Shown here: in pieces, positions 1-64,000 of the stretch
Layout of the letters: every line of letters starts with the position of its first letter
Numbering within the stretch: position 1 is the first letter of the stretch
From: Marivita sp.
GTDB lineage: Bacteria; Pseudomonadota; Alphaproteobacteria; Rhodobacterales; Rhodobacteraceae
Direction: 5' to 3'
DNA: 64,000 bases
Assembly: GCF_020055675.1 (NCBI RefSeq)
Contig: NZ_JAIPUS010000006.1
Span: forward strand, 1-64,000
Translations under genes and position numbers: made by a program
The notes under the pieces: model-generated
The model's database searches: none
What the model was told of the DNA's origin: nothing
What the model saw: only the letters and a program-made list of their open reading frames with translations

Positions 1-105
1 GGCAGGCTGAAAGACTGGCGGCGTGTGGCAACCCGATACGACAGATGCCCAAAGGTCTTCCTGTCGGCCATCGCGCTGGCTGCACTTGTCATCTACTGGC
101 TGTGA
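1..105 (+). CDS. IS5-family transposase, C-terminal end (partial at window edge)
   Basis: The first 35 codons read in frame 1 to a TGA and end in a hydrophobic tail, with the internal motif GRLKDWRRVATRYDR. This is the conserved C-terminus of IS5-type (IS427-like) DDE transposases common in Rhodobacterales. The start lies outside the window, so it cannot be judged whether the copy is intact. It is followed within 4 bases by a sequence that looks like the element's terminal inverted repeat. The recognition of the family comes from the tail only. Confidence 0.8.
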   Translation, partial: GRLKDWRRVATRYDRCPKVFLSAIALAALVIYWL

Positions 106-108
106 AAC

Positions 109-125
109 TCAATGAGTCCAGACCC
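109..125 (+). repeat. Probable right terminal inverted repeat of the IS5-type element
   Basis: TCAATGAGTCCAGACCC begins just after the transposase stop. Its reverse complement starts GGGTCTGGACTCATTGA, which resembles the ends of IS427-group elements. The bases CTAG follow directly, a plausible target-site remnant. The other end lies outside the window, so the pairing cannot be confirmed here. Confidence 0.6.
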
Positions 126-147
126 TAGGTATTGAGGTGACTGAAGT

Positions 148-1023
148 TCAGTCTAATTTGGCTGCCTCTTCAATAGCCCTATCGACTGGTATCCGCGCAG
201 CATCCGCTAACATGCTCGCCATAAAGCATCCTTCCGTTTTTGCATTCGCCATGCCTGAAAGCTTTGCGATGGGTAACCGTCCCTCAAGGTCATCCCTGTA
301 TTCGTTGCGCTTGCGGAACTTTAAAGCTCCGGGATAAAAGGCGCTCCCAGCCGCAGCGACTACCTTTGCAACGGCATCATCGTCAAACCTGCCTGCAAGG
401 CAGTGCTCCGCCCGAGCCATGCTGGCCACCCAGTTTTCAAACGCCCCCTCGAAGATCATACGGTACTCCGCCCTGAAGTCTGTTTCTACCCTTTGGCCCT
501 CTCGCAGTCCCATCGCAGCGTATGAACAAGAGCGAAATTCTTTTAGGGCCTCAGCGGTACCATCCAAGGATATCAACTCCTGTATCTCAACTTCGTCATC
601 TGCCATGGCCCCCAATGCGCGGGCCACATTGTGCTGTTCTTCAATACTGAAAATCCCAAAGGTTTTCTCGTTTACGTTCTGACGCTGAACCTCAAGAAAC
701 GATATGTCATTGAAATCAATAGTTCTCTTGCCTATGCGGACCTCGCCGAATGCACCCGTGAATGCAGCTTCATCACGCAACCCCCTCTTGTCAAAAAACT
801 TGCGATAGATATTCGCGCGGTCAGAAATAAGGAAGTGAAGGGACCAAACGTCCTTGTAGTCAGAAAGCTGCAACGTAATTTTCTTGTCTGCATCCGTGTT
901 CAACTGCACAAAGCAAGGATACCCGCTTCGATCCTCAAAAGTTTCAGAGTCTGTTACTGTTTCGCTAGTGGCAACGCTGGCACTTATTGCAAACAGGACT
1001 GCGAGACTTGTTGATCTAATCAT
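148..1023 (-). CDS. Hypothetical secreted protein, 291 aa
   Basis: I do not recognise this family. The chosen start (MIRSTSLAVLFAISASVATS) gives a clean Sec signal peptide and is preceded by GTGAGGTTGACG, whose AGG lies at normal Shine-Dalgarno distance. A longer frame to 1119 adds 32 residues without signal character and is rejected. The mature part is mixed alpha/beta with four cysteines (near PCFVQ, SCSYA, EHCLA, EGCFM), which could form two disulfides in the periplasm. It lies between an IS5 end and a serine recombinase, in DNA visibly less GC-rich than the core genome to the right, and is probably accessory. Confidence 0.65.
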   Translation of the reverse strand: MIRSTSLAVLFAISASVATSETVTDSETFEDRSGYPCFVQLNTDADKKITLQLSDYKDVWSLHFLISDRANIYRKFFDKRGLRDEAAFTGAFGEVRIGKRTIDFNDISFLEVQRQNVNEKTFGIFSIEEQHNVARALGAMADDEVEIQELISLDGTAEALKEFRSCSYAAMGLREGQRVETDFRAEYRMIFEGAFENWVASMARAEHCLAGRFDDDAVAKVVAAAGSAFYPGALKFRKRNEYRDDLEGRLPIAKLSGMANAKTEGCFMASMLADAARIPVDRAIEEAAKLD

Positions 1024-1221
1024 CGTCAACCTCACTTTTTTAACAGTGCCAGTCTGCTTGGGGGTGCTGGATTTGTAAACCTTGCAAGGTCTCTCGGAAA
1101 AGCACCTGAACAACACCACTCACCAGTAGAGCTTAACCTTGGGATTCGTTTGCAGTTACGCCTTGCCGAATCATTACATTGTTTGATACGAACATATGAA
1201 AGAACGTAAAGGAACAGTCCA

Positions 1222-1920
1222 ATGGCCCAAGGTCGCTTCATTTCATACCTTCGTGTATCCACCGATAAGCAAGGCCAGTCCGGTCTGGGTCTCGAAGCCC
1301 AACGCAAAGCTGTTGCTGATTATCTGAACGGTGGCGACTGGGAGCTGGTCTGTGAGGTGGTCGAGGTCGAGAGCGGCAAGAACAACAAGCGCCCCAAGCT
1401 GGCTGAGGCCATCAACCTGTGCAAAGCCTACAATGCAACCTTGGTTGTGGCGAAGACGGATAGATTGGCCCGCGATGCTTACTTCCTGCTGGGCCTTCAA
1501 AAGTCTGGTGTGCCGTTCATTGCAGCAGACAACCCCCAAGCCAATGAACTCACTGTTGGCATACTGGCACTGGTTGCTGAACAGGAACGTCTGGCTATCT
1601 CGAAGCGCACCAAGGATGCTCTGGCTGCTGCTACGGCCCGTGGTCAGGTGCTGGGTGCATACGACAAGGAAGATAAGACCAAGTTCATCGGTCGCACTGG
1701 TACTGCTGAGGATGTAGCTAAGGCCCGTCAGGCACGCTCTGAGAAGGCCACACAGAAGGCACAGAACCTGAAGTTCGTCTTCGACCGCATCAACCCAGAA
1801 GGCACACTCTCACTGGCTGCAATGGCCCGTGCGTTGAATGCAGACGGTATCCCCACCCCATCCGGTCGAGGTCAATGGCAGGCCGTCACAGTGTCCCGTG
1901 TGATGCAGAAACTGGGCTAA
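1222..1920 (+). CDS. Serine site-specific recombinase (resolvase/invertase family)
   Basis: The 232-aa protein opens with the resolvase signature YLRVSTDKQ, in which Ser13 is the expected nucleophile. It continues with an AKTDRLAR block typical of the catalytic domain and a C-terminal recombinase/helix-turn-helix region ending GRGQWQAVTVSRVMQKLG. The family cuts and rejoins DNA at short sites through a 5'-phosphoserine intermediate. The size fits small resolvases or invertases rather than the 450-600-aa large serine integrases. AAGGA lies before the ATG. No inverted-repeat invertible segment was seen next to it. It probably belongs to the accessory block that ends near 2830, as a resolvase of an element or as its integrase. 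Confidence 0.9.
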   Translation: MAQGRFISYLRVSTDKQGQSGLGLEAQRKAVADYLNGGDWELVCEVVEVESGKNNKRPKLAEAINLCKAYNATLVVAKTDRLARDAYFLLGLQKSGVPFIAADNPQANELTVGILALVAEQERLAISKRTKDALAAATARGQVLGAYDKEDKTKFIGRTGTAEDVAKARQARSEKATQKAQNLKFVFDRINPEGTLSLAAMARALNADGIPTPSGRGQWQAVTVSRVMQKLG

Positions 1921-1936
1921 CGCTAATCCAATTGGA

Positions 1937-1964
1937 AGAGGCCCCGAGAAAACTTGGAGCCTCT
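1937..1964 (+). terminator. Hairpin after the serine recombinase
   Basis: AGAGGC and GCCTCT form an outer stem, CCGAG and CTTGG an inner one, and AAAA the loop. The structure starts 17 bases after the recombinase stop. No clear T-run follows, so the terminator call rests on position and stem quality. Confidence 0.5.
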
Positions 1965-2046
1965 CCATCGTATCACGCTGGGGACTTCATCCGCCCGGTT
2001 TCCACCTCAGAATCCAAAAGAAAAATTACAGACTAGAGTTCTAAAT

Positions 2047-2418
2047 TCAGGGACGGTCGCGGCAATCCTTCACTTCCAATGTGTCGATGTTTCTGAAGTC
2101 GTCGCTTTTGGACTCCGTGACCAATGACACGTGCTTGGGGTTTCGCAACTCAGGCTCCACGCCAAGTATGTATCTGAAGTCGTCTCCTGCCATATCCATG
2201 ATGCAATTAGCTTCACACCCGAACAAGTAAGGCAGGGTATCTCCATAATCTGTAGTGAATTCTAATGTTGCTGAGTGAATAATCCCGTCGTGGAAATAAA
2301 CCGAAAGACTTGGTGAAAGTATTTCTTTTGTTGGTTCAAGTTTACAGTCCATTACGCCCGCCAATGTTGGGGGCGCAAAGCAAGCAAGAGCAACCGCCAG
2401 CCTCATTCCCTTCATCAT
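2047..2418 (-). CDS. Hypothetical secreted protein, 123 aa
   Basis: The N-terminus MMKGMRLAVALACFAPPTLA is a signal peptide, possibly cleaved after TLAG. The mature part has four cysteines (MDCKL, FGCEANC, KDCRD) and is likely periplasmic. I do not recognise a family. The start overlaps the stop of the upstream zinc-ribbon gene by four bases (ATGA), so the two are translationally coupled. The region is AT-rich relative to the core genome and has no neighbours that reveal a role. Confidence 0.65.
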   Translation of the reverse strand: MMKGMRLAVALACFAPPTLAGVMDCKLEPTKEILSPSLSVYFHDGIIHSATLEFTTDYGDTLPYLFGCEANCIMDMAGDDFRYILGVEPELRNPKHVSLVTESKSDDFRNIDTLEVKDCRDRP

Positions 2419-2681
2419 TCAATTCTCCCATCTGACTTAGGGTCTTTGGTCGCCTTAGCCCCAAGCAGGGCATCTCCTGAACTGCCAACGTAGACAATCT
2501 GGAACTCTACCTGCGCTTTAGCCTTGCAGCTACTACAGCGAAGGTTTGGCACCACGTCCTGCAGGCGGGCTTCCCACCCAAGACGGTCTAACAGGGGATT
2601 GACGGCTAGGAGAGTGTTGTAGCCACAGACCTTGCAGGTGATTGACAAGTGGTTTCCTGAGATGCTGCCAAGCTGTGTCAT
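2415..2681 (-). CDS. Hypothetical zinc-ribbon protein, 88 aa
   Basis: Two CxxC knuckles (CKVC near residue 16 and CSSC near residue 50) suggest a four-cysteine zinc ribbon with about 30 residues between them. The protein has no signal peptide or membrane segment. It overlaps the following secreted-protein gene by four bases, so they form a two-gene operon. Zinc ribbons of this size occur in DNA- or RNA-binding helpers and in phage or island genes, but the sequence gives no specific function. Confidence 0.6.
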   Translation of the reverse strand: MTQLGSISGNHLSITCKVCGYNTLLAVNPLLDRLGWEARLQDVVPNLRCSSCKAKAQVEFQIVYVGSSGDALLGAKATKDPKSDGRIE

Positions 2682-2727
2682 GCGTTGACGGTATCAGCGT
2701 AAGAAGATCGGCAGCAACCCGCAAAAT

Positions 2728-2763
2728 GGAACCTAAATTGGAACCTACTCAAGAACCTAAAAA
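2728..2763 (+). repeat. Three tandem 12-bp repeats with core GGAACCTA
   Basis: GAACCTA occurs at 2729, 2741 and 2753, an exact 12-bp period, in the non-coding gap between the zinc-ribbon gene and the probable integration scar. Twelve base pairs is a little more than one helical turn. Such arrays next to an att site can be arm-type binding sites, but this is inference. Confidence 0.5.
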
Positions 2764-2807
2764 CCAAATAAGTAATTGTTTTTTATATGATCTTTATTCT
2801 CTCCGAG

Positions 2808-2826
2808 AGTCCCTGTCTCTCCGCCA
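2808..2826 (+). other. tRNA-Ser 3'-end-like sequence, probable att scar
   Basis: AGTCCCTGTCTCTCCGCCA resembles the T-arm, acceptor and CCA end of a bacterial tRNA-Ser gene. The 5' half of a tRNA is absent: there is no GGAGAG acceptor partner or anticodon arm in the preceding 90 bases. Integrative elements commonly leave such a duplicated 3' tRNA segment at their far border. It coincides with the change from accessory genes on the left to core-like GC-rich genes on the right. Confidence 0.45.
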
Positions 2827-2955
2827 TTTATTGAAACACCCGGTTTTTGCGCAGAGCTGGACGGAAGTCTCCGGTGTCGAGGCTCTGCTGGTCCACGTGA
2901 AAATCAATTACCGCACGAAAATCGACGTCGCGCCGGGCTGCGATCGGGGGCACTC

Positions 2956-4821
2956 TCAGCCGGCGAAGGGAATGTCCAGAACGCCCACCACCGGCATCAG
3001 GAACGCCCCGTTGTCCGGGTCCAGCGCGTCGGTATGGGATCGGGTGATGGCTGTGACCGCGTCGGCGACGCTTTCTTCGGTTCCGTCGAACAGCGCAAGC
3101 GTGTCGGTTGCCGCATCAACATCCGACAAGCCGTTATGGACTGCGTAGAGCGCGCCGAGGTCGGTTTTGGTCTCGAGATATGCGCGGTCGGAGGTTTGCT
3201 GATCCACGAAGGCCTGTGAAGCGTCCTGTGCCGGCGCCGCCCTGGCCCCGTCGAGCACGGAGAGGATGAAGCTGTCGCGGCCCACCTCGTCGGATCCGAG
3301 CGCGTCGATCCAGAAATCGAACCCGTCCCGATCCGGCGCGCGGCCCAGCACGTTGTCATAGACCCGCGTGACAAGATCAGCGTCAGTCTGAACGTCGGAA
3401 TATAGGGCGAGAGTTTCATCCTGGTCGAGGAAATCCGCCGCGATCTGCTGTCGTGACAGACCATTGGCAAAGGCGGTGGCCCAGAAATTCAACCCCAGCG
3501 CGTCCGGGGCGCGGTTGAAATACGCGATGTAAAGCTCGACAAAGCTTTCCAGTTCGGGCGCGGACAGGCTGGCCGGCCCAGCGTAGGTTTCCAGGTCAAG
3601 CTGTTCACTGCTCTGTTCGGTATAGAACGCCACAGTCTCGATCCGCGACAAGCTGTCGGTGCCCGTCCCGTCAGTACGGCGGTCTTCTACGGTGATGGTG
3701 TCCGGCGCGATTGTCACGGTAAAGGAGGACCGGTCCCCGAAGTATCGGGCGAGGTCTTCACCTGCCCCGCCATCCAAATGGTCGTCACCGGCGTTTCCTT
3801 CAAGTTCATCGTCACCGTCCCCTCCAAGAAGCCTGTTGTTCAGGGCGTTGCCAACCAGGATATCGGCATGGGCCGACCCTGTCGCATGCTCCATGTCCCC
3901 CATGAGCCAGACCATTTCGGTGGGTGCTGATGCGACAAGTTCCGCGTCGAATTGCGCGCCGGGCAGCGCGAAGCCGCTGCGTGTCTCGACCAGGTCGCTG
4001 AGTTGCACGAAGGGCAGCGCGATGATCCAGCCCTCGGATTGGCCAGAGACATCCACGCGGTCCTGCCCGTCGGCATCCCAGAGTGTGTAATAATAATCCC
4101 GGCTGACAAGATCGAAGGTCGTGTCGCCGGCATTCGTGGTGGTGTCGGGCCCGTAGAGGTATTGCAATGCCAACACATCCAGAACCATCGGTGTCGCGGG
4201 GTCCCAGCGCTCCAATTCGTCGGCGTATTGGTCGTCATAGGACATGATCGAGAACCAGTCGACATCCCGCACCAATGTCTGATCCAAGTCGGATATCACC
4301 GGGCGGCCGAGCGTGGCTTCGAACGGATGCTTGAGCCCGAGCGCATGGCCCAGCTCGTGGATCACCGTCATGAAGCCGTCCGATCCCGGTGCAAAACTGG
4401 ACATGATGTTCTGCCGGGCCGCGAAATTCATGAAGATATCCCCGCCCTCTGTCCCGTATTGTTCAAAATCGTAGAACACGCCGGGACCCGGGTAATAGGC
4501 ATAAGCCAGAGAGCCGTCACTCGCTTCGGTATTGTCAAGCGTGTAGACAATGTCAGCCCCGGCCTCGCCCGCATCGATCGGGCTGGCGAAATCGCCCCGA
4601 TCGTCGAAATCCACGTCAATGAACGGCTCGAATGACGCAAGCGCTTCTGAAAAAATTTGAACCGCGGCCGGACGATCCGTCCAGACATCCCCATACAACC
4701 CGTCGGCCACCGCCCAGCTGATCGTGCGGCTGTCGGACAGGTCCCAGACGAAACCGCCCGTCATGACATCAATAACCGGGTCTCCCGTCGGGTCGAAGAT
4801 GTCAGCAGTCAGAAAGGCCAT
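2956..4821 (-). CDS. Serralysin-like M10 metalloprotease with RTX repeats and DUF4214
   Basis: The 621-aa protein carries the metzincin zinc site HELGHALGLKHP (ligands H155, H159, H165) and a Met-turn SIMSYDD about 40 residues on. Next come calcium-binding RTX nonapeptides (GGDGDDELEGNAGDDHLDGG) near residues 335-355, then two DUF4214-like repeats with the FNRAPD/LGRAPD signature. It lacks an N-terminal signal peptide, as expected for type I secretion, and calcium binding outside the cell would fold the RTX part. Serralysins degrade extracellular protein. The C-terminus is DUF4214 rather than the usual acidic type I signal motif at the end of the RTX block. No type I ABC exporter lies nearby. 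Confidence 0.9.
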   Translation of the reverse strand: MAFLTADIFDPTGDPVIDVMTGGFVWDLSDSRTISWAVADGLYGDVWTDRPAAVQIFSEALASFEPFIDVDFDDRGDFASPIDAGEAGADIVYTLDNTEASDGSLAYAYYPGPGVFYDFEQYGTEGGDIFMNFAARQNIMSSFAPGSDGFMTVIHELGHALGLKHPFEATLGRPVISDLDQTLVRDVDWFSIMSYDDQYADELERWDPATPMVLDVLALQYLYGPDTTTNAGDTTFDLVSRDYYYTLWDADGQDRVDVSGQSEGWIIALPFVQLSDLVETRSGFALPGAQFDAELVASAPTEMVWLMGDMEHATGSAHADILVGNALNNRLLGGDGDDELEGNAGDDHLDGGAGEDLARYFGDRSSFTVTIAPDTITVEDRRTDGTGTDSLSRIETVAFYTEQSSEQLDLETYAGPASLSAPELESFVELYIAYFNRAPDALGLNFWATAFANGLSRQQIAADFLDQDETLALYSDVQTDADLVTRVYDNVLGRAPDRDGFDFWIDALGSDEVGRDSFILSVLDGARAAPAQDASQAFVDQQTSDRAYLETKTDLGALYAVHNGLSDVDAATDTLALFDGTEESVADAVTAITRSHTDALDPDNGAFLMPVVGVLDIPFAG

Positions 4822-4970
4822 GTCGAAGGTCCAAAAACAGGGTTGGTCTATCCGGTGACAACAAACGACGTCAGCGGCAGCGTACCATTCCGGACGTTAG
4901 CCGAAGGACCGGGGAAGTAAACTGAGTGGTCGCCTCGATGCCAGTGGTTCAACGAAGAATTGTTCAGGCG

Positions 4971-5975
4971 TTATACCATCCAGAACCCGTTTTTCTTGAT
5001 CCGCTGGCGGATTGGCTGTTCGCGGCTTGGCAGATGGTTGCGATCGAACAAGTCGCGGACCTTTTGACCCCGGCTCTGGAAGATCATGCGCTTGAACGGC
5101 TCGTATTCCTTGAGAAGGCGCTTGATTTTATTGGGAGCGGCGATTGCCTCAAGCAAGGCAACAACCTCGTCCCGTTCACGCGCATACAGAAGCGGAATAT
5201 TCCGGTAATGCGCACTGGTCTTTCCATCCAGATACCCGGCGGGCAACGCGTCACGCCCTCCGCCCAGCTTGTGAATCACCAAGGGTAGCGCGATCTGGTC
5301 CAGCCATGGCTTCAACGGCTGGCAGATCAACGGGTCAGGTGGATTGGCCTGAATATCCAGCGCCATGTCCAGGAAAGTCTGACCGAAAACATGCGGGCAT
5401 TTGTAAAAGAAATACCCCGCGTTGAAATAAAGATAGCGGCGCCAGTATTCATCTGGCTGGCTCAGGTCCAGGGAGCTTTCGAATTCCAGACCGTAGCGGT
5501 CGTACAGCGATTTCCAGATCTCGGTATAGCCGGGGCCATAAAGTTCAAGCTGCGGCCAGGTGCCTTCAACGCGCAGCGACGCGCCCGGCCTGTCGAAATC
5601 GAACGGCACCTCGCCCAACTCTCCAGTGATCAGGGTGTCCGTGTCGAAGAAGATGAACGGCTCGCCCTTGGGCAAGGCAAAAAGCGCCTCGATCTTGTTG
5701 CCATAGGGATAGGCGCTGCCGAAATGCCTGGTCTCGAACGGCAGGATCGTGCCGCCATTTTCGGTAATCTTGTCGCGCAGCGGCTCTGGGCGGATCGTCG
5801 GATCCGTTTGCCACAGCGGGCCTGGCTGCGGCTCGGCGACGTGGAGCGAGAATCGCGAGTCCTGCGTGCTCTGTTTCATCGACAGCGTGAAAAGCAGCGC
5901 CTCGTACGCGAGCCGCCCCATCTGGCCAACAATCAGAACGTTCACATTTTTAGGTTGGGCCGTGCGGCGTGCCAT
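4971..5975 (-). CDS. Glycosyltransferase-like protein of unknown substrate, 334 aa
   Basis: A short beta-alpha opening (VNVLIVGQMGRLAYEALLFTLS) and a DTD motif in FFDTDTLITGEL near residue 114 resemble the nucleotide-sugar binding fold of GT-A glycosyltransferases, where DxD binds the metal and sugar nucleotide. A second conserved-looking stretch is LYFNAGYFFYK. There is no membrane segment, so a cytosolic protein is expected. A GGGACAG ribosome site precedes the ATG. It stands alone between the protease and the SIMPL gene, both on the same strand but well separated. The fold call is moderate, and no donor or acceptor can be named. Confidence 0.6.
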   Translation of the reverse strand: MARRTAQPKNVNVLIVGQMGRLAYEALLFTLSMKQSTQDSRFSLHVAEPQPGPLWQTDPTIRPEPLRDKITENGGTILPFETRHFGSAYPYGNKIEALFALPKGEPFIFFDTDTLITGELGEVPFDFDRPGASLRVEGTWPQLELYGPGYTEIWKSLYDRYGLEFESSLDLSQPDEYWRRYLYFNAGYFFYKCPHVFGQTFLDMALDIQANPPDPLICQPLKPWLDQIALPLVIHKLGGGRDALPAGYLDGKTSAHYRNIPLLYARERDEVVALLEAIAAPNKIKRLLKEYEPFKRMIFQSRGQKVRDLFDRNHLPSREQPIRQRIKKNGFWMV

Positions 5976-6060
5976 AGCTGTCCCTTGATGAAAGGTTCAT
6001 TCTTGAGGGGACCATAACCGCCGGTTCGGGCCGCGCCTAGGGTCTGGCCCCCGGGGTCAT

Positions 6061-6759
6061 TCAATCCTCGGCGATCGCATAGACCAGTGTCACACCGGCA
6101 CTGATTTCGGTCTCACCTTCGGCCACGGGCACGCCCGCATCAGCGGCGCGGGCCATCCGCAATGTCTCGGGACGTGGCGCGCGGCTTGCGGTCTCACTCA
6201 GGCTCAAAAGCCGGCCCAAGGTTACGCCCGACGCCTCGGCAAACAAATCGGCGCGCGCCCGGGCGTCCTCGACCGCCTTGCGTCGCGCGTCGTTCATCAA
6301 CGGCTCCGGATCGGAGATGGTGAACTGCAACCCGCCCAGATTGGTCGCACCTTCGGTCAAGACAGCGTCCAGAACCGGGCCAAGAACGTCGAGGTCGCGT
6401 ATATTTGCGGTGACACGGTTCGATGCGCGGTAGCCTTCGATGCGACGTCGCCCGTCGGTGGAGGACTGGTTCGACCACATCGGGATGAGCGACAGGTCGG
6501 ACGTCTGGATATCCCTGGAGGCGATTCCGGCCTCGGTCAGCCGTTCCAGAATCGCGGACGTGATCGCGGATGTCTCGTCCATTGCGATTTTCGCGCTCTC
6601 CGCGTCGGCAGCCGCGCCCATCGTTATGATCGCCATGTCCGGAGCGGCCGACACGCTGCCATCGCCCGTGACCGTGATCCGTCCAGAAGTGTCGGCAAAG
6701 GCCGGGGCCAGACCAAGAGACAGGACAATTGCGCCAAGAACCGTAGAAAATTTCGACAT
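6061..6759 (-). CDS. SIMPL-domain (DUF541) periplasmic protein
   Basis: The 232-aa protein has a signal peptide (MSKFSTVLGAIVLSLGLAPAFA) followed by RITVTGDGSVSAAPDMAIITMG, the typical opening of the SIMPL/YggE family. The middle KAVEDARARADLFAEASGV and the C-terminal ISAGVTLVYAI also fit. Family members form oligomers in the periplasm or envelope and are linked to oxidative-stress tolerance, without a known reaction. It is divergent from the large one-TM protein that starts at 6918. The 158-bp gap between them would hold both promoters. Confidence 0.88.
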   Translation of the reverse strand: MSKFSTVLGAIVLSLGLAPAFADTSGRITVTGDGSVSAAPDMAIITMGAAADAESAKIAMDETSAITSAILERLTEAGIASRDIQTSDLSLIPMWSNQSSTDGRRRIEGYRASNRVTANIRDLDVLGPVLDAVLTEGATNLGGLQFTISDPEPLMNDARRKAVEDARARADLFAEASGVTLGRLLSLSETASRAPRPETLRMARAADAGVPVAEGETEISAGVTLVYAIAED

Positions 6760-6917
6760 TTCGACCTCTTGTGCACCTGCAAACTTTGATCAGGACAATC
6801 GCGACAGTCTCTCCTTTTTGCAAGCGTGGAAACGTACCGCGCGAAAGATCGCCTCGGATGCCCGAAGACCCATCATCGAGACTCCCATCCCTCGTGCAGG
6901 ACTGTTAAACTCTCAAC

Positions 6918-9461
6918 ATGACGCCAGAATTTGCCCTGACTCTCTCTTTCGATGGTATCTCTCTTTTGCGACGCGTTCCCGGCGGCTGGGTGACGCTGGG
7001 CGATGTCGCCCTGGACACGGACGATCTGCGCGGAGCCCTCGCAGAACTGCGCGCCGAGGCTGACGCGGTCTCGGCAAAAGGCGGACAGGTCAAGCTGATC
7101 ATCCCAAGTGAACAGATCAAGTATCTGTCGCTGCCCCACATGGCGCAAACGGATGCGGATTTGCAGACCGACATCCGCGCAGCGCTGGACGGAACCACGC
7201 CTTATGCGGTCGACGACCTGCGATTCGACTGGTCGATCGTCGATGGCTGGGTCTATGTCGCCGCCGTCGCCAACGAGACGCTGGACGAGGCCGAGGCCTT
7301 TGCAAAGAGCCACCATTTCGACCCGGTCGCGTTCGGTGCGATTGCGCCCGAAGGGCAGTTCAGCGGAGACGTGTTCTTTGGCGCAGCGGCAACCTGGGCC
7401 GGCCCCGCGCCGGACCGCGACACCAACGCTGTCCTGGTCCTGCCCGCCGACGCCGCGAAAGAACTGTCCAGCGAAGAAGACACCGCGACAACAGAAGCGT
7501 TGGACGTCGGGCGCGCCACTCCTGAAGCCCCGACCGAAGACAGCTCCGCAGCGAACCCGGGGGCCGTGGAAACACCACCGCCCGGTTCGGATGTGCCAGA
7601 CCTCGTGGCTGCATCCGGCCCCCAAAGCGCCGCCGATACGGATGATCCTGACGAAGCAGAGCCCGGGGACAGCCCCGCCCCGACTCCATCTCTTCGAATG
7701 GAGCCACCGCAAGCGCCCAATCCGCCCTCCTTCGCATCGATCCGCGCCTCGCGGGATGCCACCGACACATCCGAAACGCCAACAGCCCCGCCGGTTGCCG
7801 GTGTTTCAGCTGGCACCGAAGTCCCCTCTGAACCACGGTTCAAACTTGGCGGTGCGCATAAATCGACAGGCGACACCGATGTCACCACGCCTGCCCTTCA
7901 GGTTGAAGACACCGCAGGCACCGGGACCGAACGCAAGGGCTTCGGCTTTTTCAGCCGTCGCAAGCCAGCTCCCGCAACGGCGGATCCCACCGCCCCCGAC
8001 GCCACGGTCGCCGCCACCCAAGACACGGCGGACAAGGATGCGCCGCCGCCACGCAGGCACGACCCGGAACCGGCGCGGGCCGCCGTTGCCAGGATCGCCG
8101 CGATGCGCGCCCAACATCCCCCCGAAACCGAGGAACCGGAGACCCCGATCGCCAGCGAACGCCAACGGATGACAATCTTTGGCGCCCGGACCGAGCCCGA
8201 GATCGGCGGCAAACCGCGGTTCCTTGGCCTCATCCTGACCAGCGCGCTGCTTGTGTTTCTGCTGGCTGTCGCCGCGTGGGCCAGCGTGTTTCTGGACGAG
8301 GGCATTTCCCGTTTTCTGGACCGCGATTCCGACGCGCCTTCCATTGCACGCATGCCCGATGTCCAGCTCGAACCGCTTGATGGCTCTGTCACTGCACCTG
8401 CGGATGACGATGACCCAACCGAACTGGCCGCGCTGGACACCGGCAAAGGCCTCGCGCCGCCGGATGACGGGCTGTCCAATCTCTTGCCGCCGCCCCCGGC
8501 GCTGACGGCGGAGGAGGCCGAGGCGCGCTATGCAGCGACAGGCATCTGGCAAAGGTCCCCGCAGCCCCCAGACACGCCCCGGCAAACGACGCTCGATGAT
8601 CTTTACATCGCGTCCATCGACGGGTCCGTTCAGCAATTCGATGCGGTGGCTTTGCCCAAGGCGCAGGCGCTGCGCAACGACCGGACTTACCTGTCGCAGC
8701 CCAATCCGGCGGCACCCGGCACGGATTTCACGCTGGATGAGCGTGGACTCGTGGTCGCGACACCCGAAGGTGCGATAAACCCCGACGGCATAAGGATTTT
8801 TACAGGCCCGCCGCCTGTCGTGCCGCCGAACCGCACCGCCCCGCCCGCAACCGACCCCGAGCCGCAGCAAGATGAACAGACCGTCGCGCGCGATCCCGCA
8901 CTCGAGGAAACGCGGCCGAAAACCCGCCCCGACGGTCTGATCGAAAACAACGAACGGGCCCAGTTGGCCGGGCGCACCATGGCGGAACTTTCGGCGCTGC
9001 GCCCGAAACCGCGACCCGAGACGCTCAAGGCCGAGCAGGAAGCAGCGCAGCCTGCCGCGACAAAATTTGCGGTCGCCGAATCGACGGCGCCGGTCAACAG
9101 GCCGCGCAACTTTTCAGCGATCGTGAAGCAGACACGCGAGGCGCAACAGCAACGCCCGGCAGAGACCACCCAGGTGGCGGCCGTCGCTCCGCGAAGCGTC
9201 CAGCCGCGTGTTCCCTCGACCGCCAACGTGTCGCGACAGGCCACCGTGTCGAACGCCATCAACCTGCGCCGGATCAACTTGATCGGGGTCTATGGCAAAC
9301 CCACCAGCCGCCGGGCGCTGGTGAGACTGTCGAACGGACGCTACCAGAAGGTACAGGTTGGAGACCGGCTCGATGGAGGGCAGGTTGCGGCCATTGGTGA
9401 AAGCCAGTTGCGGATCGCCAAGAATGGCCGGAACGTGGTTCTGGATATGCCGGACGGGTGA
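6918..9461 (+). CDS. Large single-TM protein: PilM/GspL-like N-domain plus PilP/GspC-like C-domain (inferred)
   Basis: Residues 1-160 read like the start of an actin-like PilM/GspL domain (FALTLSFDGISLLRR, IPSEQIKYLSLP, IRAALDGTTPYAVDDLRFDW). Residues 160-430 are a low-complexity Pro/Ala/Asp/Thr linker. One transmembrane helix lies at about 437-459. A second proline-rich linker follows. The last 70 residues (INLRRINLIGVYGKPTSRRALVRLSNGRYQKVQVGD) resemble the HR/PilP-type domain of type IV pilus and type II secretion assembly platforms. The topology would be N-in, C-periplasmic. No other pilus or secretion gene is adjacent. No Shine-Dalgarno is obvious before the ATG. The ORF and coding sense are secure; the domain reading is by eye. 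Confidence 0.7.
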   Translation: MTPEFALTLSFDGISLLRRVPGGWVTLGDVALDTDDLRGALAELRAEADAVSAKGGQVKLIIPSEQIKYLSLPHMAQTDADLQTDIRAALDGTTPYAVDDLRFDWSIVDGWVYVAAVANETLDEAEAFAKSHHFDPVAFGAIAPEGQFSGDVFFGAAATWAGPAPDRDTNAVLVLPADAAKELSSEEDTATTEALDVGRATPEAPTEDSSAANPGAVETPPPGSDVPDLVAASGPQSAADTDDPDEAEPGDSPAPTPSLRMEPPQAPNPPSFASIRASRDATDTSETPTAPPVAGVSAGTEVPSEPRFKLGGAHKSTGDTDVTTPALQVEDTAGTGTERKGFGFFSRRKPAPATADPTAPDATVAATQDTADKDAPPPRRHDPEPARAAVARIAAMRAQHPPETEEPETPIASERQRMTIFGARTEPEIGGKPRFLGLILTSALLVFLLAVAAWASVFLDEGISRFLDRDSDAPSIARMPDVQLEPLDGSVTAPADDDDPTELAALDTGKGLAPPDDGLSNLLPPPPALTAEEAEARYAATGIWQRSPQPPDTPRQTTLDDLYIASIDGSVQQFDAVALPKAQALRNDRTYLSQPNPAAPGTDFTLDERGLVVATPEGAINPDGIRIFTGPPPVVPPNRTAPPATDPEPQQDEQTVARDPALEETRPKTRPDGLIENNERAQLAGRTMAELSALRPKPRPETLKAEQEAAQPAATKFAVAESTAPVNRPRNFSAIVKQTREAQQQRPAETTQVAAVAPRSVQPRVPSTANVSRQATVSNAINLRRINLIGVYGKPTSRRALVRLSNGRYQKVQVGDRLDGGQVAAIGESQLRIAKNGRNVVLDMPDG

Positions 9462-9598
9462 ACGCGTCCGCTGTGGCTGCACGCCTCTTTTGCAGCAATA
9501 CGGCTTTTGCCAGGTAAAGCGGCAAACCGCATCGCCGCCGGGTGTCATTTCCGCGCCAAGATCGCCATGGTGCGAGCAGTTCGAAAGGCATCTTCTGT

Positions 9599-11479
9599 AT
9601 GGCTGAGTTTCTATTTCTCGCGTCGGTCTTCTTGCTGGCCGCTGTGATAGCGGTGCCCATTGCCGCGCGCCTCGGCCTCGGGTCGGTGCTCGGATATCTG
9701 CTTGCCGGGGTTGCCATCGGCCCCGGTCTGGGGCTGATCTCGGACGCGACCGATCTGCAACATTTCGCCGAATTCGGCGTGGTGATGATGTTGTTCATCA
9801 TCGGGCTCGAACTTGAGCCTCGTGCGCTCTGGGACATGCGCCACCGCTTGATCGGCATGGGCGGGCTGCAAATCCTTGTCACGATGCTGACCGTCATGAC
9901 AGGGGCGCTTTACTTGGGGTTTGTCTGGCAAACCGCGCTTGCCATCGGGATGATCTTTGCACTCTCGTCGACCGCGATTGTGCTGCAAACGCTTAGCGAA
10001 AAAGGGCTGATGCAGACAAGCGGCGGCCGATCCACCTTTTCGGTGCTGCTGACACAGGACATCGCGGTGATCCCGATGCTGGTCATCCTGCCGCTCCTGG
10101 CGGTGCCAGCCGCACCCACACTGACAGAAAACGGCTCCATCATGCGCAGTCCGCTGGATCAAGGCGATCACGGCGCGACACATGGCATGTCCCTGGTCGA
10201 AGGGTTGCCCGGCTGGGGTGTCACGCTGGTCACGCTTGGTGCCGTGGCGCTTATCATCCTCGGCGGCATCTACGGCGCGCGGCCGCTCTTTCGTTTCATC
10301 CATGCCGCCCATCTGCGCGAGATGTATACAGCGCTGGCTCTGCTCATCGTGATCGGCATCGCCTTTCTCATGACCGCTGTTGGCCTGTCTCCGGCGCTTG
10401 GCACGTTCCTGGCCGGCGTGGTTCTGGCCAACAGCGAATTTCGGCACGAGCTGGAATCCGACATCGAACCCTTCAAGGGGCTGCTGCTGGGCCTGTTCTT
10501 CATCACGGTCGGGGCCGGCATCGATTTCGAGCTGTTCTTTTCCGAACCGGTGAGCATCCTCGCATTGGCGCTCTCGATCATGCTGCTCAAGGGTATCATT
10601 CTTTACATGCTCGGGCGCGCCTTCAAGCTGCGCGGGCGGGACCAATGGCTGTTCACCCTGGGTCTGGCCCAGGCCGGGGAATTCGGCTTCGTCCTGATCT
10701 CGTTCTCGCTGCAACAAGCGATTTTTCCCGCCGATCTGGGGGATCGCCTCCTGCTGATCGTGGCGCTGTCCATGCTGATAACGCCCTTGGCCTTCTTGCT
10801 GTATGAATTCCTGTCCAAACGCATGAAAGACACCACCAAGCTGCCGGAACATGACGATATAGATGAGCAGGGCACCGTGATCATCGCCGGGATCGGGCGG
10901 TTCGGGCAGATCGTGAACCGCCTGGTGCAATCTGTCGGTTACACGACCGTCGTGATCGACAACAACCTGCAAACCATCCAGCTGATGCGCCGCTTCGGCT
11001 ACGAGGGTTTCTTCGGCGACCCGCTGCGCCCCGATCTGCTGCATGCCGCGGGGATCGACAGCGCACGTGTGTTGATGGTGGCGCTGGACGACCCCGTGGC
11101 GGCCGAACAGCTGGTCACCTATGCCCGTCGCCTGCGCCCGGACCTGCACATCGTGGCGCGGTCGCGCGACCGCACGCACACCTATCGGCTTTACCAGGCC
11201 GGCGCCAACGACATTGTCCGCGAGCTGTTCGACAGCTCCCTGCGCGCGGGGCGCTATGTCCTGGAGAATATAGGGTTGACCGAATTCGAAGCGGCGGAAG
11301 CGGAAAAGCTGTTCTACAAGCACGATCGCTACACTGTGCGGGAGCTGGCCGACCTGTGGGATCCGAACCTGCCCTCGGCACAGAACGACCGCTACATCGC
11401 CCGCGCCCGCGAACTCGAGAAAGAACTGGAAGCCGCATTGCTTGCCTCGTTGGAAAACAACGATGACAACGCCGCATGA
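9599..11479 (+). CDS. KefB-type K+/H+ antiporter (CPA2 family)
   Basis: The 626-aa protein starts MAEFLFLASVFLLAAVIAVPIAARLGLGSVLGYLLAGV, the first of about twelve membrane helices of a monovalent cation:proton antiporter-2 domain (to roughly residue 390). A cytosolic RCK/TrkA-N domain follows, with the Rossmann motif VIIAGIGRFGQIVNRL. Kef systems exchange K+ for H+ and protect the cytosol against electrophiles. The chosen ATG removes 19 non-membrane residues of a longer frame and has AAAGG upstream. A bidirectional hairpin follows the stop. No KefF/KefG ancillary gene is present nearby. Confidence 0.9.
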   Translation: MAEFLFLASVFLLAAVIAVPIAARLGLGSVLGYLLAGVAIGPGLGLISDATDLQHFAEFGVVMMLFIIGLELEPRALWDMRHRLIGMGGLQILVTMLTVMTGALYLGFVWQTALAIGMIFALSSTAIVLQTLSEKGLMQTSGGRSTFSVLLTQDIAVIPMLVILPLLAVPAAPTLTENGSIMRSPLDQGDHGATHGMSLVEGLPGWGVTLVTLGAVALIILGGIYGARPLFRFIHAAHLREMYTALALLIVIGIAFLMTAVGLSPALGTFLAGVVLANSEFRHELESDIEPFKGLLLGLFFITVGAGIDFELFFSEPVSILALALSIMLLKGIILYMLGRAFKLRGRDQWLFTLGLAQAGEFGFVLISFSLQQAIFPADLGDRLLLIVALSMLITPLAFLLYEFLSKRMKDTTKLPEHDDIDEQGTVIIAGIGRFGQIVNRLVQSVGYTTVVIDNNLQTIQLMRRFGYEGFFGDPLRPDLLHAAGIDSARVLMVALDDPVAAEQLVTYARRLRPDLHIVARSRDRTHTYRLYQAGANDIVRELFDSSLRAGRYVLENIGLTEFEAAEAEKLFYKHDRYTVRELADLWDPNLPSAQNDRYIARARELEKELEAALLASLENNDDNAA

Positions 11480-11480
11480 A

Positions 11481-11506
11481 AAAGCGGCCCCGAATGGGAC
11501 CGCTTT
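11481..11506. terminator. Bidirectional terminator between the antiporter and carD
   Basis: AAAGCGGCCC, a five-base loop, and GGGACCGCTTT form a strong hairpin flanked by A/T-rich bases. It lies directly after the antiporter stop and 28 bases past the convergent carD stop, so it can serve both genes. Confidence 0.75.
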
Positions 11507-11533
11507 CGCTAACAGATAAAGAGTGTCGCCCGA

Positions 11534-12052
11534 TCAGGCGGCGGCGGGTGCCCGTGACGTCAGGACCTCGTCCACCTGCTTGGCCGCGGCCAGCTCATCG
11601 CCGCCGGAGGTGGCAGCAATCTCTCGGGTCAGGCGTTCCAGAGCCGCCTCGTAAAGTTGGCGTTCGGAATAGCTCTGCTCGCGCTGATCGTCGGCGCGGT
11701 GCAGGTCGCGCACCACTTCGGCAATTGCGATCAGATCGCCGGAATTGATTTTTTGTTCATATTCCTGTGCGCGGCGCGACCACATGGCCTTCTTGACCTT
11801 GGCTTTGCCTTTAAGCGTCTTCATCGCCTGGCTCACCACGTCGGGTGAACTCAGCGACCTCATTCCGATTTCCGTGGCTTTGTGTACCGGCACCCGCAGG
11901 GTCATCTTGTCTTTTTCGAACGAGATCACGAAGAGTTCGAGCTTGATGCCCGCAATCTCTTGATCTTCGATGGACACGATCTGGCCAACGCCATGTGCCG
12001 GGTAGACAACATACTCGTTCGGACGAAATTCGGATTTTTTAGCTTTCGACAT
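11534..12052 (-). CDS. carD: CarD/CdnL-family RNA polymerase-binding regulator
   Basis: The 172-aa protein has the N-terminal RNA-polymerase-interacting Tudor-like domain (FRPNEYVVYPAHGVGQIVSIEDQEIAG). It ends in the helical DNA-binding domain with the conserved tryptophan in KKAMWSRRAQEYEQKINSGD. CarD/CdnL binds the beta subunit of RNA polymerase and stabilises open promoter complexes, especially at rRNA and growth-related promoters. An alanine-rich tail follows residue 150. AAGGAAGGTTCTGA precedes the ATG. The 274-bp gap upstream to fdxA is AT-rich and should hold its promoter; no RNA gene was seen in it. Confidence 0.93.
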   Translation of the reverse strand: MSKAKKSEFRPNEYVVYPAHGVGQIVSIEDQEIAGIKLELFVISFEKDKMTLRVPVHKATEIGMRSLSSPDVVSQAMKTLKGKAKVKKAMWSRRAQEYEQKINSGDLIAIAEVVRDLHRADDQREQSYSERQLYEAALERLTREIAATSGGDELAAAKQVDEVLTSRAPAAA

Positions 12053-12326
12053 TCAGAACCTTCCTTGGCAACCACTCAAGTGACACAGACGAAAAAGAAC
12101 GATCGGAGGCTGCGCTTCCGGTCGTTACGATCCAGTCTACTAAAGCAAGCTAGTTCAGCTTAATTTTCATGCGCAGGGCAGCGCATGTCCCATGAGTGCG
12201 ATTTCTAACAGAAATATAACACAAAAAACGCGCTTGCGGTAGCCGGGGCTATGAACCGATAAGTCTGTATAGTTTCAACGCATTACGGGCATTTGCGCCA
12301 TCAAGCGCCTTGCCGCGTCCGAATCA

Positions 12327-12665
12327 TCACCCGCCCTCGCCCGGCGCTTCCGAGAAGTATTTGTCGAGCTTGCCGCTCTCGCCATCATGTTCTTCGGCCT
12401 TGGGCAGCGGGTCTTTCTTGGTGATGATGACCGGCCACATCTCCGAGTATTTGCGGTTGAACTCCACCCATTTGTCCATGTCCGGCTCCGTGTCCGGGCG
12501 GATCGCGTCAGCAGGGCATTCAGGCTCGCACACACCACAGTCGATACATTCGTCGGGGTGAATCACCAGCATGTTTTCACCCTCGTAGAAGCAGTCCACG
12601 GGACATACCTCGACGCAGTCGGTGTATTTGCAGTTAATGCAGGCATCGTTGACAATGTAGGTCAT
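12327..12665 (-). CDS. fdxA: Seven-iron ferredoxin FdxA
   Basis: The 112-aa sequence begins [28 protein letters not shown], the 3Fe-4S site signature. [12 protein letters not shown] follows and supplies the 4Fe-4S site. The C-terminal extension (about 50 residues) is usual for FdxA of alphaproteobacteria. These proteins carry one [3Fe-4S] and one [4Fe-4S] cluster and act as low-potential electron carriers in the cytosol. It follows the S4-domain gene by 50 bases on the same strand and may share its transcript. Confidence 0.95.
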
Positions 12666-12715
12666 AGGCGTTGTCCATCAGTCACTTTAGCGGGTAGCTA
12701 AGGCACTGGTGAAAA

Positions 12716-13096
12716 TCATTCAAGAAGGTCTGACCGGGTTTGTTGCATGGCGCGACGATCTTTCTTGCTCGGGCGACCCTTGCCTTCGAACCGCGGCACA
12801 TGCGGCGCAGACGCGCGCGGCTCGGGTGGCTGCAAATCCTCGTAGAGCATTTGCGCCTCCACCGCCGGGCCGCGTCGCTCTCCCAACGCCAGCACCTTGA
12901 TCACGCGAACCTCTTTCGCTTGCGGAAAGGTTAGCACATCCAACTCCGACACCGAATAGGCCGGTTTTGCGACCGGCTGTCCGTTGACCCGGAGTTTTCC
13001 AGACGACACAACCTTGGCGGCGAGGCTGCGCGTCTTGAAAAAACGCGCGTGCCACAACCATTTGTCGACCCGGAGTTTCTGCACCGCTTCCGTCAA
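12716..13096 (-). CDS. S4-domain RNA-binding protein (Hsp15/HslR-like)
   Basis: The 126-aa protein opens LRVDKWLWHARFFKTRSLAAKVVSSGKLRVNGQPV, a classical S4 domain, followed by a basic tail (GKGRPSKKDRRAMQQTRSDLLE). E. coli Hsp15 binds stalled 50S subunits carrying nascent chains and assists their recycling; the same role is plausible here. The start codon is TTG, one base after the helicase stop (TGATTTG), so the two genes are tightly coupled. The pairing with a SUV3-like RNA helicase supports a role in RNA or ribosome quality control. Confidence 0.88.
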   Translation of the reverse strand: MTEAVQKLRVDKWLWHARFFKTRSLAAKVVSSGKLRVNGQPVAKPAYSVSELDVLTFPQAKEVRVIKVLALGERRGPAVEAQMLYEDLQPPEPRASAPHVPRFEGKGRPSKKDRRAMQQTRSDLLE

Positions 13097-13097
13097 A

Positions 13098-16052
13098 TCA
13101 ATCCTTGTTCTTCAACCCCATAAGGGCGGCTGCAAAGGGATTGTCCGGATCGATCTGCTTTTCTTTCCTGGGCGGGCGCGACTGGGCGGATTTACCACCC
13201 GTGTCCCGTGGCTGGCCCTTGCCTTTGGGTTTGCCCTTGCCGCGCGGCCGATCGCCCTGTGGTTTGCCACCATCGCGGCGACCCTTGCCACCATCGCGGC
13301 GTGGTTGGCGATCCGGGCGGTTGCCGCGCCATGTGAAGGTGTAAAAGACTTCCGTTTCGGGTCCGGCCAAGGCGGCATCGGGTGCTGCGCCCGGGTCGAT
13401 CTCGGTTTCGGAGTTTTTCGGCACCGGGGTCTCTTCGGGCGTGTCCCGCGGTGTGTCGGCCACGGGCGCCACGCTGTCGTCCGGCATGTCCTCGGCCGTC
13501 TGCGGCAGGTCGGCCGCGTCGGGCACGTCCGCCGGGGCGGCATCCGCACCCGCCGCATCTTGCGTGGTCACGTCCATGACGGGCGTATCCTCGACCGGGA
13601 CAGCCCCATCGATGTTGGCATCCTGGTCCTGCGCGGTCGCGGCGTCGGCCTCCGGCACAACGCTATCGACGGCGCGCACCTTCTCGCGCTCGCCTTTTTC
13701 GGCCTTGTAGCCCAGACCGCCCATCAGATCGGCGAATTGCTCCAGCGTCAGCCCGGTGATCGACAACATGTCGGGGTTGGCTTCGAACCCGCCGCGGCTG
13801 TCCTGCGCGCGCAGCAGATCGGCCAGGCGTTCAAGCATGTCGATGCGGATCGCCCTGTCCCCGGCAGCGCGGTAGCCCGCGATCGTGTGATGCTCTGCAG
13901 GCGTGCCGGGTGTATTCGGCACCGTGACAAGCCCCGGCGGCGGCGCTTCGGGGAAAATGTCGAGATTTTTTGACAGGCTCCACAGCACCAGCCGCAATCG
14001 CGTCGGCGCAGGCTTCAGCAGAAGCGGCATGAAGATCGTGAACTGGCCGAACCGGATTCCGTGTTTGCGCAGCATGCCGCGCGCCTCTTGATCCAGAGCT
14101 TTCACGTCATCGGCCACCTCGGCGCGGGGCAATATGCCCAGGGCCTCGACCATTCGGAAGGCAAAGCCGCGCGCCAGGCCCGTCAGCGTCTCGTCCTTGT
14201 CCAGATTGATCAGCGGCTCGTACAGCGACGCGATCTTGCGATCGATGAAGTGCTGCAGGCGACGCTCCACTTTTTGCGCGACGTCCGGCCCAGCCTCTTC
14301 GTCGACGAACGCAACGACCCGCGGCTTGAGCGGATCATCCCCGGCGGTCAGCTTGCCAACCGCCTGTTCGCCCCACATCAGTCCACCCTGTTCGGTGAAA
14401 TCCAGCTCGGTATCCGGCGCGTTATAGAACCGGTCCGCCCGAAGATGGAAATGTGGCGACAATGCCTGCAACGACGCGGTCTTGAGCGTCTTGGCTTCCT
14501 GTCCAGTCGCATCCTTGTCCTGGCGGAACCGGAACCCTTCGAGTCTGCCGACGAATTCGCCTTCGACGGTGACTTCACCCTTATCATTCACTTCGGCCAA
14601 AAGGGCCTCCTTCTGTTTCAACCGCCGCAAGAGCACGGATGTGCGCCGGTCAACAAATCTTTGGGTCAGGCGCTCGTGCAGCGCATCCGACAATCGGTCT
14701 TCTACAGCGCGCGTCAGTCCACGCCAATGGCTTTCGTCATGCACCCACCCCCGGCGCTGCGCGACATAGGTCCACGTGCGAATATACGCCAACCGTTTCG
14801 ACAATGTGTCAATATCGCCGTCTGTTCTGTCAATCCGGTTGACCTGGCGCCCGAGAAAATCATCCGGTATCGCTCCGCGCTGGTGAAGGTGTCCATAGAT
14901 AACTTCCAAAAGCCCGGCATGTTCCGCGTGGCTGATACCGCGAAAATCCGGAATGCGGCACACGTCCCACAAGAGCTGCACTGATTTGGGATCGGACGCC
15001 CGCGCCTCGACATCGGCCACGGCACTCAGCGCCTTGAGAGCCTGCAAATCATCCGCCTCGCGCGACTTGACGAGCCGTTCATCCTGCGGAGAGGCCTCGA
15101 GCGAATTGATCAGGGCATCGATGCTGCCGAACCGCAGATCCGCGCTGCGCCAGTTGAGCTTTCTCAGCGGTGTGAACCGGTGGTTGGTGATCGCCTCGGC
15201 CACGTCATCGGACAGTGGCCCCGCCTCGCCCGTCACGCCGAACGTGCCATTCGACATGCCGCGCCCGGCACGCCCGGCAATCTGAGCCAATTCGTTCGGC
15301 ATCAGGGGCCGCATCCGCCGGCCATCGAACTTGGTCAGCGATGAAAACGCGATGTGATTGATATCGAGGTTCAAACCCATCCCGATGGCATCGGTCGCCA
15401 CAAGGTAATCCACCTCGCCATTCTGGTAGAGGTCGACCTGCGCATTCCGCGTTCGTGGCGACAATGCCCCCATGACCACCGCAGCGCCCCCCTTCTGGCG
15501 GCGCAGCAATTCGGCAATCGCGTAAACGTTTTCGACCGAGAACCCGACGATCGCTGTGCGGGGCTGCAAGCGGCTGATCTTTTTCGACCCGGTATAGGTG
15601 AGCTGGCTCATCCGCTCGCGGCGGACAAACTCCACGCCGTCCACAAGTTCCGAAATCGGCCCGCGCATCGTGTCCGATCCCATGAACAGGGTTTCGTGCA
15701 GCCCGCGCATTCGCAGCAATCGGTCGGTAAAGACATGCCCACGCTCCGGATCGGCGCAAAGCTGGATCTCGTCGATCCCGACGAAATCACATCCCATGCC
15801 TTCGGGCATCGCCTCGACGGTACAGACCCAGTATTGCGCCCGTGGCGGAACGATGCGTTCCTCCCCAGTCACCAGCGCCACCACCGACGGCCCCCGCGCC
15901 AGGACGATCTTGTCATACACCTCGCGCGCCAGAAGCCGCAACGGCAACCCGATCATGCCGGTGCGCTGGCCCAGCATGCGTTCGATCGCGTAATGGGTTT
16001 TACCTGTGTTGGTTGGGCCCAGAATGGCCGCAACCCGCGCCTGTCCGGCCAT
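13098..16052 (-). CDS. SUV3-like superfamily 2 RNA helicase with long charged tail
   Basis: Walker A GPTNTGKT is at residues 12-19, and the DEIQ Walker B is in VGIDEIQLCADPERGH near residue 95. Motif VI AGRAGRG and the SUV3-type C-terminal bundle follow. The family unwinds RNA; its mitochondrial member works with a 3'-5' exonuclease in the mtRNA degradosome. Here, at 984 aa, it is extended after about residue 790 by an acidic Ala/Asp/Pro/Thr-rich stretch. After it comes a very basic Gly/Lys/Arg-rich stretch (GKGKPKGKGQPRD) and a conserved-looking end NPFAAALMGLKNKD. It precedes the S4-domain gene by one base. Helicase identity is firm; the tail's role is unknown. Confidence 0.9.
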   Translation of the reverse strand: MAGQARVAAILGPTNTGKTHYAIERMLGQRTGMIGLPLRLLAREVYDKIVLARGPSVVALVTGEERIVPPRAQYWVCTVEAMPEGMGCDFVGIDEIQLCADPERGHVFTDRLLRMRGLHETLFMGSDTMRGPISELVDGVEFVRRERMSQLTYTGSKKISRLQPRTAIVGFSVENVYAIAELLRRQKGGAAVVMGALSPRTRNAQVDLYQNGEVDYLVATDAIGMGLNLDINHIAFSSLTKFDGRRMRPLMPNELAQIAGRAGRGMSNGTFGVTGEAGPLSDDVAEAITNHRFTPLRKLNWRSADLRFGSIDALINSLEASPQDERLVKSREADDLQALKALSAVADVEARASDPKSVQLLWDVCRIPDFRGISHAEHAGLLEVIYGHLHQRGAIPDDFLGRQVNRIDRTDGDIDTLSKRLAYIRTWTYVAQRRGWVHDESHWRGLTRAVEDRLSDALHERLTQRFVDRRTSVLLRRLKQKEALLAEVNDKGEVTVEGEFVGRLEGFRFRQDKDATGQEAKTLKTASLQALSPHFHLRADRFYNAPDTELDFTEQGGLMWGEQAVGKLTAGDDPLKPRVVAFVDEEAGPDVAQKVERRLQHFIDRKIASLYEPLINLDKDETLTGLARGFAFRMVEALGILPRAEVADDVKALDQEARGMLRKHGIRFGQFTIFMPLLLKPAPTRLRLVLWSLSKNLDIFPEAPPPGLVTVPNTPGTPAEHHTIAGYRAAGDRAIRIDMLERLADLLRAQDSRGGFEANPDMLSITGLTLEQFADLMGGLGYKAEKGEREKVRAVDSVVPEADAATAQDQDANIDGAVPVEDTPVMDVTTQDAAGADAAPADVPDAADLPQTAEDMPDDSVAPVADTPRDTPEETPVPKNSETEIDPGAAPDAALAGPETEVFYTFTWRGNRPDRQPRRDGGKGRRDGGKPQGDRPRGKGKPKGKGQPRDTGGKSAQSRPPRKEKQIDPDNPFAAALMGLKNKD

Positions 16053-16093
16053 ATTGACGTCCTTTGCCGTCCTGCTCGCGCGATTTCAACGGG

Positions 16094-16648
16094 TCAGAGT
16101 GTCTGCCCGTTCACCCGCCGCTCCAGCCGCTCCAGCGCGTCGATCGCGCCGGAATCGTGCGGCCTGAGGTTCAGTACCCGCGAATAGGCGTCATACGCAA
16201 GGTGGGGCCGGTTCACCTGTTCAAATATCGCACCAAGCCCACGCAGCGCGCCGAAGTGATGCGGATTGAGCGCCAATGCCCGTTCGAGCGCTCCGGCGGC
16301 GGGGCCAAATTTCTCGACCCGGTAATAGGCCAAAGCCAATGTGTGCCAGCCTTCCGCAAACTCGGGCGCATGATCGGTCAGCGCTGTCAGATGTTCGATC
16401 GCCGCGTCAAGATTATCGACCTCAAGCGCATCCTCGCCACGTTTCAGCAGAAGGTCGATGCTGGCCGAGCCGGATTTCGACCATTCCTGCTGCACCTGCT
16501 TTTCCAACCGCGCCGCGGTGCGGGCGTCTTCGGCCCCGGCCAGCTCGTCCAGCAATTCGGACAAACGGTCCTCTTGCGCCAGGACCGGCGCGGCGGTCAG
16601 ACAGGCGGCGGTTAGAAATGCCGCAACGGCAGATTTGTGTTTGCTCAT
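16094..16648 (-). CDS. TPR-repeat periplasmic protein, 184 aa
   Basis: The chosen start MSKHKSAVAAFLTAACLTAAPVLAQ gives a signal peptide and has AGGA five bases upstream; longer frames to 16708 lack this. The mature protein holds about three tetratricopeptide repeats (DAAIEHLTALTDHAPEFAEGWHTLALAYYRVEKFGPAAGALERALALNPHHFGALRGLGAIFEQ, in pieces). TPR proteins mediate protein-protein contacts; no partner is visible. The gene lies 41 bases upstream of the helicase on the same strand and is divergent from the SCP2-domain gene. Confidence 0.82.
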   Translation of the reverse strand: MSKHKSAVAAFLTAACLTAAPVLAQEDRLSELLDELAGAEDARTAARLEKQVQQEWSKSGSASIDLLLKRGEDALEVDNLDAAIEHLTALTDHAPEFAEGWHTLALAYYRVEKFGPAAGALERALALNPHHFGALRGLGAIFEQVNRPHLAYDAYSRVLNLRPHDSGAIDALERLERRVNGQTL

Positions 16649-16738
16649 CGTCATCCTCATAACCACTGTGGAACATAGCGTAACATATGGCAGATGCCAG
16701 TCTTGCAACCCGCAACCCGATCACAAGGAGACGATCAG

Positions 16739-17029
16739 ATGAGCGACGTCGTGAAAGAGGCCGTCAGCGCCATGAATGTAAAACTCGATGGCGGCGGGAT
16801 CGACGGCACGGCCCGGTTCAACATCGAAGGTGAAGGCAGCATGATCGTCGATGGTGACGGCGCGCGCGACGGTGACGACGCCGCCGACGTTACGCTGACC
16901 GCCGATGCCGAGACGTTTCGCGAAATTTTCGACGGATCGCTCGACCCCACCAGCGCTTTCATGTCGGGCCGTCTCAGCATCGACGGCGACATGGGTATGG
17001 CGATGAAACTGGCCTCGACGCTGGCCTGA
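16739..17029 (+). CDS. SCP2 sterol-binding-domain protein, 96 aa
   Basis: The protein matches a stand-alone SCP2-like domain: KLDGGGIDGTARFNIEGEGSMIVDGDG, ADVTLTADAETFREIFDGSLDPTSAFMSGRLSIDGDMGMAMKL. Such proteins bind lipids or acyl groups in a hydrophobic tunnel; the ligand in bacteria is unknown. The start follows AAGGAGACGATCAG, which sets it at the second ATG of the open frame. Its stop overlaps the start of the lysophospholipase-like gene by one base (TGATG), so a lipid-related pair is likely. Confidence 0.9.
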   Translation: MSDVVKEAVSAMNVKLDGGGIDGTARFNIEGEGSMIVDGDGARDGDDAADVTLTADAETFREIFDGSLDPTSAFMSGRLSIDGDMGMAMKLASTLA

Positions 17030-17967
17030 TGCCACAGGCCGCCCCCTATCGCGACGACCTGGCCGAGGGTCCGGACACCAAGGCCTACTGGCTGACCACG
17101 TCGGACGGGGTGCGAATCCGGGCCGGGCACGCGGCGTCGCAGTCGGGCAAGGGCACGGTGTTCCTGCTGCCGGGCCGGACCGAGTATATCGAGAAATACG
17201 GCCACACTGCGCGGGATGTCGTTCGGGCCGGGTTTGACATGGTGACCATTGACTGGCGCGGGCAAGGACTGGCCGACCGGCTGGGCGATGACCCGATGGT
17301 CGGGCATGTCGGCACATTTCTCGACTACCAGAAGGACTGGGCCGCGGTGCGCGCCTTTGCGCGCGACCGTGACCTGCCACGCCCCTGGCACATGATCGCG
17401 CACTCCATGGGCGGCTGTATCGGCCTGCGGGCGCTCATGTCGGGCAGCGACATTCGCGCGGTCATGTTCACAGGCCCGATGTGGGGTATCGACATGGCGG
17501 CCTATCTGCGCCCGGTGGCCTGGACCCTGACGCGGATCGCGAAGGCTTTGGGCCAAGGGCACCGGCTTGCTGCGGGCACATCGGCCAAAAGCTACCCCAT
17601 GTCCGAACGGTTCGCGGACAACATGCTCACCACAGACCGCGATATGTTCGATTACATGCGCCGCCATGTGCAGGCGGAGCCGCGATTCGGGCTGGGCGGC
17701 CCGTCTTACGCATGGCTGGGCAGCGCGATTGCCGAATGTAACGCGCTTGCGCAGATGAAATCGCCGGCAATGCCGGCCTTGTGCTGTCTCGGCTCGAATG
17801 AACGCATCGTCGATACGACACGCATCCGCGATAGGATGACCAACTGGCCGGGCGGCAAGCTGCTTTTGGTCGATGGCGCAGAGCACGAAGTGCTGATGGA
17901 GACCGCGGGCACACGCAAACAGGTCACAGGTGCGGCGATGTCGCTCTTTGCAAGCTTCAGCACCTAG
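17029..17967 (+). CDS. pldB: Alpha/beta hydrolase, PldB lysophospholipase-like
   Basis: The 312-aa protein has an oxyanion-region VFLLPGRTEYIEKYG, the FDMVTIDWRGQGLA block typical of PldB-like serine hydrolases, and the nucleophile elbow AHSMGGCIGLR with the catalytic serine. A late acid and the histidine in VDGAEHEVLME complete a triad. No signal peptide is present. It would cleave an acyl ester, perhaps of lysophospholipids or monoacylglycerol. Translational coupling with the upstream SCP2-domain gene supports lipid turnover. The exact substrate cannot be read from sequence. Confidence 0.82.
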   Translation: MPQAAPYRDDLAEGPDTKAYWLTTSDGVRIRAGHAASQSGKGTVFLLPGRTEYIEKYGHTARDVVRAGFDMVTIDWRGQGLADRLGDDPMVGHVGTFLDYQKDWAAVRAFARDRDLPRPWHMIAHSMGGCIGLRALMSGSDIRAVMFTGPMWGIDMAAYLRPVAWTLTRIAKALGQGHRLAAGTSAKSYPMSERFADNMLTTDRDMFDYMRRHVQAEPRFGLGGPSYAWLGSAIAECNALAQMKSPAMPALCCLGSNERIVDTTRIRDRMTNWPGGKLLLVDGAEHEVLMETAGTRKQVTGAAMSLFASFST

Positions 17968-18337
17968 GATTTGCCGAACACGTGCCGGCGCCGCTATTGT
18001 ACCGTGGCGCCAACGCGCATCCCGGCATGTCCGGGCGCGGCAAAGACACAGCACATGCCGTTTGGCACCCGGTCGCGTGGTTTCGTCGCCTTGCCCCAAG
18101 GCGCAAGACTGACATCGAGACCGACAAAATCCAGCACCTCGGTCACCTGATGTGCCGGTGTTCTCAGGGCCGCCCCGGCCAAAGGCCCGCCCGACAAAAG
18201 ACGTTGGCAAAATCCGGCGATGAGCATGACAGCCTCTCAATGGCCCAAGCGCTTACCCCAAGCGAGGCGCGCAGCTTGGCACTGCTCCGGCGATAGCGGC
18301 TCTGGCGATATGGGCTTTGCCTCCTATGTTTTGCGGT
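17968..18337. other. 370-bp gap, possible small minus-strand gene
   Basis: No recognised gene lies here. On the minus strand 17994-18227 is a 77-codon frame from ATG (MLIAGFCQRLLSGG...) ending RVGATVQ, with a moderately GC-rich third position. That is compatible with coding, but I see no ribosome site and no family. The opposite strand also has open frames, so the gap is left unassigned. It should hold the promoter of the exonuclease/ligase pair. Confidence 0.35.
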
Positions 18338-19345
18338 ATGGCGAACGACGTACTCACCTTTACCGATCGCGGCATCTATTGCGCCGCTGGCGATTTCTTC
18401 ATCGACCCTTGGCGCCCTGTGGATCGCGCGCTGATCACCCACGGGCACGCCGACCATGCGCGGCCGGGGCATCGTCGTTACTTGTGCACGGACGCCTGCG
18501 CGCCGGTCATGCAGCACAGGCTCGGGGATATTTCTGTAGAAACGGTTAAATTCGGCGAGTTTCGCAGAATCGGCGATGCGTCGGTCTCGTTTCATCCAGC
18601 CGGGCACCTGCCCGGATCGGCACAGATCCGGGTCGAGGTCGCGGGCGAGGTCTGGGTCGTCTCGGGCGATTACAAGGTGGTCCCCGACGGCCTTTCCGAA
18701 ACCTTCGAGCCCGTGCGCTGTCACAGCTTCATCACCGAATGCACCTTCGGCCTGCCGGTTTTCAAATGGGCAGACCAGGGCGACGTGGCCCTGCAATTGA
18801 ACGACTGGTGGGCCGCCAACGCCGCCGCCGGGCGGTGTTCGATCCTGGGTGCCTATTCGCTTGGCAAGGCGCAACGCCTGATGCGGATGCTGAACCCCGA
18901 TGTCGGCCCGATCCTGACCCATGGCGCGGTGGAGGCCACCAATGCCGTTTTGCGTGGACAAGGCTATGCTTTGCCGGACACGGTCCAGGTCACGCCGGAC
19001 CTGGATACCAAGGATTATCCCGGCGCCCTGGTGATCGCGCCGCCATCTGCGGTCGGGTCCAAATGGGCACATCGATTCGGCACATCGTCCACCGGATTCG
19101 CCTCCGGCTGGATGCAGCTGCGCGGCGTGCGTCGCCGACGTGCAGCGGACCGTGGATTCGTCGTGTCGGACCATGCCGATTGGCCCGGCCTGATGCATGC
19201 CATCGAATCCACTGGAGCAGAAAAAATATACGCAACGCATGGTTATACGGATATTTTTGCGCGATGGCTGAACAGTCAAGGGTATAACGCAAAGGTCGTG
19301 CCCACCGAATTCGGCGGCAATGACGATGAGGTCGACGCCGCATGA
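18338..19345 (+). CDS. Ligase-associated DNA-damage-response exonuclease (MBL fold)
   Basis: The 335-aa protein carries the metallo-beta-lactamase motif HGHADH at residues 35-40 and further ligands in FHPAGHLPGSAQ, SGDYK and a late SDHADW. This is the CPSF/beta-CASP-like exonuclease found next to an ATP-dependent DNA ligase in many proteobacteria. The start is the second ATG of the frame, giving MANDVLTFTDRGIYCA, which matches the usual opening. Its stop region overlaps the ligase start by four bases (ATGA). The family is proposed to process DNA ends before ligation. Confidence 0.92.
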   Translation: MANDVLTFTDRGIYCAAGDFFIDPWRPVDRALITHGHADHARPGHRRYLCTDACAPVMQHRLGDISVETVKFGEFRRIGDASVSFHPAGHLPGSAQIRVEVAGEVWVVSGDYKVVPDGLSETFEPVRCHSFITECTFGLPVFKWADQGDVALQLNDWWAANAAAGRCSILGAYSLGKAQRLMRMLNPDVGPILTHGAVEATNAVLRGQGYALPDTVQVTPDLDTKDYPGALVIAPPSAVGSKWAHRFGTSSTGFASGWMQLRGVRRRRAADRGFVVSDHADWPGLMHAIESTGAEKIYATHGYTDIFARWLNSQGYNAKVVPTEFGGNDDEVDAA

Positions 19346-20934
19346 AAGACTTTGCAACGCTTTTCACAACAATTGACCAGACAACCAAAACGACTGCCAA
19401 AACAAAAGCTTTGGCGAATTTCTTCACGCAAGCCAGCGATGATGACAAACTCTGGACCATTGCGCTGTTTTCGGGACGTCGCCCAAAGCGCGCGGTCACA
19501 ACCACCCAACTGCGCGAATGGGCGGCGGAACAGGGGGATATTCCGCTTTGGCTGCTCGAAGAAAGCTACCCGGTTGTCGGCGATCTGGCCGAGACCATTG
19601 CGCTCGTCCTGCCTCCGCCGAGCCGGCAAAGCGACCTGCCGTTGACACATTGGATCACCGAGCTGAAATCCTTGGTCACTGCCGACATCGAGACCCGCAA
19701 AGCGCGGATCCTGGACGCCTGGGATCAGCTGGAGGCAACTGAACGGTTTCTCTTCAACAAGTTGATCACCGGCGGGTTCCGCATCGGCGTCAGCCGAAAA
19801 TTGATGACCCGCGCCTTGGCGCAAGCGACGGGCCAGGAAGAAGCCAGCCTGGCCCACCGCCTGATGGGCGGTTGGACGCCCGAGACAACCAGTTTCCACC
19901 ACCTGATCGAAGCCGAGGATTCGGTCGCCGACGAAAGCCGCCCCTACCCGTTTTATCTTGCCTATCAACTGGACGATCCTCCCGACGGGCTGGGAGATCC
20001 CGAAGACTGGCTCGCGGAATGGAAATGGGACGGCATCCGCGGTCAGGTGATCCTGCGGGGCGGCACCCATCACGTCTGGTCGCGCGGCGAAGAATTGATG
20101 ACCGACCGTTTCCCGGAATTCGGCCGCCTGCCCGATTTTCTGCCGAATGGGACCGTTCTGGATGGCGAAATCGTCGCGTGGGATGGCGACCAGCCCTATC
20201 CCTTCAACACGCTCCAGGCCAGGATCGGTCGCAAGACCGTGCCGAAAAAACTTCTCAAAGAGGCCCCGGTGATCCTCCTGTCCTACGATCTGCTGGAGGA
20301 AAACGGACAGGACCTGCGTCACCAGCCGCTCAACCACCGTCGCGCGCGCATGAATGCGATCTTGCAGGAACTGCCCCGGGACGCACCGATCCGCGTGGCG
20401 CCAGCGCTGCCCTTCGACACCTGGGACAGACTTGCCGACATCCGCGTCACCGCCCGCGATCACCGCGCCGAGGGGCTGATGCTCAAACGCAAGGACAGCC
20501 CCTATCTTTCAGGGCGCAAGAAAGGCGATTGGTGGAAATGGAAGCTCGATCCACTGACCGTGGACGCCGTGATGATCTATGCCCAGCAAGGCCATGGCCG
20601 CCGTGCCAACCTATTCACCGATTTCACCTTCGCGGTCTGGAACGGCAACGATCTGGTCCCCTTTACCAAGGCCTATTCCGGCCTGACGGACGAGGAGTTT
20701 CGCCAGATCACCGCCTGGGTCCGCAAGAATACGCAACAGCGCTTTGGTCCCGTGCGGCAGGTCACCCCGCATCACGTCTTCGAGATCGCTTTCGAGGGCA
20801 TCCATGCCTCGCCGCGCCACAAATCCGGCATCGCGCTGCGCTTTCCGCGCATGTCCCGCTGGCGGCATGACAAGCCGCTGCAGGAGGCCAACACGCTCGA
20901 CGATCTGAAGGAGATGCTCGAAACCTACGGTTGA
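19342..20934 (+). CDS. ATP-dependent DNA ligase of the cisplatin-damage-response type
   Basis: The 530-aa enzyme has the adenylation motif EWKWDGIRGQ with the nucleophilic lysine K228. It also has a downstream VLDGEIVAWDGD motif, GLMLKRKDSPY near the last nucleotidyltransferase motif, and a C-terminal OB-like region. An N-terminal all-alpha DNA-binding domain precedes the catalytic core. It seals nicks with ATP and is translationally coupled to the exonuclease. In many genomes the set also includes an Lhr-type helicase and a phosphoesterase; neither is in this window. Confidence 0.92.
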   Translation: MKDFATLFTTIDQTTKTTAKTKALANFFTQASDDDKLWTIALFSGRRPKRAVTTTQLREWAAEQGDIPLWLLEESYPVVGDLAETIALVLPPPSRQSDLPLTHWITELKSLVTADIETRKARILDAWDQLEATERFLFNKLITGGFRIGVSRKLMTRALAQATGQEEASLAHRLMGGWTPETTSFHHLIEAEDSVADESRPYPFYLAYQLDDPPDGLGDPEDWLAEWKWDGIRGQVILRGGTHHVWSRGEELMTDRFPEFGRLPDFLPNGTVLDGEIVAWDGDQPYPFNTLQARIGRKTVPKKLLKEAPVILLSYDLLEENGQDLRHQPLNHRRARMNAILQELPRDAPIRVAPALPFDTWDRLADIRVTARDHRAEGLMLKRKDSPYLSGRKKGDWWKWKLDPLTVDAVMIYAQQGHGRRANLFTDFTFAVWNGNDLVPFTKAYSGLTDEEFRQITAWVRKNTQQRFGPVRQVTPHHVFEIAFEGIHASPRHKSGIALRFPRMSRWRHDKPLQEANTLDDLKEMLETYG

Positions 20935-21031
20935 CACGAGCACCAGTCCCGTCGGGTCCCGCGCTATTGCCCCTTGAACCTGTCGGCCACACGGCACAGG
21001 TTCGAAGACAACGAAGAACAGGAGACACCCA

Positions 21032-22852
21032 ATGCTGCGCACGCCTTCCCCCGTATATGACGCCAACGCCCGGAGCGGCTCCAGAGACCTGGGGGATCTG
21101 CCAGTGTGGGATCTGACCCACCTTTACGCCTCCGACGACGCAGCAGAGCTGAAACGCGATCTGGACTGGCTGGAAGAGGCCTGCCGCAGCTTTGCCGCCG
21201 ATTACGAGGGCAAGCTGGCCGATCTGACAGGCGAGGCGTTCCTCACCGCGATCCACCGCCACGAAAAGATCGAGAATATCGCAGGCCGCATCATGTCCTA
21301 CGCGGGCCTGCGGTATTACCAGCTGACGACCGACGCCCAGCGCGCGAAATTCCTGTCGGATCAGCAGGAAAAGATCACGATCTACACCACGCCGCTGGTG
21401 TTCTTCACGCTGGAGCTGAACCGCATCGACGATGCCAAGATCGACGCGCTCATGGAGGCGAATGACGACCTCGCGCGCTATCGACCCGCGATCCGCCGAA
21501 TCCGCGCCATGAAACCGTATCAATTGTCCGACGAGTTGGAGAAATTCCTGCACGACATGGGTGTCGTCGGGGATGCCTGGGAACGGCTTTTCGACGAAAC
21601 CATCGCCGGGCTGGAATTCGAAGTCGATGGTGAACTGCTCAGCATCGAGGGCACCTTGAACCTGCTCACCGAACAGGACCGCGCGAAACGCGAGGCCGCC
21701 GCGCGCGAACTCGCTGCCGTCTTCGCCGAGAACATCAAGACCTTCTCCCGCGTTCACAACACGCAGGCCAAGGAGAAGGAGGTCATGGATCGCTGGCGCG
21801 GCATGCCCACGGCCCAGACCGGGCGGCACCTGGCGAATGATGTCGAACCCGAAGTGGTCGAGGCGCTGCGCGATGCGGTGGTCGCCGCCTACCCCAAGCT
21901 CAGCCATCGCTACTACGAGCTCAAGCGCAAATGGCTGGGACTGGACGTGATGCAGGTCTGGGATCGCAACGCACCCCTGCCGATGGAAACCACCCGCATC
22001 GTGGATTGGGACGAGGCAACCGAGACCGTGATGACGGCCTATCACGCCTTCGATCCACGCATGTCCGACATTGCCAAACCCTTCTTCACCGATGGCTGGA
22101 TCGATGCCGCCGTGAAGCCCGGCAAGGCACCGGGGGCGTTTGCGCACCCGACCGTGACGGATGTCCACCCGTATGTCATGCTCAATTACCTGGGCAAACC
22201 GCGCGACGTCATGACCCTTGCGCACGAGCTGGGCCACGGCGTGCACCAGGTGCTTGCCGCCGACCAGGGGGAAATGCTGGCCTCCACGCCGCTGACACTG
22301 GCCGAAACCGCGTCAGTCTTCGGCGAAATGCTCACCTTCCGCCGCATGCTCGACAATGCAAAAGACGATGCCGAAAAGAAGGTGCTGCTGGCCGGCAAGG
22401 TCGAGGACATGATCAACACCGTCGTCCGCCAGATCGCGTTCTACGACTTCGAATGCAAACTGCACGAGGCCCGTCGCGGCGGTGAGCTTACCCCGAACGA
22501 CATCAACGCGCTCTGGATGTCGGTACAGGCCGAATCCCTTGGACCGGCCTTCGAATTCATGCCCGGCTACGAAACGTTCTGGGCCTATATCCCCCACTTC
22601 GTACACTCGCCGTTCTATGTCTACGCCTACGCCTTTGGCGACGGTCTGGTGAACGCGCTCTACGCGAATTACGAGGAAAACCCGGTCGGCTTCCAGGACA
22701 AGTATTTCAACATGCTCAAGGCCGGCGGCTCGAAGCACCACAAGGACCTGCTTGCCCCGTTCGGTCTCGACGCCAGCGACCCGAAATTCTGGGACAAGGG
22801 CCTGAACATGATTTCCGGCCTGATCGACGAGTTGGAGGCGATGGAAAGCTGA
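21032..22852 (+). CDS. pepF: M3-family oligoendopeptidase F
   Basis: The 606-aa protein carries the gluzincin motif AHELGHGVHQVLA (H398, E399, H402) and the third ligand in ETASVFGEM about 25 residues on, matching M3B oligopeptidases. LPVWDLTHLYASDDAAELKRDLDWLEE is the typical PepF N-terminus. It hydrolyses short peptides in the cytosol. AGGAG precedes the ATG. Positions 20935-21031 between ligase and pepF contain no gene. The element insertion begins 48 bases after the stop and does not disturb the gene. Confidence 0.93.
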   Translation: MLRTPSPVYDANARSGSRDLGDLPVWDLTHLYASDDAAELKRDLDWLEEACRSFAADYEGKLADLTGEAFLTAIHRHEKIENIAGRIMSYAGLRYYQLTTDAQRAKFLSDQQEKITIYTTPLVFFTLELNRIDDAKIDALMEANDDLARYRPAIRRIRAMKPYQLSDELEKFLHDMGVVGDAWERLFDETIAGLEFEVDGELLSIEGTLNLLTEQDRAKREAAARELAAVFAENIKTFSRVHNTQAKEKEVMDRWRGMPTAQTGRHLANDVEPEVVEALRDAVVAAYPKLSHRYYELKRKWLGLDVMQVWDRNAPLPMETTRIVDWDEATETVMTAYHAFDPRMSDIAKPFFTDGWIDAAVKPGKAPGAFAHPTVTDVHPYVMLNYLGKPRDVMTLAHELGHGVHQVLAADQGEMLASTPLTLAETASVFGEMLTFRRMLDNAKDDAEKKVLLAGKVEDMINTVVRQIAFYDFECKLHEARRGGELTPNDINALWMSVQAESLGPAFEFMPGYETFWAYIPHFVHSPFYVYAYAFGDGLVNALYANYEENPVGFQDKYFNMLKAGGSKHHKDLLAPFGLDASDPKFWDKGLNMISGLIDELEAMES

Positions 22853-22890
22853 ACCGCCCGCCTGTGTGAACCGTCGGATGCCTCCGGCGG

Positions 22891-22900
22891 GGATATTTCC
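22891..22900. repeat. Direct repeat at left element border (target-site duplication)
   Basis: GGATATTTCC immediately precedes the left terminal inverted repeat and recurs exactly at 26393-26402 after the right one. Because the ends are partly palindromic, the true duplication may be 8-10 bp; 8 bp is usual for IS1595-type transposases. Confidence 0.8.
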
Positions 22901-22923
22901 GGCCTTATGTATCAAGCGCACCA
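22901..22923 (+). repeat. Left terminal inverted repeat of the IS1595-type element
   Basis: It begins GGCCTTATGTATCAAGCGCA and runs three more bases (CCA). The reverse complement of 26370-26392 is identical except for A in place of G at repeat position 16. It contains the hexamer TGTATC, which also occurs in the promoter region of the transposase. Confidence 0.85.
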
Positions 22924-22966
22924 GCCGGAGGGCTGAGGCGTGATTAAGGTGCTGGTGTTCACGCTT

Positions 22967-23905
22967 TTACTGAACTGCTCCCAATCCATGTTGTTCCAAT
23001 TTGAGACGGTTTTGGGGGATGGCCTTAACCTTGGTAGACATGCCAAGCCCCATCCCACTTTCGGTATCAACCAAACTCATGGCTACATCAGTGAAGTGCT
23101 GGCTTTGAGGGTCTCCTGGGGTTTGATATCGCACGGAGCAAACGACGACAGGGGAGATCATTCCGCGTTCGAATCCCTCTCTGGATATTGGAATAGTAAT
23201 TTTCGCCCGGTGTCGGTGCGGTTCTTGAGGAAAAATGCGGTGCCCGAACCGACTGCGCTTCTGGCTGGCGATAAATGGGCGGGCGCGGGTCTCCTCCGAA
23301 ACGGTCATTTCCCTTTCAATCGCGGCAGTACTTGCGAAGTGCACATCCACAGCGATTGCAGGACTATGCCCATGGTTCACCAGAGTGGCGATAATTGCAA
23401 TTCTGCCCCCATCATCTTTGAAGGCCAAGTCCGATCCAACTTCCAGCTTCAGGGACAACCATGGGCGAGTTTGAGCAACGCCAAATTCTCTAGTGTCGAT
23501 AGCCATTCGCCGAGTGGCGATGAGAGTCCACCCCACAAACAGAACACCAACCAAGGTGATGCCAGCGATCCACAGCGTAGCTATGAACATCCCATAAGCC
23601 CACGCAGCCATGTCTTGCTGGGCCTTCAAGTCATATTGGGACTGCTTGTCTTCGCTATTGGCGGTTACGGATTTTACGACACACTCAAACCACGCAAAAA
23701 CTCCATCTTGGCTCAGGCTGGTCCGACAGAACTCTATGCCTTTGCTAGCTGCGCTTGTTTGGTTTTGGGCTACCTCACCGCGCTGGCTGGCGTGATCCTG
23801 CTGATATCTTGAGAAGCTATCATAAGAGTAGAACACCCCGATCCCGATCAATGCGAGTGCTGCTATTCCAAGTGTAGCTGCGATGATCCAACCGCTTTTA
23901 GACAT
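22967..23905 (-). CDS. Passenger gene: hypothetical protein with two membrane helices, 312 aa
   Basis: An N-terminal helix (SGWIIAATLGIAALALIGIGVFY) and a second helix near residues 107-130 (MFIATLWIAGITLVGVLFVGWTLIAT) bracket a 75-residue loop with two cysteines. A soluble C-terminal domain of about 180 residues follows (TRPWLSLKLEVGSDLAFKDDGG, IATLVNHGHSPAIAVDVHF), with the look of a beta-sandwich. I do not recognise a named family beyond this common bacterial architecture. The start lies 43 bases inside the DUF6471-like gene, so the two are probably co-expressed. It is at the left end of the mobile element and has no part in transposition that I can see. Confidence 0.75.
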   Translation of the reverse strand: MSKSGWIIAATLGIAALALIGIGVFYSYDSFSRYQQDHASQRGEVAQNQTSAASKGIEFCRTSLSQDGVFAWFECVVKSVTANSEDKQSQYDLKAQQDMAAWAYGMFIATLWIAGITLVGVLFVGWTLIATRRMAIDTREFGVAQTRPWLSLKLEVGSDLAFKDDGGRIAIIATLVNHGHSPAIAVDVHFASTAAIEREMTVSEETRARPFIASQKRSRFGHRIFPQEPHRHRAKITIPISREGFERGMISPVVVCSVRYQTPGDPQSQHFTDVAMSLVDTESGMGLGMSTKVKAIPQNRLKLEQHGLGAVQ

Positions 23906-24087
23906 GCCAACATAAACGCCGCTGAAAACTTCCCTCGGGACAGCTTGTTGCGGACGTTCACCTCTTTTTCACTGATTCCTATATCAGCAAGCCTTTCAAC
24001 AAGTTGAGCGTAAGTCACCCCTTTGCGCTTCAACTCGGCCTTGAGCAGCCCCGCTGCTTGCGCCTCCCAGTCTGTTTGCTCTGGCAT
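23863..24087 (-). CDS. DUF6471-like small protein, possible DNA-binding regulator
   Basis: The 74-aa sequence reads WEAQAAGLLKAELKRKGVTYAQLVERL then ISEKEVNVRNKLSRGKFSAAFMLACLKAVG. This is an all-helical pattern resembling a helix-turn-helix and the DUF6471 family, as I remember it. It is divergent from the IS1595-type transposase across a 103-bp gap that contains repeated TGTATC motifs, which would suit a regulator of transposase expression. The 43-bp overlap with the following two-TM gene implies one transcript. The family call is by eye and its function is not established. Confidence 0.72.
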   Translation of the reverse strand: MPEQTDWEAQAAGLLKAELKRKGVTYAQLVERLADIGISEKEVNVRNKLSRGKFSAAFMLACLKAVGSSQLHLE

Positions 24088-24132
24088 GTATCACCCATAT
24101 AAATAAAAGTACTGTTTTCATTACATAGGGTA

Positions 24133-24161
24133 TTGTATCCGATACGTCTAGGTACTATATT
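24133..24161 (+). promoter_or_regulatory. Transposase promoter with overlapping TGTATC operator-like sites
   Basis: TTGTAT, a 17-base spacer and TATATT form a good sigma70-type promoter 30 bases before the transposase ATG. TGTATCC-GATACG (24134-24146) is a near-palindrome overlapping the -35 box, and an inverted copy GGATACA lies at 24177-24183. The same TGTATC core occurs in both terminal repeats, so the transposase or the DUF6471-like protein might bind all of them. Confidence 0.55.
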
Positions 24162-24190
24162 CGTTACGTAAGCAATGGATACAGTACAAA

Positions 24191-25153
24191 ATGGCACAGC
24201 ACTTTCTTCTCTCAGCAGCGTCCCGCACCCTCAGCCTGCGTTCGATCTACAAGGCAGGCGAGGAAGCGGCCTACCAGACGTTCTGCGAAATGCGCTGGCC
24301 TGAGACCAATGGCGAAGCGGTTTGCCCGCGTTGCAGCCATGACGAAACGTACAAGATCACCACGCGGCGCAAGTTCAAGTGCAAGGCATGTGCGCACCAG
24401 TTCAGCGTCACATCCGGCACGATCTTTGCCAGCCGCAAGATGGACTTTGTGGACCTGCTGGCGGCGATCTGCATCATGGTCAACGCCTCCAAGGGCGTGA
24501 GCATGATCCAGCTTTCCCGCGATCTGGACTGCCAGTACAAGACAGCCTTTGTGTTGGCCCACAAGCTGCGCGAAGCGATGGCGCAAGAAGTTCAGACAGG
24601 CGTTGTGCTTGATGGTCACGTCGAAGTTGATGGCGCTTACTTCGGCGGTCACGTTCGCCCTGAAAACGCCAAGGCAGACCGTAAGGATCGTCGCTTGAAA
24701 GAGAACCGTTCTGATAAGCGCCGCGTCGTTGTCGCTATGCGCGAACGTCCGGGCCGCACACTGCCGTTTGTTACCCTCTCTGAGGGTGAAGGCGTGGCGC
24801 TGGTGAATGAGCACGTCAGCCGCATGGCGACTATCTCAGCTGACGAAGCAAGCCATTGGGACCTGCTACACGCGGGCTGGAACGTCGAGCGCGTGAACCA
24901 CAGCGAAATCTACAGCGACCACGGCAAGCACACCAACATGGCAGAAAGCTACTTCTCACGCCTCCGTCGCATGGTGGGCGGTCAGCACCACCACGTTAGC
25001 CCGCAGTACCTTCACCAGTACGCGAACCACGCGGCATGGATGGAAGACAACCGCCGCACCGACAACGGCACTCTGGCACACACGCTGGTCAGCAACGCGA
25101 TGGATGCACGGGTTAGCAGGACTTGGAAGGGCTACTGGCAGCGGGCGGCTTGA
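24191..25153 (+). CDS. IS1595-family transposase
   Basis: The 320-aa protein has an N-terminal four-cysteine zinc finger (CPRC...CKAC) and the ISXO2-like DDE domain with the signature VDGAYFGGHV. It ends in a region rich in histidines (GGQHHHVSPQYLHQYANHAAW). It is the only transposase inside the 23-bp inverted repeats and presumably moves the whole 3.5-kb unit. Length and motifs look intact, so the element may be active. No strong Shine-Dalgarno precedes the ATG. Confidence 0.93.
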   Translation: MAQHFLLSAASRTLSLRSIYKAGEEAAYQTFCEMRWPETNGEAVCPRCSHDETYKITTRRKFKCKACAHQFSVTSGTIFASRKMDFVDLLAAICIMVNASKGVSMIQLSRDLDCQYKTAFVLAHKLREAMAQEVQTGVVLDGHVEVDGAYFGGHVRPENAKADRKDRRLKENRSDKRRVVVAMRERPGRTLPFVTLSEGEGVALVNEHVSRMATISADEASHWDLLHAGWNVERVNHSEIYSDHGKHTNMAESYFSRLRRMVGGQHHHVSPQYLHQYANHAAWMEDNRRTDNGTLAHTLVSNAMDARVSRTWKGYWQRAA

Positions 25154-25155
25154 AG

Positions 25156-25169
25156 TTGACGGTGATCAA
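25156..25169 (+). promoter_or_regulatory. FNR-like box inside the mobile element
   Basis: TTGACGGTGATCAA matches TTGAY-N4-ATCAA, the FNR/FnrL consensus half-sites. It starts two bases after the transposase stop and about 100 bases before the two small membrane-protein genes. One such match is not far above chance for a window this size, so the call is weak. Confidence 0.3.
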
Positions 25170-25263
25170 TGCTGTAACACTTCTGGTAGCAATGGAGTGA
25201 ATTGTTGCAAATTGACACGGACGCGATAGAACTATTTGTTAGACAGTCTGGTGCATACGGCTT

Positions 25264-25452
25264 TTGGGGCTTCTTGCCTTCGTTTTCATAATTTGGGGGT
25301 TGCCACATATTCCCCCGATCGGGACCGCAGTTGGGACATTTTTGAACGATAGGCACAGAACAAACTTGGCGCACAAGCGTTCTATGCTTAAGTTACAGAA
25401 CAAGAAGAACCAAAACAAAGACGGCAAGAATGAAGGAGGGAAGGCACCGTGA
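25264..25452 (+). CDS. Passenger gene: small membrane protein, about 62 aa
   Basis: The frame opens with a hydrophobic stretch (LLAFVFIIWGLPHIPPIGTAVGTFL) and ends in a very basic, Asn/Lys-rich tail. The proposed TTG start is uncertain, because there is no ATG and only weak Shine-Dalgarno, while an in-frame stop lies 24 bases upstream. The strongest support is the four-base GTGA overlap between its stop and the start of the next gene, plus AAGGAGGG inside its end positioned for that next gene. No family recognised. Confidence 0.5.
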   Translation: MGLLAFVFIIWGLPHIPPIGTAVGTFLNDRHRTNLAHKRSMLKLQNKKNQNKDGKNEGGKAP

Positions 25453-25997
25453 CACAACTATCTTTTCTGACCTCAGTTGCTTTGCCGATAGTTCTAATCG
25501 CGCTGGTCTTCTCGCTTCCTTGGGTGCGAAAGAAACTAGACGTATGGGTAAAACACTCCCAAGAGCGATCAGAACTTATTGACGAATACCACGCTAACGC
25601 GATGATATTCTTGAAAAATACCGACCCTAACGCACACGCCGAACTTAGAGAAGTTGTCGTGTCGATGGGGGACGCCATGATGGATGGCGCGAAACTCATT
25701 CGGCTTGTCCTCTTTAGTAGGGCGCTCAATGGTCGCGCAGACGACACCGGCTCGGAAGCTGTGGCTGAGGGCGTTGCGGCGTTGAGCGACACTGCTCAAC
25801 ACGCGATGGCGCACGCTATGGGTTCCGCTCTTATCGTTTCTTCGCTAAACGCTGTATTTTTGGGTAGCTTTTACCGGTCGGCGCTAATGCTGGTGCTAAA
25901 AAGCCGCGAAGACCGTGAGCTGCGCGAACCTGCTCAAATTGTGTATCGCTACAGTAGGGCCGGACCGCGTTGGACCACCAAGCCTACGGCTTGCTAA
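25449..25997 (+). CDS. Passenger gene: membrane-anchored helical protein, 182 aa
   Basis: A GTG start follows AAGGAGGGAAGGCACC. Residues 5-24 form a membrane anchor (SFLTSVALPIVLIALVFSLP) and are followed by a positively charged helix. An all-helical middle comes next (ANAMIFLKNTDPNAHAELREVVVSMGDAMMDGAK). A second hydrophobic segment lies near residues 125-155 (MGSALIVSSLNAVFLGSFYRSALMLVL). I do not recognise it. The coupling to the preceding small membrane protein suggests that the two act together at the inner membrane. It is carried by the IS1595-type element, so its benefit may be to the element or the host. Confidence 0.65.
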   Translation: MTQLSFLTSVALPIVLIALVFSLPWVRKKLDVWVKHSQERSELIDEYHANAMIFLKNTDPNAHAELREVVVSMGDAMMDGAKLIRLVLFSRALNGRADDTGSEAVAEGVAALSDTAQHAMAHAMGSALIVSSLNAVFLGSFYRSALMLVLKSREDRELREPAQIVYRYSRAGPRWTTKPTAC

Positions 25998-26000
25998 GCC

Positions 26001-26333
26001 CTACGGGGCCAGCCTCCACACCCGCCCCTCACGCCGCACCACCCCACGCGCCTCTAGCCTCACAAGCGCCATATAGGCGCGCTGCACCGCGCTCTTGCGG
26101 GTAATACCTGGCACTGTCTCCTCTATGGCGTCAGCGATCTGTGAGGACGTACAGGGCAGCATAGACAGCGCCAGCCGCTTGCACCTGCCGCGAGACAATG
26201 GCCTGTCGTGCGTTCTGGCTGGCTTCTCGACGCCGCGCAGAGCCATCAGGGCTTCTACATGCTCAAGCCCTTCGCCCGCGCGATACAGCGCCAGCAGCGC
26301 GTTGTTGATGGTTCGATCCTGCATACCCCGCAT
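26001..26333 (-). CDS. Passenger gene: winged-helix-like protein, 110 aa
   Basis: The C-terminal half (SSQIADAIEETVPGITRKSAVQRAYMALVRLEARGVVRREGRVWRLA) has the pattern of a winged helix with a final basic wing, so DNA binding is likely. The N-terminal half is helical (TINNALLALYRAGEGLEHVEALMALRGV). The start may be the first ATG or the one three codons later; neither has a good ribosome site. It is convergent with the membrane-protein pair, three bases from its end, and is the last gene before the right terminal repeat. Confidence 0.6.
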   Translation of the reverse strand: MRGMQDRTINNALLALYRAGEGLEHVEALMALRGVEKPARTHDRPLSRGRCKRLALSMLPCTSSQIADAIEETVPGITRKSAVQRAYMALVRLEARGVVRREGRVWRLAP

Positions 26334-26369
26334 GATGATTCACACGGGGCAGAAGATCAGCTAGATTGT

Positions 26370-26392
26370 TGGTGCGTTTGATACATAAGGCC
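26370..26392 (-). repeat. Right terminal inverted repeat of the IS1595-type element
   Basis: On the plus strand it reads TGGTGCGTTTGATACATAAG plus GCC and is the inverted counterpart of 22901-22923 with one mismatch. Outside the 23 bp the two ends share no further inverted homology inward, which sets the repeat length. Confidence 0.85.
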
Positions 26393-26402
26393 GGATATTT
26401 CC
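26393..26402. repeat. Direct repeat at right element border (target-site duplication)
   Basis: GGATATTTCC, identical to 22891-22900, follows the right terminal repeat. It then continues into GGCAAGAAGAAAG, which is the expected right half of the interrupted host intergenic repeat. Confidence 0.8.
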
Positions 26403-26537
26403 GGCAAGAAGAAAGCCGGTAACGCGATCTTAACCAATCCGCGCCAGCCTGAAGGCGCGGTACAGGCGGGGACGCCGATGACCGCGCAAGGAGAAGGTCA
26501 CACCTTCTTTCAGGGGTGTCGGCACCTGCGGGCACCC

Positions 26538-26588
26538 CTTTCTTCTTGCTGAAAATATCCTGGGGGTTTGGGGGCAAAGCCCCCAAGG
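26538..26588 (-). repeat. Roseobacter-type intergenic repeat block, copy A
   Basis: On the minus strand the block has a GGGGGC-type stem-loop (GGGGGCTTTGCCCCC), then CCCCCAGGATATTTTCAGCAAGAAGAAAG. The same architecture is found at 28279-28339 and 40830-40900, and split around the mobile element. The block lies between the element and the DksA-like gene, and its GC-rich hairpin may act as a terminator. Confidence 0.6.
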
Positions 26589-26613
26589 CACTTGCCGGGG
26601 CCCGCGCCCGCGT

Positions 26614-26883
26614 TCACTTCAACTGGCTGTCTTTCGACCCGCGACGGTTGACGCCGCCACGCGCCACACGGGCTCCATCGCGATCCTGCTGGCATTCGAT
26701 ACACAGCTTGACCCCCGGCAGGGCGGCGCGCCGCTTTTGGGGGATCGGTTCATCACAGTCCGCACAATGGGTGCGGCTCTCGCCCACCGGTGACCGCCGT
26801 GCTTTCAGCCTGGCCAGCTCATCGGTGATCGAAGCATCTATTTGCTCCTGCACCGCGCCGTCACGGGTCCATCCCCCTGCCAT
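26614..26883 (-). CDS. DksA/TraR-type C4 zinc-finger protein, 89 aa
   Basis: The C-terminal motif CADC...(17 residues)...CIEC inside THCADCDEPIPQKRRAALPGVKLCIECQ is the DksA/TraR zinc finger. The protein is too short for full DksA (about 150 aa) and resembles the TraR/YbiI-like short forms, which bind RNA polymerase through its secondary channel. The chosen start has GGAGGGAC seven bases upstream; a longer frame to 26970 lacks this. It stands alone just right of the mobile element and copy A of the intergenic repeat. Confidence 0.85.
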   Translation of the reverse strand: MAGGWTRDGAVQEQIDASITDELARLKARRSPVGESRTHCADCDEPIPQKRRAALPGVKLCIECQQDRDGARVARGGVNRRGSKDSQLK

Positions 26884-27209
26884 GTTCCGTCCCTCCACGT
26901 CGTTCCCCGCAATATGGGCAGGTCCGATGCGCCTCGCAAGCGGCTTGTCGCCTCGCTGGCATCCCGCCATGTCGAGACCCTTCGAGACAAGCGGAGACCG
27001 CCGGTTTGCGGCGGCGCGGCGTTCGGATCAGGGTTGGCGCCTATGGTGGCGCACAAGATGATCACCCCGGTCACCTTCCACAACATCCCGATTTCTGAGA
27101 ACACCGGTCATGCCCACGGGCGGGATCGCAGAGCGGTCATGTATTGTGCAAGCTTTGAGGCTTTTCTTGTCGCCGGACCCGGCTATATCCCGGGCAAAGG
27201 AGAAATGAC
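26884..27209. other. 326-bp gap without a convincing gene
   Basis: Several short open frames overlap on both strands, including an 88-codon minus frame at 26838-27104, but none has a ribosome site or recognisable product. The gap separates the divergent DksA-like and glutathione peroxidase genes and should hold both promoters. AAAGGAGAAATGAC at its right end is the ribosome site of the peroxidase. Confidence 0.5.
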
Positions 27210-27728
27210 ATGCGCAGAGTTCTGGCGGTCCTGTTGACCTTGTTCACCTCGCTTGGCCACGCGGCCCCTGCGGGGTTCACCTTCCCGTCGATCGACGGCG
27301 GTGAAATCACCTTGTCCGACTGGCGCGGACAACCGGTCCTTGTCGTGAACACGGCGTCGCGTTGCGGATTCACATCGCAATATGACGGTCTGCAGAGGCT
27401 CTATGACACCTACAGGGACCTGGGATTGGTGGTCCTGGCCATCCCGTCTGACGATTTTCGGCAGGAATTGGCGAGCAACGATGAGGTCAAGGATTTCTGC
27501 GAGGTCAATTTCGGTCTGGATTTCCCGATGACAACCATCACAGCGATCCGTGGCGAGGACGCCCATCCCTTCTACAAGTGGCTGGAGGCTGAAGCCGGGT
27601 TCGCCCCAAGCTGGAATTTCAACAAGGTGCTGATCGCCCCGGATGGCAGCGTGGCCGCGACATTCGGCTCCAACGCGCGGCCAATGTCCCGGCCCGTGAC
27701 CCAGGCGATCACATCTGTCTTGCCCTGA
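27210..27728 (+). CDS. Glutathione peroxidase, exported cysteine form
   Basis: The 172-aa protein starts with a probable signal peptide (MRRVLAVLLTLFTSLGHA). The peroxidase core follows with VVNTASRCGFTSQYDGLQRLY, where C52 replaces the selenocysteine of animal enzymes, and a WNFNKVLI motif with the catalytic tryptophan and asparagine. Family members reduce peroxides with thioredoxin or glutathione. Export would place it in the periplasm, unlike the cytosolic BtuE of E. coli. It is convergent with ydcH, with no bases between the stops. Confidence 0.9.
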   Translation: MRRVLAVLLTLFTSLGHAAPAGFTFPSIDGGEITLSDWRGQPVLVVNTASRCGFTSQYDGLQRLYDTYRDLGLVVLAIPSDDFRQELASNDEVKDFCEVNFGLDFPMTTITAIRGEDAHPFYKWLEAEAGFAPSWNFNKVLIAPDGSVAATFGSNARPMSRPVTQAITSVLP

Positions 27729-27965
27729 TCAGCCCTGCAAGTAGCTCCAGATCTCGTCCTTGAGCGCCCCGCGCTTCTTGCGCAGCTCGGTTTCGGAGAA
27801 CGTGTCGATCGGCTCGACATTGGTTTCGGCCCGATGAACCGCGCGGTTGATATCGTGATAGGTCTCGAAAAGCTTGGCGAAATGCGCGTCTGACTGCTTC
27901 AAGGCGCTCATTTGATCGACATGCTCTGGGAATTCCTCGGCCAATTCATGCGGCGTATGTGACAA
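27729..27965 (-). CDS. YdcH-family (DUF465) small protein
   Basis: The 78-aa sequence (SHTPHELAEEFPEHVDQMSALKQSDAHFAKLFETYHDINRAVHRAE, in pieces, ending LRKKRGALKDEIWSYL) is the typical helical-hairpin DUF465 protein. The start codon is TTG, supported by AAGGAGTGGACCA directly upstream. Function of the family is unknown. A FNR-type box is centred 68 bp upstream, so oxygen-dependent expression is plausible. Confidence 0.9.
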   Translation of the reverse strand: MSHTPHELAEEFPEHVDQMSALKQSDAHFAKLFETYHDINRAVHRAETNVEPIDTFSETELRKKRGALKDEIWSYLQG

Positions 27966-28025
27966 TGGTCCACTCCTTTGTTGGTTACCTGTCTTTCACC
28001 CTGTCAGAGCCACCATCGCCCTGCC

Positions 28026-28039
28026 TTGACCCGGATCAA
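28026..28039 (-). promoter_or_regulatory. Candidate FnrL box upstream of the YdcH gene
   Basis: TTGACCCGGATCAA matches TTGAY-N4-ATCAA. Its centre is 68 bp from the ydcH start, which places a transcription start with a class II FNR arrangement about 25 bp before the TTG. The -10 region between is not a clear TATAAT. Confidence 0.45.
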
Positions 28040-28350
28040 ATACCATTCACTCGCGAAGCTTTCTGCGGGTGCGGCGCGGGTCGGGATCGAGGCGACACGC
28101 TTGGCCGCGGAGTTGATCCACCATCTGCATGATCGATATTCGGCTGCATGTCATGCCCCTGTCGCGGTGATCCCTTGTCGCGGTGATTTTGCGCGGCCCT
28201 GGGCCGACCAGCGGACGGCACACTCCAGACCGGGCGAAGACGCGTTGACGCCTCTTCGCGTTTCCGTAACGGAAATGGGCGGGGGCCAGCCCCCGTCGCC
28301 CTTGGCGACTCCCCCGGCATATTTTCAAAGAGAAGAAGAGCGGGCGCGTG
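28040..28350. other. Gene-free gap containing intergenic repeat copy B
   Basis: No gene was recognised. The left part has CGCGGTGAT twice (around 28160-28185), a short direct repeat. The right part (28279-28339) is a plus-oriented copy of the host intergenic repeat, with GGGGGCCAGCCCCC, GCCCTTGGCGACTCC and CATATTTTCAAAGAGAAGAAG. It lies between ydcH and the stop of the MBL-fold gene. Confidence 0.55.
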
Positions 28351-29298
28351 TCACTCCCACTCCATCTCCTCAAAGACCCGGCCCGCATTCTTGGTTGCCA
28401 GTTCTTCGAACGTGTCGAGATGATCCCAGTTCGACTGGTCGACATAATAGGCGCTGGCCAGGTCGCCGCCCTCTTCGATATGTGCGCCGATCCTGGCGCG
28501 CAGGTCCTTGACGTAATCCGAGGTATAGCGCGTGACTTGCGCCATGTTCGTCGGGTGGCCGTGACCGGGGATCACATAGGTCGCCCCAAGCGCCGTGAAG
28601 GGGCCGTCAAAGGTTTCGATCCAGGCATCGGTGTCGGTTTCGGGAAAGATCGGTGGCATCCGTTCGTGAAACGCGATGTCGCCGGCGATCACGATGTCCC
28701 ATTGCGGAATCCAGACCTGTGTGTCGCCCGGATCGTGCGCCGGGCCAAGGTGCAGCACCTCGAATGTCACGTCACCCATCTGGATCACGTAGTCGTCGTC
28801 GAAACTGATAGTCGGCACCACCACCGTGGTGCCCTCGGCCCGGTCACGGTTATAGTTCTGCATCCCTTGCAGAATGAAATCCCCGTTCTTTTCCACTTCG
28901 GCGATCGCATCGGCATGGGCGAGAATATCGACGCCCTGTTCGGCCCAATAGCTGTTGCCCAGCATGGCGTGGCCCTGCCCGTTTTCATTGATGACCAGCT
29001 TCACCGGTTGGTCGGTCACCGCCTTGATCTCGTCATGCAGCGCCTGGGCCAGCCGAGCCGACGCGCCGCCATTGATGACCACAACGCCATCACCGGTCAC
29101 GACAAAGCTCAGGTTGTTGTTGTGGCCGGCGTTTTCATAGGTCGGCGGGGCGGTGGCGCCAATGGCGGAAAAGACATGCGGAATCACTTCCACGGGTTTG
29201 TTGTAGAGCTCGGATTGCGGATACTTGTCGGCAATGTCTTCGCTTGCGCTGACGGCACCGGCGCTGAGTCCGATTGCAAGGATGTGGGTCATTCGCAT
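28351..29298 (-). CDS. Exported metallo-beta-lactamase-fold protein with atypical metal motif
   Basis: After a signal peptide (MRMTHILAIGLSAGAVSA) the 315-aa protein has the MBL fold: VVVINGGASARL, VKLVINENGQGHAMLGNSYWAEQ, HLGPAHDPGDTQVWIPQWDIVIAGDIAFHE and VIPGHGHPT. The usual HxHxDH is replaced by ENGQGH. The later ligands (H in GPAHDPGD, D in AGDIAF, H in PGHGHP) are kept, so it may bind one metal or be non-classical. AGGAGG eight bases upstream fixes the start; the frame extends far upstream without support. Relatives next to quinoprotein or SoxH-like systems exist, but no such neighbour is here. Confidence 0.82.
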   Translation of the reverse strand: MRMTHILAIGLSAGAVSASEDIADKYPQSELYNKPVEVIPHVFSAIGATAPPTYENAGHNNNLSFVVTGDGVVVINGGASARLAQALHDEIKAVTDQPVKLVINENGQGHAMLGNSYWAEQGVDILAHADAIAEVEKNGDFILQGMQNYNRDRAEGTTVVVPTISFDDDYVIQMGDVTFEVLHLGPAHDPGDTQVWIPQWDIVIAGDIAFHERMPPIFPETDTDAWIETFDGPFTALGATYVIPGHGHPTNMAQVTRYTSDYVKDLRARIGAHIEEGGDLASAYYVDQSNWDHLDTFEELATKNAGRVFEEMEWE

Positions 29299-29424
29299 GG
29301 GTGGTCTCCTCCTGTCGTGTACACATTCACGAATGCGAATAACAAATGCAATCCCTTTCCGATCAGGTGGCTTGTCACGGCGCGCGACGCGGGTAGTGTC
29401 GGGATCAAACTGTGGGGGGATGGC

Positions 29425-30180
29425 ATGACCTTGGACGCGAAACACGCCCTTGTCACCGGTGGCGGCACCGGCATCGGCCTTGCCATTGCAAAGACGCTTT
29501 GCGCGCAGGGCGCTGTTGTGACGATCACCGGACGCCGGACCGACGTGCTGGAGCAGGCAGCGCAGGCGCATGACCTGTCACCGCAGGTGATGGACGTGCA
29601 GGACGAGATGGCGGTCGTGGACGGGATTGCACGGGCCGTGGCCCGGCATGGCCCCGTGCAGATCTGCGTGCCCAACGCCGGAGTCGCCGAGGGCCGCGCG
29701 CTGCACAAGACCGATATGGCCTTCTGGCGCAGCATGATGAACACCAATATCGATGGCACCTTCCTGACAATCCGCGAAAGCCTAAAGTCGATGCATGACA
29801 CCGGCTGGGGGCGCGTCATCGCGATCAGTTCGATCGCCGGGCTGCGCGGGCTGAAGGGGGCGCCCTGCTATACCGCCTCCAAACATGCGGTGGTGGGGCT
29901 GATCCGGGGGCTGGCCGCAGATTATCTTGGGAAGCCCTACACCTTCAACGCCATTTGCCCGGCCTATGTAGACACCGATATCGTTCCGCAGAACATCGAC
30001 CGCATCATGGCGCGCACGGGACTGAGCGAAGACGAGGCGAGCGACGTCATGGTCGGGGCCAACCCGCATGGCCGCCTGATCCCCCCCGAGGAAGTGGCCG
30101 AAGCGGCTCTTTGGCTGTGCGGCCCGAACTCCGGCAGCGTCAATGGTCAAGCCATCCAGATCGCCGGCGGCGAGATGTGA
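29425..30180 (+). CDS. Short-chain dehydrogenase/reductase, 251 aa
   Basis: The Rossmann motif TGGGTGIGLAIAK is at residues 11-23, NAG follows at about residue 85, the catalytic serine is in AISSIAG, and the Tyr/Lys pair is in YTASKHA. The C-terminal SVNGQAIQIAGG is the standard SDR end. GGGGGGAT precedes the ATG. The open frame reaches far upstream (to 28348) without coding support. It lies 116 bases before kynureninase on the same strand; the resemblance to 3-hydroxyacyl or hydroxybutyrate dehydrogenases is loose and the substrate is not known. Confidence 0.88.
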   Translation: MTLDAKHALVTGGGTGIGLAIAKTLCAQGAVVTITGRRTDVLEQAAQAHDLSPQVMDVQDEMAVVDGIARAVARHGPVQICVPNAGVAEGRALHKTDMAFWRSMMNTNIDGTFLTIRESLKSMHDTGWGRVIAISSIAGLRGLKGAPCYTASKHAVVGLIRGLAADYLGKPYTFNAICPAYVDTDIVPQNIDRIMARTGLSEDEASDVMVGANPHGRLIPPEEVAEAALWLCGPNSGSVNGQAIQIAGGEM

Positions 30181-30296
30181 CCGAGACCTGCGACCCTGCA
30201 GGCGGCATGTCCTGTCGCGGGCGGATGCACGAGATTGAACTTTTCCCCGATCTCTGGCACCTCCGAACAAATCTCTGAGCCTGAGGGGCCCTGACA

Positions 30297-31490
30297 ATGA
30301 CCGATTTCACCGCCACCCGCGACGCGTTTCATCTGCCCGATGGCATGATCTACCTGGATGGCAATTCGCTTGGCCCCTTGCCCAAGCGGGCCGTGGCACG
30401 CGTCGCCGCGGCGATGCAGGACGAATGGGGCGAACACCTGATCAAAGGCTGGAATGCATGTGGCTGGATGGACATGCCGGCACGGCTCGGCGACCGGATC
30501 GGTCGGCTCATCGGGGCGGAAGAGGGACATGTGGTGGTCGGGGACACCCTGTCGATCAAGGTTTACCAAGCGCTTGCCGCGGCAATCAAATTGACCCCCG
30601 ACCGCCGTGTGATCCTGTCGGACACCGGGAATTTTCCGTCCGATCTTTACATGGCCGAAGGTCTCATTTCCTTGCTGGGCCCGGACTACGAGTTGCGGTT
30701 GGTGGAGCCCGAAGAGATCGAGGCGGCAATCACCGACGAGATCGCCGTGACGCTTGTCACCGAAATCGATTACCGCACCGGGCGCAAACACGACATGGCG
30801 GCTCTGACCGCCAAGGCGCAGGCGGCAGGCGTTGTCACGGTCTGGGACCTGGCCCATTCGGCAGGCGCGCTGCCGGTGGACCTTGCCGGGGTCCAGGCAG
30901 ATTTCGCGGTGGGCTGCACCTACAAGTACCTCAACGGCGGCCCCGGCGCGCCCGCCTTCATCTATGTCGCACCGCGCCATGCCGACACCGCACTGCCCGC
31001 GCTGTCGGGGTGGCTCGGCCATGATAGCCCGTTTGCCTTCGACCTGGGCTACACCCCCGGTGCAGGCATCGCACGGATGCGCGTCGGCACGCCGCCGGTT
31101 GTGCAGATGGCGGCACTGGATGCCGCGCTTGACGTCTGGGAGGATGTGGACATGCAGGCCCTGCGCGCGCAGTCTATCGCCTTGTCGGAGCGGTTCATCG
31201 CCGGCGTGGAGGCGACCTGCCCCGATCTGACGCTCGCAAGCCCGCGCAATCCAGAGGCGCGCGGATCACAAGTCAGCTTTCGATTTGCAGACGGCTACGC
31301 CGCGATACAGGCCCTGATCGCACATGACGTCATCGGCGATTTCCGCGCGCCAGACATCATGCGGTTCGGCTTCACACCGCTTTACCTGGGCGAAGACGAT
31401 GTGGATGCATCGGTCGATATCCTCGCGCGGATCATGCGCAACCGTCTTTGGGACACCCCCAACTTCAAACAGCGCAAAGCGGTGACCTAG
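30297..31490 (+). CDS. kynU: Kynureninase
   Basis: The 397-aa protein matches PLP-dependent fold type I kynureninase. The signs are YLDGNSLGPLPK at the start, SDTGNFPSDLYMAEGL, WDLAHSAGALPVDL carrying the cofactor-binding aspartate, and CTYKYLNGGPG with the Schiff-base lysine K210. It cleaves kynurenine to anthranilate and alanine in tryptophan breakdown. No tryptophan dioxygenase or formamidase is adjacent. Its stop is 27 bases from the convergent stop of the amidotransferase-like gene. Confidence 0.94.
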   Translation: MTDFTATRDAFHLPDGMIYLDGNSLGPLPKRAVARVAAAMQDEWGEHLIKGWNACGWMDMPARLGDRIGRLIGAEEGHVVVGDTLSIKVYQALAAAIKLTPDRRVILSDTGNFPSDLYMAEGLISLLGPDYELRLVEPEEIEAAITDEIAVTLVTEIDYRTGRKHDMAALTAKAQAAGVVTVWDLAHSAGALPVDLAGVQADFAVGCTYKYLNGGPGAPAFIYVAPRHADTALPALSGWLGHDSPFAFDLGYTPGAGIARMRVGTPPVVQMAALDAALDVWEDVDMQALRAQSIALSERFIAGVEATCPDLTLASPRNPEARGSQVSFRFADGYAAIQALIAHDVIGDFRAPDIMRFGFTPLYLGEDDVDASVDILARIMRNRLWDTPNFKQRKAVT

Positions 31491-31517
31491 AACGAGGCAG
31501 TCTCCGTCACCTTAGAC

Positions 31518-32300
31518 TTACAAGGCGGTGACGCGCTGTCCGCCCACCGCGTGGCCTTGGGCCCAAGCCCGTACCGCATCGCCGAACGCCTCGAACAGAG
31601 GCCGTGACACAGGATCATTGGCCGCGTCCCATTCCGGATGCCATTGCACCGACAGGGTGAACCCCGGTGCATTTTTGACGTAGACCGCCTCGGGTGTGCC
31701 GTCGGGCGCATGCCCTTCGATCACGATCCGTGGCCCCGGAGTCTTGATCCCCTGCCCGTGCAGCGTGTTGGTCATCACTTCGGTCGATCCGAACAGGCGA
31801 TGGAACCGCCCGCCGTCTGCCAGCGTCACGACATGACGCAACGCGAATTTCTCCTCCAGCGTACCATCGGGTGGCATCCGGTGATTCATCCGGCCCGGCA
31901 GATCGCGGATCTCGGGGTGCAGTGTGCCACCCATGGCGACATTCACCTCCTGGAAGCCCCGGCAGATACCCAGAAAGGGCTGGCCGCGTTCCACACAGGC
32001 GCGCACCAGTGACAGCGCGATCGCGTCGCGCGCCCGGTCGAAGGCGCCATGCGCCTCGGTCTCGGCCTCGCCGTATTCCTCGGGATGCACGTTCGGGCGG
32101 CCGCCGGTCAGCAGGAAGCCGTCGCAGACATCCAGCAACTCTGCGACCGACATGAACCGCGGATCAGCCGGCACCACCAGCGGCAGGCAATCGGCCACCT
32201 GAGCCACCGCCTCCGAGTTCATCGACCCTCCGGCATGCGCAGGGTACTGATCGTTGATCAGGTGCTGGTTCCCGATGATCCCGACGACTGGTCGGCTCAT
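31518..32300 (-). CDS. Class-I glutamine amidotransferase-like hydrolase (peptidase C26, PuuD-like)
   Basis: The 260-aa protein has the nucleophile elbow LGICRGFQEVNVAMGGTL and the His-Glu pair in SVQWHPEWD, the catalytic triad of gamma-glutamyl hydrolases. An early GFLLTGGRPNVHPEEYG matches PuuD-like enzymes, which cleave gamma-glutamyl-GABA in putrescine use. It is the last gene of the minus-strand run that begins at iscR, ten bases after the HbpS-like gene. This position is not explained by a role in Fe-S assembly. The specific substrate is inferred only from the family. Confidence 0.85.
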   Translation of the reverse strand: MSRPVVGIIGNQHLINDQYPAHAGGSMNSEAVAQVADCLPLVVPADPRFMSVAELLDVCDGFLLTGGRPNVHPEEYGEAETEAHGAFDRARDAIALSLVRACVERGQPFLGICRGFQEVNVAMGGTLHPEIRDLPGRMNHRMPPDGTLEEKFALRHVVTLADGGRFHRLFGSTEVMTNTLHGQGIKTPGPRIVIEGHAPDGTPEAVYVKNAPGFTLSVQWHPEWDAANDPVSRPLFEAFGDAVRAWAQGHAVGGQRVTAL

Positions 32301-32310
32301 GTCCCGTTCC

Positions 32311-32739
32311 TTATATCTCGGCTGTCAGGCCCACCGCGTCTATCCCGGCCTTGGCGGCCGCCGCGTCATTATCAGACGTGTCGCCTGTCACACCGACGGC
32401 ACCGACGACATTGCCCTTGGCATCCCGCACCAGCACGCCACCCGGCACCGGGATCAACTGGCCGCCCAAAGCCCCGGAGGCCGCATTGATGAAATAGGCC
32501 TGGCCCTCTGCACGTTGCATCTGCGCGGTGCCGGCGATGCCCAGCATCACCGAGCCATAGGCCTTTGCATGCGCGATCTGGAATCGCCCCGGGCTGGCCC
32601 CATCCTCGCGTTCGAACGCCTGGATGTTGCCACCCGCGTCAAGAACGATCACAGACAGCGGCTTCAGCTCGGCCGCACGCCCCGCATCGAGCGTCTTGCG
32701 GATGATGGTGCGCGCACGGCGCAAGGACAGGCTTGCCAT
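32311..32739 (-). CDS. HbpS/GlcG-family protein (DUF336)
   Basis: The 142-aa sequence (SLRRARTIIRKTLDAGRA, LSVIVLDAGGNIQAFEREDGA, GALGGQLIPVPGGVLVRDAKGNVVGAVGVTGD) is a typical GlcG/HbpS domain. Members bind heme or small cofactors and form octamers; enzymatic roles are debated. It lies 14 bases downstream of sufS, so the Fe-S operon may continue into it. The neighbourhood gives no ligand. Confidence 0.88.
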   Translation of the reverse strand: MASLSLRRARTIIRKTLDAGRAAELKPLSVIVLDAGGNIQAFEREDGASPGRFQIAHAKAYGSVMLGIAGTAQMQRAEGQAYFINAASGALGGQLIPVPGGVLVRDAKGNVVGAVGVTGDTSDNDAAAAKAGIDAVGLTAEI

Positions 32740-32753
32740 TGTGTTTCTCCAGT

Positions 32754-33966
<1,213 letters not shown>

Positions 33967-33974
<8 letters not shown>

Positions 33975-34557
33975 ATCCAGGGAGTCCTCCTGTCGAGATG
34001 CCCAGCAGGCTAAAGACCATACTCAGCCCCAGCATCATGCCCACAACAGCCAGGAGCAGGATCAACCCCGCTCGCAACAGGCTGCCTGACTCGTGGGCAA
34101 CATCAATAAAATTCACAAAGATCCACAAACCCAGCACCGTTGCAGCGCTGATAACGACGCCGGACAGGAACACGCTGATCGGTCCGACCAAGGCGACAAC
34201 GCCCTGCATCAGAACCCGCAGCGCCTGAAGCCAGATCACGAGGATCGCGATCTGACCCACGGTCGCCTGCCCACCCAGGGGCCGCCCGCAAATCGTGACC
34301 GCCCCGATCAGGGCCGCAACCGACACGGCAAGCATGGCTCCGAACACGGTGGGGCTGGCCAGAACCGGTCCCATCGCGTCCGTCCCGGGCATCAGCATCA
34401 TCGACACCGAGAACATCAGCGTGTTGAGCACGATCACCAGCGCAAAGGCGATCCAGAGCGCCTGCGGCGGCAGATTCATCGCAAGCAAAAGACGCGCCAC
34501 GTCGCGCGGGGCTGTCACCGTGTTAGCGGCCAGCCGCAGGAAGCCGGTTATCGTCAC
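33967..34557 (-). CDS. Yip1-like multi-TM protein, 196 aa
   Basis: Five hydrophobic helices are visible (LWIAFALVIVLNTLMFSVSMML, FGAMLAVSVAALIGAVTI, GQIAILVIWLQALRVLMQGVVALV, FLSGVVISAATVLGLWIFVNF, GLILLLAVVGMMLGLSMVFSLL), the pattern of bacterial Yip1-domain proteins. The GTG start overlaps the stop of the preceding Yip1-like gene (GTGA), which is preferred over the longer ATG frame. It overlaps sufS by eight bases, so it is firmly in the Fe-S operon. The role of this membrane protein there is unknown. Confidence 0.8.
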
Positions 34558-35042
34558 GCGTCGCCCCTCCGGTACACCGCCAGCATGCTGGCAAGCCAGA
34601 ACCACATGAAAACGCAGAACCAGATCAGCCCCACGATGCTCAGTTCGATACCTGACCCGATATAGCCCGCAACAAGCCCGTTCAATAGCACGAGCGGCGC
34701 CGAGGCCAGAAGGCTCCAGAAAAGCGACAACCGCGCATTGTAAGACGGACCCTGGCCACCAAGCGCCCGTGCCACGCCATGCGCCACAAGCGCCAAGGCA
34801 TAGAACATGAGCGGGGCCAGAAACACCGTCGCGAGAAGCGTGCCGCCCAGAAGCATGTTCAACTCGACATCTTCAAGATGCGCCTCGCGCGCCAAAGCCG
34901 GCCACCGGGCGATGAAAAGGATCGCGCAAGCCCCCATCAGGATGGCCAACGCACGGTCTTCGCGCTGCCCCGCTTGCGCCAGGCGGCGCACCACCCGTCC
35001 CGGCCCCCGATAGGTGGCCACGATATCCGATGTCACCGGCAT
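34554..35042 (-). CDS. Yip1-like multi-TM protein, 162 aa
   Basis: About four helices are present (ALAILMGACAILFIARW, LLGGTLLATVFLAPLMFYALALVAHGVA, LFWSLLASAPLVLLNGLVAGYI, IVGLIWFCVFMWFWLASMLAVY). The start used has AGAGG five bases upstream and lies eight bases after the sufD stop; a longer ATG frame would run 25 bases into sufD. It is probably a paralogue or partner of the following Yip1-like protein. Two such genes between sufD and sufS recur in Rhodobacterales, as far as I recall, but no function is assigned. Confidence 0.78.
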   Translation of the reverse strand: MPVTSDIVATYRGPGRVVRRLAQAGQREDRALAILMGACAILFIARWPALAREAHLEDVELNMLLGGTLLATVFLAPLMFYALALVAHGVARALGGQGPSYNARLSLFWSLLASAPLVLLNGLVAGYIGSGIELSIVGLIWFCVFMWFWLASMLAVYRRGDA

Positions 35043-35050
35043 GCGACCTC

Positions 35051-36328
35051 TTAACCGCGGCGCCGTGTCAGCCATGCTTCGACACGCTCGTTGATTTTCT
35101 CCTGCAGGCTTTCGTCCGCGATCTCCATCACCGCTTCGGCAAGGAAGGCAATAGTCAGAAGATCCGTCGCTGGCCCCTCTTCGATCCCGCGAGACCGCAG
35201 GTAAAAGAGTCCCTCTTCGTCAATTGCCCCCGACGTGGAGCCATGGGAACACACAACGTCATCGGCGTAAATCTCAAGCTCCGGCTTGGCAAGGAACTGG
35301 CTGTCATCGTCCAGCAGCAGCGATTGGCTGATCTGGTAGCCATCGGTTTTCTGCGCGCCTTCCTTGACAAGGATCTTGCCCTGGAACACGCCCGTCGCCC
35401 CGTTGCGCAACACCTTCTTGAACACCTGGCGGCTTTCGCAGTTCAGCGCGTCATGGGTGATGAACACCGTGTCGTCGTGGTGGAAATCCCCATCCCCCAT
35501 GCAAGCACCCGCGACATGCGCGGTTGCGTTGTCGCCGGTCAGTTCGATCACGCATTCATTGCGCGTCAGAACGCCATTGGCGGTCAACGTGAAGGATTTG
35601 AAAACGGATGCCTCACCCAGCCGCGTGAACAGCGCGGTTGCCGCGCGGCGTTCATGGTCGCGCCCCTGCGCACGGACATGGTGAAAAACGCCGCCATCGG
35701 CGATCTCGACTTCCATGCACTTGTTGAAGCGCGCCGCAGCCGGGCCATTCTCCAGAAGCGTCAGTTCCGCGCCAGATTCAATCTTCACAACATGGTGCAA
35801 AATCGCATCCGAACCCTCTGATTCGTGGCGATAAACCAGGTTGATCGGCTTTGGCGCCTTGCCGGTCACATGGATCAGCAGACCATCGGTCGCAAAGGCC
35901 GTGTTCAGCGTTGCAAGTGGCCGGTGTACCGGGGTCTGCCCACGCGCTTCTAGCACTCCGTAGACATCCTTGGCCCAGTGAATATCCAGCGCATCGCCCA
36001 ACCGGTCGAGGCTCACGTGTTCAAGGGCAAGATCGTCCGATTCCTCGACACTGAACACGCCATCGACAAAGACCAGCCTGAGGCAATCCACGTCACCAAA
36101 AACAGGCGTCTCGTCTGCTTCCAGCACCGCCGCCTTTGGCGCATCGGGTTGCACCAGGGTATCGGGCCGTGTGAATTTCCAATACTCGTCCCGCGCATGG
36201 GGAAGTCCCATGGCGCGCAGCCGGCTGACCGCGTCCTTGCGTGCCGCCTCGGACCAGTTGCCTGATGGCAGGTCCAGCGCCGCCAGCCGTGCCTCCGTCG
36301 CGTCTTGCTTGATCTGCGGCAGGGCCAT
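35051..36328 (-). CDS. sufD: Fe-S assembly protein SufD
   Basis: The 425-aa protein has the SufB/SufD beta-helix with the conserved C-terminal core ADDVVCSHGSTSGAIDEEGLFYLRSRGI, which carries the histidine important for the SufBCD complex, and the acidic LLTIAFLAEAVMEI end. It scaffolds cluster assembly with SufB and the ATPase SufC. Start and sufC stop overlap by one base (TAATG). Confidence 0.95.
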   Translation of the reverse strand: MALPQIKQDATEARLAALDLPSGNWSEAARKDAVSRLRAMGLPHARDEYWKFTRPDTLVQPDAPKAAVLEADETPVFGDVDCLRLVFVDGVFSVEESDDLALEHVSLDRLGDALDIHWAKDVYGVLEARGQTPVHRPLATLNTAFATDGLLIHVTGKAPKPINLVYRHESEGSDAILHHVVKIESGAELTLLENGPAAARFNKCMEVEIADGGVFHHVRAQGRDHERRAATALFTRLGEASVFKSFTLTANGVLTRNECVIELTGDNATAHVAGACMGDGDFHHDDTVFITHDALNCESRQVFKKVLRNGATGVFQGKILVKEGAQKTDGYQISQSLLLDDDSQFLAKPELEIYADDVVCSHGSTSGAIDEEGLFYLRSRGIEEGPATDLLTIAFLAEAVMEIADESLQEKINERVEAWLTRRRG

Positions 36329-37083
36329 TACGCCACCTCCGCCTTGATATCCGCATAGCCGTTGTGTTCGACCTCGAGCGCCAGTTCCGGACCGCCGGTC
36401 TTGATGATCCGTCCATCGGACATGATGTGCACGACATCCGGTTTGATATGGTCCAGAAGCCGTTGATAGTGCGTAATAACAAGGAACCCCCGCCCCTCGT
36501 TGCGCAGCGCGTTCACACCATCGGCAACCAGCTTCATCGCGTCCACGTCAAGGCCCGAGTCGGTCTCGTCGAGGATGCACATCTTCGGCTCGAGCATCGC
36601 CATCTGGAGGATCTCGTTGCGTTTCTTCTCACCGCCGGAAAAGCCGACATTGACGGGACGCTTGAGCATATCGGCGTCGATCTTCAGATCCTTCGCCTTC
36701 TCCCGGATCAATTTGAGGAATTCCGTCGAGGACATTTCCTCTTGGCCGCGCGCCTTGCGCTGTGAATTCACAGCCGTCCGCAGAAAGGTCATGTTGCCGA
36801 CGCCCGGAATTTCCACGGGGTACTGGAAGGCCAGGAATACACCGGCTGCGGCGCGTTCTTCCGGCTCCATCTCGAGGATATCCTCACCCTCTATCGTGGC
36901 CGATCCCCCTGTCACTTCATAGCCATCCCGGCCCGACAGGACGTAGGACAGGGTCGACTTGCCAGACCCGTTCGGTCCCATGATCGCATGCACCTTGCCC
37001 GCCTCGACACTCAGGTTCACACCCTTGAGGATCTGCTTGTCCTCTTCCTCAAGTTTGACGTGCAGGTTCTTGATTTCCAGCAT
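36328..37083 (-). CDS. sufC: Fe-S assembly ATPase SufC
   Basis: The 251-aa ABC-type ATPase has Walker A GPNGSGKST, the signature NVGFSGGEKKRNE, Walker B CILDETDSGLD and the H-loop in LVITHYQRLL. SufC drives conformational change of SufBD during cluster assembly. The chosen start (MLEIKNLHVKLEE) follows GAGAGGGAAAGAA and gives the normal family length; a frame ten codons longer has no ribosome site. Confidence 0.96.
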   Translation of the reverse strand: MLEIKNLHVKLEEEDKQILKGVNLSVEAGKVHAIMGPNGSGKSTLSYVLSGRDGYEVTGGSATIEGEDILEMEPEERAAAGVFLAFQYPVEIPGVGNMTFLRTAVNSQRKARGQEEMSSTEFLKLIREKAKDLKIDADMLKRPVNVGFSGGEKKRNEILQMAMLEPKMCILDETDSGLDVDAMKLVADGVNALRNEGRGFLVITHYQRLLDHIKPDVVHIMSDGRIIKTGGPELALEVEHNGYADIKAEVA

Positions 37084-37125
37084 TTCTTTCCCTCTCTCTT
37101 GTTTCATGTCCAACCGCGTGCCGCG

Positions 37126-37737
37126 TCAGAAAGATTTCGTATATAGCCGCAGAATTTCCGTCAGCTTGTCGCGTGGCAGCGGTGTCGGCTCGATCTCGAA
37201 TCGCGCCATCCGTCCGCGTGTCTCAACCGGCTGAACAAACTCTTCGATCGCGTGGTACAACCGGCGCCCGCCATAATCGTCGAACAGCAAGGTCAGCGGC
37301 TGCTCCGTCCGCAGCAGCGCCGTCAACGCGCAGGCCACCCGGAAGCGCCCATCGACAAGCACGAGATCCGGCGGCTTGAAGTCAGGCAAATCCCAGACTG
37401 AGTTCGGATAGGCATGGTACCGATCCCACTTCTTGTCCGAAACCGGCCGCCCCCATTTGCCGACCTTGCCGATATCCGCGTAGTGCAGCGTCACATCCGA
37501 CGTCGTTCCGGCATGATCCAGGTAGCGCTGCATCATGTCGCGCCAGTCGGGATCCGTTTCGACGGAAAACACCGTCTTTCCAACCATCTCGGACGCCAGA
37601 ACAGTGGACCCACCGCTCCCGTACTCGAGAATGACCGTGGCATCGGCGTACAATCCGCGCACCCAGTCGCTGACCTCCTGCGGGAAGGTCAGAGTCGGGC
37701 GGTCGATCACCGGCGCATCCTTGGTGACATCTGCCAT
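37126..37737 (-). CDS. SAM-methyltransferase-like protein in the suf operon, 203 aa
   Basis: The motif VILEYGSGGSTVLASEM near residues 36-52, followed by VFSVETDPDW and LVLVDGRFRVACAL, is the class I SAM-binding fold. No substrate motif is clear. The gene sits between the YbjQ-like gene (two-base gap) and sufC (42-base gap) on the same strand, so it is transcribed with the Fe-S genes. Its role there is not known. Confidence 0.75.
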   Translation of the reverse strand: MADVTKDAPVIDRPTLTFPQEVSDWVRGLYADATVILEYGSGGSTVLASEMVGKTVFSVETDPDWRDMMQRYLDHAGTTSDVTLHYADIGKVGKWGRPVSDKKWDRYHAYPNSVWDLPDFKPPDLVLVDGRFRVACALTALLRTEQPLTLLFDDYGGRRLYHAIEEFVQPVETRGRMARFEIEPTPLPRDKLTEILRLYTKSF

Positions 37738-37739
37738 GA

Positions 37740-38060
37740 TCAGCCCCGATCCGTCAGAACGGCGGTGCCGCTGACGGACACCATCAACATCGAATTGCCG
37801 ACCACCTCGTAATCCAGATCAACGCCGACCACCGCGTTACCACCCATGGCCACCGCGCGCTGCTCCAGCTCGCGCATCGCCGTATCGCGCGCGTCCTGCA
37901 GCTTGGCCTCATAGGCCCCGGACCGGCCGCCGACAACATCGGTAATCGAGGCAAACAGGTCCCGGACCACATTGGCTCCCATGATCGCCTCGCCGACAAC
38001 GAGACCCTTGTAGTCCAGGATCTTTTGGCCCTCGATGGAATTGGTCGTCGTGATGATCAT
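37740..38060 (-). CDS. YbjQ/UPF0145-family protein, 106 aa
   Basis: The sequence [50 protein letters not shown] is a good match to the YbjQ family of small pentameric proteins, with conserved [16 protein letters not shown]. Function is unknown; a metal-binding role has been proposed for the family. The start with MIITTT gives the standard length; the frame extends 26 codons upstream without family similarity. It is a frequent guest in suf clusters of this group, as I recall. Confidence 0.9.
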
Positions 38061-38223
38061 CGCGTTTTCCCGCTTACATTTACACTCATGTGCCCCGCGA
38101 CGCCGCGTAGTGCGGCGACGTTCAGCAGGGTGAATCACCTGTCCAGATCAGCAAGCGCGATAGCTTTCACGCCCGGCGCCGCGAAGACCCCGGCAAACGT
38201 GAAAGCCCCTCGCCTGACCCGCA

Positions 38224-39747
38224 TCAGCCAACGGACCCCTCCAGGGAGATCGCCACAAGCTGCTGCGCCTCCATGGCAAACTCCATCGGCAGCGCCTGCA
38301 ACACGTCGCGGCAGAACCCGTTCACGACCAGCGCCACGGCCTCTTCCTCGTCCATGCCGCGCTGGCGGCAGTAGAACAGCTGATCGTCATCGACCTTGGA
38401 CGTGGTCGCCTCGTGCTCCACCCGGCTCGAATTGTTCTTGACCTCTATATAGGGCACGGTGTGTGCCCCGCAGGTGCCGCCGATCAGAAGGCTGTCGCAC
38501 TGGGTGTAATTGCGGCTGTCCTTGGCCTTGGGATGCATCGACACCAGCCCGCGATAGGTGTTCTGCGCGTGGCCCGCGCTGATCCCCTTGGACACGATCC
38601 GGGACTTGGTGTTCTTGCCCAGGTGCACCATCTTCGTGCCGGTATCGGCCTGCTGGTAGTTGTTGGCGATGGCGATCGAATAGAATTCGCCCTGGCTGTC
38701 GTCGCCCCGCAGGATGCAGGACGGGTATTTCCACGTCACCGCAGAGCCGGTTTCGACCTGTGTCCACATCACCTTGGCGCGGTCGCCCCGGCAATCGGCG
38801 CGCTTGGTGACAAAGTTGTAGATCCCGCCCTTGCCGTCTTCGTCGCCAGGATACCAGTTCTGCACGGTCGAATATTTCACCTCGGCATCTTCCTCGACGA
38901 TGATCTCGACCACGGCGGCGTGCAACTGAGAAGTATCCCGCTGCGGCGCGGTGCACCCCTCAAGATAAGACACGAAGGATCCCTTGTCGGCGATGATCAA
39001 GGTCCGCTCGAACTGGCCCGTATTTTCCGCATTGATGCGGAAATAGGTGGACAGCTCCATCGGACAGCGCACGCCCGGCGGCACGTAGACGAATGAGCCA
39101 TCCGAGAAAACGGCCGAATTCAACGTCGCGTAGTAATTGTCCGACACGGGCACGACAGACCCGAGATATTTCTTCACGAGCTCCGGGTGATCCTTGATCG
39201 CCTCCGAGATCGAGCAGAAGATCACGCCTGCGTCCTTCAACTCTTTCTGGAACGTCGTGCCGACGGACACCGAATCGAACACGGCGTCAACAGCGACCTT
39301 GCGGCCTTCGGCTGGCGCGTCCTCGGCACCTTCGACGCCCGCAAGGATCAGCTGTTCCTTGAGCGGGATACCGAGCTTTTCATAGGTGGCCAGCAGCTTG
39401 GGATCGACCTCGTCGAGCGATTTCGGCTTCACCTCCATGCTCTTCGGGCGCGCATAGTAATACTGGTCCTGGAAATCGATCGCCGGGTAATCCACCATCG
39501 CCCAGGTCGGCTCGTCCTTCTGAAGCCAGCGCTCATAGGCTTGCAAGCGCCAGTCTGTCATCCATTCCGGCTCTTCGTTCTTCTCGGAGATCAGGCGCAC
39601 GATATCCGGGTTCAACCCCTTGGGCGCATAATCCATCTCGATATCGGTATTCCAGCCGTGCTTGTAGGCGCCACCGACTTCCCGCACCGCATCCACGGTT
39701 TCCTGATCGACACCTTCCTTGACGGTCGTATTGTCCAAAGCAGCCAT
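38224..39747 (-). CDS. sufB: Fe-S assembly scaffold SufB
   Basis: The 507-aa protein has the SufB hallmarks [64 protein letters not shown] and the C-terminal [21 protein letters not shown]. SufB forms the scaffold on which clusters assemble. The gene follows the desulfurase gene by 25 bases. The 163 bases after it hold no recognised gene; only a 29-codon frame overlaps its stop. Confidence 0.96.
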
Positions 39748-39772
39748 GCTTCATACCCCTTTTTCGGTTGTC

Positions 39773-40819
39773 TCACGCGGCCCGCGCGCGGTGCTTTTCC
39801 CTTTTGGTCAGCCACACGTCGGCAAACCGCATCACATCGTTCTCGGTCGTCTCCGGTCCCAGCGACACCCGGATGGCGCTGCTGGCCGCGGCCTCGTCAA
39901 GCCCCATGGCGCGTAGCACCGCGCTGGCCCTGACCTTGCCGCTGGAACAGGCAGACCCCGCGCTGATTGCGAACCCCGCCAAATCCATTTGCATGACCTG
40001 CGTCTCTCCCTTCCAGCCGGGCGTCGCCAGGCAAGACGTGTTGGGCAGCCGCGTGCCTGCGTTCCCGACAAAAATAGTCTCTTTTGCCTCCGCCTCAATA
40101 GCGGATTCTAGAATGTTTCTAAGTTTTTCCACCCGGCTCCAGACCCCGGCGTCCAGATCCTTCACTGCAGCCTCCGCCGCGGCACCGAACCCGGCGATGC
40201 CCGGCAGGTTCTCGGTTCCGGAGCGCCGGCCCATCTCCTGGCCACCGCCCCGGATTTGCGCTGCCAGGTCCGTGCCCCGCTTGATGACCAGCGCACCGAT
40301 ACCTTTCGGGCCGCCGATCTTGTGGGCCGAGATCAGCGCCATTTCGCAACCGATCCAGTTGAAGGCCACCGGCAGTTTGCCAAACGCCTGCGTTGCATCC
40401 ACCACTGCGACACCCCGGGGAAGATCCTGCACCACGCCGGTCTCGGAATTGGCCAATTGCACCGCCGACCGCGCCGGGCTGGTCACATCGACCTGCCCCG
40501 CCGCGTCCACGGCCAAAGCGGGATCGATCCAGGCACGCACCGCGTCATGTTCGATTTCGGATCCCGACAAACCGCGCCCCGCGCATGCCAGCGCCGCCGC
40601 TTCGGTCGCGCCGGAAACAAAAACCACGTCCGCCCCGTCCGCGCCGAAAGCAGACGCGACCTGCCCCCGCGCGCGCTCGATCAGGCTCTTGGCAGCGCGC
40701 CCCTCGGAATGCACCGAGCTGGGATTGCCGACGATATCCATCGCGGCAAGCGCCGCGGCACGCGCCTCGGCCCGCAACGGCATGGTCGCGTTGTGATCCA
40801 GATAAACCCGCGCCATCAT
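39773..40819 (-). CDS. Cysteine desulfurase, IscS/NifS-like
   Basis: The 348-aa protein has the PLP lysine in ISAHKIGGPKGIGAL and the flexible catalytic-cysteine loop SACSSGKVRASAVL, both typical of group I desulfurases. At 348 aa it is shorter than E. coli IscS (404 aa). MARVYLDHNATMPLR is the standard opening of the NifS/IscS group. It lies between iscR and sufB, so the operon encodes two desulfurases of different groups. The division of labour is not visible from sequence. Confidence 0.92.
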   Translation of the reverse strand: MMARVYLDHNATMPLRAEARAAALAAMDIVGNPSSVHSEGRAAKSLIERARGQVASAFGADGADVVFVSGATEAAALACAGRGLSGSEIEHDAVRAWIDPALAVDAAGQVDVTSPARSAVQLANSETGVVQDLPRGVAVVDATQAFGKLPVAFNWIGCEMALISAHKIGGPKGIGALVIKRGTDLAAQIRGGGQEMGRRSGTENLPGIAGFGAAAEAAVKDLDAGVWSRVEKLRNILESAIEAEAKETIFVGNAGTRLPNTSCLATPGWKGETQVMQMDLAGFAISAGSACSSGKVRASAVLRAMGLDEAAASSAIRVSLGPETTENDVMRFADVWLTKREKHRARAA

Positions 40820-40829
40820 CGAAGCGAAC

Positions 40830-40900
40830 CCTTGTCTTTCTTCGTTTCAAAAATATCCCGGGGGTGAATTGGCCGCAGGCCAAGAGGGGGCAGCGCCCCC
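40830..40900 (-). repeat. Intergenic repeat block, copy C
   Basis: On the minus strand it reads GGGGGCGCTGCCCCC, then CTTGGCCTGCGGCCAATT and CCCCCGGGATATTTTTGAAACGAAG. This is the third full copy of the block in the window. It lies between the iscR stop and the desulfurase start, within what otherwise looks like one operon, so its hairpins may reduce read-through. Confidence 0.6.
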
Positions 40901-40961
40901 ACAGTTTGCGTTTGCTGAGCAAACGCAACCGAGTCGGATTGGCGCAGCCAATTCGATCCCA

Positions 40962-41420
40962 TCACTCGTCCACCACGGCGAAAAGGTTTGGCACGGCAGG
41001 ACAGGGCGCCAATGAATTGCCAACCACGTCGGACAGCCGGGTCTGGTGAAGAAACACGTAGACATGCGCCGACAACCCTTCCCACAGACGGTTCGTCATG
41101 GATTGTGCCCGGCTCCCCGACAATCCTCCGGAGACGCCCGCCCCCTTGTGCATCGCGTCGACCGTTTCATCGACCGCCGCAAGGACATCCACCACCCGGA
41201 TCTCGCTCGCCGGGCGGGACAGCCGGTAGCCGCCCCCCGGACCGCGCACCGATGCGACAAGCCCGGCACGCCGCAGCTTGACGAACAACTGTTCAAGATA
41301 GGGCAGCGATACATCCTGCCGCTGCGCGATATCGCCGAGCGTCACAAGCTCTCCCTCGGGTTGCAGCGCGATATCTGCCAGGGCAACCATCGCGTACCGG
41401 CCTTTCGTACTCAGTTTCAT
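40962..41420 (-). CDS. iscR: IscR/Rrf2-type regulator with a single cysteine
   Basis: The 152-aa regulator has the Rrf2 winged helix (MKLSTKGRYAMVALADIAL, LPYLEQLFVKLRRAGLVASVRGPGGGYRLSRPASEI). The cluster-binding cysteines of E. coli IscR (C92, C98, C104) are absent: the matching stretch reads HKGAGVSGGLSGSR, and C140 is the only cysteine. A single-cysteine IscR with unusual cluster binding has been described in Rhodobacter. It heads the suf operon and presumably controls it in response to Fe-S status. The frame extends far upstream to 42161 but only this start fits the family. Confidence 0.93.
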   Translation of the reverse strand: MKLSTKGRYAMVALADIALQPEGELVTLGDIAQRQDVSLPYLEQLFVKLRRAGLVASVRGPGGGYRLSRPASEIRVVDVLAAVDETVDAMHKGAGVSGGLSGSRAQSMTNRLWEGLSAHVYVFLHQTRLSDVVGNSLAPCPAVPNLFAVVDE

Positions 41421-41447
41421 GGCCGTCTCCCAAACGAACTCGTCACG

Positions 41448-41471
41448 CAATTGACCTTGCACGGTCAATTG
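41448..41471. promoter_or_regulatory. Perfect inverted repeat in the iscR leader
   Basis: CAATTGACC and GGTCAATTG flank a six-base centre (TTGCAC), 28 bases before the iscR start. The nine-base arms are exact. It could be an operator for a dimeric regulator such as IscR itself or a leader hairpin. It differs from FNR boxes by its eight-base half-site spacing. Confidence 0.55.
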
Positions 41472-41505
41472 CATAAGACCGGATAGCACTTCGGGTCCAT
41501 CCCGA

Positions 41506-41521
41506 TTTAGAACCATTCTAA
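41506..41521. promoter_or_regulatory. Irr/ICE-like iron-responsive box upstream of iscR
   Basis: TTTAGAACCATTCTAA matches the alphaproteobacterial iron control element TTTAGAA-N-N-TTCTAA bound by Irr. It lies 86 bases upstream of iscR and 71 bases before the divergent hydrolase gene. Irr control of suf genes is established in related groups; here it is inferred from the motif. Confidence 0.65.
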
Positions 41522-41591
41522 GTAGTCCGCGTGAGGCTGTCAACGTTTTCAGACCGCCGCACCAGAGCCCAGTCAGGAGCCACCGCACACC

Positions 41592-42245
41592 ATGCCCGAG
41601 GTGATTTTTCCCGGACCCGAAGGCCGCCTCGAAGGCCGCTACCACCCGCAAAAGGAAAGCGACGCGCCGATTGCGATCATCCTGCATCCGCACCCGCAGT
41701 TCGGCGGCACGATGAACAACAAGGTTGTCTACAACCTGCATTACGCCTTCTACAAAATGGGCTTCACGGTGCTGCGCTTCAATTTCCGCGGTGTCGGTCG
41801 CAGCCAGGGCGAATACGATCAGGGGGTCGGCGAGCTGAGCGATGCCGCCTCCGCGCTCGACTACCTGCAATCCATGAACAACAATTCCAAGCATTGCTGG
41901 GTTGCGGGGTTCAGTTTCGGTGCGTGGATCGGAATGCAGCTTCTGATGCGCCGTCCCGAGATCACCGGTTTCATTTCCGTCAGCCCGCCCGCCAACATGT
42001 ATGATTTCTCGTTCCTGGCGCCCTGCCCGTCCTCGGGCCTGATCGTGAATGGCACCGGCGACCGCGTGGCTCCGCCCGCCGACACGGCCACCCTTGTCGG
42101 CAAGCTGGCCGAACAGAAAGGCATCACGGTCACCCACGAAGAAATCGAAGGCGCCGACCATTTCTTCCAGGAACCGTACATGGACCCGATGATCGACACC
42201 GTGTCGACATACGTGAAACGCCGCCTGACTGAAAACTCGCGCTAG
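41592..42245 (+). CDS. Alpha/beta hydrolase, 217 aa
   Basis: The protein has IILHPHPQFGGTMNNKVVYNL, VLRFNFRGVGRSQGEYDQG and the nucleophile elbow AGFSFGAWIGMQ, and ends with the acid and histidine region VNGTGDRVAPP...EGADHFFQE. It belongs to the small dienelactone-hydrolase/COG2945-type group, whose substrates are largely unknown. It is divergent from iscR and 14 bases upstream of the small gene at 42260. Confidence 0.87.
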   Translation: MPEVIFPGPEGRLEGRYHPQKESDAPIAIILHPHPQFGGTMNNKVVYNLHYAFYKMGFTVLRFNFRGVGRSQGEYDQGVGELSDAASALDYLQSMNNNSKHCWVAGFSFGAWIGMQLLMRRPEITGFISVSPPANMYDFSFLAPCPSSGLIVNGTGDRVAPPADTATLVGKLAEQKGITVTHEEIEGADHFFQEPYMDPMIDTVSTYVKRRLTENSR

Positions 42246-42259
42246 GGACGCCGCAAAAG

Positions 42260-42496
42260 ATGTCGATGGTTCAAGACCTCGCCGAACGCCTGGCCGATGA
42301 TACGCTGAAAGCGATGAAGCATCTGGATGATGATCGCTTCTTCATGGAGGTGGCCGCCGAACTCGGGGCTGCCTCGACAACCCTCGAGGAAGCCTTCCTC
42401 ACAGCGATCCGCGTGCGCCTTGCCGAACGCAAGGGCCGCGCATTCATCCGCGCGCGCATCGAAGGCCAGAAGAAAGACGAAAACTTCGGACGCTGA
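42260..42496 (+). CDS. Hypothetical protein, 78 aa
   Basis: The sequence is all-helical and charged (MSMVQDLAERLADDTLKAMKHLDDDRFFMEVAAELG, in pieces), with no cysteine or membrane segment. It lies 14 bases after the hydrolase gene on the same strand and is probably co-transcribed. I do not recognise the family. A 257-bp gap without a convincing gene follows. Confidence 0.7.
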   Translation: MSMVQDLAERLADDTLKAMKHLDDDRFFMEVAAELGAASTTLEEAFLTAIRVRLAERKGRAFIRARIEGQKKDENFGR

Positions 42497-42753
42497 TCTG
42501 GTTGATCACGCTGCCTCGGTCACGTCGCAGGCACGGGAACGGATACACGCACGGGCAAAGACACAGGCCAATGCGAAAGGCCCCCTCGGACGAACACCCA
42601 TCGGCCCGGTTGACCCGGAGGACCGAACAGATTGCGCTGCGTCCGGTCGCATGGTTTTGCACAACGGGCGCGACGCTTGCCGGTTTTGCCGACAACGGCC
42701 ACCAGCGCGCTTTGCACCTCGCGTCGGGCGTCCGACTCGCCTACGGTGAGACA

Positions 42754-43497
42754 ATGTCAGACACAGAACCTCAACGCACCCTCCTGCTCACCGGCGCAAG
42801 CCGGGGCATCGGCCATGCCACCGTCAAGAAATTCGCCGCCGAAGGGTGGCGCGTGATCAGCTGCTCGCGACAGGCCTTTTCCCCCGAATGTCCGTGGCCC
42901 GGGGGCGAGCGGAATCATATCCAGGTCGATCTGGGCGATCCGCAACAAACCATGGATGCAATCGAGGTCGTGAAGAACCGGCTGGATGGCGGACGGCTCG
43001 ATGCGCTTGTAAACAATGCCGGAACGTCCCCGAAAGGCCCCGATGGCGAACGGCTCAACACGCTGGACACCGACCTGCGCGACTGGGGCAAGGTGTTTCA
43101 CGTCAATTTCTTCGCCTCCGTGGTGCTCGGCCGTGGCTTGAAGGACGAATTGGCCCGCGCCAACGGCTCAATCGTGAACGTGACCTCCATCGCCGGGGCC
43201 CGCGTGCACCCTTTTGCCGGGGCCGCCTATGCAACCTCCAAGGCCGCGCTGGCCGCGTTGACGCGGGAAATGGCGCATGATTTCGGGCCCATGGGGGTGC
43301 GCGTGAACGCGATTGCGCCGGGCGAGGTGGAAACCAGCATCCTGAGCGAGGGCACAGACAAGATCGTCGAGACGTTGCCGATGCGGCGCTTGGGCCAACC
43401 GCAGGAAGTGGCGGACGTGATCTATTTCCTGTGTTCCGGGCAAAGCGGCTATGTCACCGGCACCGAGATCGAGGTGAATGGCGGCCAGCATGTCTGA
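42754..43497 (+). CDS. Short-chain dehydrogenase/reductase, 247 aa
   Basis: The Rossmann motif TGASRGIGHATVKKFAAEGW is near residue 13, NNAG near residue 85, the serine in NVTSIAGA and the Tyr/Lys pair in YATSKAA. The C-terminal YVTGTEIEVNGG fits the classical SDR family. GGTGAG four bases upstream sets the start; the frame is open to 42502 but the extension is low-complexity basic sequence. The substrate is unknown. It is convergent with lpdA. Confidence 0.88.
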   Translation: MSDTEPQRTLLLTGASRGIGHATVKKFAAEGWRVISCSRQAFSPECPWPGGERNHIQVDLGDPQQTMDAIEVVKNRLDGGRLDALVNNAGTSPKGPDGERLNTLDTDLRDWGKVFHVNFFASVVLGRGLKDELARANGSIVNVTSIAGARVHPFAGAAYATSKAALAALTREMAHDFGPMGVRVNAIAPGEVETSILSEGTDKIVETLPMRRLGQPQEVADVIYFLCSGQSGYVTGTEIEVNGGQHV

Positions 43498-43540
43498 CGA
43501 CCCCGACGATTGTGCGTATGACTGATCTTTGGCCGCCACG

Positions 43541-44932
<1,392 letters not shown>

Positions 44933-45032
44933 GGCCTGCTGTCCTCCCTCAAGGTCAAGTCTGGCAGAAAGCGTAGGCCAATGCGTCAAGGCTCACAATG
45001 GGCAGTTGGCAATAGGACCGAACCGGACCGAA

Positions 45033-45050
45033 TGTTTCGCGCGCGAAACA
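45033..45050. promoter_or_regulatory. 18-bp perfect palindrome between holC and lpdA
   Basis: TGTTTCGCGCGCGAAACA is a perfect palindrome 49 bases after the holC stop and 100 bases before lpdA. Its half-sites resemble parS (TGTTTCACGTGAAACA), but the centre is two bases longer. It could be an operator or a hairpin; there is no T-run after it. Confidence 0.6.
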
Positions 45051-45072
45051 ATGGGTCAGCCAACGTTACCCA

Positions 45073-45087
45073 TTAACCTTATGTTAA
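45073..45087. promoter_or_regulatory. CtrA-type box TTAA-N7-TTAA
   Basis: TTAACCTTATGTTAA matches the CtrA consensus TTAA-N7-TTAA exactly. It lies between holC and lpdA, 22 bases from the 18-bp palindrome and 141 bases from the lpdA start. CtrA is present in most Rhodobacterales; regulation of lpdA by it is only inferred from position. Confidence 0.5.
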
Positions 45088-45098
45088 TAAAGCAAATT

Positions 45099-45557
45099 TC
45101 AGGCCTCTGCCTTCTTTTCCCAGCGCCCCGATTCCTCGGACCAGTATTGCGCGGAACAGCCGGCGCCGGTCAGGTTGCGCCATTGCCCGCGCGCGGCTTC
45201 AACCGCGGCGCTGTCATTGCCGTCGAAAAGCACACAGACACGCTCCAGGGCCTGAACCTCGCCAGCGGTTACCCCGGCCCCGTCCACCGTCATCAGGCAG
45301 TGCGGGGTATTTGCCGCCTCTGCGGCCACCGTGAGCAACACCGGCTGGGCCGCGTCATGCGGCCCGCCGGCCAGGCCATGCGGCAGGAACCCGTCCTCGG
45401 GTCCCATCCACAACGCCTGGTCGAGCCACTTCATGCGCTCCATGTCGATGCCCCGCACCGCAACACGCCAGCCCGCGCCCATCGCCTTGCCCAAAAGCAT
45501 GGGCAAGGTGACCTCGAGCGGCTTGCGCGTCAGGTGGTAAAAAAAGGCCGCTCCCAT
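45099..45557 (-). CDS. holC: DNA polymerase III chi subunit
   Basis: The 152-aa protein (GAAFFYHLTRKPLEVTLPMLLGKAMGAGWRVAVRG, MKWLDQALWMGPEDGFLPHGLAGGPHDAAQPVLLT, in pieces) matches HolC, which links the clamp loader to SSB at the replication fork. The order holC after pepA on the same strand, three bases apart, is a common proteobacterial arrangement and supports the call. Confidence 0.93.
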   Translation of the reverse strand: MGAAFFYHLTRKPLEVTLPMLLGKAMGAGWRVAVRGIDMERMKWLDQALWMGPEDGFLPHGLAGGPHDAAQPVLLTVAAEAANTPHCLMTVDGAGVTAGEVQALERVCVLFDGNDSAAVEAARGQWRNLTGAGCSAQYWSEESGRWEKKAEA

Positions 45558-45560
45558 GGA

Positions 45561-47036
45561 TCACTCCCGTGGCTCGAAGCGGTCCGAGATCAGACGGTCA
45601 AGCGCCCGCACGCCCCATCCCGTGGCTCCCTTGGGTGACATGTCCAGGTCGCTTTTGACTTGCGCCACACCTGCAATGTCAAGGTGGATCCAGGGTGTGT
45701 CATCCGCCACGAAGCGTTTGAGGAATTGCGCCGCAGTGATCGATCCCGCAGGACGGCCACCGACATTCTTCATGTCCGCCTTGGCCGATTTCAGCATGTC
45801 GTCATAGGCTTTACCCAATGGCATCCGCCACGCGCCCTCGGTTTCGGTTTTCGCGGCCTTGAGGAACGCATCCGCCAAGCCGTCCTCATTTGCATAAACG
45901 GCGGCATTCTCGTGCCCAAGCGCGATGATGCAGGCGCCGGTCAACGTGGCAAGGTCGATCATTGCGGCAGGTTTTTCGGCTTGCTGTGCGTGCCACATAA
46001 CGTCTGCAAGCACCAAACGCCCTTCGGCATCGGTGTTGATCACCTCGATCGTGTCACCCTTCATGGAGGTGACCACGTCGCCGGGCCGCACCGCGTTGCC
46101 GGAGGGCATGTTCTCGACCAGCCCGACAAGACCCACGACATTCGCTTTGGCCTTTCGCTTGGCGACCGCATGCATCACGCCCGCCACGACACCTGCGCCC
46201 CCCATGTCCATCGTCATGTCTTCCATTCCGCCTGCCGGTTTGAGCGAAATGCCCCCGGTGTCGAAGACCACCCCCTTGCCGACCAGCGCCAGGGGTGCAT
46301 CCGCCTTGGCGCCGCCGTTCCACCGCATGATGACAACCTTGGTCGGGCTGTCGGACCCTTGGCCGACGCAAAGCAGCGCACCCATGCCCAAATCGGCCAG
46401 TTCCTTTTCCTCGAGCACCTCGACCTCGACGCCGAGATCGCCAAGCGCCTGCAAGCGATTTGCAAATTCGGTCGTCGTCAACACATTGGCCGGCTCGTTC
46501 ACAAGGTCCCGCGTAAAGTGAACCCCCTCTGCCACGGCAAGCCGCGGGGCCCAGGCGGCCTCGGCCTCTTCGGGCTTGGCGCACATGACCCTGGCTGCAC
46601 CCACCGGCTCAGCTTGCCGGGACTTGTGATCGTCGAACCCGTAGCTGCGCAAGGCCAGGCCCAGCGCGATTTCCTCGGGGTGGCGCGTGCCTTCGACCAA
46701 CACGGTCAGTTCGGCGCTGCCAGCGGCCACGGCCAGGGCCGCGCCGGCCTTGCGCGCCAGATCGGCAGTGGGACGGCGCGACAGCTTGACCATGTCGACC
46801 GCCTCGGCTGCGACACCGGCGGGCCAGCCCAGTGACATCACCTTTCCTTCTTCGAGTTTTTCCCACGCCTCGGAGGTGGTGGCACGGGCTATTGCTGTCT
46901 TGGTCAGACGGTTGAGCCTCCGGGCGCCCGCCGTCAGCTTCAGATCGGGGGTGATGCAGACCGCGATCCGCCCCGTGACTGTGTCGAGGGCATCGAGTTC
47001 GACAGGTTGGAAGGTCAATGCGCGAAGTTCCGCCAT
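45561..47036 (-). CDS. pepA: Leucyl aminopeptidase
   Basis: The 491-aa M17 peptidase has the metal-binding core VGKGVVFDTGGISLKPAGGMEDMTMDMGG and the signature NTDAEGRLVLADV, which bind two metal ions. The first third is the variable N-domain. GGAG six bases before this ATG favours it over the one four codons upstream. It is divergent from lptF, an arrangement common in proteobacteria. It releases N-terminal residues from peptides in the cytosol. Confidence 0.94.
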   Translation of the reverse strand: MAELRALTFQPVELDALDTVTGRIAVCITPDLKLTAGARRLNRLTKTAIARATTSEAWEKLEEGKVMSLGWPAGVAAEAVDMVKLSRRPTADLARKAGAALAVAAGSAELTVLVEGTRHPEEIALGLALRSYGFDDHKSRQAEPVGAARVMCAKPEEAEAAWAPRLAVAEGVHFTRDLVNEPANVLTTTEFANRLQALGDLGVEVEVLEEKELADLGMGALLCVGQGSDSPTKVVIMRWNGGAKADAPLALVGKGVVFDTGGISLKPAGGMEDMTMDMGGAGVVAGVMHAVAKRKAKANVVGLVGLVENMPSGNAVRPGDVVTSMKGDTIEVINTDAEGRLVLADVMWHAQQAEKPAAMIDLATLTGACIIALGHENAAVYANEDGLADAFLKAAKTETEGAWRMPLGKAYDDMLKSAKADMKNVGGRPAGSITAAQFLKRFVADDTPWIHLDIAGVAQVKSDLDMSPKGATGWGVRALDRLISDRFEPRE

Positions 47037-47167
47037 GTTCTGCTCCATAAGCTATGATCGGCATAGGGGTAGCGCCCGTGCGCGCGGTTGACCAGAGCCC
47101 GGTTTTCCCGCAAACCCTTGGGACGGGGGCAATGCGCCCCACTCTGTGTCGTGTGAGGGGGGCGGAC

Positions 47168-48301
47168 GTGCCAAGATTCGACAGATATATGCTGTCGCAA
47201 CTCATGGTCCTGTTTGGATTCTTCTCGCTTGTTCTGGTCGCAGTCTACTGGGTGAACCGGGCCGTGATCCTGTTCGACCGGCTGATCGCCGATGGTCACT
47301 CGGCCGGCGTTTTTCTTGAATTCACGGCCCTCAGCCTGCCCAGCGTCATCGCGCTGGTGCTGCCGATGGCGTCTTTCGCCGCCGCGGTTTACGTGACCAA
47401 CCGGCTGATGGGCGATTCCGAGCTGACGGTGGTTCAGGCCACCGGCTACAGCCCATGGCGACTGGCGCGTCCGGTGTTATGGTTCGGTGTGATCGTCGCG
47501 CTGATGATGTCGGCGCTGACACATGTCCTGGTCCCTGCCTCGGTGGCACAGTTGAAAGAGCGCGAGGTCGAGATTTCGGGCTCGGTCAGCGCGCGCCTGC
47601 TGCGCGAGGGCGCGTTCCTGCACCCCGGCCCCGGCGTGACCTTTTTCATCAGCGACATCACCCCCGAGGGGGAATTGCGCGACGTCTTCCTGTCGGACCG
47701 GCGTCAGGACGACCGCGAGGTGACCTATACCGCCGAAAGCGCCTATGTCGTCCAGGGCGAGACAGGTCCGCGTCTGGTCATGGTCAGCGGTCTGGCGCAG
47801 ACGCTGCGGCAGGACACGCGAACGATGTCCACCACGGTGTTTCAGGATTTCACTCATGATATCAGCACATTGATCGTGCAAAACCCAGGCGGAACCCTGC
47901 GTCCCCGGCACCTGTCCACGCTGGACATGCTGACCCGGCCCGAGGAGATGGCAAAAGAGGTCGGGGCCTCCGTTTCGCGCATCCTCGAAGAAGTGCACGG
48001 CCGCTTTCAGCAGGCGCTCCTGGGCATGGTGGCGGCGCTGATCGGGTTTGCCACATTGCTGACCGGCAGTTTCAGCCGCTTCGGGGTCGGCAAGCAGATC
48101 GTGGTGGCGATTTTCCTGCTGGTGGTGATCAAGCTGGTGGAAAGCGCGGTCACGGATCCGGCGCGCAACAACGCCGCCTTGTGGCCGCTGGTCTACCTGC
48201 CCTCGGTGGTTGGACTCGCCATTGCGGGCGCTGTCTTGCATCTTGCGGCGCGGCCGTTTCGACCATCGCGGCGCAGACGGGCGGAGGGGATGCCGGCATG
48301 A
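47168..48301 (+). CDS. lptF: LPS export permease LptF
   Basis: The 377-aa YjgP/YjgQ protein starts VPRFDRYMLSQLMVLFGFFSLVLVAVYWVNRAVILF from a GTG preceded by GAGGGGG. That fits the family better than a frame 38 codons longer. Three N-terminal helices, a periplasmic jellyroll (EGAFLHPGPGVTFFISDITPEG) and three C-terminal helices are visible. LptF with LptG forms the inner-membrane part of the LptB2FG transporter. Its stop overlaps the lptG start (ATGA). Confidence 0.95.
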   Translation: MPRFDRYMLSQLMVLFGFFSLVLVAVYWVNRAVILFDRLIADGHSAGVFLEFTALSLPSVIALVLPMASFAAAVYVTNRLMGDSELTVVQATGYSPWRLARPVLWFGVIVALMMSALTHVLVPASVAQLKEREVEISGSVSARLLREGAFLHPGPGVTFFISDITPEGELRDVFLSDRRQDDREVTYTAESAYVVQGETGPRLVMVSGLAQTLRQDTRTMSTTVFQDFTHDISTLIVQNPGGTLRPRHLSTLDMLTRPEEMAKEVGASVSRILEEVHGRFQQALLGMVAALIGFATLLTGSFSRFGVGKQIVVAIFLLVVIKLVESAVTDPARNNAALWPLVYLPSVVGLAIAGAVLHLAARPFRPSRRRRAEGMPA

Positions 48302-49392
48302 CGCTTCATTTTTACTTCGCGCGCCGTTTCCTTTGGACGTTTCTGGGCATTTTCGGTGTCTTCTTCCTGTTCCAGGTGCTGTTGGACCTTGTTGAACAGA
48401 TCCGCCGATTTGATAGTTCGGTCAGCTTTGGCGAGGTGATGCGGCTGACTTTGCTGAACACCCCTGACGGCATGTATCAGATCCTGCCACTGGTGATGAT
48501 CCTCTCGTCCATCGCGTTGTTCGTGTCGCTTGCCCGGTCATCGGAGCTGGTCGTGACCCGTGCAGCCGGGCGATCCGGGCTGACCGCGCTTGTCGGGCCG
48601 CTGGTGGTCGCAGCAATCATCGGCACGCTGGCCGTTGCCATGGGCAACCCGATCGTGGCCGCAACCTCCAAGGCATATTCCGACTTGCGCGAAACCTACC
48701 GCAGTGGCGGAACATCGGCGCTGTCGATCGGGGCCGAGGGGCTTTGGTTGCGCCAATCCGATCCACGCGGGCAGACGGTGATCCGTGCAGCGCGGGCCAA
48801 TCCCAACGGAACGGTGCTGTATGACGTGATGTTCGTCGCCTATGCCGAAGGGGGCGGTCCGGTGCGCCGGATCGAAGCCGAACAAGCCATGCTGGACAGC
48901 GGCGAATGGCGGCTGCGCGACGCCAAGGTCTGGCCGTTGATCGCGGGGGTGAATCCCGAGACCAATTCGGAACGGCATCCGACACTGACCGTGCCATCAA
49001 CCCTGACCGAGGACAGCATCAAGGACCGGTTCGGACAGCCTTCGGCGATTTCGGTCTGGGAATTGCGCGGCTTCATCACCGATCTGGAGAATGCGGGCTT
49101 TTCCGCGCGCCGCCACGCGGTCTGGCTCCAGATGGAAATGGCGCGGCCTGTTTTCCTGGTGGCGATGGTGCTGATCGGCGCGGCCTTCACCATGCGACAC
49201 AGCCGCATGGGCGGTACCGGGATCGCGGTTCTGTCGGCAGTTCTTCTCGGCTTTTCATTGTATTATGTCCGAAACTTCGCTCAGATACTCGGAGAGAACG
49301 GGCAGTTGAATGTGCAGGCGGCGGCCTGGGTTCCGCCGCTTGCGTCGATCCTTCTTGCGCTGGGTCTGATCCTGCACCGGGAGGACGGCTGA
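48298..49392 (+). CDS. lptG: LPS export permease LptG
   Basis: The 364-aa protein (MTLHFYFARRFLWTFLGIFGVFFLFQVLLDLVEQIRRF, in pieces) has the LptG-type six-helix layout with periplasmic domain and the late VFLVAMVLIGAAFTMRHSR helix. It forms the permease with LptF. The start overlaps lptF by four bases and its stop overlaps lptD by one (TGATG). The lptB ATPase gene is not in the window. Confidence 0.95.
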   Translation: MTLHFYFARRFLWTFLGIFGVFFLFQVLLDLVEQIRRFDSSVSFGEVMRLTLLNTPDGMYQILPLVMILSSIALFVSLARSSELVVTRAAGRSGLTALVGPLVVAAIIGTLAVAMGNPIVAATSKAYSDLRETYRSGGTSALSIGAEGLWLRQSDPRGQTVIRAARANPNGTVLYDVMFVAYAEGGGPVRRIEAEQAMLDSGEWRLRDAKVWPLIAGVNPETNSERHPTLTVPSTLTEDSIKDRFGQPSAISVWELRGFITDLENAGFSARRHAVWLQMEMARPVFLVAMVLIGAAFTMRHSRMGGTGIAVLSAVLLGFSLYYVRNFAQILGENGQLNVQAAAWVPPLASILLALGLILHREDG

Positions 49393-51545
49393 TGCTGCGC
49401 GCAGCCATTGCCGGTGTGTCTTTGGCGCTGATGGTCAGCACCGCGACGGCGCGGGCGCAGACCGACGATGCCGTTCTGCTGGCGGATCAGGTTCTGGTGC
49501 AACAGGGCGGCGACACCCTGATCGCCACCGGCAATGTCGAGGCGCTGTATGACGGCACGCGCATGACAGCCGGCACCCTGGTCTATGATCGCACAAACGA
49601 CACTCTCGAAATTCAGGGCCCTATCCGTATCACCCAGCCCAATGGCGATGTCCTGACCGCCACGCAGGCCGAACTGGACGAGGGCTTTCGCAATGGTCTG
49701 CTGGAAAGCGCGCGCTTCGTGCTGGACGACCAATTGCAGATCGCTTCGGCCCGAGCGGCAAGGGTCGATGGACGATATACCGCCATGAGCCAGATCGCCG
49801 CCACGTCCTGTCAGGTCTGCTCTGGCAAGGACCCTCTCTGGGCGATCCGGGCCAGCCGCGTCGTGCATGATGCCAAGGAACGGCAACTCTATTTCGACGA
49901 CGCGCAATTGCGCGTGCTGGGGGTGCCGGTGTTCTACATCCCCCGGATGCGCCTGCCGGATCCGACGCTGGATCGTGCGCGCGGTTTCCTGATACCGGAA
50001 TTGAAAACCTCGACGCTGCTGGGCTTCGGGATCAAGCTGCCATACTTCATTCCCATCGGCGATCACGCCGACCTGACGTTGACGCCCTACCTTTCGCCGA
50101 TCACCCGCACGCTCGAGATGCGCTACAGGCAGGCATTCCGCCGGGGCGACATCACGGTCAACGGTGCGGTCAGCCGCGACAACCTTGATCGCGAGAAATT
50201 GCGCGGACATCTGTTTGCCGAGGGCGCGTTTCGCCTTCCCCGGGATTACCGGCTGACCTTCGACATCGAAGCGGTGAGCGACGATGCCTACCTCAACGAC
50301 TACAGCAGCGATTTCAAGAAGGACCGGCTGGACAGCGCCCTGACCCTGACACGCACAAGGCGGGACCGGTTCTTTTCATTGGGCCTGATCCATTACGAAA
50401 GCCTGACGGATGGTGAGAACAACGCGACCCAGCCAACGATCATTGGCGATTTGCGCTACAACCGGCGCTATTTCCCATCGCGAATTGGCGGTGAAGTGCG
50501 GCTTGGCGTCCAGGTGCACGGGCATTACCGCTATTCCGACACCGATATCGACGGACCCGATGCCGATACCGTCGTCGATGGCCGCGACGTGGCGCGCGCC
50601 AACCTGGATCTGAGCTGGCGCAATCGCTGGACCTTGCCCGGCGGGGTCCGCGCCGGCGCGCTGGCGCAGCTTTGGCTGGACCATTTCGAGGTTGATCAGG
50701 ACGTGAGTGCCGAAGGCAGCTATACGCAGGCCACCCCCGGCGCATCGGTGGAATTGCGCTGGCCGCTCGTCAGGCAGACGCAGAGCGGCGGCCGCGCCCT
50801 GCTTGAGCCTGTCGCCCAGATCGGCTGGGTCGGCGGCGACCGGCTGGCCCTGCCCAACGACGAAAGCACCCGCGTCGAATTCGACGAGGGCAACCTGCTG
50901 TCGCTGTCGCGCTTTCCCGCGCCCGACCGTCGCGAACGCGGCCTTGCCGGCGCGGCCGGTCTGCGCTGGATGCAGCAGGACCCGGACGGTTGGCGCGCGG
51001 CGTTGACCCTCGGCCGTGTCTGGCGCGACGAGACCGACAGCGCCTTTTCCCGCTCTTCTGGGCAGGACAGCACGGCGTCGGATTGGCTGGTCGCGGGACA
51101 ATTCGCCCATCGCAACGGGTTGAACCTCCTGGCGCGCGGGTTGTACGACACGGGCGAGACCCGCTTTTCCAAGGCGGAAATGCGCGGCAATATCACTCGG
51201 GACGATTATTCACTGAATGCGTCCTACATCCTGCTGACCACCGACGCCAAGGAAGACCGCAAGGATGCGCAATCGCAATGGGTTCTGAATGGCCGCTATG
51301 ACATCGACCGGCACTGGACCGCGACCGGCAACACCCGCTACGATATCGCCGAGGAACAGTTCCTCAAAGCGGGGCTGGGCGCGGAATATCGCAACGAATG
51401 CGTCGTGGTGGACTTTTCGGTCTCGCGGAACTTTGCCTCTTCCACTAACCTTGAACCATCTACCGATTTCGGCCTGACCGTCGCGCTGACAGGGTTCAGC
51501 ACCGGCGGCAGCGGCAAGGAGTACCGCCGTTCATGCAGCTATTGA
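49392..51545 (+). CDS. lptD: LPS assembly outer-membrane protein LptD
   Basis: After a signal peptide (MLRAAIAGVSLALMVSTATARAQ) the 717-aa protein has the periplasmic OstA/LptA-like domain (LADQVLVQQGGDTLIATGNVEALYDG, in pieces) and then a long beta-barrel region ending in C-terminal strands with a cysteine near the end (EYRRSCSY). It inserts LPS into the outer leaflet with LptE. The last 13 bases overlap the surA start. Cysteines at ATSCQVC and near the C-terminus could form the disulfides known in LptD. Confidence 0.95.
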   Translation: MLRAAIAGVSLALMVSTATARAQTDDAVLLADQVLVQQGGDTLIATGNVEALYDGTRMTAGTLVYDRTNDTLEIQGPIRITQPNGDVLTATQAELDEGFRNGLLESARFVLDDQLQIASARAARVDGRYTAMSQIAATSCQVCSGKDPLWAIRASRVVHDAKERQLYFDDAQLRVLGVPVFYIPRMRLPDPTLDRARGFLIPELKTSTLLGFGIKLPYFIPIGDHADLTLTPYLSPITRTLEMRYRQAFRRGDITVNGAVSRDNLDREKLRGHLFAEGAFRLPRDYRLTFDIEAVSDDAYLNDYSSDFKKDRLDSALTLTRTRRDRFFSLGLIHYESLTDGENNATQPTIIGDLRYNRRYFPSRIGGEVRLGVQVHGHYRYSDTDIDGPDADTVVDGRDVARANLDLSWRNRWTLPGGVRAGALAQLWLDHFEVDQDVSAEGSYTQATPGASVELRWPLVRQTQSGGRALLEPVAQIGWVGGDRLALPNDESTRVEFDEGNLLSLSRFPAPDRRERGLAGAAGLRWMQQDPDGWRAALTLGRVWRDETDSAFSRSSGQDSTASDWLVAGQFAHRNGLNLLARGLYDTGETRFSKAEMRGNITRDDYSLNASYILLTTDAKEDRKDAQSQWVLNGRYDIDRHWTATGNTRYDIAEEQFLKAGLGAEYRNECVVVDFSVSRNFASSTNLEPSTDFGLTVALTGFSTGGSGKEYRRSCSY

Positions 51546-52762
51546 GCCCTTCCCTCCGCAAACTTGGCGCGCTGGCGCTTGGCGTGGCACTGGCCTTTGC
51601 GCCCGCCACCGTGTCGGCGCAAAACCTGTTCGAGCCCGTGCTGCGCGTCAATGACAGCGTGATCACGTTCTACGAACTGCAACAGCGTGAACGGATGCTG
51701 TCGGTGCTGAACGCGCCGGGCAATCCGGCGGAACTGGCGCGGGAACAGTTGATCGACGACCGGTTGCGCCTTCAGGCGGCCCGTTCCGCGGGGATCGTGC
51801 CGTCTTCGGAAGAAGTCCTCGACGGGATGAGCGAATTCGCCGGCCGCGCCAATCTGAGCCGCGAGGAATTCATCGCTTCGCTCGACAGCAGCGGTGTCGC
51901 CACCGAGACCTTCCGCGACTTTGTCCGCGCGGGTCTGAGCTGGCGGTTGCTGGTACAGGCGCGCTTTGCCGGACGCGTCAACGTGTCCGAGGACGAGATC
52001 GACCGGGCGCTTGGCGCGTCAGGCGGATCGAGCGTGCGGGTCCTGCTGTCCGAACTCATCATGCCCGCCCCGCCGCAGGAGGCCGAGGCGGTGCGCGACC
52101 GTGCCGAACGAATCAGCCAGACAACATCCGAGGCCGAGTTCTCCGCACAGGCACGGCGCTACTCCGCGACCGCAAGCCGCGACGCCGGGGGGCGTTTGCC
52201 TTGGCAGAACCTTGAGGATTTGCCGCCGGTCCTGCGTCCACTCGTGCTGGCGCTGGCACCGGGAGAGGTGACTGATCCGATCCCGATTTCCAACGCGGTG
52301 GCGCTGTTCCAGCTGCGTGGCCTCGAAGAGACCGGCTATACCCCGCCGACCTATGCCGCGATAGAATACGCCGCCTATTACCTGCCCGGAGGTCGAAGCC
52401 AGGAGACACTGGCGCAGGCCCGCGTTCTGGAAAGCCGGGTCGATCGCTGCGATGATCTTTATGGCGTGGCAAAGGGACAGCCCGAAGACGTACTGGAACG
52501 GAACGCCATGCCACCTTCCGAAATTCCCACAGATGTCGCCTTCGAGTTGTCCAAGCTCGACCCCGGCGAAGTGTCCACCGCGCTCACGCGCTCGAATGGG
52601 CAGACGCTCATGTTCCTGATGCTCTGCGGGCGCACGGCCGAGATGAACGAGGACGTCGATCGCGAACAGTTCGCGATGGGGCTGCGCAACCAGCGGCTCG
52701 ATTCGCTGTCCCAAAGCTACCTGTCCCAATTGCGCGCCGACGCCCGCATCATCGCGCCATGA
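51533..52762 (+). CDS. surA: Periplasmic chaperone/peptidyl-prolyl isomerase SurA
   Basis: The 409-aa protein has a signal peptide (LGALALGVALAFAPATVSAQ) and the SurA N-domain (VLRVNDSVITFYELQQRERML). One parvulin-like domain follows (VRVLLSELIMPAPPQEAEAV... RRYSATASRDAGGRLPWQNLEDLPPVLRPLV). It assists folding of outer-membrane proteins including LptD, encoded just upstream with a 13-base overlap. The second isomerase domain of E. coli SurA is not obvious, and the C-terminal third is divergent. Confidence 0.9.
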   Translation: MQLLSPSLRKLGALALGVALAFAPATVSAQNLFEPVLRVNDSVITFYELQQRERMLSVLNAPGNPAELAREQLIDDRLRLQAARSAGIVPSSEEVLDGMSEFAGRANLSREEFIASLDSSGVATETFRDFVRAGLSWRLLVQARFAGRVNVSEDEIDRALGASGGSSVRVLLSELIMPAPPQEAEAVRDRAERISQTTSEAEFSAQARRYSATASRDAGGRLPWQNLEDLPPVLRPLVLALAPGEVTDPIPISNAVALFQLRGLEETGYTPPTYAAIEYAAYYLPGGRSQETLAQARVLESRVDRCDDLYGVAKGQPEDVLERNAMPPSEIPTDVAFELSKLDPGEVSTALTRSNGQTLMFLMLCGRTAEMNEDVDREQFAMGLRNQRLDSLSQSYLSQLRADARIIAP

Positions 52763-53727
52763 CACCTGCTCCCATTGCCCTGACCATAGGCGAGCCCGCC
52801 GGGATCGGACCCGAACTTGCCGTGGCGGCCTGGGACGCGATCGGCGGTGAGGTGCCGTTTTTCCTGATCGGGGATCCGGCGCATCTGCCGGACGGCACGA
52901 GATGGACCGAGATTGTCGCTCCGGACGAGGTTGCAACCTGCGGCGCGGCCCTGCCGGTTCTGCCGCAGTCCTTCGATGGCCCGCGCAGCCCCGGCCAAGC
53001 ACAGCCTGCACATGCCAAGGGTGTGATTGCGGCGATCGAGCGCGCGGTCGCACTTGCCGCCTGTGGCACTGCGGGTGGTGTGTGCACCCTGCCAATTCAC
53101 AAACAGGCGCTGCAGGAGGGGGCCGGGTTCGGGTTTCCCGGCCATACCGAATTTCTGGCCCATCTGTGCGACAGCTCCGACGTGGTGATGATGCTGGCCG
53201 GTCCCGACCTGCGGGTGGTTCCCGTCACCATCCATATTCCACTGGATGAGGTAAAGCAGGCGCTGACGGCCGATCTGCTGGACGCGCGCATCCGCACCAC
53301 CCACAGGGCCTTGAAAACGCAATTCGGACTCGCGGCACCGCGGCTCGCCGTGGCCGGTTTGAACCCCCATGCCGGCGAAGGCGGGCGCATGGGGCGCGAA
53401 GAGATCGACATCATCGCGCCGGTGCTGGACCGGTTGCGCGCCGAAGGCATGACGATTGCAGGTCCTTTGTCGGCGGACACAATGTTCCACGCAGCGGCAC
53501 GAGACGGGTATGACGCGGCGATCTGCATGTATCACGATCAGGCGCTCATCCCGATCAAGACGCTGGATTTCGACCGGGGCGTCAACATAACGCTGGGACT
53601 GCCAATTGTGCGCACCTCGCCCGATCACGGCACCGCCTTCGACATCGCGGGCACCGGTCGGGCCAACCCGTCATCGACCATCGAGGCGCTCCGCATGGCC
53701 TGGCGGTTGGCGGGCACGGCGTCCTGA
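52759..53727 (+). CDS. pdxA: 4-hydroxythreonine-4-phosphate dehydrogenase
   Basis: The 322-aa protein opens with PIALTIGEPAGIGPELAV and has the metal-binding histidines in PGHTEFLAH and MYHDQALIPIKTLDFDRGVNITLGLP. It makes 3-amino-1-hydroxyacetone phosphate for pyridoxal phosphate synthesis. Its start overlaps the surA stop by four bases (ATGA). The order surA-pdxA-rsmA is conserved from alpha- to gammaproteobacteria. Confidence 0.95.
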   Translation: MTPAPIALTIGEPAGIGPELAVAAWDAIGGEVPFFLIGDPAHLPDGTRWTEIVAPDEVATCGAALPVLPQSFDGPRSPGQAQPAHAKGVIAAIERAVALAACGTAGGVCTLPIHKQALQEGAGFGFPGHTEFLAHLCDSSDVVMMLAGPDLRVVPVTIHIPLDEVKQALTADLLDARIRTTHRALKTQFGLAAPRLAVAGLNPHAGEGGRMGREEIDIIAPVLDRLRAEGMTIAGPLSADTMFHAAARDGYDAAICMYHDQALIPIKTLDFDRGVNITLGLPIVRTSPDHGTAFDIAGTGRANPSSTIEALRMAWRLAGTAS

Positions 53728-53809
53728 CCACGGCACGACTGGAGAGGACAGTTCTTGCATATTTGGAAAGTGAAGACGCAGGCGATCTGCCCGTTGCACC
53801 GAGAGCGCC

Positions 53810-54652
53810 ATGCCCACGATTGATTCCCTCCCGCCGCTGCGCGACGTGATCACGACACACGGGCTGAGCGCCAAAAAAGCGTTGGGTCAGAACTTCTTGC
53901 TGGATCTGAACCTGACGGCCAAGATCGCGCGGCAAGCCGGCGATCTGAGCGGGATGGATGTGCTCGAAATCGGGCCGGGACCGGGTGGTTTGACCCGAGG
54001 GCTGCTGGCAGAGGGCGCGCGCCGGGTGCTTGCGGTGGAAAAGGATGCCCGCTGCCTGCCCGCGTTGGCTGAAATAGCGGCCGTCTATCCGGGCCGGCTC
54101 GAGGTGGTACAGGGGGACGCGCTCGCGCTCAACCCGCTGGAGCAACTGACACCGCCAATCGCGATCTGCGCCAACCTGCCTTATAACGTCGGTACGGAAT
54201 TGCTTGTGCGCTGGCTCACGCCGTCCGCGTGGCCGCCGGTCTGGGACCGGTTGACGTTGATGTTCCAGAAAGAGGTGGCGGAGCGGATCGTCGCAAAGCC
54301 GGGGTCCAAGGCCTATGGGCGGCTGGCCGTGTTGGCGCAGTGGCGCTGCGATGTCCGGATCGCCATGCACCTGCCGCCCGAGGCGTTCACACCGCCGCCA
54401 AAGGTAAGCTCGGCCGTGGTGCAACTTCGCGCCTTGCCCGCGCCCCGGTTCGAGGCGGATCCGAAGGTTCTGGAACGTGTGGTCGCGGCCGGGTTCAATC
54501 AGCGCCGCAAAATGTTGCGGGCCTCGCTCAAGGGGCTGTCACCCGCGATCGAGGATCATCTGACCGCCGTGGGCATTCCGCCCACAGAGCGGGCGGAACA
54601 AATCTCTGTTGAAGGGTTTTGCGCGCTGGCACGACAGCTGGCCATCCCCTGA
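53810..54652 (+). CDS. rsmA: 16S rRNA A1518/A1519 dimethyltransferase
   Basis: The 280-aa protein has the SAM motif [16 protein letters not shown], the target-base motif [12 protein letters not shown] (NLPY) and the [20 protein letters not shown] block of RsmA/KsgA. It dimethylates two adjacent adenosines near the 3' end of 16S rRNA late in small-subunit assembly. It follows pdxA by 82 bases. It is convergent with the DUF4167 gene with nine bases between stops. Confidence 0.95.
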
Positions 54653-54661
54653 AACCGACGT

Positions 54662-55249
54662 CTATTCGGCGGCGTCGGCGGGGTTCTGATCCGGGGTCTC
54701 ATCGGATTTTGCCTCGGGCTTCTTGCGCGGTTTGCGTGGCGCGCGCGGGCGTTTCGGCTTTTCCGCCGCTTTTGCCTCGGGCGTTTCGACAAGACCGCTG
54801 TCGCTGCTGCTATCGCTTGCAGTGTCGACCACATCGGGCTGCGGGCTGGCTGACGGATCGTCAGGCTGCTGTGGCACAGGGTCCGGCTGCTGCTGATTTT
54901 GCGGCGTGTCCTGATCGGACCGGGCTGCACGATCCTGGTCGCGCTGCTGCTGGCGTTCGCGGTTTTCCCGCTCCTGCTGTTCGCGGCGGGCGTCCTGTTC
55001 GCGCTGTGCCTCGCTCAGCATGCGCATGTAATGTTCCGCGTGCTGCTGAAAATTCTCGGCATTCACGCGGTCATTTCCCAGCTGCGCATCGCGCGCCAGT
55101 TGGTTGTACTTGTCAATGATCTGCTGCGGCGTACCGCGCACCTTGCCCTCTGGGCCGGAGCTGTCGAACACACGGTTGACGACATTTCCGACAGAGTTGG
55201 AGCGGCTGCGGTTGTTCTTGTTCCGCGAACGTTTGTTTGAAGAACGCAT
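54662..55249 (-). CDS. DUF4167 protein, RNA-binding-like
   Basis: The 195-aa protein has the DUF4167 N-terminus, with the basic stretch MRSSNKRSRNKNNRSRSNSVG followed by NRVFDSSGPEGKVRGTPQQIIDKYNQLARDA and AENFQQHAEHYMRML. A Gln/Arg/Asp-rich middle and an acidic/basic low-complexity tail come next. The family is largely alphaproteobacterial and of unknown role; the basic N-terminus suggests nucleic acid binding. The 205-bp gap to prmC holds its promoter and no recognised gene. Confidence 0.92.
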   Translation of the reverse strand: MRSSNKRSRNKNNRSRSNSVGNVVNRVFDSSGPEGKVRGTPQQIIDKYNQLARDAQLGNDRVNAENFQQHAEHYMRMLSEAQREQDARREQQERENRERQQQRDQDRAARSDQDTPQNQQQPDPVPQQPDDPSASPQPDVVDTASDSSSDSGLVETPEAKAAEKPKRPRAPRKPRKKPEAKSDETPDQNPADAAE

Positions 55250-55454
55250 TTGTTACTTTCCAGCCTTCTTTCAGCTGTTTTTGCGATTGCTGTGTGCGCT
55301 GTTAGCGCGGGTCCTATGCAATTGCATCCATGTGTGGCTTACGACCGCGCGAGAGGGGTATAACCCGGCCTCGACCGCAACGACACGTCTGCATAATCAT
55401 GTCAGGGGCCTGCTTACAAGCATAAACTGTGCAAAATGTGATCGGTCTTGCGGA

Positions 55455-56285
55455 TCATACGTCGGTTTGTGGCAGAAACGCGCCGGAAATCACACGGTCC
55501 CGGCCATCAAGGTCGGGATGCGTAGTGACATTTTCAAGTCCCGCGGCGTGGAAGAACGCGGTCACATCCCTGGCTTGGGTCGGTCCGATTTCGACCATCA
55601 AGCGTCCATTGGGAGCCAGGAAACGCGGCGCGCTTGCCGTGATTTCGCGGTAGGCAGACAGGCCATCCCCCTCATCCGTCAGGGCACCGCGCGGTTCGTA
55701 GGCAAGTTCCGGGGCGAGGTCCGGCATCTCGGATTCAGCGATATAGGGCGGGTTCGACACGATCAGGTCGAAAGTGCCCGTGACATCGCTGAACCAGTCG
55801 GAGACCCGCCAGTCGGCGCGATTCGACACCCCGACCGTCGCCGCGTTGCGGCGCGCCACAGCGAGCGCCGCGTCTGACACATCTGTCCCGAGCCCGCACG
55901 CACCGGGGCGTTCGTGCAGCAGCGACAGCAGGATGCAGCCCGATCCAGTGCCAAGATCAAGCACCGTGTCAAAGGCATGCGTCAATGCGGTTTCGACCAG
56001 CGTTTCGGTGTCCGGGCGCGGGTCGAGCACGTCTCCCGTCACCTGGAAATCATGCATCCAGAAGGCGCGCTTGCCGGTGATATGGCTGATCGGTTCGCGC
56101 CGCGCGCGCCGATCGACCAACCGTTGCAGATGGGCCATCTGGTCGTCGGTCAGCGGCGTCCAGGACGGCGCCCCCCGCTGCACCAGATCGACCAATGCGC
56201 TGGCATCGCGGGCCGGGCTGGGTGAACCGGCGATGTCCAGCCGGCGCCGGGCATCCTGCAAGGCGTCCTTTGGATCGTGGGTCAC
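55455..56285 (-). CDS. prmC: Release-factor glutamine methyltransferase
   Basis: The 276-aa protein has the SAM motif [16 protein letters not shown] and the active-site [11 protein letters not shown] (NPPY), the signature of HemK/PrmC. It methylates the glutamine of the GGQ motif in release factors. The GTG start overlaps the prfA stop by four bases (GTGA), so enzyme and substrate RF1 are coupled. Confidence 0.95.
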
Positions 56286-57328
56286 GTCATCTCGGCCAGC
56301 AGCCTGGCCTGCGCATCGGCGGTCAACGCGTCAATGATGTCATCCAGATCGCCCGCCATCACCGCATCGAGCTTGTAGAGCGTGAGGCCGATACGGTGAT
56401 CGGTCAGGCGGCCTTGCGGGAAATTGTAGGTGCGAATGCGTTCCGAGCGGTCCCCCGAGCCAACCTGGCTCTTGCGGTCGGCAGAGCGTTCGTCCTCGGC
56501 CTTTTGCCGCTCCTGGTCGAAAAGCCGTGTGCGCAGCACCTGCATCGCGATCTCGCGGTTGCGATGTTGGGATTTTTCTGAACTGGTGACGACGATCCCG
56601 CTGGGAACATGGGTGATCCGCACCGCTGAATCGGTGGTGTTGACGTGCTGGCCTCCCGCGCCGGAACTGCGCATGGTGTCGATGCGCAGATCGTTGGGGT
56701 TGATCTCGATATCCACGTCCTCGGCCTCTGGCAGGACGGCGACCGTGGCTGCCGAGGTGTGGATGCGGCCGCCGCTTTCGGTTTCGGGCACGCGTTGGAC
56801 GCGATGCACGCCGGATTCGTATTTCAACCGCGCGAACACGCTGTCGCCGCTGATCCGGGCCACGACGTCCTTGATGCCGCCGATCTCGGTTTCCTGGTGC
56901 TCGATAATCTCGACCCGCCAGCCACGCGCCTCGGCATAGCGTTGGTACATGCGCAACAGATCACCTGCGAAGAGCGCAGCCTCTTCCCCGCCGGTGCCGG
57001 GTCGTATCTCGAGCATGGCGGGGCGCGCATCGGCCTTGTCTTTCGGCAGAAGCGCCAGTTGCAGCGCGTGTTCCACCTCGGGCAGACGCATCCTGAGCGT
57101 GGAAAGCTCTTCCTGCGCCAGGTCGCGCATTTCCGGATCGTCCAGCATCGCCTCGGCCTCGGCAATGTCGGCGCGGACCTGTTTCCAGTCGGCGATCTGT
57201 TCGACCACCGGGCGCAGATCGGCATATTCCTTGCCGAGGGCGGCGATATCGCCGGACCCTTCGGCCATCTGGGCCTCAAGGTATTCGAATCGCGATGTGA
57301 TCTGGTGCAGGCGGTCTTCGGGGATCAT
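56282..57328 (-). CDS. prfA: Peptide chain release factor 1
   Basis: The 348-aa protein has the catalytic GGQ in [17 protein letters not shown], and the N-terminal helical and codon-recognition region of RF1 ([24 protein letters not shown]). It reads UAA and UAG stop codons and triggers peptide release. It is coupled to prmC downstream. The start [18 protein letters not shown] fits family length. Confidence 0.96.
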
Positions 57329-57396
57329 GGCAGGGATGTGATCGACCGGGGGCAGCGGGTCAAGTGGTCATCTCGTTCAGCGGCGCAAGCCCCGGG

Positions 57397-57810
57397 CTAG
57401 TCGCGTTGCGCCTCCAGCCGGTCCAGCCAGCTTTCGACGCGGGCCTTGTTGACACCCATGTCGGACTGGCCAAAGCGCGAGCGGGCGAAAAGCTCCAGGA
57501 CGTCGTCGTTTTTCATCACCGTGGTATAATCCGGAAATCCCATCCATTGCGAGCGCGTGACATAAGTTACCATGCCGTCCTCGACACTGCCGGCCAGCAC
57601 TTCGGTGCGGGGCGTGGCCAGGATGATGCGGTCCAGTTCGGCAAATGTCCCGTCATCAGCCGGGATGCGGCGTCGGACGCCTCCGGCAAGGTCCTGATCC
57701 GCCGTCACCTTGGGGTCGACATGCCACACCGCCGGGTCCGACGGGGCAAACCTGATCCATGCCAGCCCGCCCAGAATAATGACGATGATCGCCCAGAAAA
57801 ACACTTTCAC
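57397..57810 (-). CDS. DUF1499 membrane-anchored protein
   Basis: The 137-aa protein starts with a transmembrane helix (VFFWAIIVIILGGLAWIRF) from a GTG. The DUF1499 domain follows (ILATPRTEVLAGSVEDGMVTYVTRSQWMGFPDYTTV, in pieces). The family is common in proteobacteria and has no assigned function. It lies on the same strand as prfA (68 bases downstream of this gene's stop) and speB. Confidence 0.9.
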   Translation of the reverse strand: MKVFFWAIIVIILGGLAWIRFAPSDPAVWHVDPKVTADQDLAGGVRRRIPADDGTFAELDRIILATPRTEVLAGSVEDGMVTYVTRSQWMGFPDYTTVMKNDDVLELFARSRFGQSDMGVNKARVESWLDRLEAQRD

Positions 57811-57862
57811 GATGCCTGCCTTGTCCCAATGGGCACTCTGCCCCTTTATACGGGTAACCCTG

Positions 57863-58825
57863 TCAGGCGCGGCGGGTCCAGCCCCAGAGCGACAGGATCT
57901 CTGTCACCACATGCGCCCCCGCAATCGCCGTCACCCCTGATGTATCGAACGACGGGCTGACTTCAACCAGATCGCCGCCCATCAGCTCGATCCCGGCGAT
58001 ATTTCGCAGGATGACCGCCATGTCCGCGCTTGATGGTCCGCCCCAGACAGGTGTGCCGGTGCCGGGGGCAAAGGCGGGATCAAGACAGTCGATGTCGAAG
58101 CTGAGGTATGTCGGGTAATCCTTTAGGATTTCGCGGATTTTCTCAGCCACGGCCTCGGGTCCGATCCGGTGCATCTCGCGGGCGTCGATGATGTTGAAAC
58201 CAAGAGTGTCGGGGTTGTCGGTGCGAATGCCCACCTGGACCGAGCGGCCCGGATCAACCAGACCCAGCTTGACGGCCTTGTAAAGAAACGTGCCATGGTC
58301 GATGCGATCCATGTCATCGTCGGCCCATGTGTCGGTATGCGCATCGAACTGAAGCAGCGACAGAGGTCCGTATTTCTCGGCATAGGCTTCGAGGATCGGC
58401 AGGGTGATGGAATGATCACCGCCCAGCGTGACCGTTGCGGTGTCCTGCGCGAGGATGCCCGCGATATGGGTTTTCAGCGTTTCGGGAAAGTCCGATATCT
58501 TGGCATAGTCGAAGGCCAGATCGCCGTAATCGGCAATCGCGAAGTCGTCTAGCACGTTGAAATCCCAGCCATAAGGTTTGTCGTAGGGCTGCAGGCTCGA
58601 TGCCTCGCGGACCGCGCGCGGGCCAAACCGGGTGCCGGCGCGGTGGGTCACGGCCTGATCGAAGGGCACACCGGTGATGGCAATGTCCACATTGGTCAGA
58701 TCCTTGGTGTAGCGCCGCCGCAGGAAGGAGGTGGCGCCGGCAAAGGCGTTTTCGAAACTCGCCCCCTTCAGGTCATCGCGGGTGAACGCGTGGTCGATCT
58801 GGGTTTTCGCGTCTTCAAGCGCCAT
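57863..58825 (-). CDS. speB: Agmatinase / arginase-family ureohydrolase
   Basis: The 320-aa protein has the two-manganese ureohydrolase motifs GGDHSIT, FDAHTDTW and SFDIDCLDPAFAPGTGTP. Agmatinase splits agmatine to putrescine and urea; the broader family also includes guanidinobutyrase, so the substrate is likely but not certain. It lies three bases from the M20 amidohydrolase on the same strand, so the two are probably co-transcribed. Confidence 0.9.
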   Translation of the reverse strand: MALEDAKTQIDHAFTRDDLKGASFENAFAGATSFLRRRYTKDLTNVDIAITGVPFDQAVTHRAGTRFGPRAVREASSLQPYDKPYGWDFNVLDDFAIADYGDLAFDYAKISDFPETLKTHIAGILAQDTATVTLGGDHSITLPILEAYAEKYGPLSLLQFDAHTDTWADDDMDRIDHGTFLYKAVKLGLVDPGRSVQVGIRTDNPDTLGFNIIDAREMHRIGPEAVAEKIREILKDYPTYLSFDIDCLDPAFAPGTGTPVWGGPSSADMAVILRNIAGIELMGGDLVEVSPSFDTSGVTAIAGAHVVTEILSLWGWTRRA

Positions 58826-58828
58826 GGA

Positions 58829-59989
58829 TCACACTCCGTGACGGGTCTCGATCAGGCGCGCGAAAAAGGACGCGCCGATGGGAGCCACATCATCGTTGAA
58901 GTCGAACGCCGGGTGGTGGCAGGACGGCCCGATCCCCTGCCCCAGGAACAGGAACGCGCCGGGGCGGGCATTGAGCATGTAGGAAAAATCCTCTGCCCCC
59001 ATTTCGGGTGTGCGGTCGGCGATGACACCCGATGCCCCGGCCACGTTCTTGGCGACCGTGACCGCGAAATCGGTCTCTGTTTCGTGATTGTTCGTGGCGG
59101 GGTAATTGCGGTTGTACGCAAGATGCGCCTTCACACCATAGCTCGCCGCCTGCCCGGCAACGATCTCGTGGAAGCGGCGTTCGATCATGTCGCGCAGATC
59201 GGGATCAAAGCTGCGCACCGTGCCCGCAAGGCGCATGGTTTCGGGAATGACATTCGTGGCGGAGCCGGTTTCGATGATCGTCAGCGACACGACCAATGGC
59301 GACGCCGGATCAGCATTGCGCGACGGGATCGTCTGAAGCGCCTGCCCGATGGCCAGACCGCAAGGGACCGGGTCCAGAGTCGTATGTGGAAAGGCCCCGT
59401 GCCCGCCCTTGCCGGTGATCGTGATCTCGAAATCATCCACCGCGGCCATGATCGGTCCGGGACACGTGCTGAACACCCCCGCGTCAACGAACGGATCGGT
59501 ATGCAGCGCGTACACCTCCTGGATACCGAATCGATCCATGATGCCTTCTTCGACCATGATGCGCCCACCGCCGATGGTTTCCTCGGCCGGTTGAAAAATC
59601 AGCGCGGCCGTGCCTTTGAAATTCCGGGTCTCGGCGAGGTAGCGTGCGGCCCCCAGCAGCATCGCGGTGTGCCCGTCATGTCCGCAGGCATGCATCATAC
59701 CCGGAACGGTCGAGGCCCAGTCGGCCCCGGTGATTTCTGCCATCGGCAACGCATCCATGTCGGCGCGCAGGCCCGTCACAGGGCCGTCACCCTGCCCGTG
59801 GATCAGCGCCACGACACCGGATTCGGCAATGCCTTCGTGAATTTCATCCACGCCGAAGTCGCGCAGCCGTTCGACCACGAAAGCCGCCGTTTCATGGCAA
59901 TCGAGGCTGAGTTCGGGGTGCATGTGCAGGTGCCGCCGCCATGTCTTGAGGTCTTCGGCATAATCGCCGATCCGGTTGATGATCGCCAT
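58829..59989 (-). CDS. M20-family amidohydrolase
   Basis: The 386-aa enzyme has the metal motif HACGHDGHTAMLLGAARYL, the acidic AEETIGGGRIMVEEG block, and the dimerisation domain (HGAFPHTTLDPVPCGLAIGQALQTI). It fits the M20D hippurate/N-acyl amino acid hydrolase group. The substrate cannot be told. Start and stop are clean; it is divergent from mazG across 63 bases, where both promoters must lie. Confidence 0.9.
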   Translation of the reverse strand: MAIINRIGDYAEDLKTWRRHLHMHPELSLDCHETAAFVVERLRDFGVDEIHEGIAESGVVALIHGQGDGPVTGLRADMDALPMAEITGADWASTVPGMMHACGHDGHTAMLLGAARYLAETRNFKGTAALIFQPAEETIGGGRIMVEEGIMDRFGIQEVYALHTDPFVDAGVFSTCPGPIMAAVDDFEITITGKGGHGAFPHTTLDPVPCGLAIGQALQTIPSRNADPASPLVVSLTIIETGSATNVIPETMRLAGTVRSFDPDLRDMIERRFHEIVAGQAASYGVKAHLAYNRNYPATNNHETETDFAVTVAKNVAGASGVIADRTPEMGAEDFSYMLNARPGAFLFLGQGIGPSCHHPAFDFNDDVAPIGASFFARLIETRHGV

Positions 59990-60052
59990 GTCTGGACTCC
60001 CTTATCGCGATGCCGCATCCCTGTTTCTAATGCCGAAGCACGGAGGCCTGCA

Positions 60053-60859
60053 ATGACCGATGACCTGATCCATGACCCCAAGGGCGGGCTGCCCCGGCTC
60101 CTGGAAATCATGCGCCGGTTGCGCGACCCGGACACCGGGTGTCCGTGGGACATCGAACAGGATTTTGCGTCCATCGCACCCTACACGATAGAGGAAGCCT
60201 ACGAGGTGGCGGATGCCATAGAGCGCGAAGCCTGGGGCGAGCTGAAGGGCGAATTGGGCGACCTGCTCCTGCAGTCGGTCTACCACACCCAGATGGCTGA
60301 AGAGGCCGGGATGTTCAGTTTCGATAACGTGGCAAATGCGATCTCCGACAAGATGGTGGCCCGACATCCGCATGTGTTCGGCGACGAGAGCCGCGAGAAA
60401 TCCGCCGAACAACAGGTGCAGGACTGGGAACGGATCAAGGCGGCGGAACGCGCAGACAAGGCGCAGCGCGGCGTGCTGGACGGGGTCGCCAGGGGTCTGC
60501 CCGCGCTGACCCGTGCGATCAAGTTGCAGAACCGCGCGGCGCGGGTCGGGTTCGACTGGCCCACGACGGACGAAGTGCTGGACAAGATCGTCGAGGAAGC
60601 ACAGGAACTGCGCGAGGTGCGCGACGAGGCCGAGCGGTTCGAGGAATTCGGCGATCTGCTGTTCGTCATGGTCAATCTGGGGCGCCACATGGGCCTCGAC
60701 CCCGAGGCGGCTCTGCGCGCGGCCAATGCCAAGTTCACCCGCCGTTTCGAAAGCATCGAGGCGGCACTGGCCGAACAGGGCAAATCACCTGCCCAAAGCG
60801 ATCTTGCCGAGATGGACGCGCTTTGGGATGCGGCGAAGCTGCAGGAAAAGACAGGGTAA
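60053..60859 (+). CDS. mazG: Nucleoside triphosphate pyrophosphohydrolase MazG
   Basis: The 268-aa protein has the tandem MazG domains, with the EExxE-type metal motifs in TIEEAYEVADAIEREAWGELKGELGDLLLQSVYH and VEEAQELREVRDEAERFEEFGDLLFVMVN. It hydrolyses NTPs to NMPs, cleansing the pool and, in E. coli, reducing ppGpp during stress. CGGAGG seven bases before this ATG sets the start; the open frame reaches 58643 antisense to the amidohydrolase and is rejected. Confidence 0.94.
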   Translation: MTDDLIHDPKGGLPRLLEIMRRLRDPDTGCPWDIEQDFASIAPYTIEEAYEVADAIEREAWGELKGELGDLLLQSVYHTQMAEEAGMFSFDNVANAISDKMVARHPHVFGDESREKSAEQQVQDWERIKAAERADKAQRGVLDGVARGLPALTRAIKLQNRAARVGFDWPTTDEVLDKIVEEAQELREVRDEAERFEEFGDLLFVMVNLGRHMGLDPEAALRAANAKFTRRFESIEAALAEQGKSPAQSDLAEMDALWDAAKLQEKTG

Positions 60860-61007
60860 CCGGCCCCACAACCCGCCTGCCGGCGCGACGCGGCCGGTCT
60901 TGTCGGTACAGCGAACACCAGGCACCTGCGCCGACCGGGCCGTTGCCATCGGGGATGGCATTCAAAGCGCGCAATCGGGGCGCACAATCGGGACAGCCGC
61001 GCAAAAC

Positions 61008-61038
61008 AAAAGCGCGCCCTTGAAAAGACCGCGCTTTT
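61008..61038 (-). terminator. Terminator of acpP
   Basis: AAAAGCGCG and CGCGCTTTT form a nine-base stem with a 13-base loop, 24 bases after the acpP stop. On the minus strand the stem is followed by GTTTTGC and preceded by an A-run, a good rho-independent form. The stem may also serve mazG from the other side. Confidence 0.75.
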
Positions 61039-61061
61039 GAAAAGCTCGATGAGTGCGGCGC

Positions 61062-61295
61062 TTACTGCGCGTCTTTGATGAACTTCACGGCATCGCCGAA
61101 CGTCTGAATGGTCTCGGCCGCGTCATCCGGAATCTCGATCCCGAACTCTTCTTCGAACGCCATGACCAGTTCGACTGTGTCAAGGCTGTCTGCGCCAAGA
61201 TCATCGATAAAAGAGGCGTTTTCCACGACTTTATCCTCTTCGACACCTAGGTGCTCGACGACAATCTTCTTAACGCGATCTGCGATGTCGCTCAT
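61062..61295 (-). CDS. acpP: Acyl carrier protein
   Basis: The 77-aa acidic protein has the phosphopantetheine serine in [12 protein letters not shown] (S37), in the classical DSL motif. It carries the growing acyl chain in type II fatty acid synthesis. The gene order fabD-fabG-acpP on the same strand is the standard cluster; a 266-bp gap with its own promoter separates it from fabG. Confidence 0.97.
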
Positions 61296-61447
61296 GTTAT
61301 CTTCCTCACAGTTTCGTCGGCGCGAAGGCCGGGTTAGCCCTCGCCCGGGCGGAATTTGTAATGCCCTGACGGGCGGCGGTTTACGTCCCGCTTGAGGCGC
61401 GAAAGACCGAAGCTGCCCGGTGAAAGGGCTGGTCCGAAACCTGCGCC

Positions 61448-61475
61448 GCTATAGCACATGGGATCGGGATGGCAA
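61448..61475 (-). promoter_or_regulatory. Candidate acpP promoter
   Basis: On the minus strand TTGCCA, a 16-base spacer and TATAGC lie about 150 bases upstream of acpP. The remaining leader is GC-rich and contains a CCCGGGC hairpin region. The promoter call is by motif only. Confidence 0.4.
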
Positions 61476-61561
61476 ACGCTTTCGCCACAAAGAATCGGCG
61501 TCGGCAAAGCCTGCACCAAGCGGTGCAAGAGCGCCCATAGCGCGCGCCGCGGGCACGGCGT

Positions 61562-62299
61562 CTAGAGCATTGCCATGCCGCCGTTCACGTGCAGCGTGGT
61601 TCCGGTGACAAAGCCCGCCTCGGCGCTGGACAGATAGAGCACAGCCGCTGCAATTTCTTGCGGCGTGCCCATGCGGCCCGAAGGAATCTGCGTCAGGATC
61701 GCGGATTTCTGGTCGTCGGTCAGCTTGTCTGTCATTGCCGTTTCGATGAACCCCGGTGCGACCGCGTTCACCGTCACACCGCGGCTTGCCACTTCATGGG
61801 CCAGCGATTTCGACATGCCGACCATGCCGGCCTTGGCGGCGGCGTAATTGCCCTGACCGGGATTGCCGGTGGATCCGACGACAGACGAGATATTCACGAT
61901 GCGCCCCCAGCGCGCCTTCATCATGCCGCGCAGCACACCTTTGCAAAGCTTGAACGTCGCGGTGAGGTTCACATCGAGCACCGACTGCCATTCGTCATCC
62001 GACATGCGCATGAACAGGTTATCCCGCGTGATCCCGGCGTTGTTGACCAGGATATCGACACTGCCCATCGCCTCGGCCGCCTGCTTCGGCAGCGCCGCAA
62101 CCGCCTCTGGATCGCTCAGGTTGCAGGGCAGGACATGGGCGCGGTCGCCCAGCGCGGCGGCAAGTGTTTCCAATGGTTCGGTACGGGTGCCGGACAGGCC
62201 GACCGTCGCCCCCGCGCCGTGCAAGGCGCGGGCGATTTCACCGCCGATGCCCCCCGAAGCGCCAGTGATCAGCGCGGTTTTGCCTGTCAGATCGAACAT
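61562..62299 (-). CDS. fabG: 3-oxoacyl-ACP reductase FabG
   Basis: The 245-aa SDR has the Rossmann motif TGASGGIGGEIARAL, NNAG, the serine in NISSVVGSTGNPGQGNYAAAKAG and the Tyr/Lys pair within it, all as in FabG. It reduces 3-oxoacyl-ACP with NADPH. AAGGA eight bases upstream sets the start at MFDLTGKTALITG; 13 extra upstream codons lack this. It follows fabD by 75 bases and precedes acpP. Confidence 0.95.
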   Translation of the reverse strand: MFDLTGKTALITGASGGIGGEIARALHGAGATVGLSGTRTEPLETLAAALGDRAHVLPCNLSDPEAVAALPKQAAEAMGSVDILVNNAGITRDNLFMRMSDDEWQSVLDVNLTATFKLCKGVLRGMMKARWGRIVNISSVVGSTGNPGQGNYAAAKAGMVGMSKSLAHEVASRGVTVNAVAPGFIETAMTDKLTDDQKSAILTQIPSGRMGTPQEIAAAVLYLSSAEAGFVTGTTLHVNGGMAML

Positions 62300-62374
62300 G
62301 TCGAGGTCCTTTTCATCATTTTCCACCCATATGCGCAAAGCGTCTACGCGCGGAGTATCAATTCGCGAAGCCGG

Positions 62375-63310
62375 TCAGCCGTTCTCTGACGCCGCCTTTA
62401 CATCGGTGGCGGTGCCCACTGCCCGCGTCGCGACGCTGCGGTCGATCCGGCGGACCATCCCGATCAGCGCCTTGCCCGCACCGATTTCCCAGAAATCGTC
62501 AACACCTTGTTCCACCATCCAGGCCACCGACTCGCGCCAGCGGACGGCGCCGGTGATCTGATCGGCCAGAAGGCTGCGGATGCGGTCGGGTTCGCTCACG
62601 GCTTCGGCCAAAACATTGGCGACAACGGGAACCGACGGCGCGCGGATGTCCACATCCGCCAAGGCGTTTTCCATCGCCTTGGCGGCCGGGGCCATCAACG
62701 CGCAATGGAACGGCGCGCTGACCGGCAGCAGCATCGCACGCTTGGCGCCTGCCTCTCTCGCGAGATCGACCGCGCGCTCCACGGCTGCCTTGTGGCCGGA
62801 CACCACGACCTGCGCCGGATCATTGTCATTGGCCGCAGCGCAAACCTCGCCCTGGCTGGCGGCCTCGGCAACCTTGCGCACCTCTTCCAGGCCCAGTCCA
62901 AGTATCGCTGCCATCGCCCCTTGGCCAACCGGCACCGCGTCCTGCATTGCCGCGCCCCGGGCGCGCAGCAAGCGCGCGGCATCGGTCACCGACAACGCGC
63001 CCGCCGCGGTCAGGGCCGAGTATTCGCCCAGCGAATGCCCCGCGACATAGGACGCCTGCATCACTGTAATGCCTTCTGCCTCAAGGGCACGGATCGCGGC
63101 GATCGATGTGGCCATCAACGCCGGTTGCGCGTTTGCCGTCAGGGTCAATGTCTCGATATCGCCGTCCCAGATCACCGCGCTCAGCTTTTCTCCCAGCGCC
63201 TCGTCAACCTCTTCGAAGACAATGCGCGCAGCGGGATAGGCCTCGGCCAGGTCGCGCCCCATCCCGATGGTCTGGGCCCCTTGCCCGGGAAAAAGAAATG
63301 CTCGGCTCAT
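62375..63310 (-). CDS. fabD: Malonyl-CoA:ACP transacylase FabD
   Basis: The 311-aa enzyme has the active-site serine in GHSLGEYSALTAAGAL, the N-terminal FLFPGQGAQTIGMGRDLAE and the histidine region VSAPFHCALMAPA. It moves malonyl from CoA to ACP. The start MSRAFLFPGQ fits the family and has GGAG upstream; the frame extends 56 codons further without support. It is divergent from the cytochrome b561-type gene. Confidence 0.96.
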   Translation of the reverse strand: MSRAFLFPGQGAQTIGMGRDLAEAYPAARIVFEEVDEALGEKLSAVIWDGDIETLTLTANAQPALMATSIAAIRALEAEGITVMQASYVAGHSLGEYSALTAAGALSVTDAARLLRARGAAMQDAVPVGQGAMAAILGLGLEEVRKVAEAASQGEVCAAANDNDPAQVVVSGHKAAVERAVDLAREAGAKRAMLLPVSAPFHCALMAPAAKAMENALADVDIRAPSVPVVANVLAEAVSEPDRIRSLLADQITGAVRWRESVAWMVEQGVDDFWEIGAGKALIGMVRRIDRSVATRAVGTATDVKAASENG

Positions 63311-63461
63311 GACAGTCTCCAGCTTTTGTCGGCCCAAGCCATTACAGCCCGTGGTCACGCGACGCAACGCTGCCGCACGATTTCTGTGCGCTGGCGAAGA
63401 TTGAACCACGCGAGCCACGCGGTAGGTGTGCCGTACCGCGACATGACACCGGAGTCGATCC

Positions 63462-64000
63462 ATGCACGCCACCAACACACGGTCCAGCTACGGCGCGGTC
63501 ACCAAGACGTTTCACTGGCTGACCGCGCTGGGCATATTCATCGTGATCCCGCTGGGCATCATCGCAAACCGCCTGCCTTATGACACCGCAGAACAACTGG
63601 CCGACAAGGCATGGCTGTTCTCCTTGCACAAAACGGTGGGCGTGACGCTGTTTTTCGTGGCATTGGCACGGATCCTCTGGGCGTTGAGCCAGCCGAAACC
63701 AGTACCGGTGCATCCCGATCGCACCACAGAAACCCTGTTGGCCGAGATCGTGCATTGGTTGCTCTATGGCTCTCTGGTGCTTGTGCCGCTGTCAGGGTGG
63801 ATCCATCACGCCGCGACCGAGGGTTTCGCGCCGATCTGGTGGCCGTTCGGTCAGAATCTTCCTCTCGTTCCGGAAAACCAGCAGGTGTCGGGGATCGCGG
63901 CAGGGCTGCATATCATTTTCGAACGGGTGCTGATCGGGTCGCTTCTGCTGCACATCGCCGGCGCCGTGAAGCACGCGGTGGTCGACAAGGATCACACGCT
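63462..64000 (+). CDS. Cytochrome b561-type membrane protein (partial at window edge)
   Basis: An open frame from ATG runs to the window end without a stop: MHATNTRSSYGAVTKTFHWLTALGIFIVIPLGI, then SLHKTVGVTLFFVALARILWAL, IVHWLLYGSLVLVPLSGWIHHA, LHIIFERVLIGSLLLHIAGAVKH. Four helices with paired histidines are the layout of bacterial b561 cytochromes, which oxidise quinol and pass electrons to periplasmic acceptors or scavenge superoxide. About the last quarter may be missing, because some homologues carry an extra YceI domain. Confidence 0.85.
   Translation, partial: MHATNTRSSYGAVTKTFHWLTALGIFIVIPLGIIANRLPYDTAEQLADKAWLFSLHKTVGVTLFFVALARILWALSQPKPVPVHPDRTTETLLAEIVHWLLYGSLVLVPLSGWIHHAATEGFAPIWWPFGQNLPLVPENQQVSGIAAGLHIIFERVLIGSLLLHIAGAVKHAVVDKDHT

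Follow-up and report, generated by a model that had tools for sequence, protein, structure and literature searches.

Between positions 22900 and 26393 of the window, by which we mean the whole stretch of 64,000 nucleotides of Marivita sp. DNA that was analysed, lies a complete transposon of the IS1595 family, 3494 bp in length (Table 1). An earlier note on this DNA had described an IS1595-type transporter element that carries passenger genes, and this description is borne out. The intact-looking transposase that it placed between the ends scores over the cut-off in three family models (PF12762, 131.7 bits with a cut-off of 27; PF12760, 53.3 with 25.4; NF033547, 145.2 with 75); its ISXO2-like/IS1595 DDE domain and N-terminal zinc ribbon place it in the IS1595 family.

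Table 1. Features of the transposon and of its target site in the window
Feature	Position	Strand	Basis
Target duplication, left copy, 8 bp, GATATTTC	22892..22899	.	Base counts in relatives; empty site in four congeners
Terminal inverted repeat, left, 24 bp	22900..22923	+	
Slot A cargo P1, two-TM protein of family c3, 312 aa	22967..23905	-	Homologues in 24/70 elements, alignment, modest-confidence model
DUF6471 protein, 74 aa	23863..24087	-	PF20075 106.5 bits, cut-off 26.8; 69/70 elements
IS1595 transposase, 320 aa	24191..25153	+	PF12762, PF12760 and NF033547 over cut-off; 70/70 elements
Slot B doubtful ORF, 62 aa, overlaps P5 start by 4 nt	25264..25452	+	No coding-score call
Slot B cargo P5, 182 aa, one predicted TM segment, orphan	25449..25997	+	Upstream GGAGG-type ribosome site
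Winged-helix protein, 110 aa	26001..26333	-	67/70 elements, alignment, model pLDDT 90.4
Terminal inverted repeat, right, 24 bp	26370..26393	-	
Target duplication, right copy, 8 bp, GATATTTC	26394..26401	.	Base counts in relatives; empty site

The bounded element seen earlier is real, but its borders lie one base further out on each side than the 22901-26392 first given. In the 69 relatives that have both ends, the left GGCC is bordered on its outer side by C in 68 cases and by T in one, and the right GGCC is bordered on its outer side by G in all 69. Because this outer C/G is kept in the relatives we count it as part of the element, and the inverted repeats, correctly described as having one mismatch but read as 23 bp, are therefore 24 bp long, with a target duplication of 8 bp. 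An exact direct repeat of 10 bp, GGATATTTCC, is present as had been stated; it was dropped as the target duplication, the extra of each copy being one element base that equals a target base by chance. The 8-bp duplication is exact at the window copy and in 61 of the 67 relatives with testable flanks, and in the other six it is off by one base (L091, L101) or by five or more (L040, L060, L064, L103).

Past insertion of the element is shown by uninterrupted flanks in four congeners. The joined flanks were compared with 16 same-genus loci. Four of these (L131, L132, L138, L144) align across the insertion point and contain GATATTT once, with the element absent; the remaining 12 match on either side, with a middle that is too diverged to align. 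The earlier note had proposed such a comparison of empty and filled sites, and had named two observations that would count against its reading, namely related genomes with these genes but no inverted repeats, and homologous flanks that hold the region without the 10-bp duplication. Neither turned up; the flanks of the four congeners run uninterrupted here. It had also proposed a search for the end pair in other genomes. The end pattern (19 nt, up to one mismatch) is found in 35 of 394 genomes of the family Rhodobacteraceae and the backward-read control columns printed for this search are 0, so that the ends occur more often than by chance.

A conserved backbone and two variable slots

Relatives were collected by a transposase scan with 185 confirmed stretches, from which the best 80 loci were kept. 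Both ends are present at 70 of these 80 (10 lacked one or both); L071 was dropped for its poor left end, and the resulting set of 70 elements consists of 69 relatives and the window element. By record title the best 80 of the 185 loci come mostly from Rhodobacteraceae, with exceptions such as those from MAGs that are labelled Flavobacteriaceae (L065), Phenylobacterium (L109), Hyphomicrobiales (L113) and Rhizobiaceae (L114). All 70 elements have the same ends and they span 2.3-4.6 kb, usually in the order left end, slot A, DUF6471 gene (minus strand), transposase gene (plus strand), slot B, winged-helix gene (minus strand), right end. We show here that the transposase (70/70), the DUF6471 protein (69/70 by tblastn) and the winged-helix protein (67/70) form a backbone of three genes, while the contents of the slots vary. 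The winged-helix cluster holds 68 proteins in 67 elements, two of them in L098, and is absent from L069, L093 and L102. The five passengers counted earlier are thus an overcount: the presence of the DUF6471 and winged-helix genes in nearly all elements rules them out as cargo, the 62-aa ORF is doubtful, and P1 and P5 are left. This arrangement of conserved genes and variable slots is invisible from one window alone.

Beyond the set, DUF6471 is found in 19 of 289 genomes of the class Alphaproteobacteria, at 22 places, and at 12 of these 22 loci, the window's included, the transposase is matched as well. Among 12 distant loci with longer flanks, five were delimited, six have no end pair and one has no transposase match. 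The five delimited elements have ends that begin with CGG and exact 8-bp duplications; L177 lies inside the family, and the four outside it (L173, L175, L176, L181) have ends of 24 bp. Reading of the translations, with no profile search, points to an M78-like gene in L173 and a Panacea-like gene in L181. Among 72,556 plasmid records, 14 contain a relative of the transposase with an E-value of 1e-60 or lower.

The two small backbone proteins resemble DNA-binding proteins. The sequence of the DUF6471 protein suggests an HTH-like protein, and the matches listed in the literature searched contain no mention of DUF6471. For its partner, the topology of the model and weak matches suggest a winged-helix protein: winged-helix regulators rank top in the fold search, where no E-value is below 0.09, and the best match of a PDB sequence search with the profile has an E of 0.12. 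This family is present in 11 of 120 family genomes, and 10 of these 11 also match element DNA. The gene in the window may start at 26324, the start used by most relatives.

Slot A holds family c3, to which P1 belongs, in 24 elements and family c4, which is mostly TM-free, in 11; another 29 elements have other families there, and in six no gene is called. TM segments are found in most of the rarer families by a crude hydropathy scan. P1 begins inside the DUF6471 gene with an overlap of 43 nt, and the called start of c3 genes lies at the same 43 nt in 16 of 23 elements and at 40 or 46 nt in six. A plus-strand ORF of 290 aa that covers P1 (22940-23812) matches eight elements compared to 14 for P1, with the window counted in both, and is not preferred. 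Family c3 is divergent, with a mean column identity of 21%, and M1, N177 and G179 are kept in all 23 aligned rows, L079 being left out of the alignment. The c3 model, of modest confidence (pLDDT 68.6), predicts two long helices and a beta-sandwich; fold matches are weak, with a query TM-score of at most 0.27 in the 50 rows listed, and hence no function is read from the model. A PDB sequence search with the c3 profile gave no match up to E 1, P1 has no match in phage records, and 0 families were matched by P1 in Pfam, PADLOC and PHROGs. With c3 in nine of 120 family genomes, seven of which also match element DNA, its distribution is close to element-specific.

Slot B varies in size from nothing up to 1470 nt. 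In L082 only 16 nt lie between the transposase and winged-helix genes, and in L060 the two overlap. P5 has no relatives in the 393 other genomes of the family and gives only sub-threshold matches to Pfam and NCBIfam. The neighbouring 62-aa ORF is considered doubtful because it lacks a coding-score call and because tblastn matches it in none of the 69 other elements.

Cargo families and their composition

In the whole set 144 cargo proteins were called, and 137 of them were scanned one by one against Pfam, PADLOC and PHROGs. Among these 137 are SocA/Panacea (7), M78/capP (6), BstA (5), HicA (2), HEC-09 (2) and RhuM (1). BstA is matched in L064 (3.1e-122) and, over the C-terminal half of the protein, in L072 (8.9e-16); Panacea in L065, L076 and L097; capP in L064; M78 in L090; DUF1902 in L038; HicA in L056 and a HicB-like protein in L058; RhuM in L055; HEC-09 in L106; PDC-M04A/DUF3800 in L102; and RelE, just over the cut-off, next to an HTH protein in L054. 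Toxin-antitoxin and abortive-infection genes recur across the element family. Counting single scans together with cluster mates, and leaving aside L069 and its cluster mate L075 with their weak PDC-S42 match, recognisable toxin-antitoxin, abortive-infection or candidate defence genes are found in 25 of 70 elements and are absent in 45; the cluster-mate totals agree with the counts by member. The cargo of the window element itself matches no defence or toxin-antitoxin family, and to place P1 and P5 among such genes is a guess by analogy with their relatives' cargo. Taken together, the element looks like a compact shuttle for toxin-antitoxin or anti-phage genes, and we infer from these family matches that cargo may have a role in defence.

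Alternatively, the element could be an IS1595 transporter of the usual kind, which picks up adjacent genes at random and whose passengers are neutral and transient. This would fit the orphan status of P5, the 20 of 70 elements in which no slot-B gene of at least 55 aa is called, and the odd cargo of L044 (an IS5-type transposase) and L053 (a ClpP-like protease). However, the cargo is confined to two fixed slots between conserved genes, and it is AT-rich and draws on few Pfam families: GC content is 0.51 in slot A and 0.50 in slot B, compared to 0.595 for the transposases and 0.624 for the flanks, and 137 cargo proteins match 43 Pfam families, whereas 135 length-matched flank proteins match 196. 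The 25 families listed for each control do not include Panacea, M78, capP or BstA, with single weak matches being possible there; PADLOC as such also matches the flank controls, with 58 families. Together with the recurrence of toxin-antitoxin and abortive-infection families and with c3 being nearly element-specific, this makes random capture quite improbable.

Somewhat less doubtful, but still not the reading that we favour, is that the cargo is an addiction device only, whose toxin-antitoxin pairs stop loss of the element and have no anti-phage role. Toxin-antitoxin-like cargo includes Panacea, HicAB, RelE/HTH and M78 accompanied by small TM partners, and toxin-antitoxin genes are passengers elsewhere, on Tn3-family transposons. 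A purely addictive function fits less well with BstA, which is filed as an abortive-infection protein in both PADLOC and PHROGs, and with the many slot-A genes that encode single membrane proteins with no visible partner.

Target sites, transposase relatedness and cargo

The target sites share a preference. TATTT or AAATA occurs in 31 of 62 exact duplications (the 61 of the relatives and that of the window) compared to 0.3% of 8-mers in the flanks, and 14 of 60 rejoined sites, the window's included, have a GCCTCCGGCGG-like sequence no more than 50 nt away. We read this as a probable bias of insertion towards terminator-like intergenic repeats. A stop-free frame runs through the insertion point at 31 of 58 sites; as a test for insertion inside genes this was discounted, since it carries little weight in GC-rich DNA. 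Other copies of the element sit at other sites, some of them common to several genomes.

Cargo shows little tie to the transposase. On the transposase tree the c3/not-c3 label needs 20 changes compared to a shuffle mean of 19.6, with 141 of 200 shuffles giving 20 changes or fewer, and c3 versus c4 needs 11 changes compared to 9.7, on a tree that is weakly resolved, with 30 of 67 inner branches open, which inflates scatter and favours the exchange result. In 221 pairs the transposases are at least 88% identical; the slot-A family is the same in 50 of these pairs, the slot-B family in four and both families in one. Where the slots of both members are filled, these close pairs have slot A in common in 50 of 185 cases and slot B in four of 150, compared to 233 of 1355 and 62 of 476 (slot A) and 13 of 832 and six of 243 (slot B) in the less alike pairs. 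These counts show no tie between slot B and the transposase; slot A has a slight tie, so that it is not fully free of the transposase, which speaks slightly against our preferred explanation.

Single pairs of elements are mosaics. L065 and L066 are 100% identical over the first 44 nt, 82% over the DUF6471-transposase block and 85% over the winged-helix gene and right end, with the slots unmatched, and the pairs L036/L037 and L035/L036 break in like manner. L095 and L105 occupy the same site, and for 4 kb to either side of it their flanks are 86-88% identical; the DNA of the two elements is 94% identical in the transposase block and 87% at the right end, and has no blastn match in the slots. 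The same-genus elements L035, L036 and L037 also lie at one site, L035 in inverted orientation, and the window's own genome retains a 765-bp relic there with the 8-bp duplication intact. Instead of exchange in place, the L095/L105 pair and the Marivita set could reflect separate insertions into a preferred site. Extended to the whole family, this would mean no exchange at all: different cargo would mark old separate lineages, and alike sites would be hit independently through target preference. The strength of that preference, the use of common sites in both orientations (L035 versus L036/L037) and a transposase block in L095/L105 that is closer than the flanks all agree with it, but separate lineages do not account for breaks within single pairs, where high identity stands on either side of unrelated slots, and the closely alike transposases with different cargo in one genus (window, L035, L036, L037) need a replacement at some time. 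We regard an absence of exchange as unlikely.

Our preferred explanation is that the element is a modular, cargo-exchanging, autonomous IS1595 transporter with a backbone of three genes and two cargo slots, to which we assign a probability of roughly 70%. The transposase would recognise the 24-bp ends and insert with an 8-bp duplication, preferably at TATTT tracts; the anatomy is observed, and the element is presumably active in transposition. The DUF6471 and winged-helix proteins probably regulate the transposase and the cargo. Cargo would be replaced over time, most likely when two elements undergo homologous recombination within their conserved stretches: the outermost 40-60 bp, the DUF6471-transposase block (about 1.25 kb), and the winged-helix gene together with the right end (about 0.4 kb); we infer this because identity breaks sharply at gene borders. 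Toxin-antitoxin, abortive-infection and candidate defence genes abound in the cargo across the family, as do membrane proteins that are seen chiefly with this element, and the cargo probably pays for the upkeep of the element through addiction or phage protection.

Consequences and comparison with known systems

If this explanation is true, the transposase and the fixed ends can serve as bait for new toxin-antitoxin or anti-phage genes, with everything between the backbone genes being a candidate. Cargo turnover in a small transposon would become measurable, as backbone and slots are comparable within one genus, and DUF6471 would appear to be a transposon-borne regulator. More tentatively, and at somewhat less than even odds, the elements may make up a class of very small immunity cassettes, self-mobile and spread across the Alphaproteobacteria, in which one transposase and two dedicated small regulators serve two docking slots that trade toxin-antitoxin and abortive-infection modules along with the element-specific c3 and c4, and in which TATTT terminator-like tracts are safe harbours. 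In that case the orphan cargo, P1 and P5 included, would be undiscovered defence genes.

The transposase family as such is already known, and in 2009 Siguier and colleagues reportedly described the insertion sequences of the IS1595 family, including forms that carry passengers. In the portions of the searched literature that were available, the matches listed contain no report of IS1595 elements with exchangeable toxin-antitoxin or defence cargo, nor of the two-slot modular plan with such cargo. The element agrees with the IS1595 family in its transposase domains, terminal inverted repeats, passenger genes and 8-bp target duplication, the norm in this family, but differs from the known forms by two small DNA-binding-like backbone genes and by passengers in two variable slots rich in toxin-antitoxin and abortive-infection genes. 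Tn3-family transposons likewise carry toxin-antitoxin pairs as passengers beside their transposition genes; here, in contrast, chemistry and ends are those of IS1595, no resolvase is seen, the size stays under 5 kb and the slot contents vary. Tn7-like elements, prophages and satellites are larger carriers that hold swappable defence cargo in fixed places. The IS1595 elements resemble them in this respect, yet they are far smaller, and they rely on one DDE transposase with no dedicated site-specific integration.

Contents of related elements

One of the protein families found in slot A, the variable cargo place next to the left end, is c4, whose conserved proteins are about 282 aa long; the family is present in 11 elements (the loci L052, L053 and L070 among them) and is encoded on either strand of the slot. 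The L052 protein, the sole c4 member scanned alone, had no match in Pfam or PADLOC. The element at locus L044 holds a fragment of an IS5-type transposase beyond its winged-helix gene.

Target sites and flanks

The right target flank of the window element is one arm of an inverted repeat, and sequence resembling window 26535-26586 is found in many family genomes; this repeat is terminator-like. The window's own genome also contains, on contig C1, an internally deleted sister-element relic of 765 bp, which keeps an intact 8-bp duplication (CTATTTGG) and lies at the same site that is occupied by the same-genus elements L035, L036 and L037. Matching duplications are absent from the elements L040, L103 and L060, whose right flanks start alike (GAAAT) and whose left flanks are unlike, a sequence pattern that possibly reflects rearrangement between elements.

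Coordinates of features at the window element and related loci
Feature	Location	Remark
Inverted repeat, first arm	window 26393-26415	23 nt
Inverted repeat, second arm	window 26538-26560	23 nt
Sister-element relic	L115 4249-5013	
IS5-type transposase fragment	L044 8609-9413	DUF4096 match

Viral contigs

Searching viral contigs with the transposase gave 19 pattern matches, 18 of them confirmed, and relatives are encoded at 17 loci in such contigs (L185-L201). Prophages may carry some of the elements.
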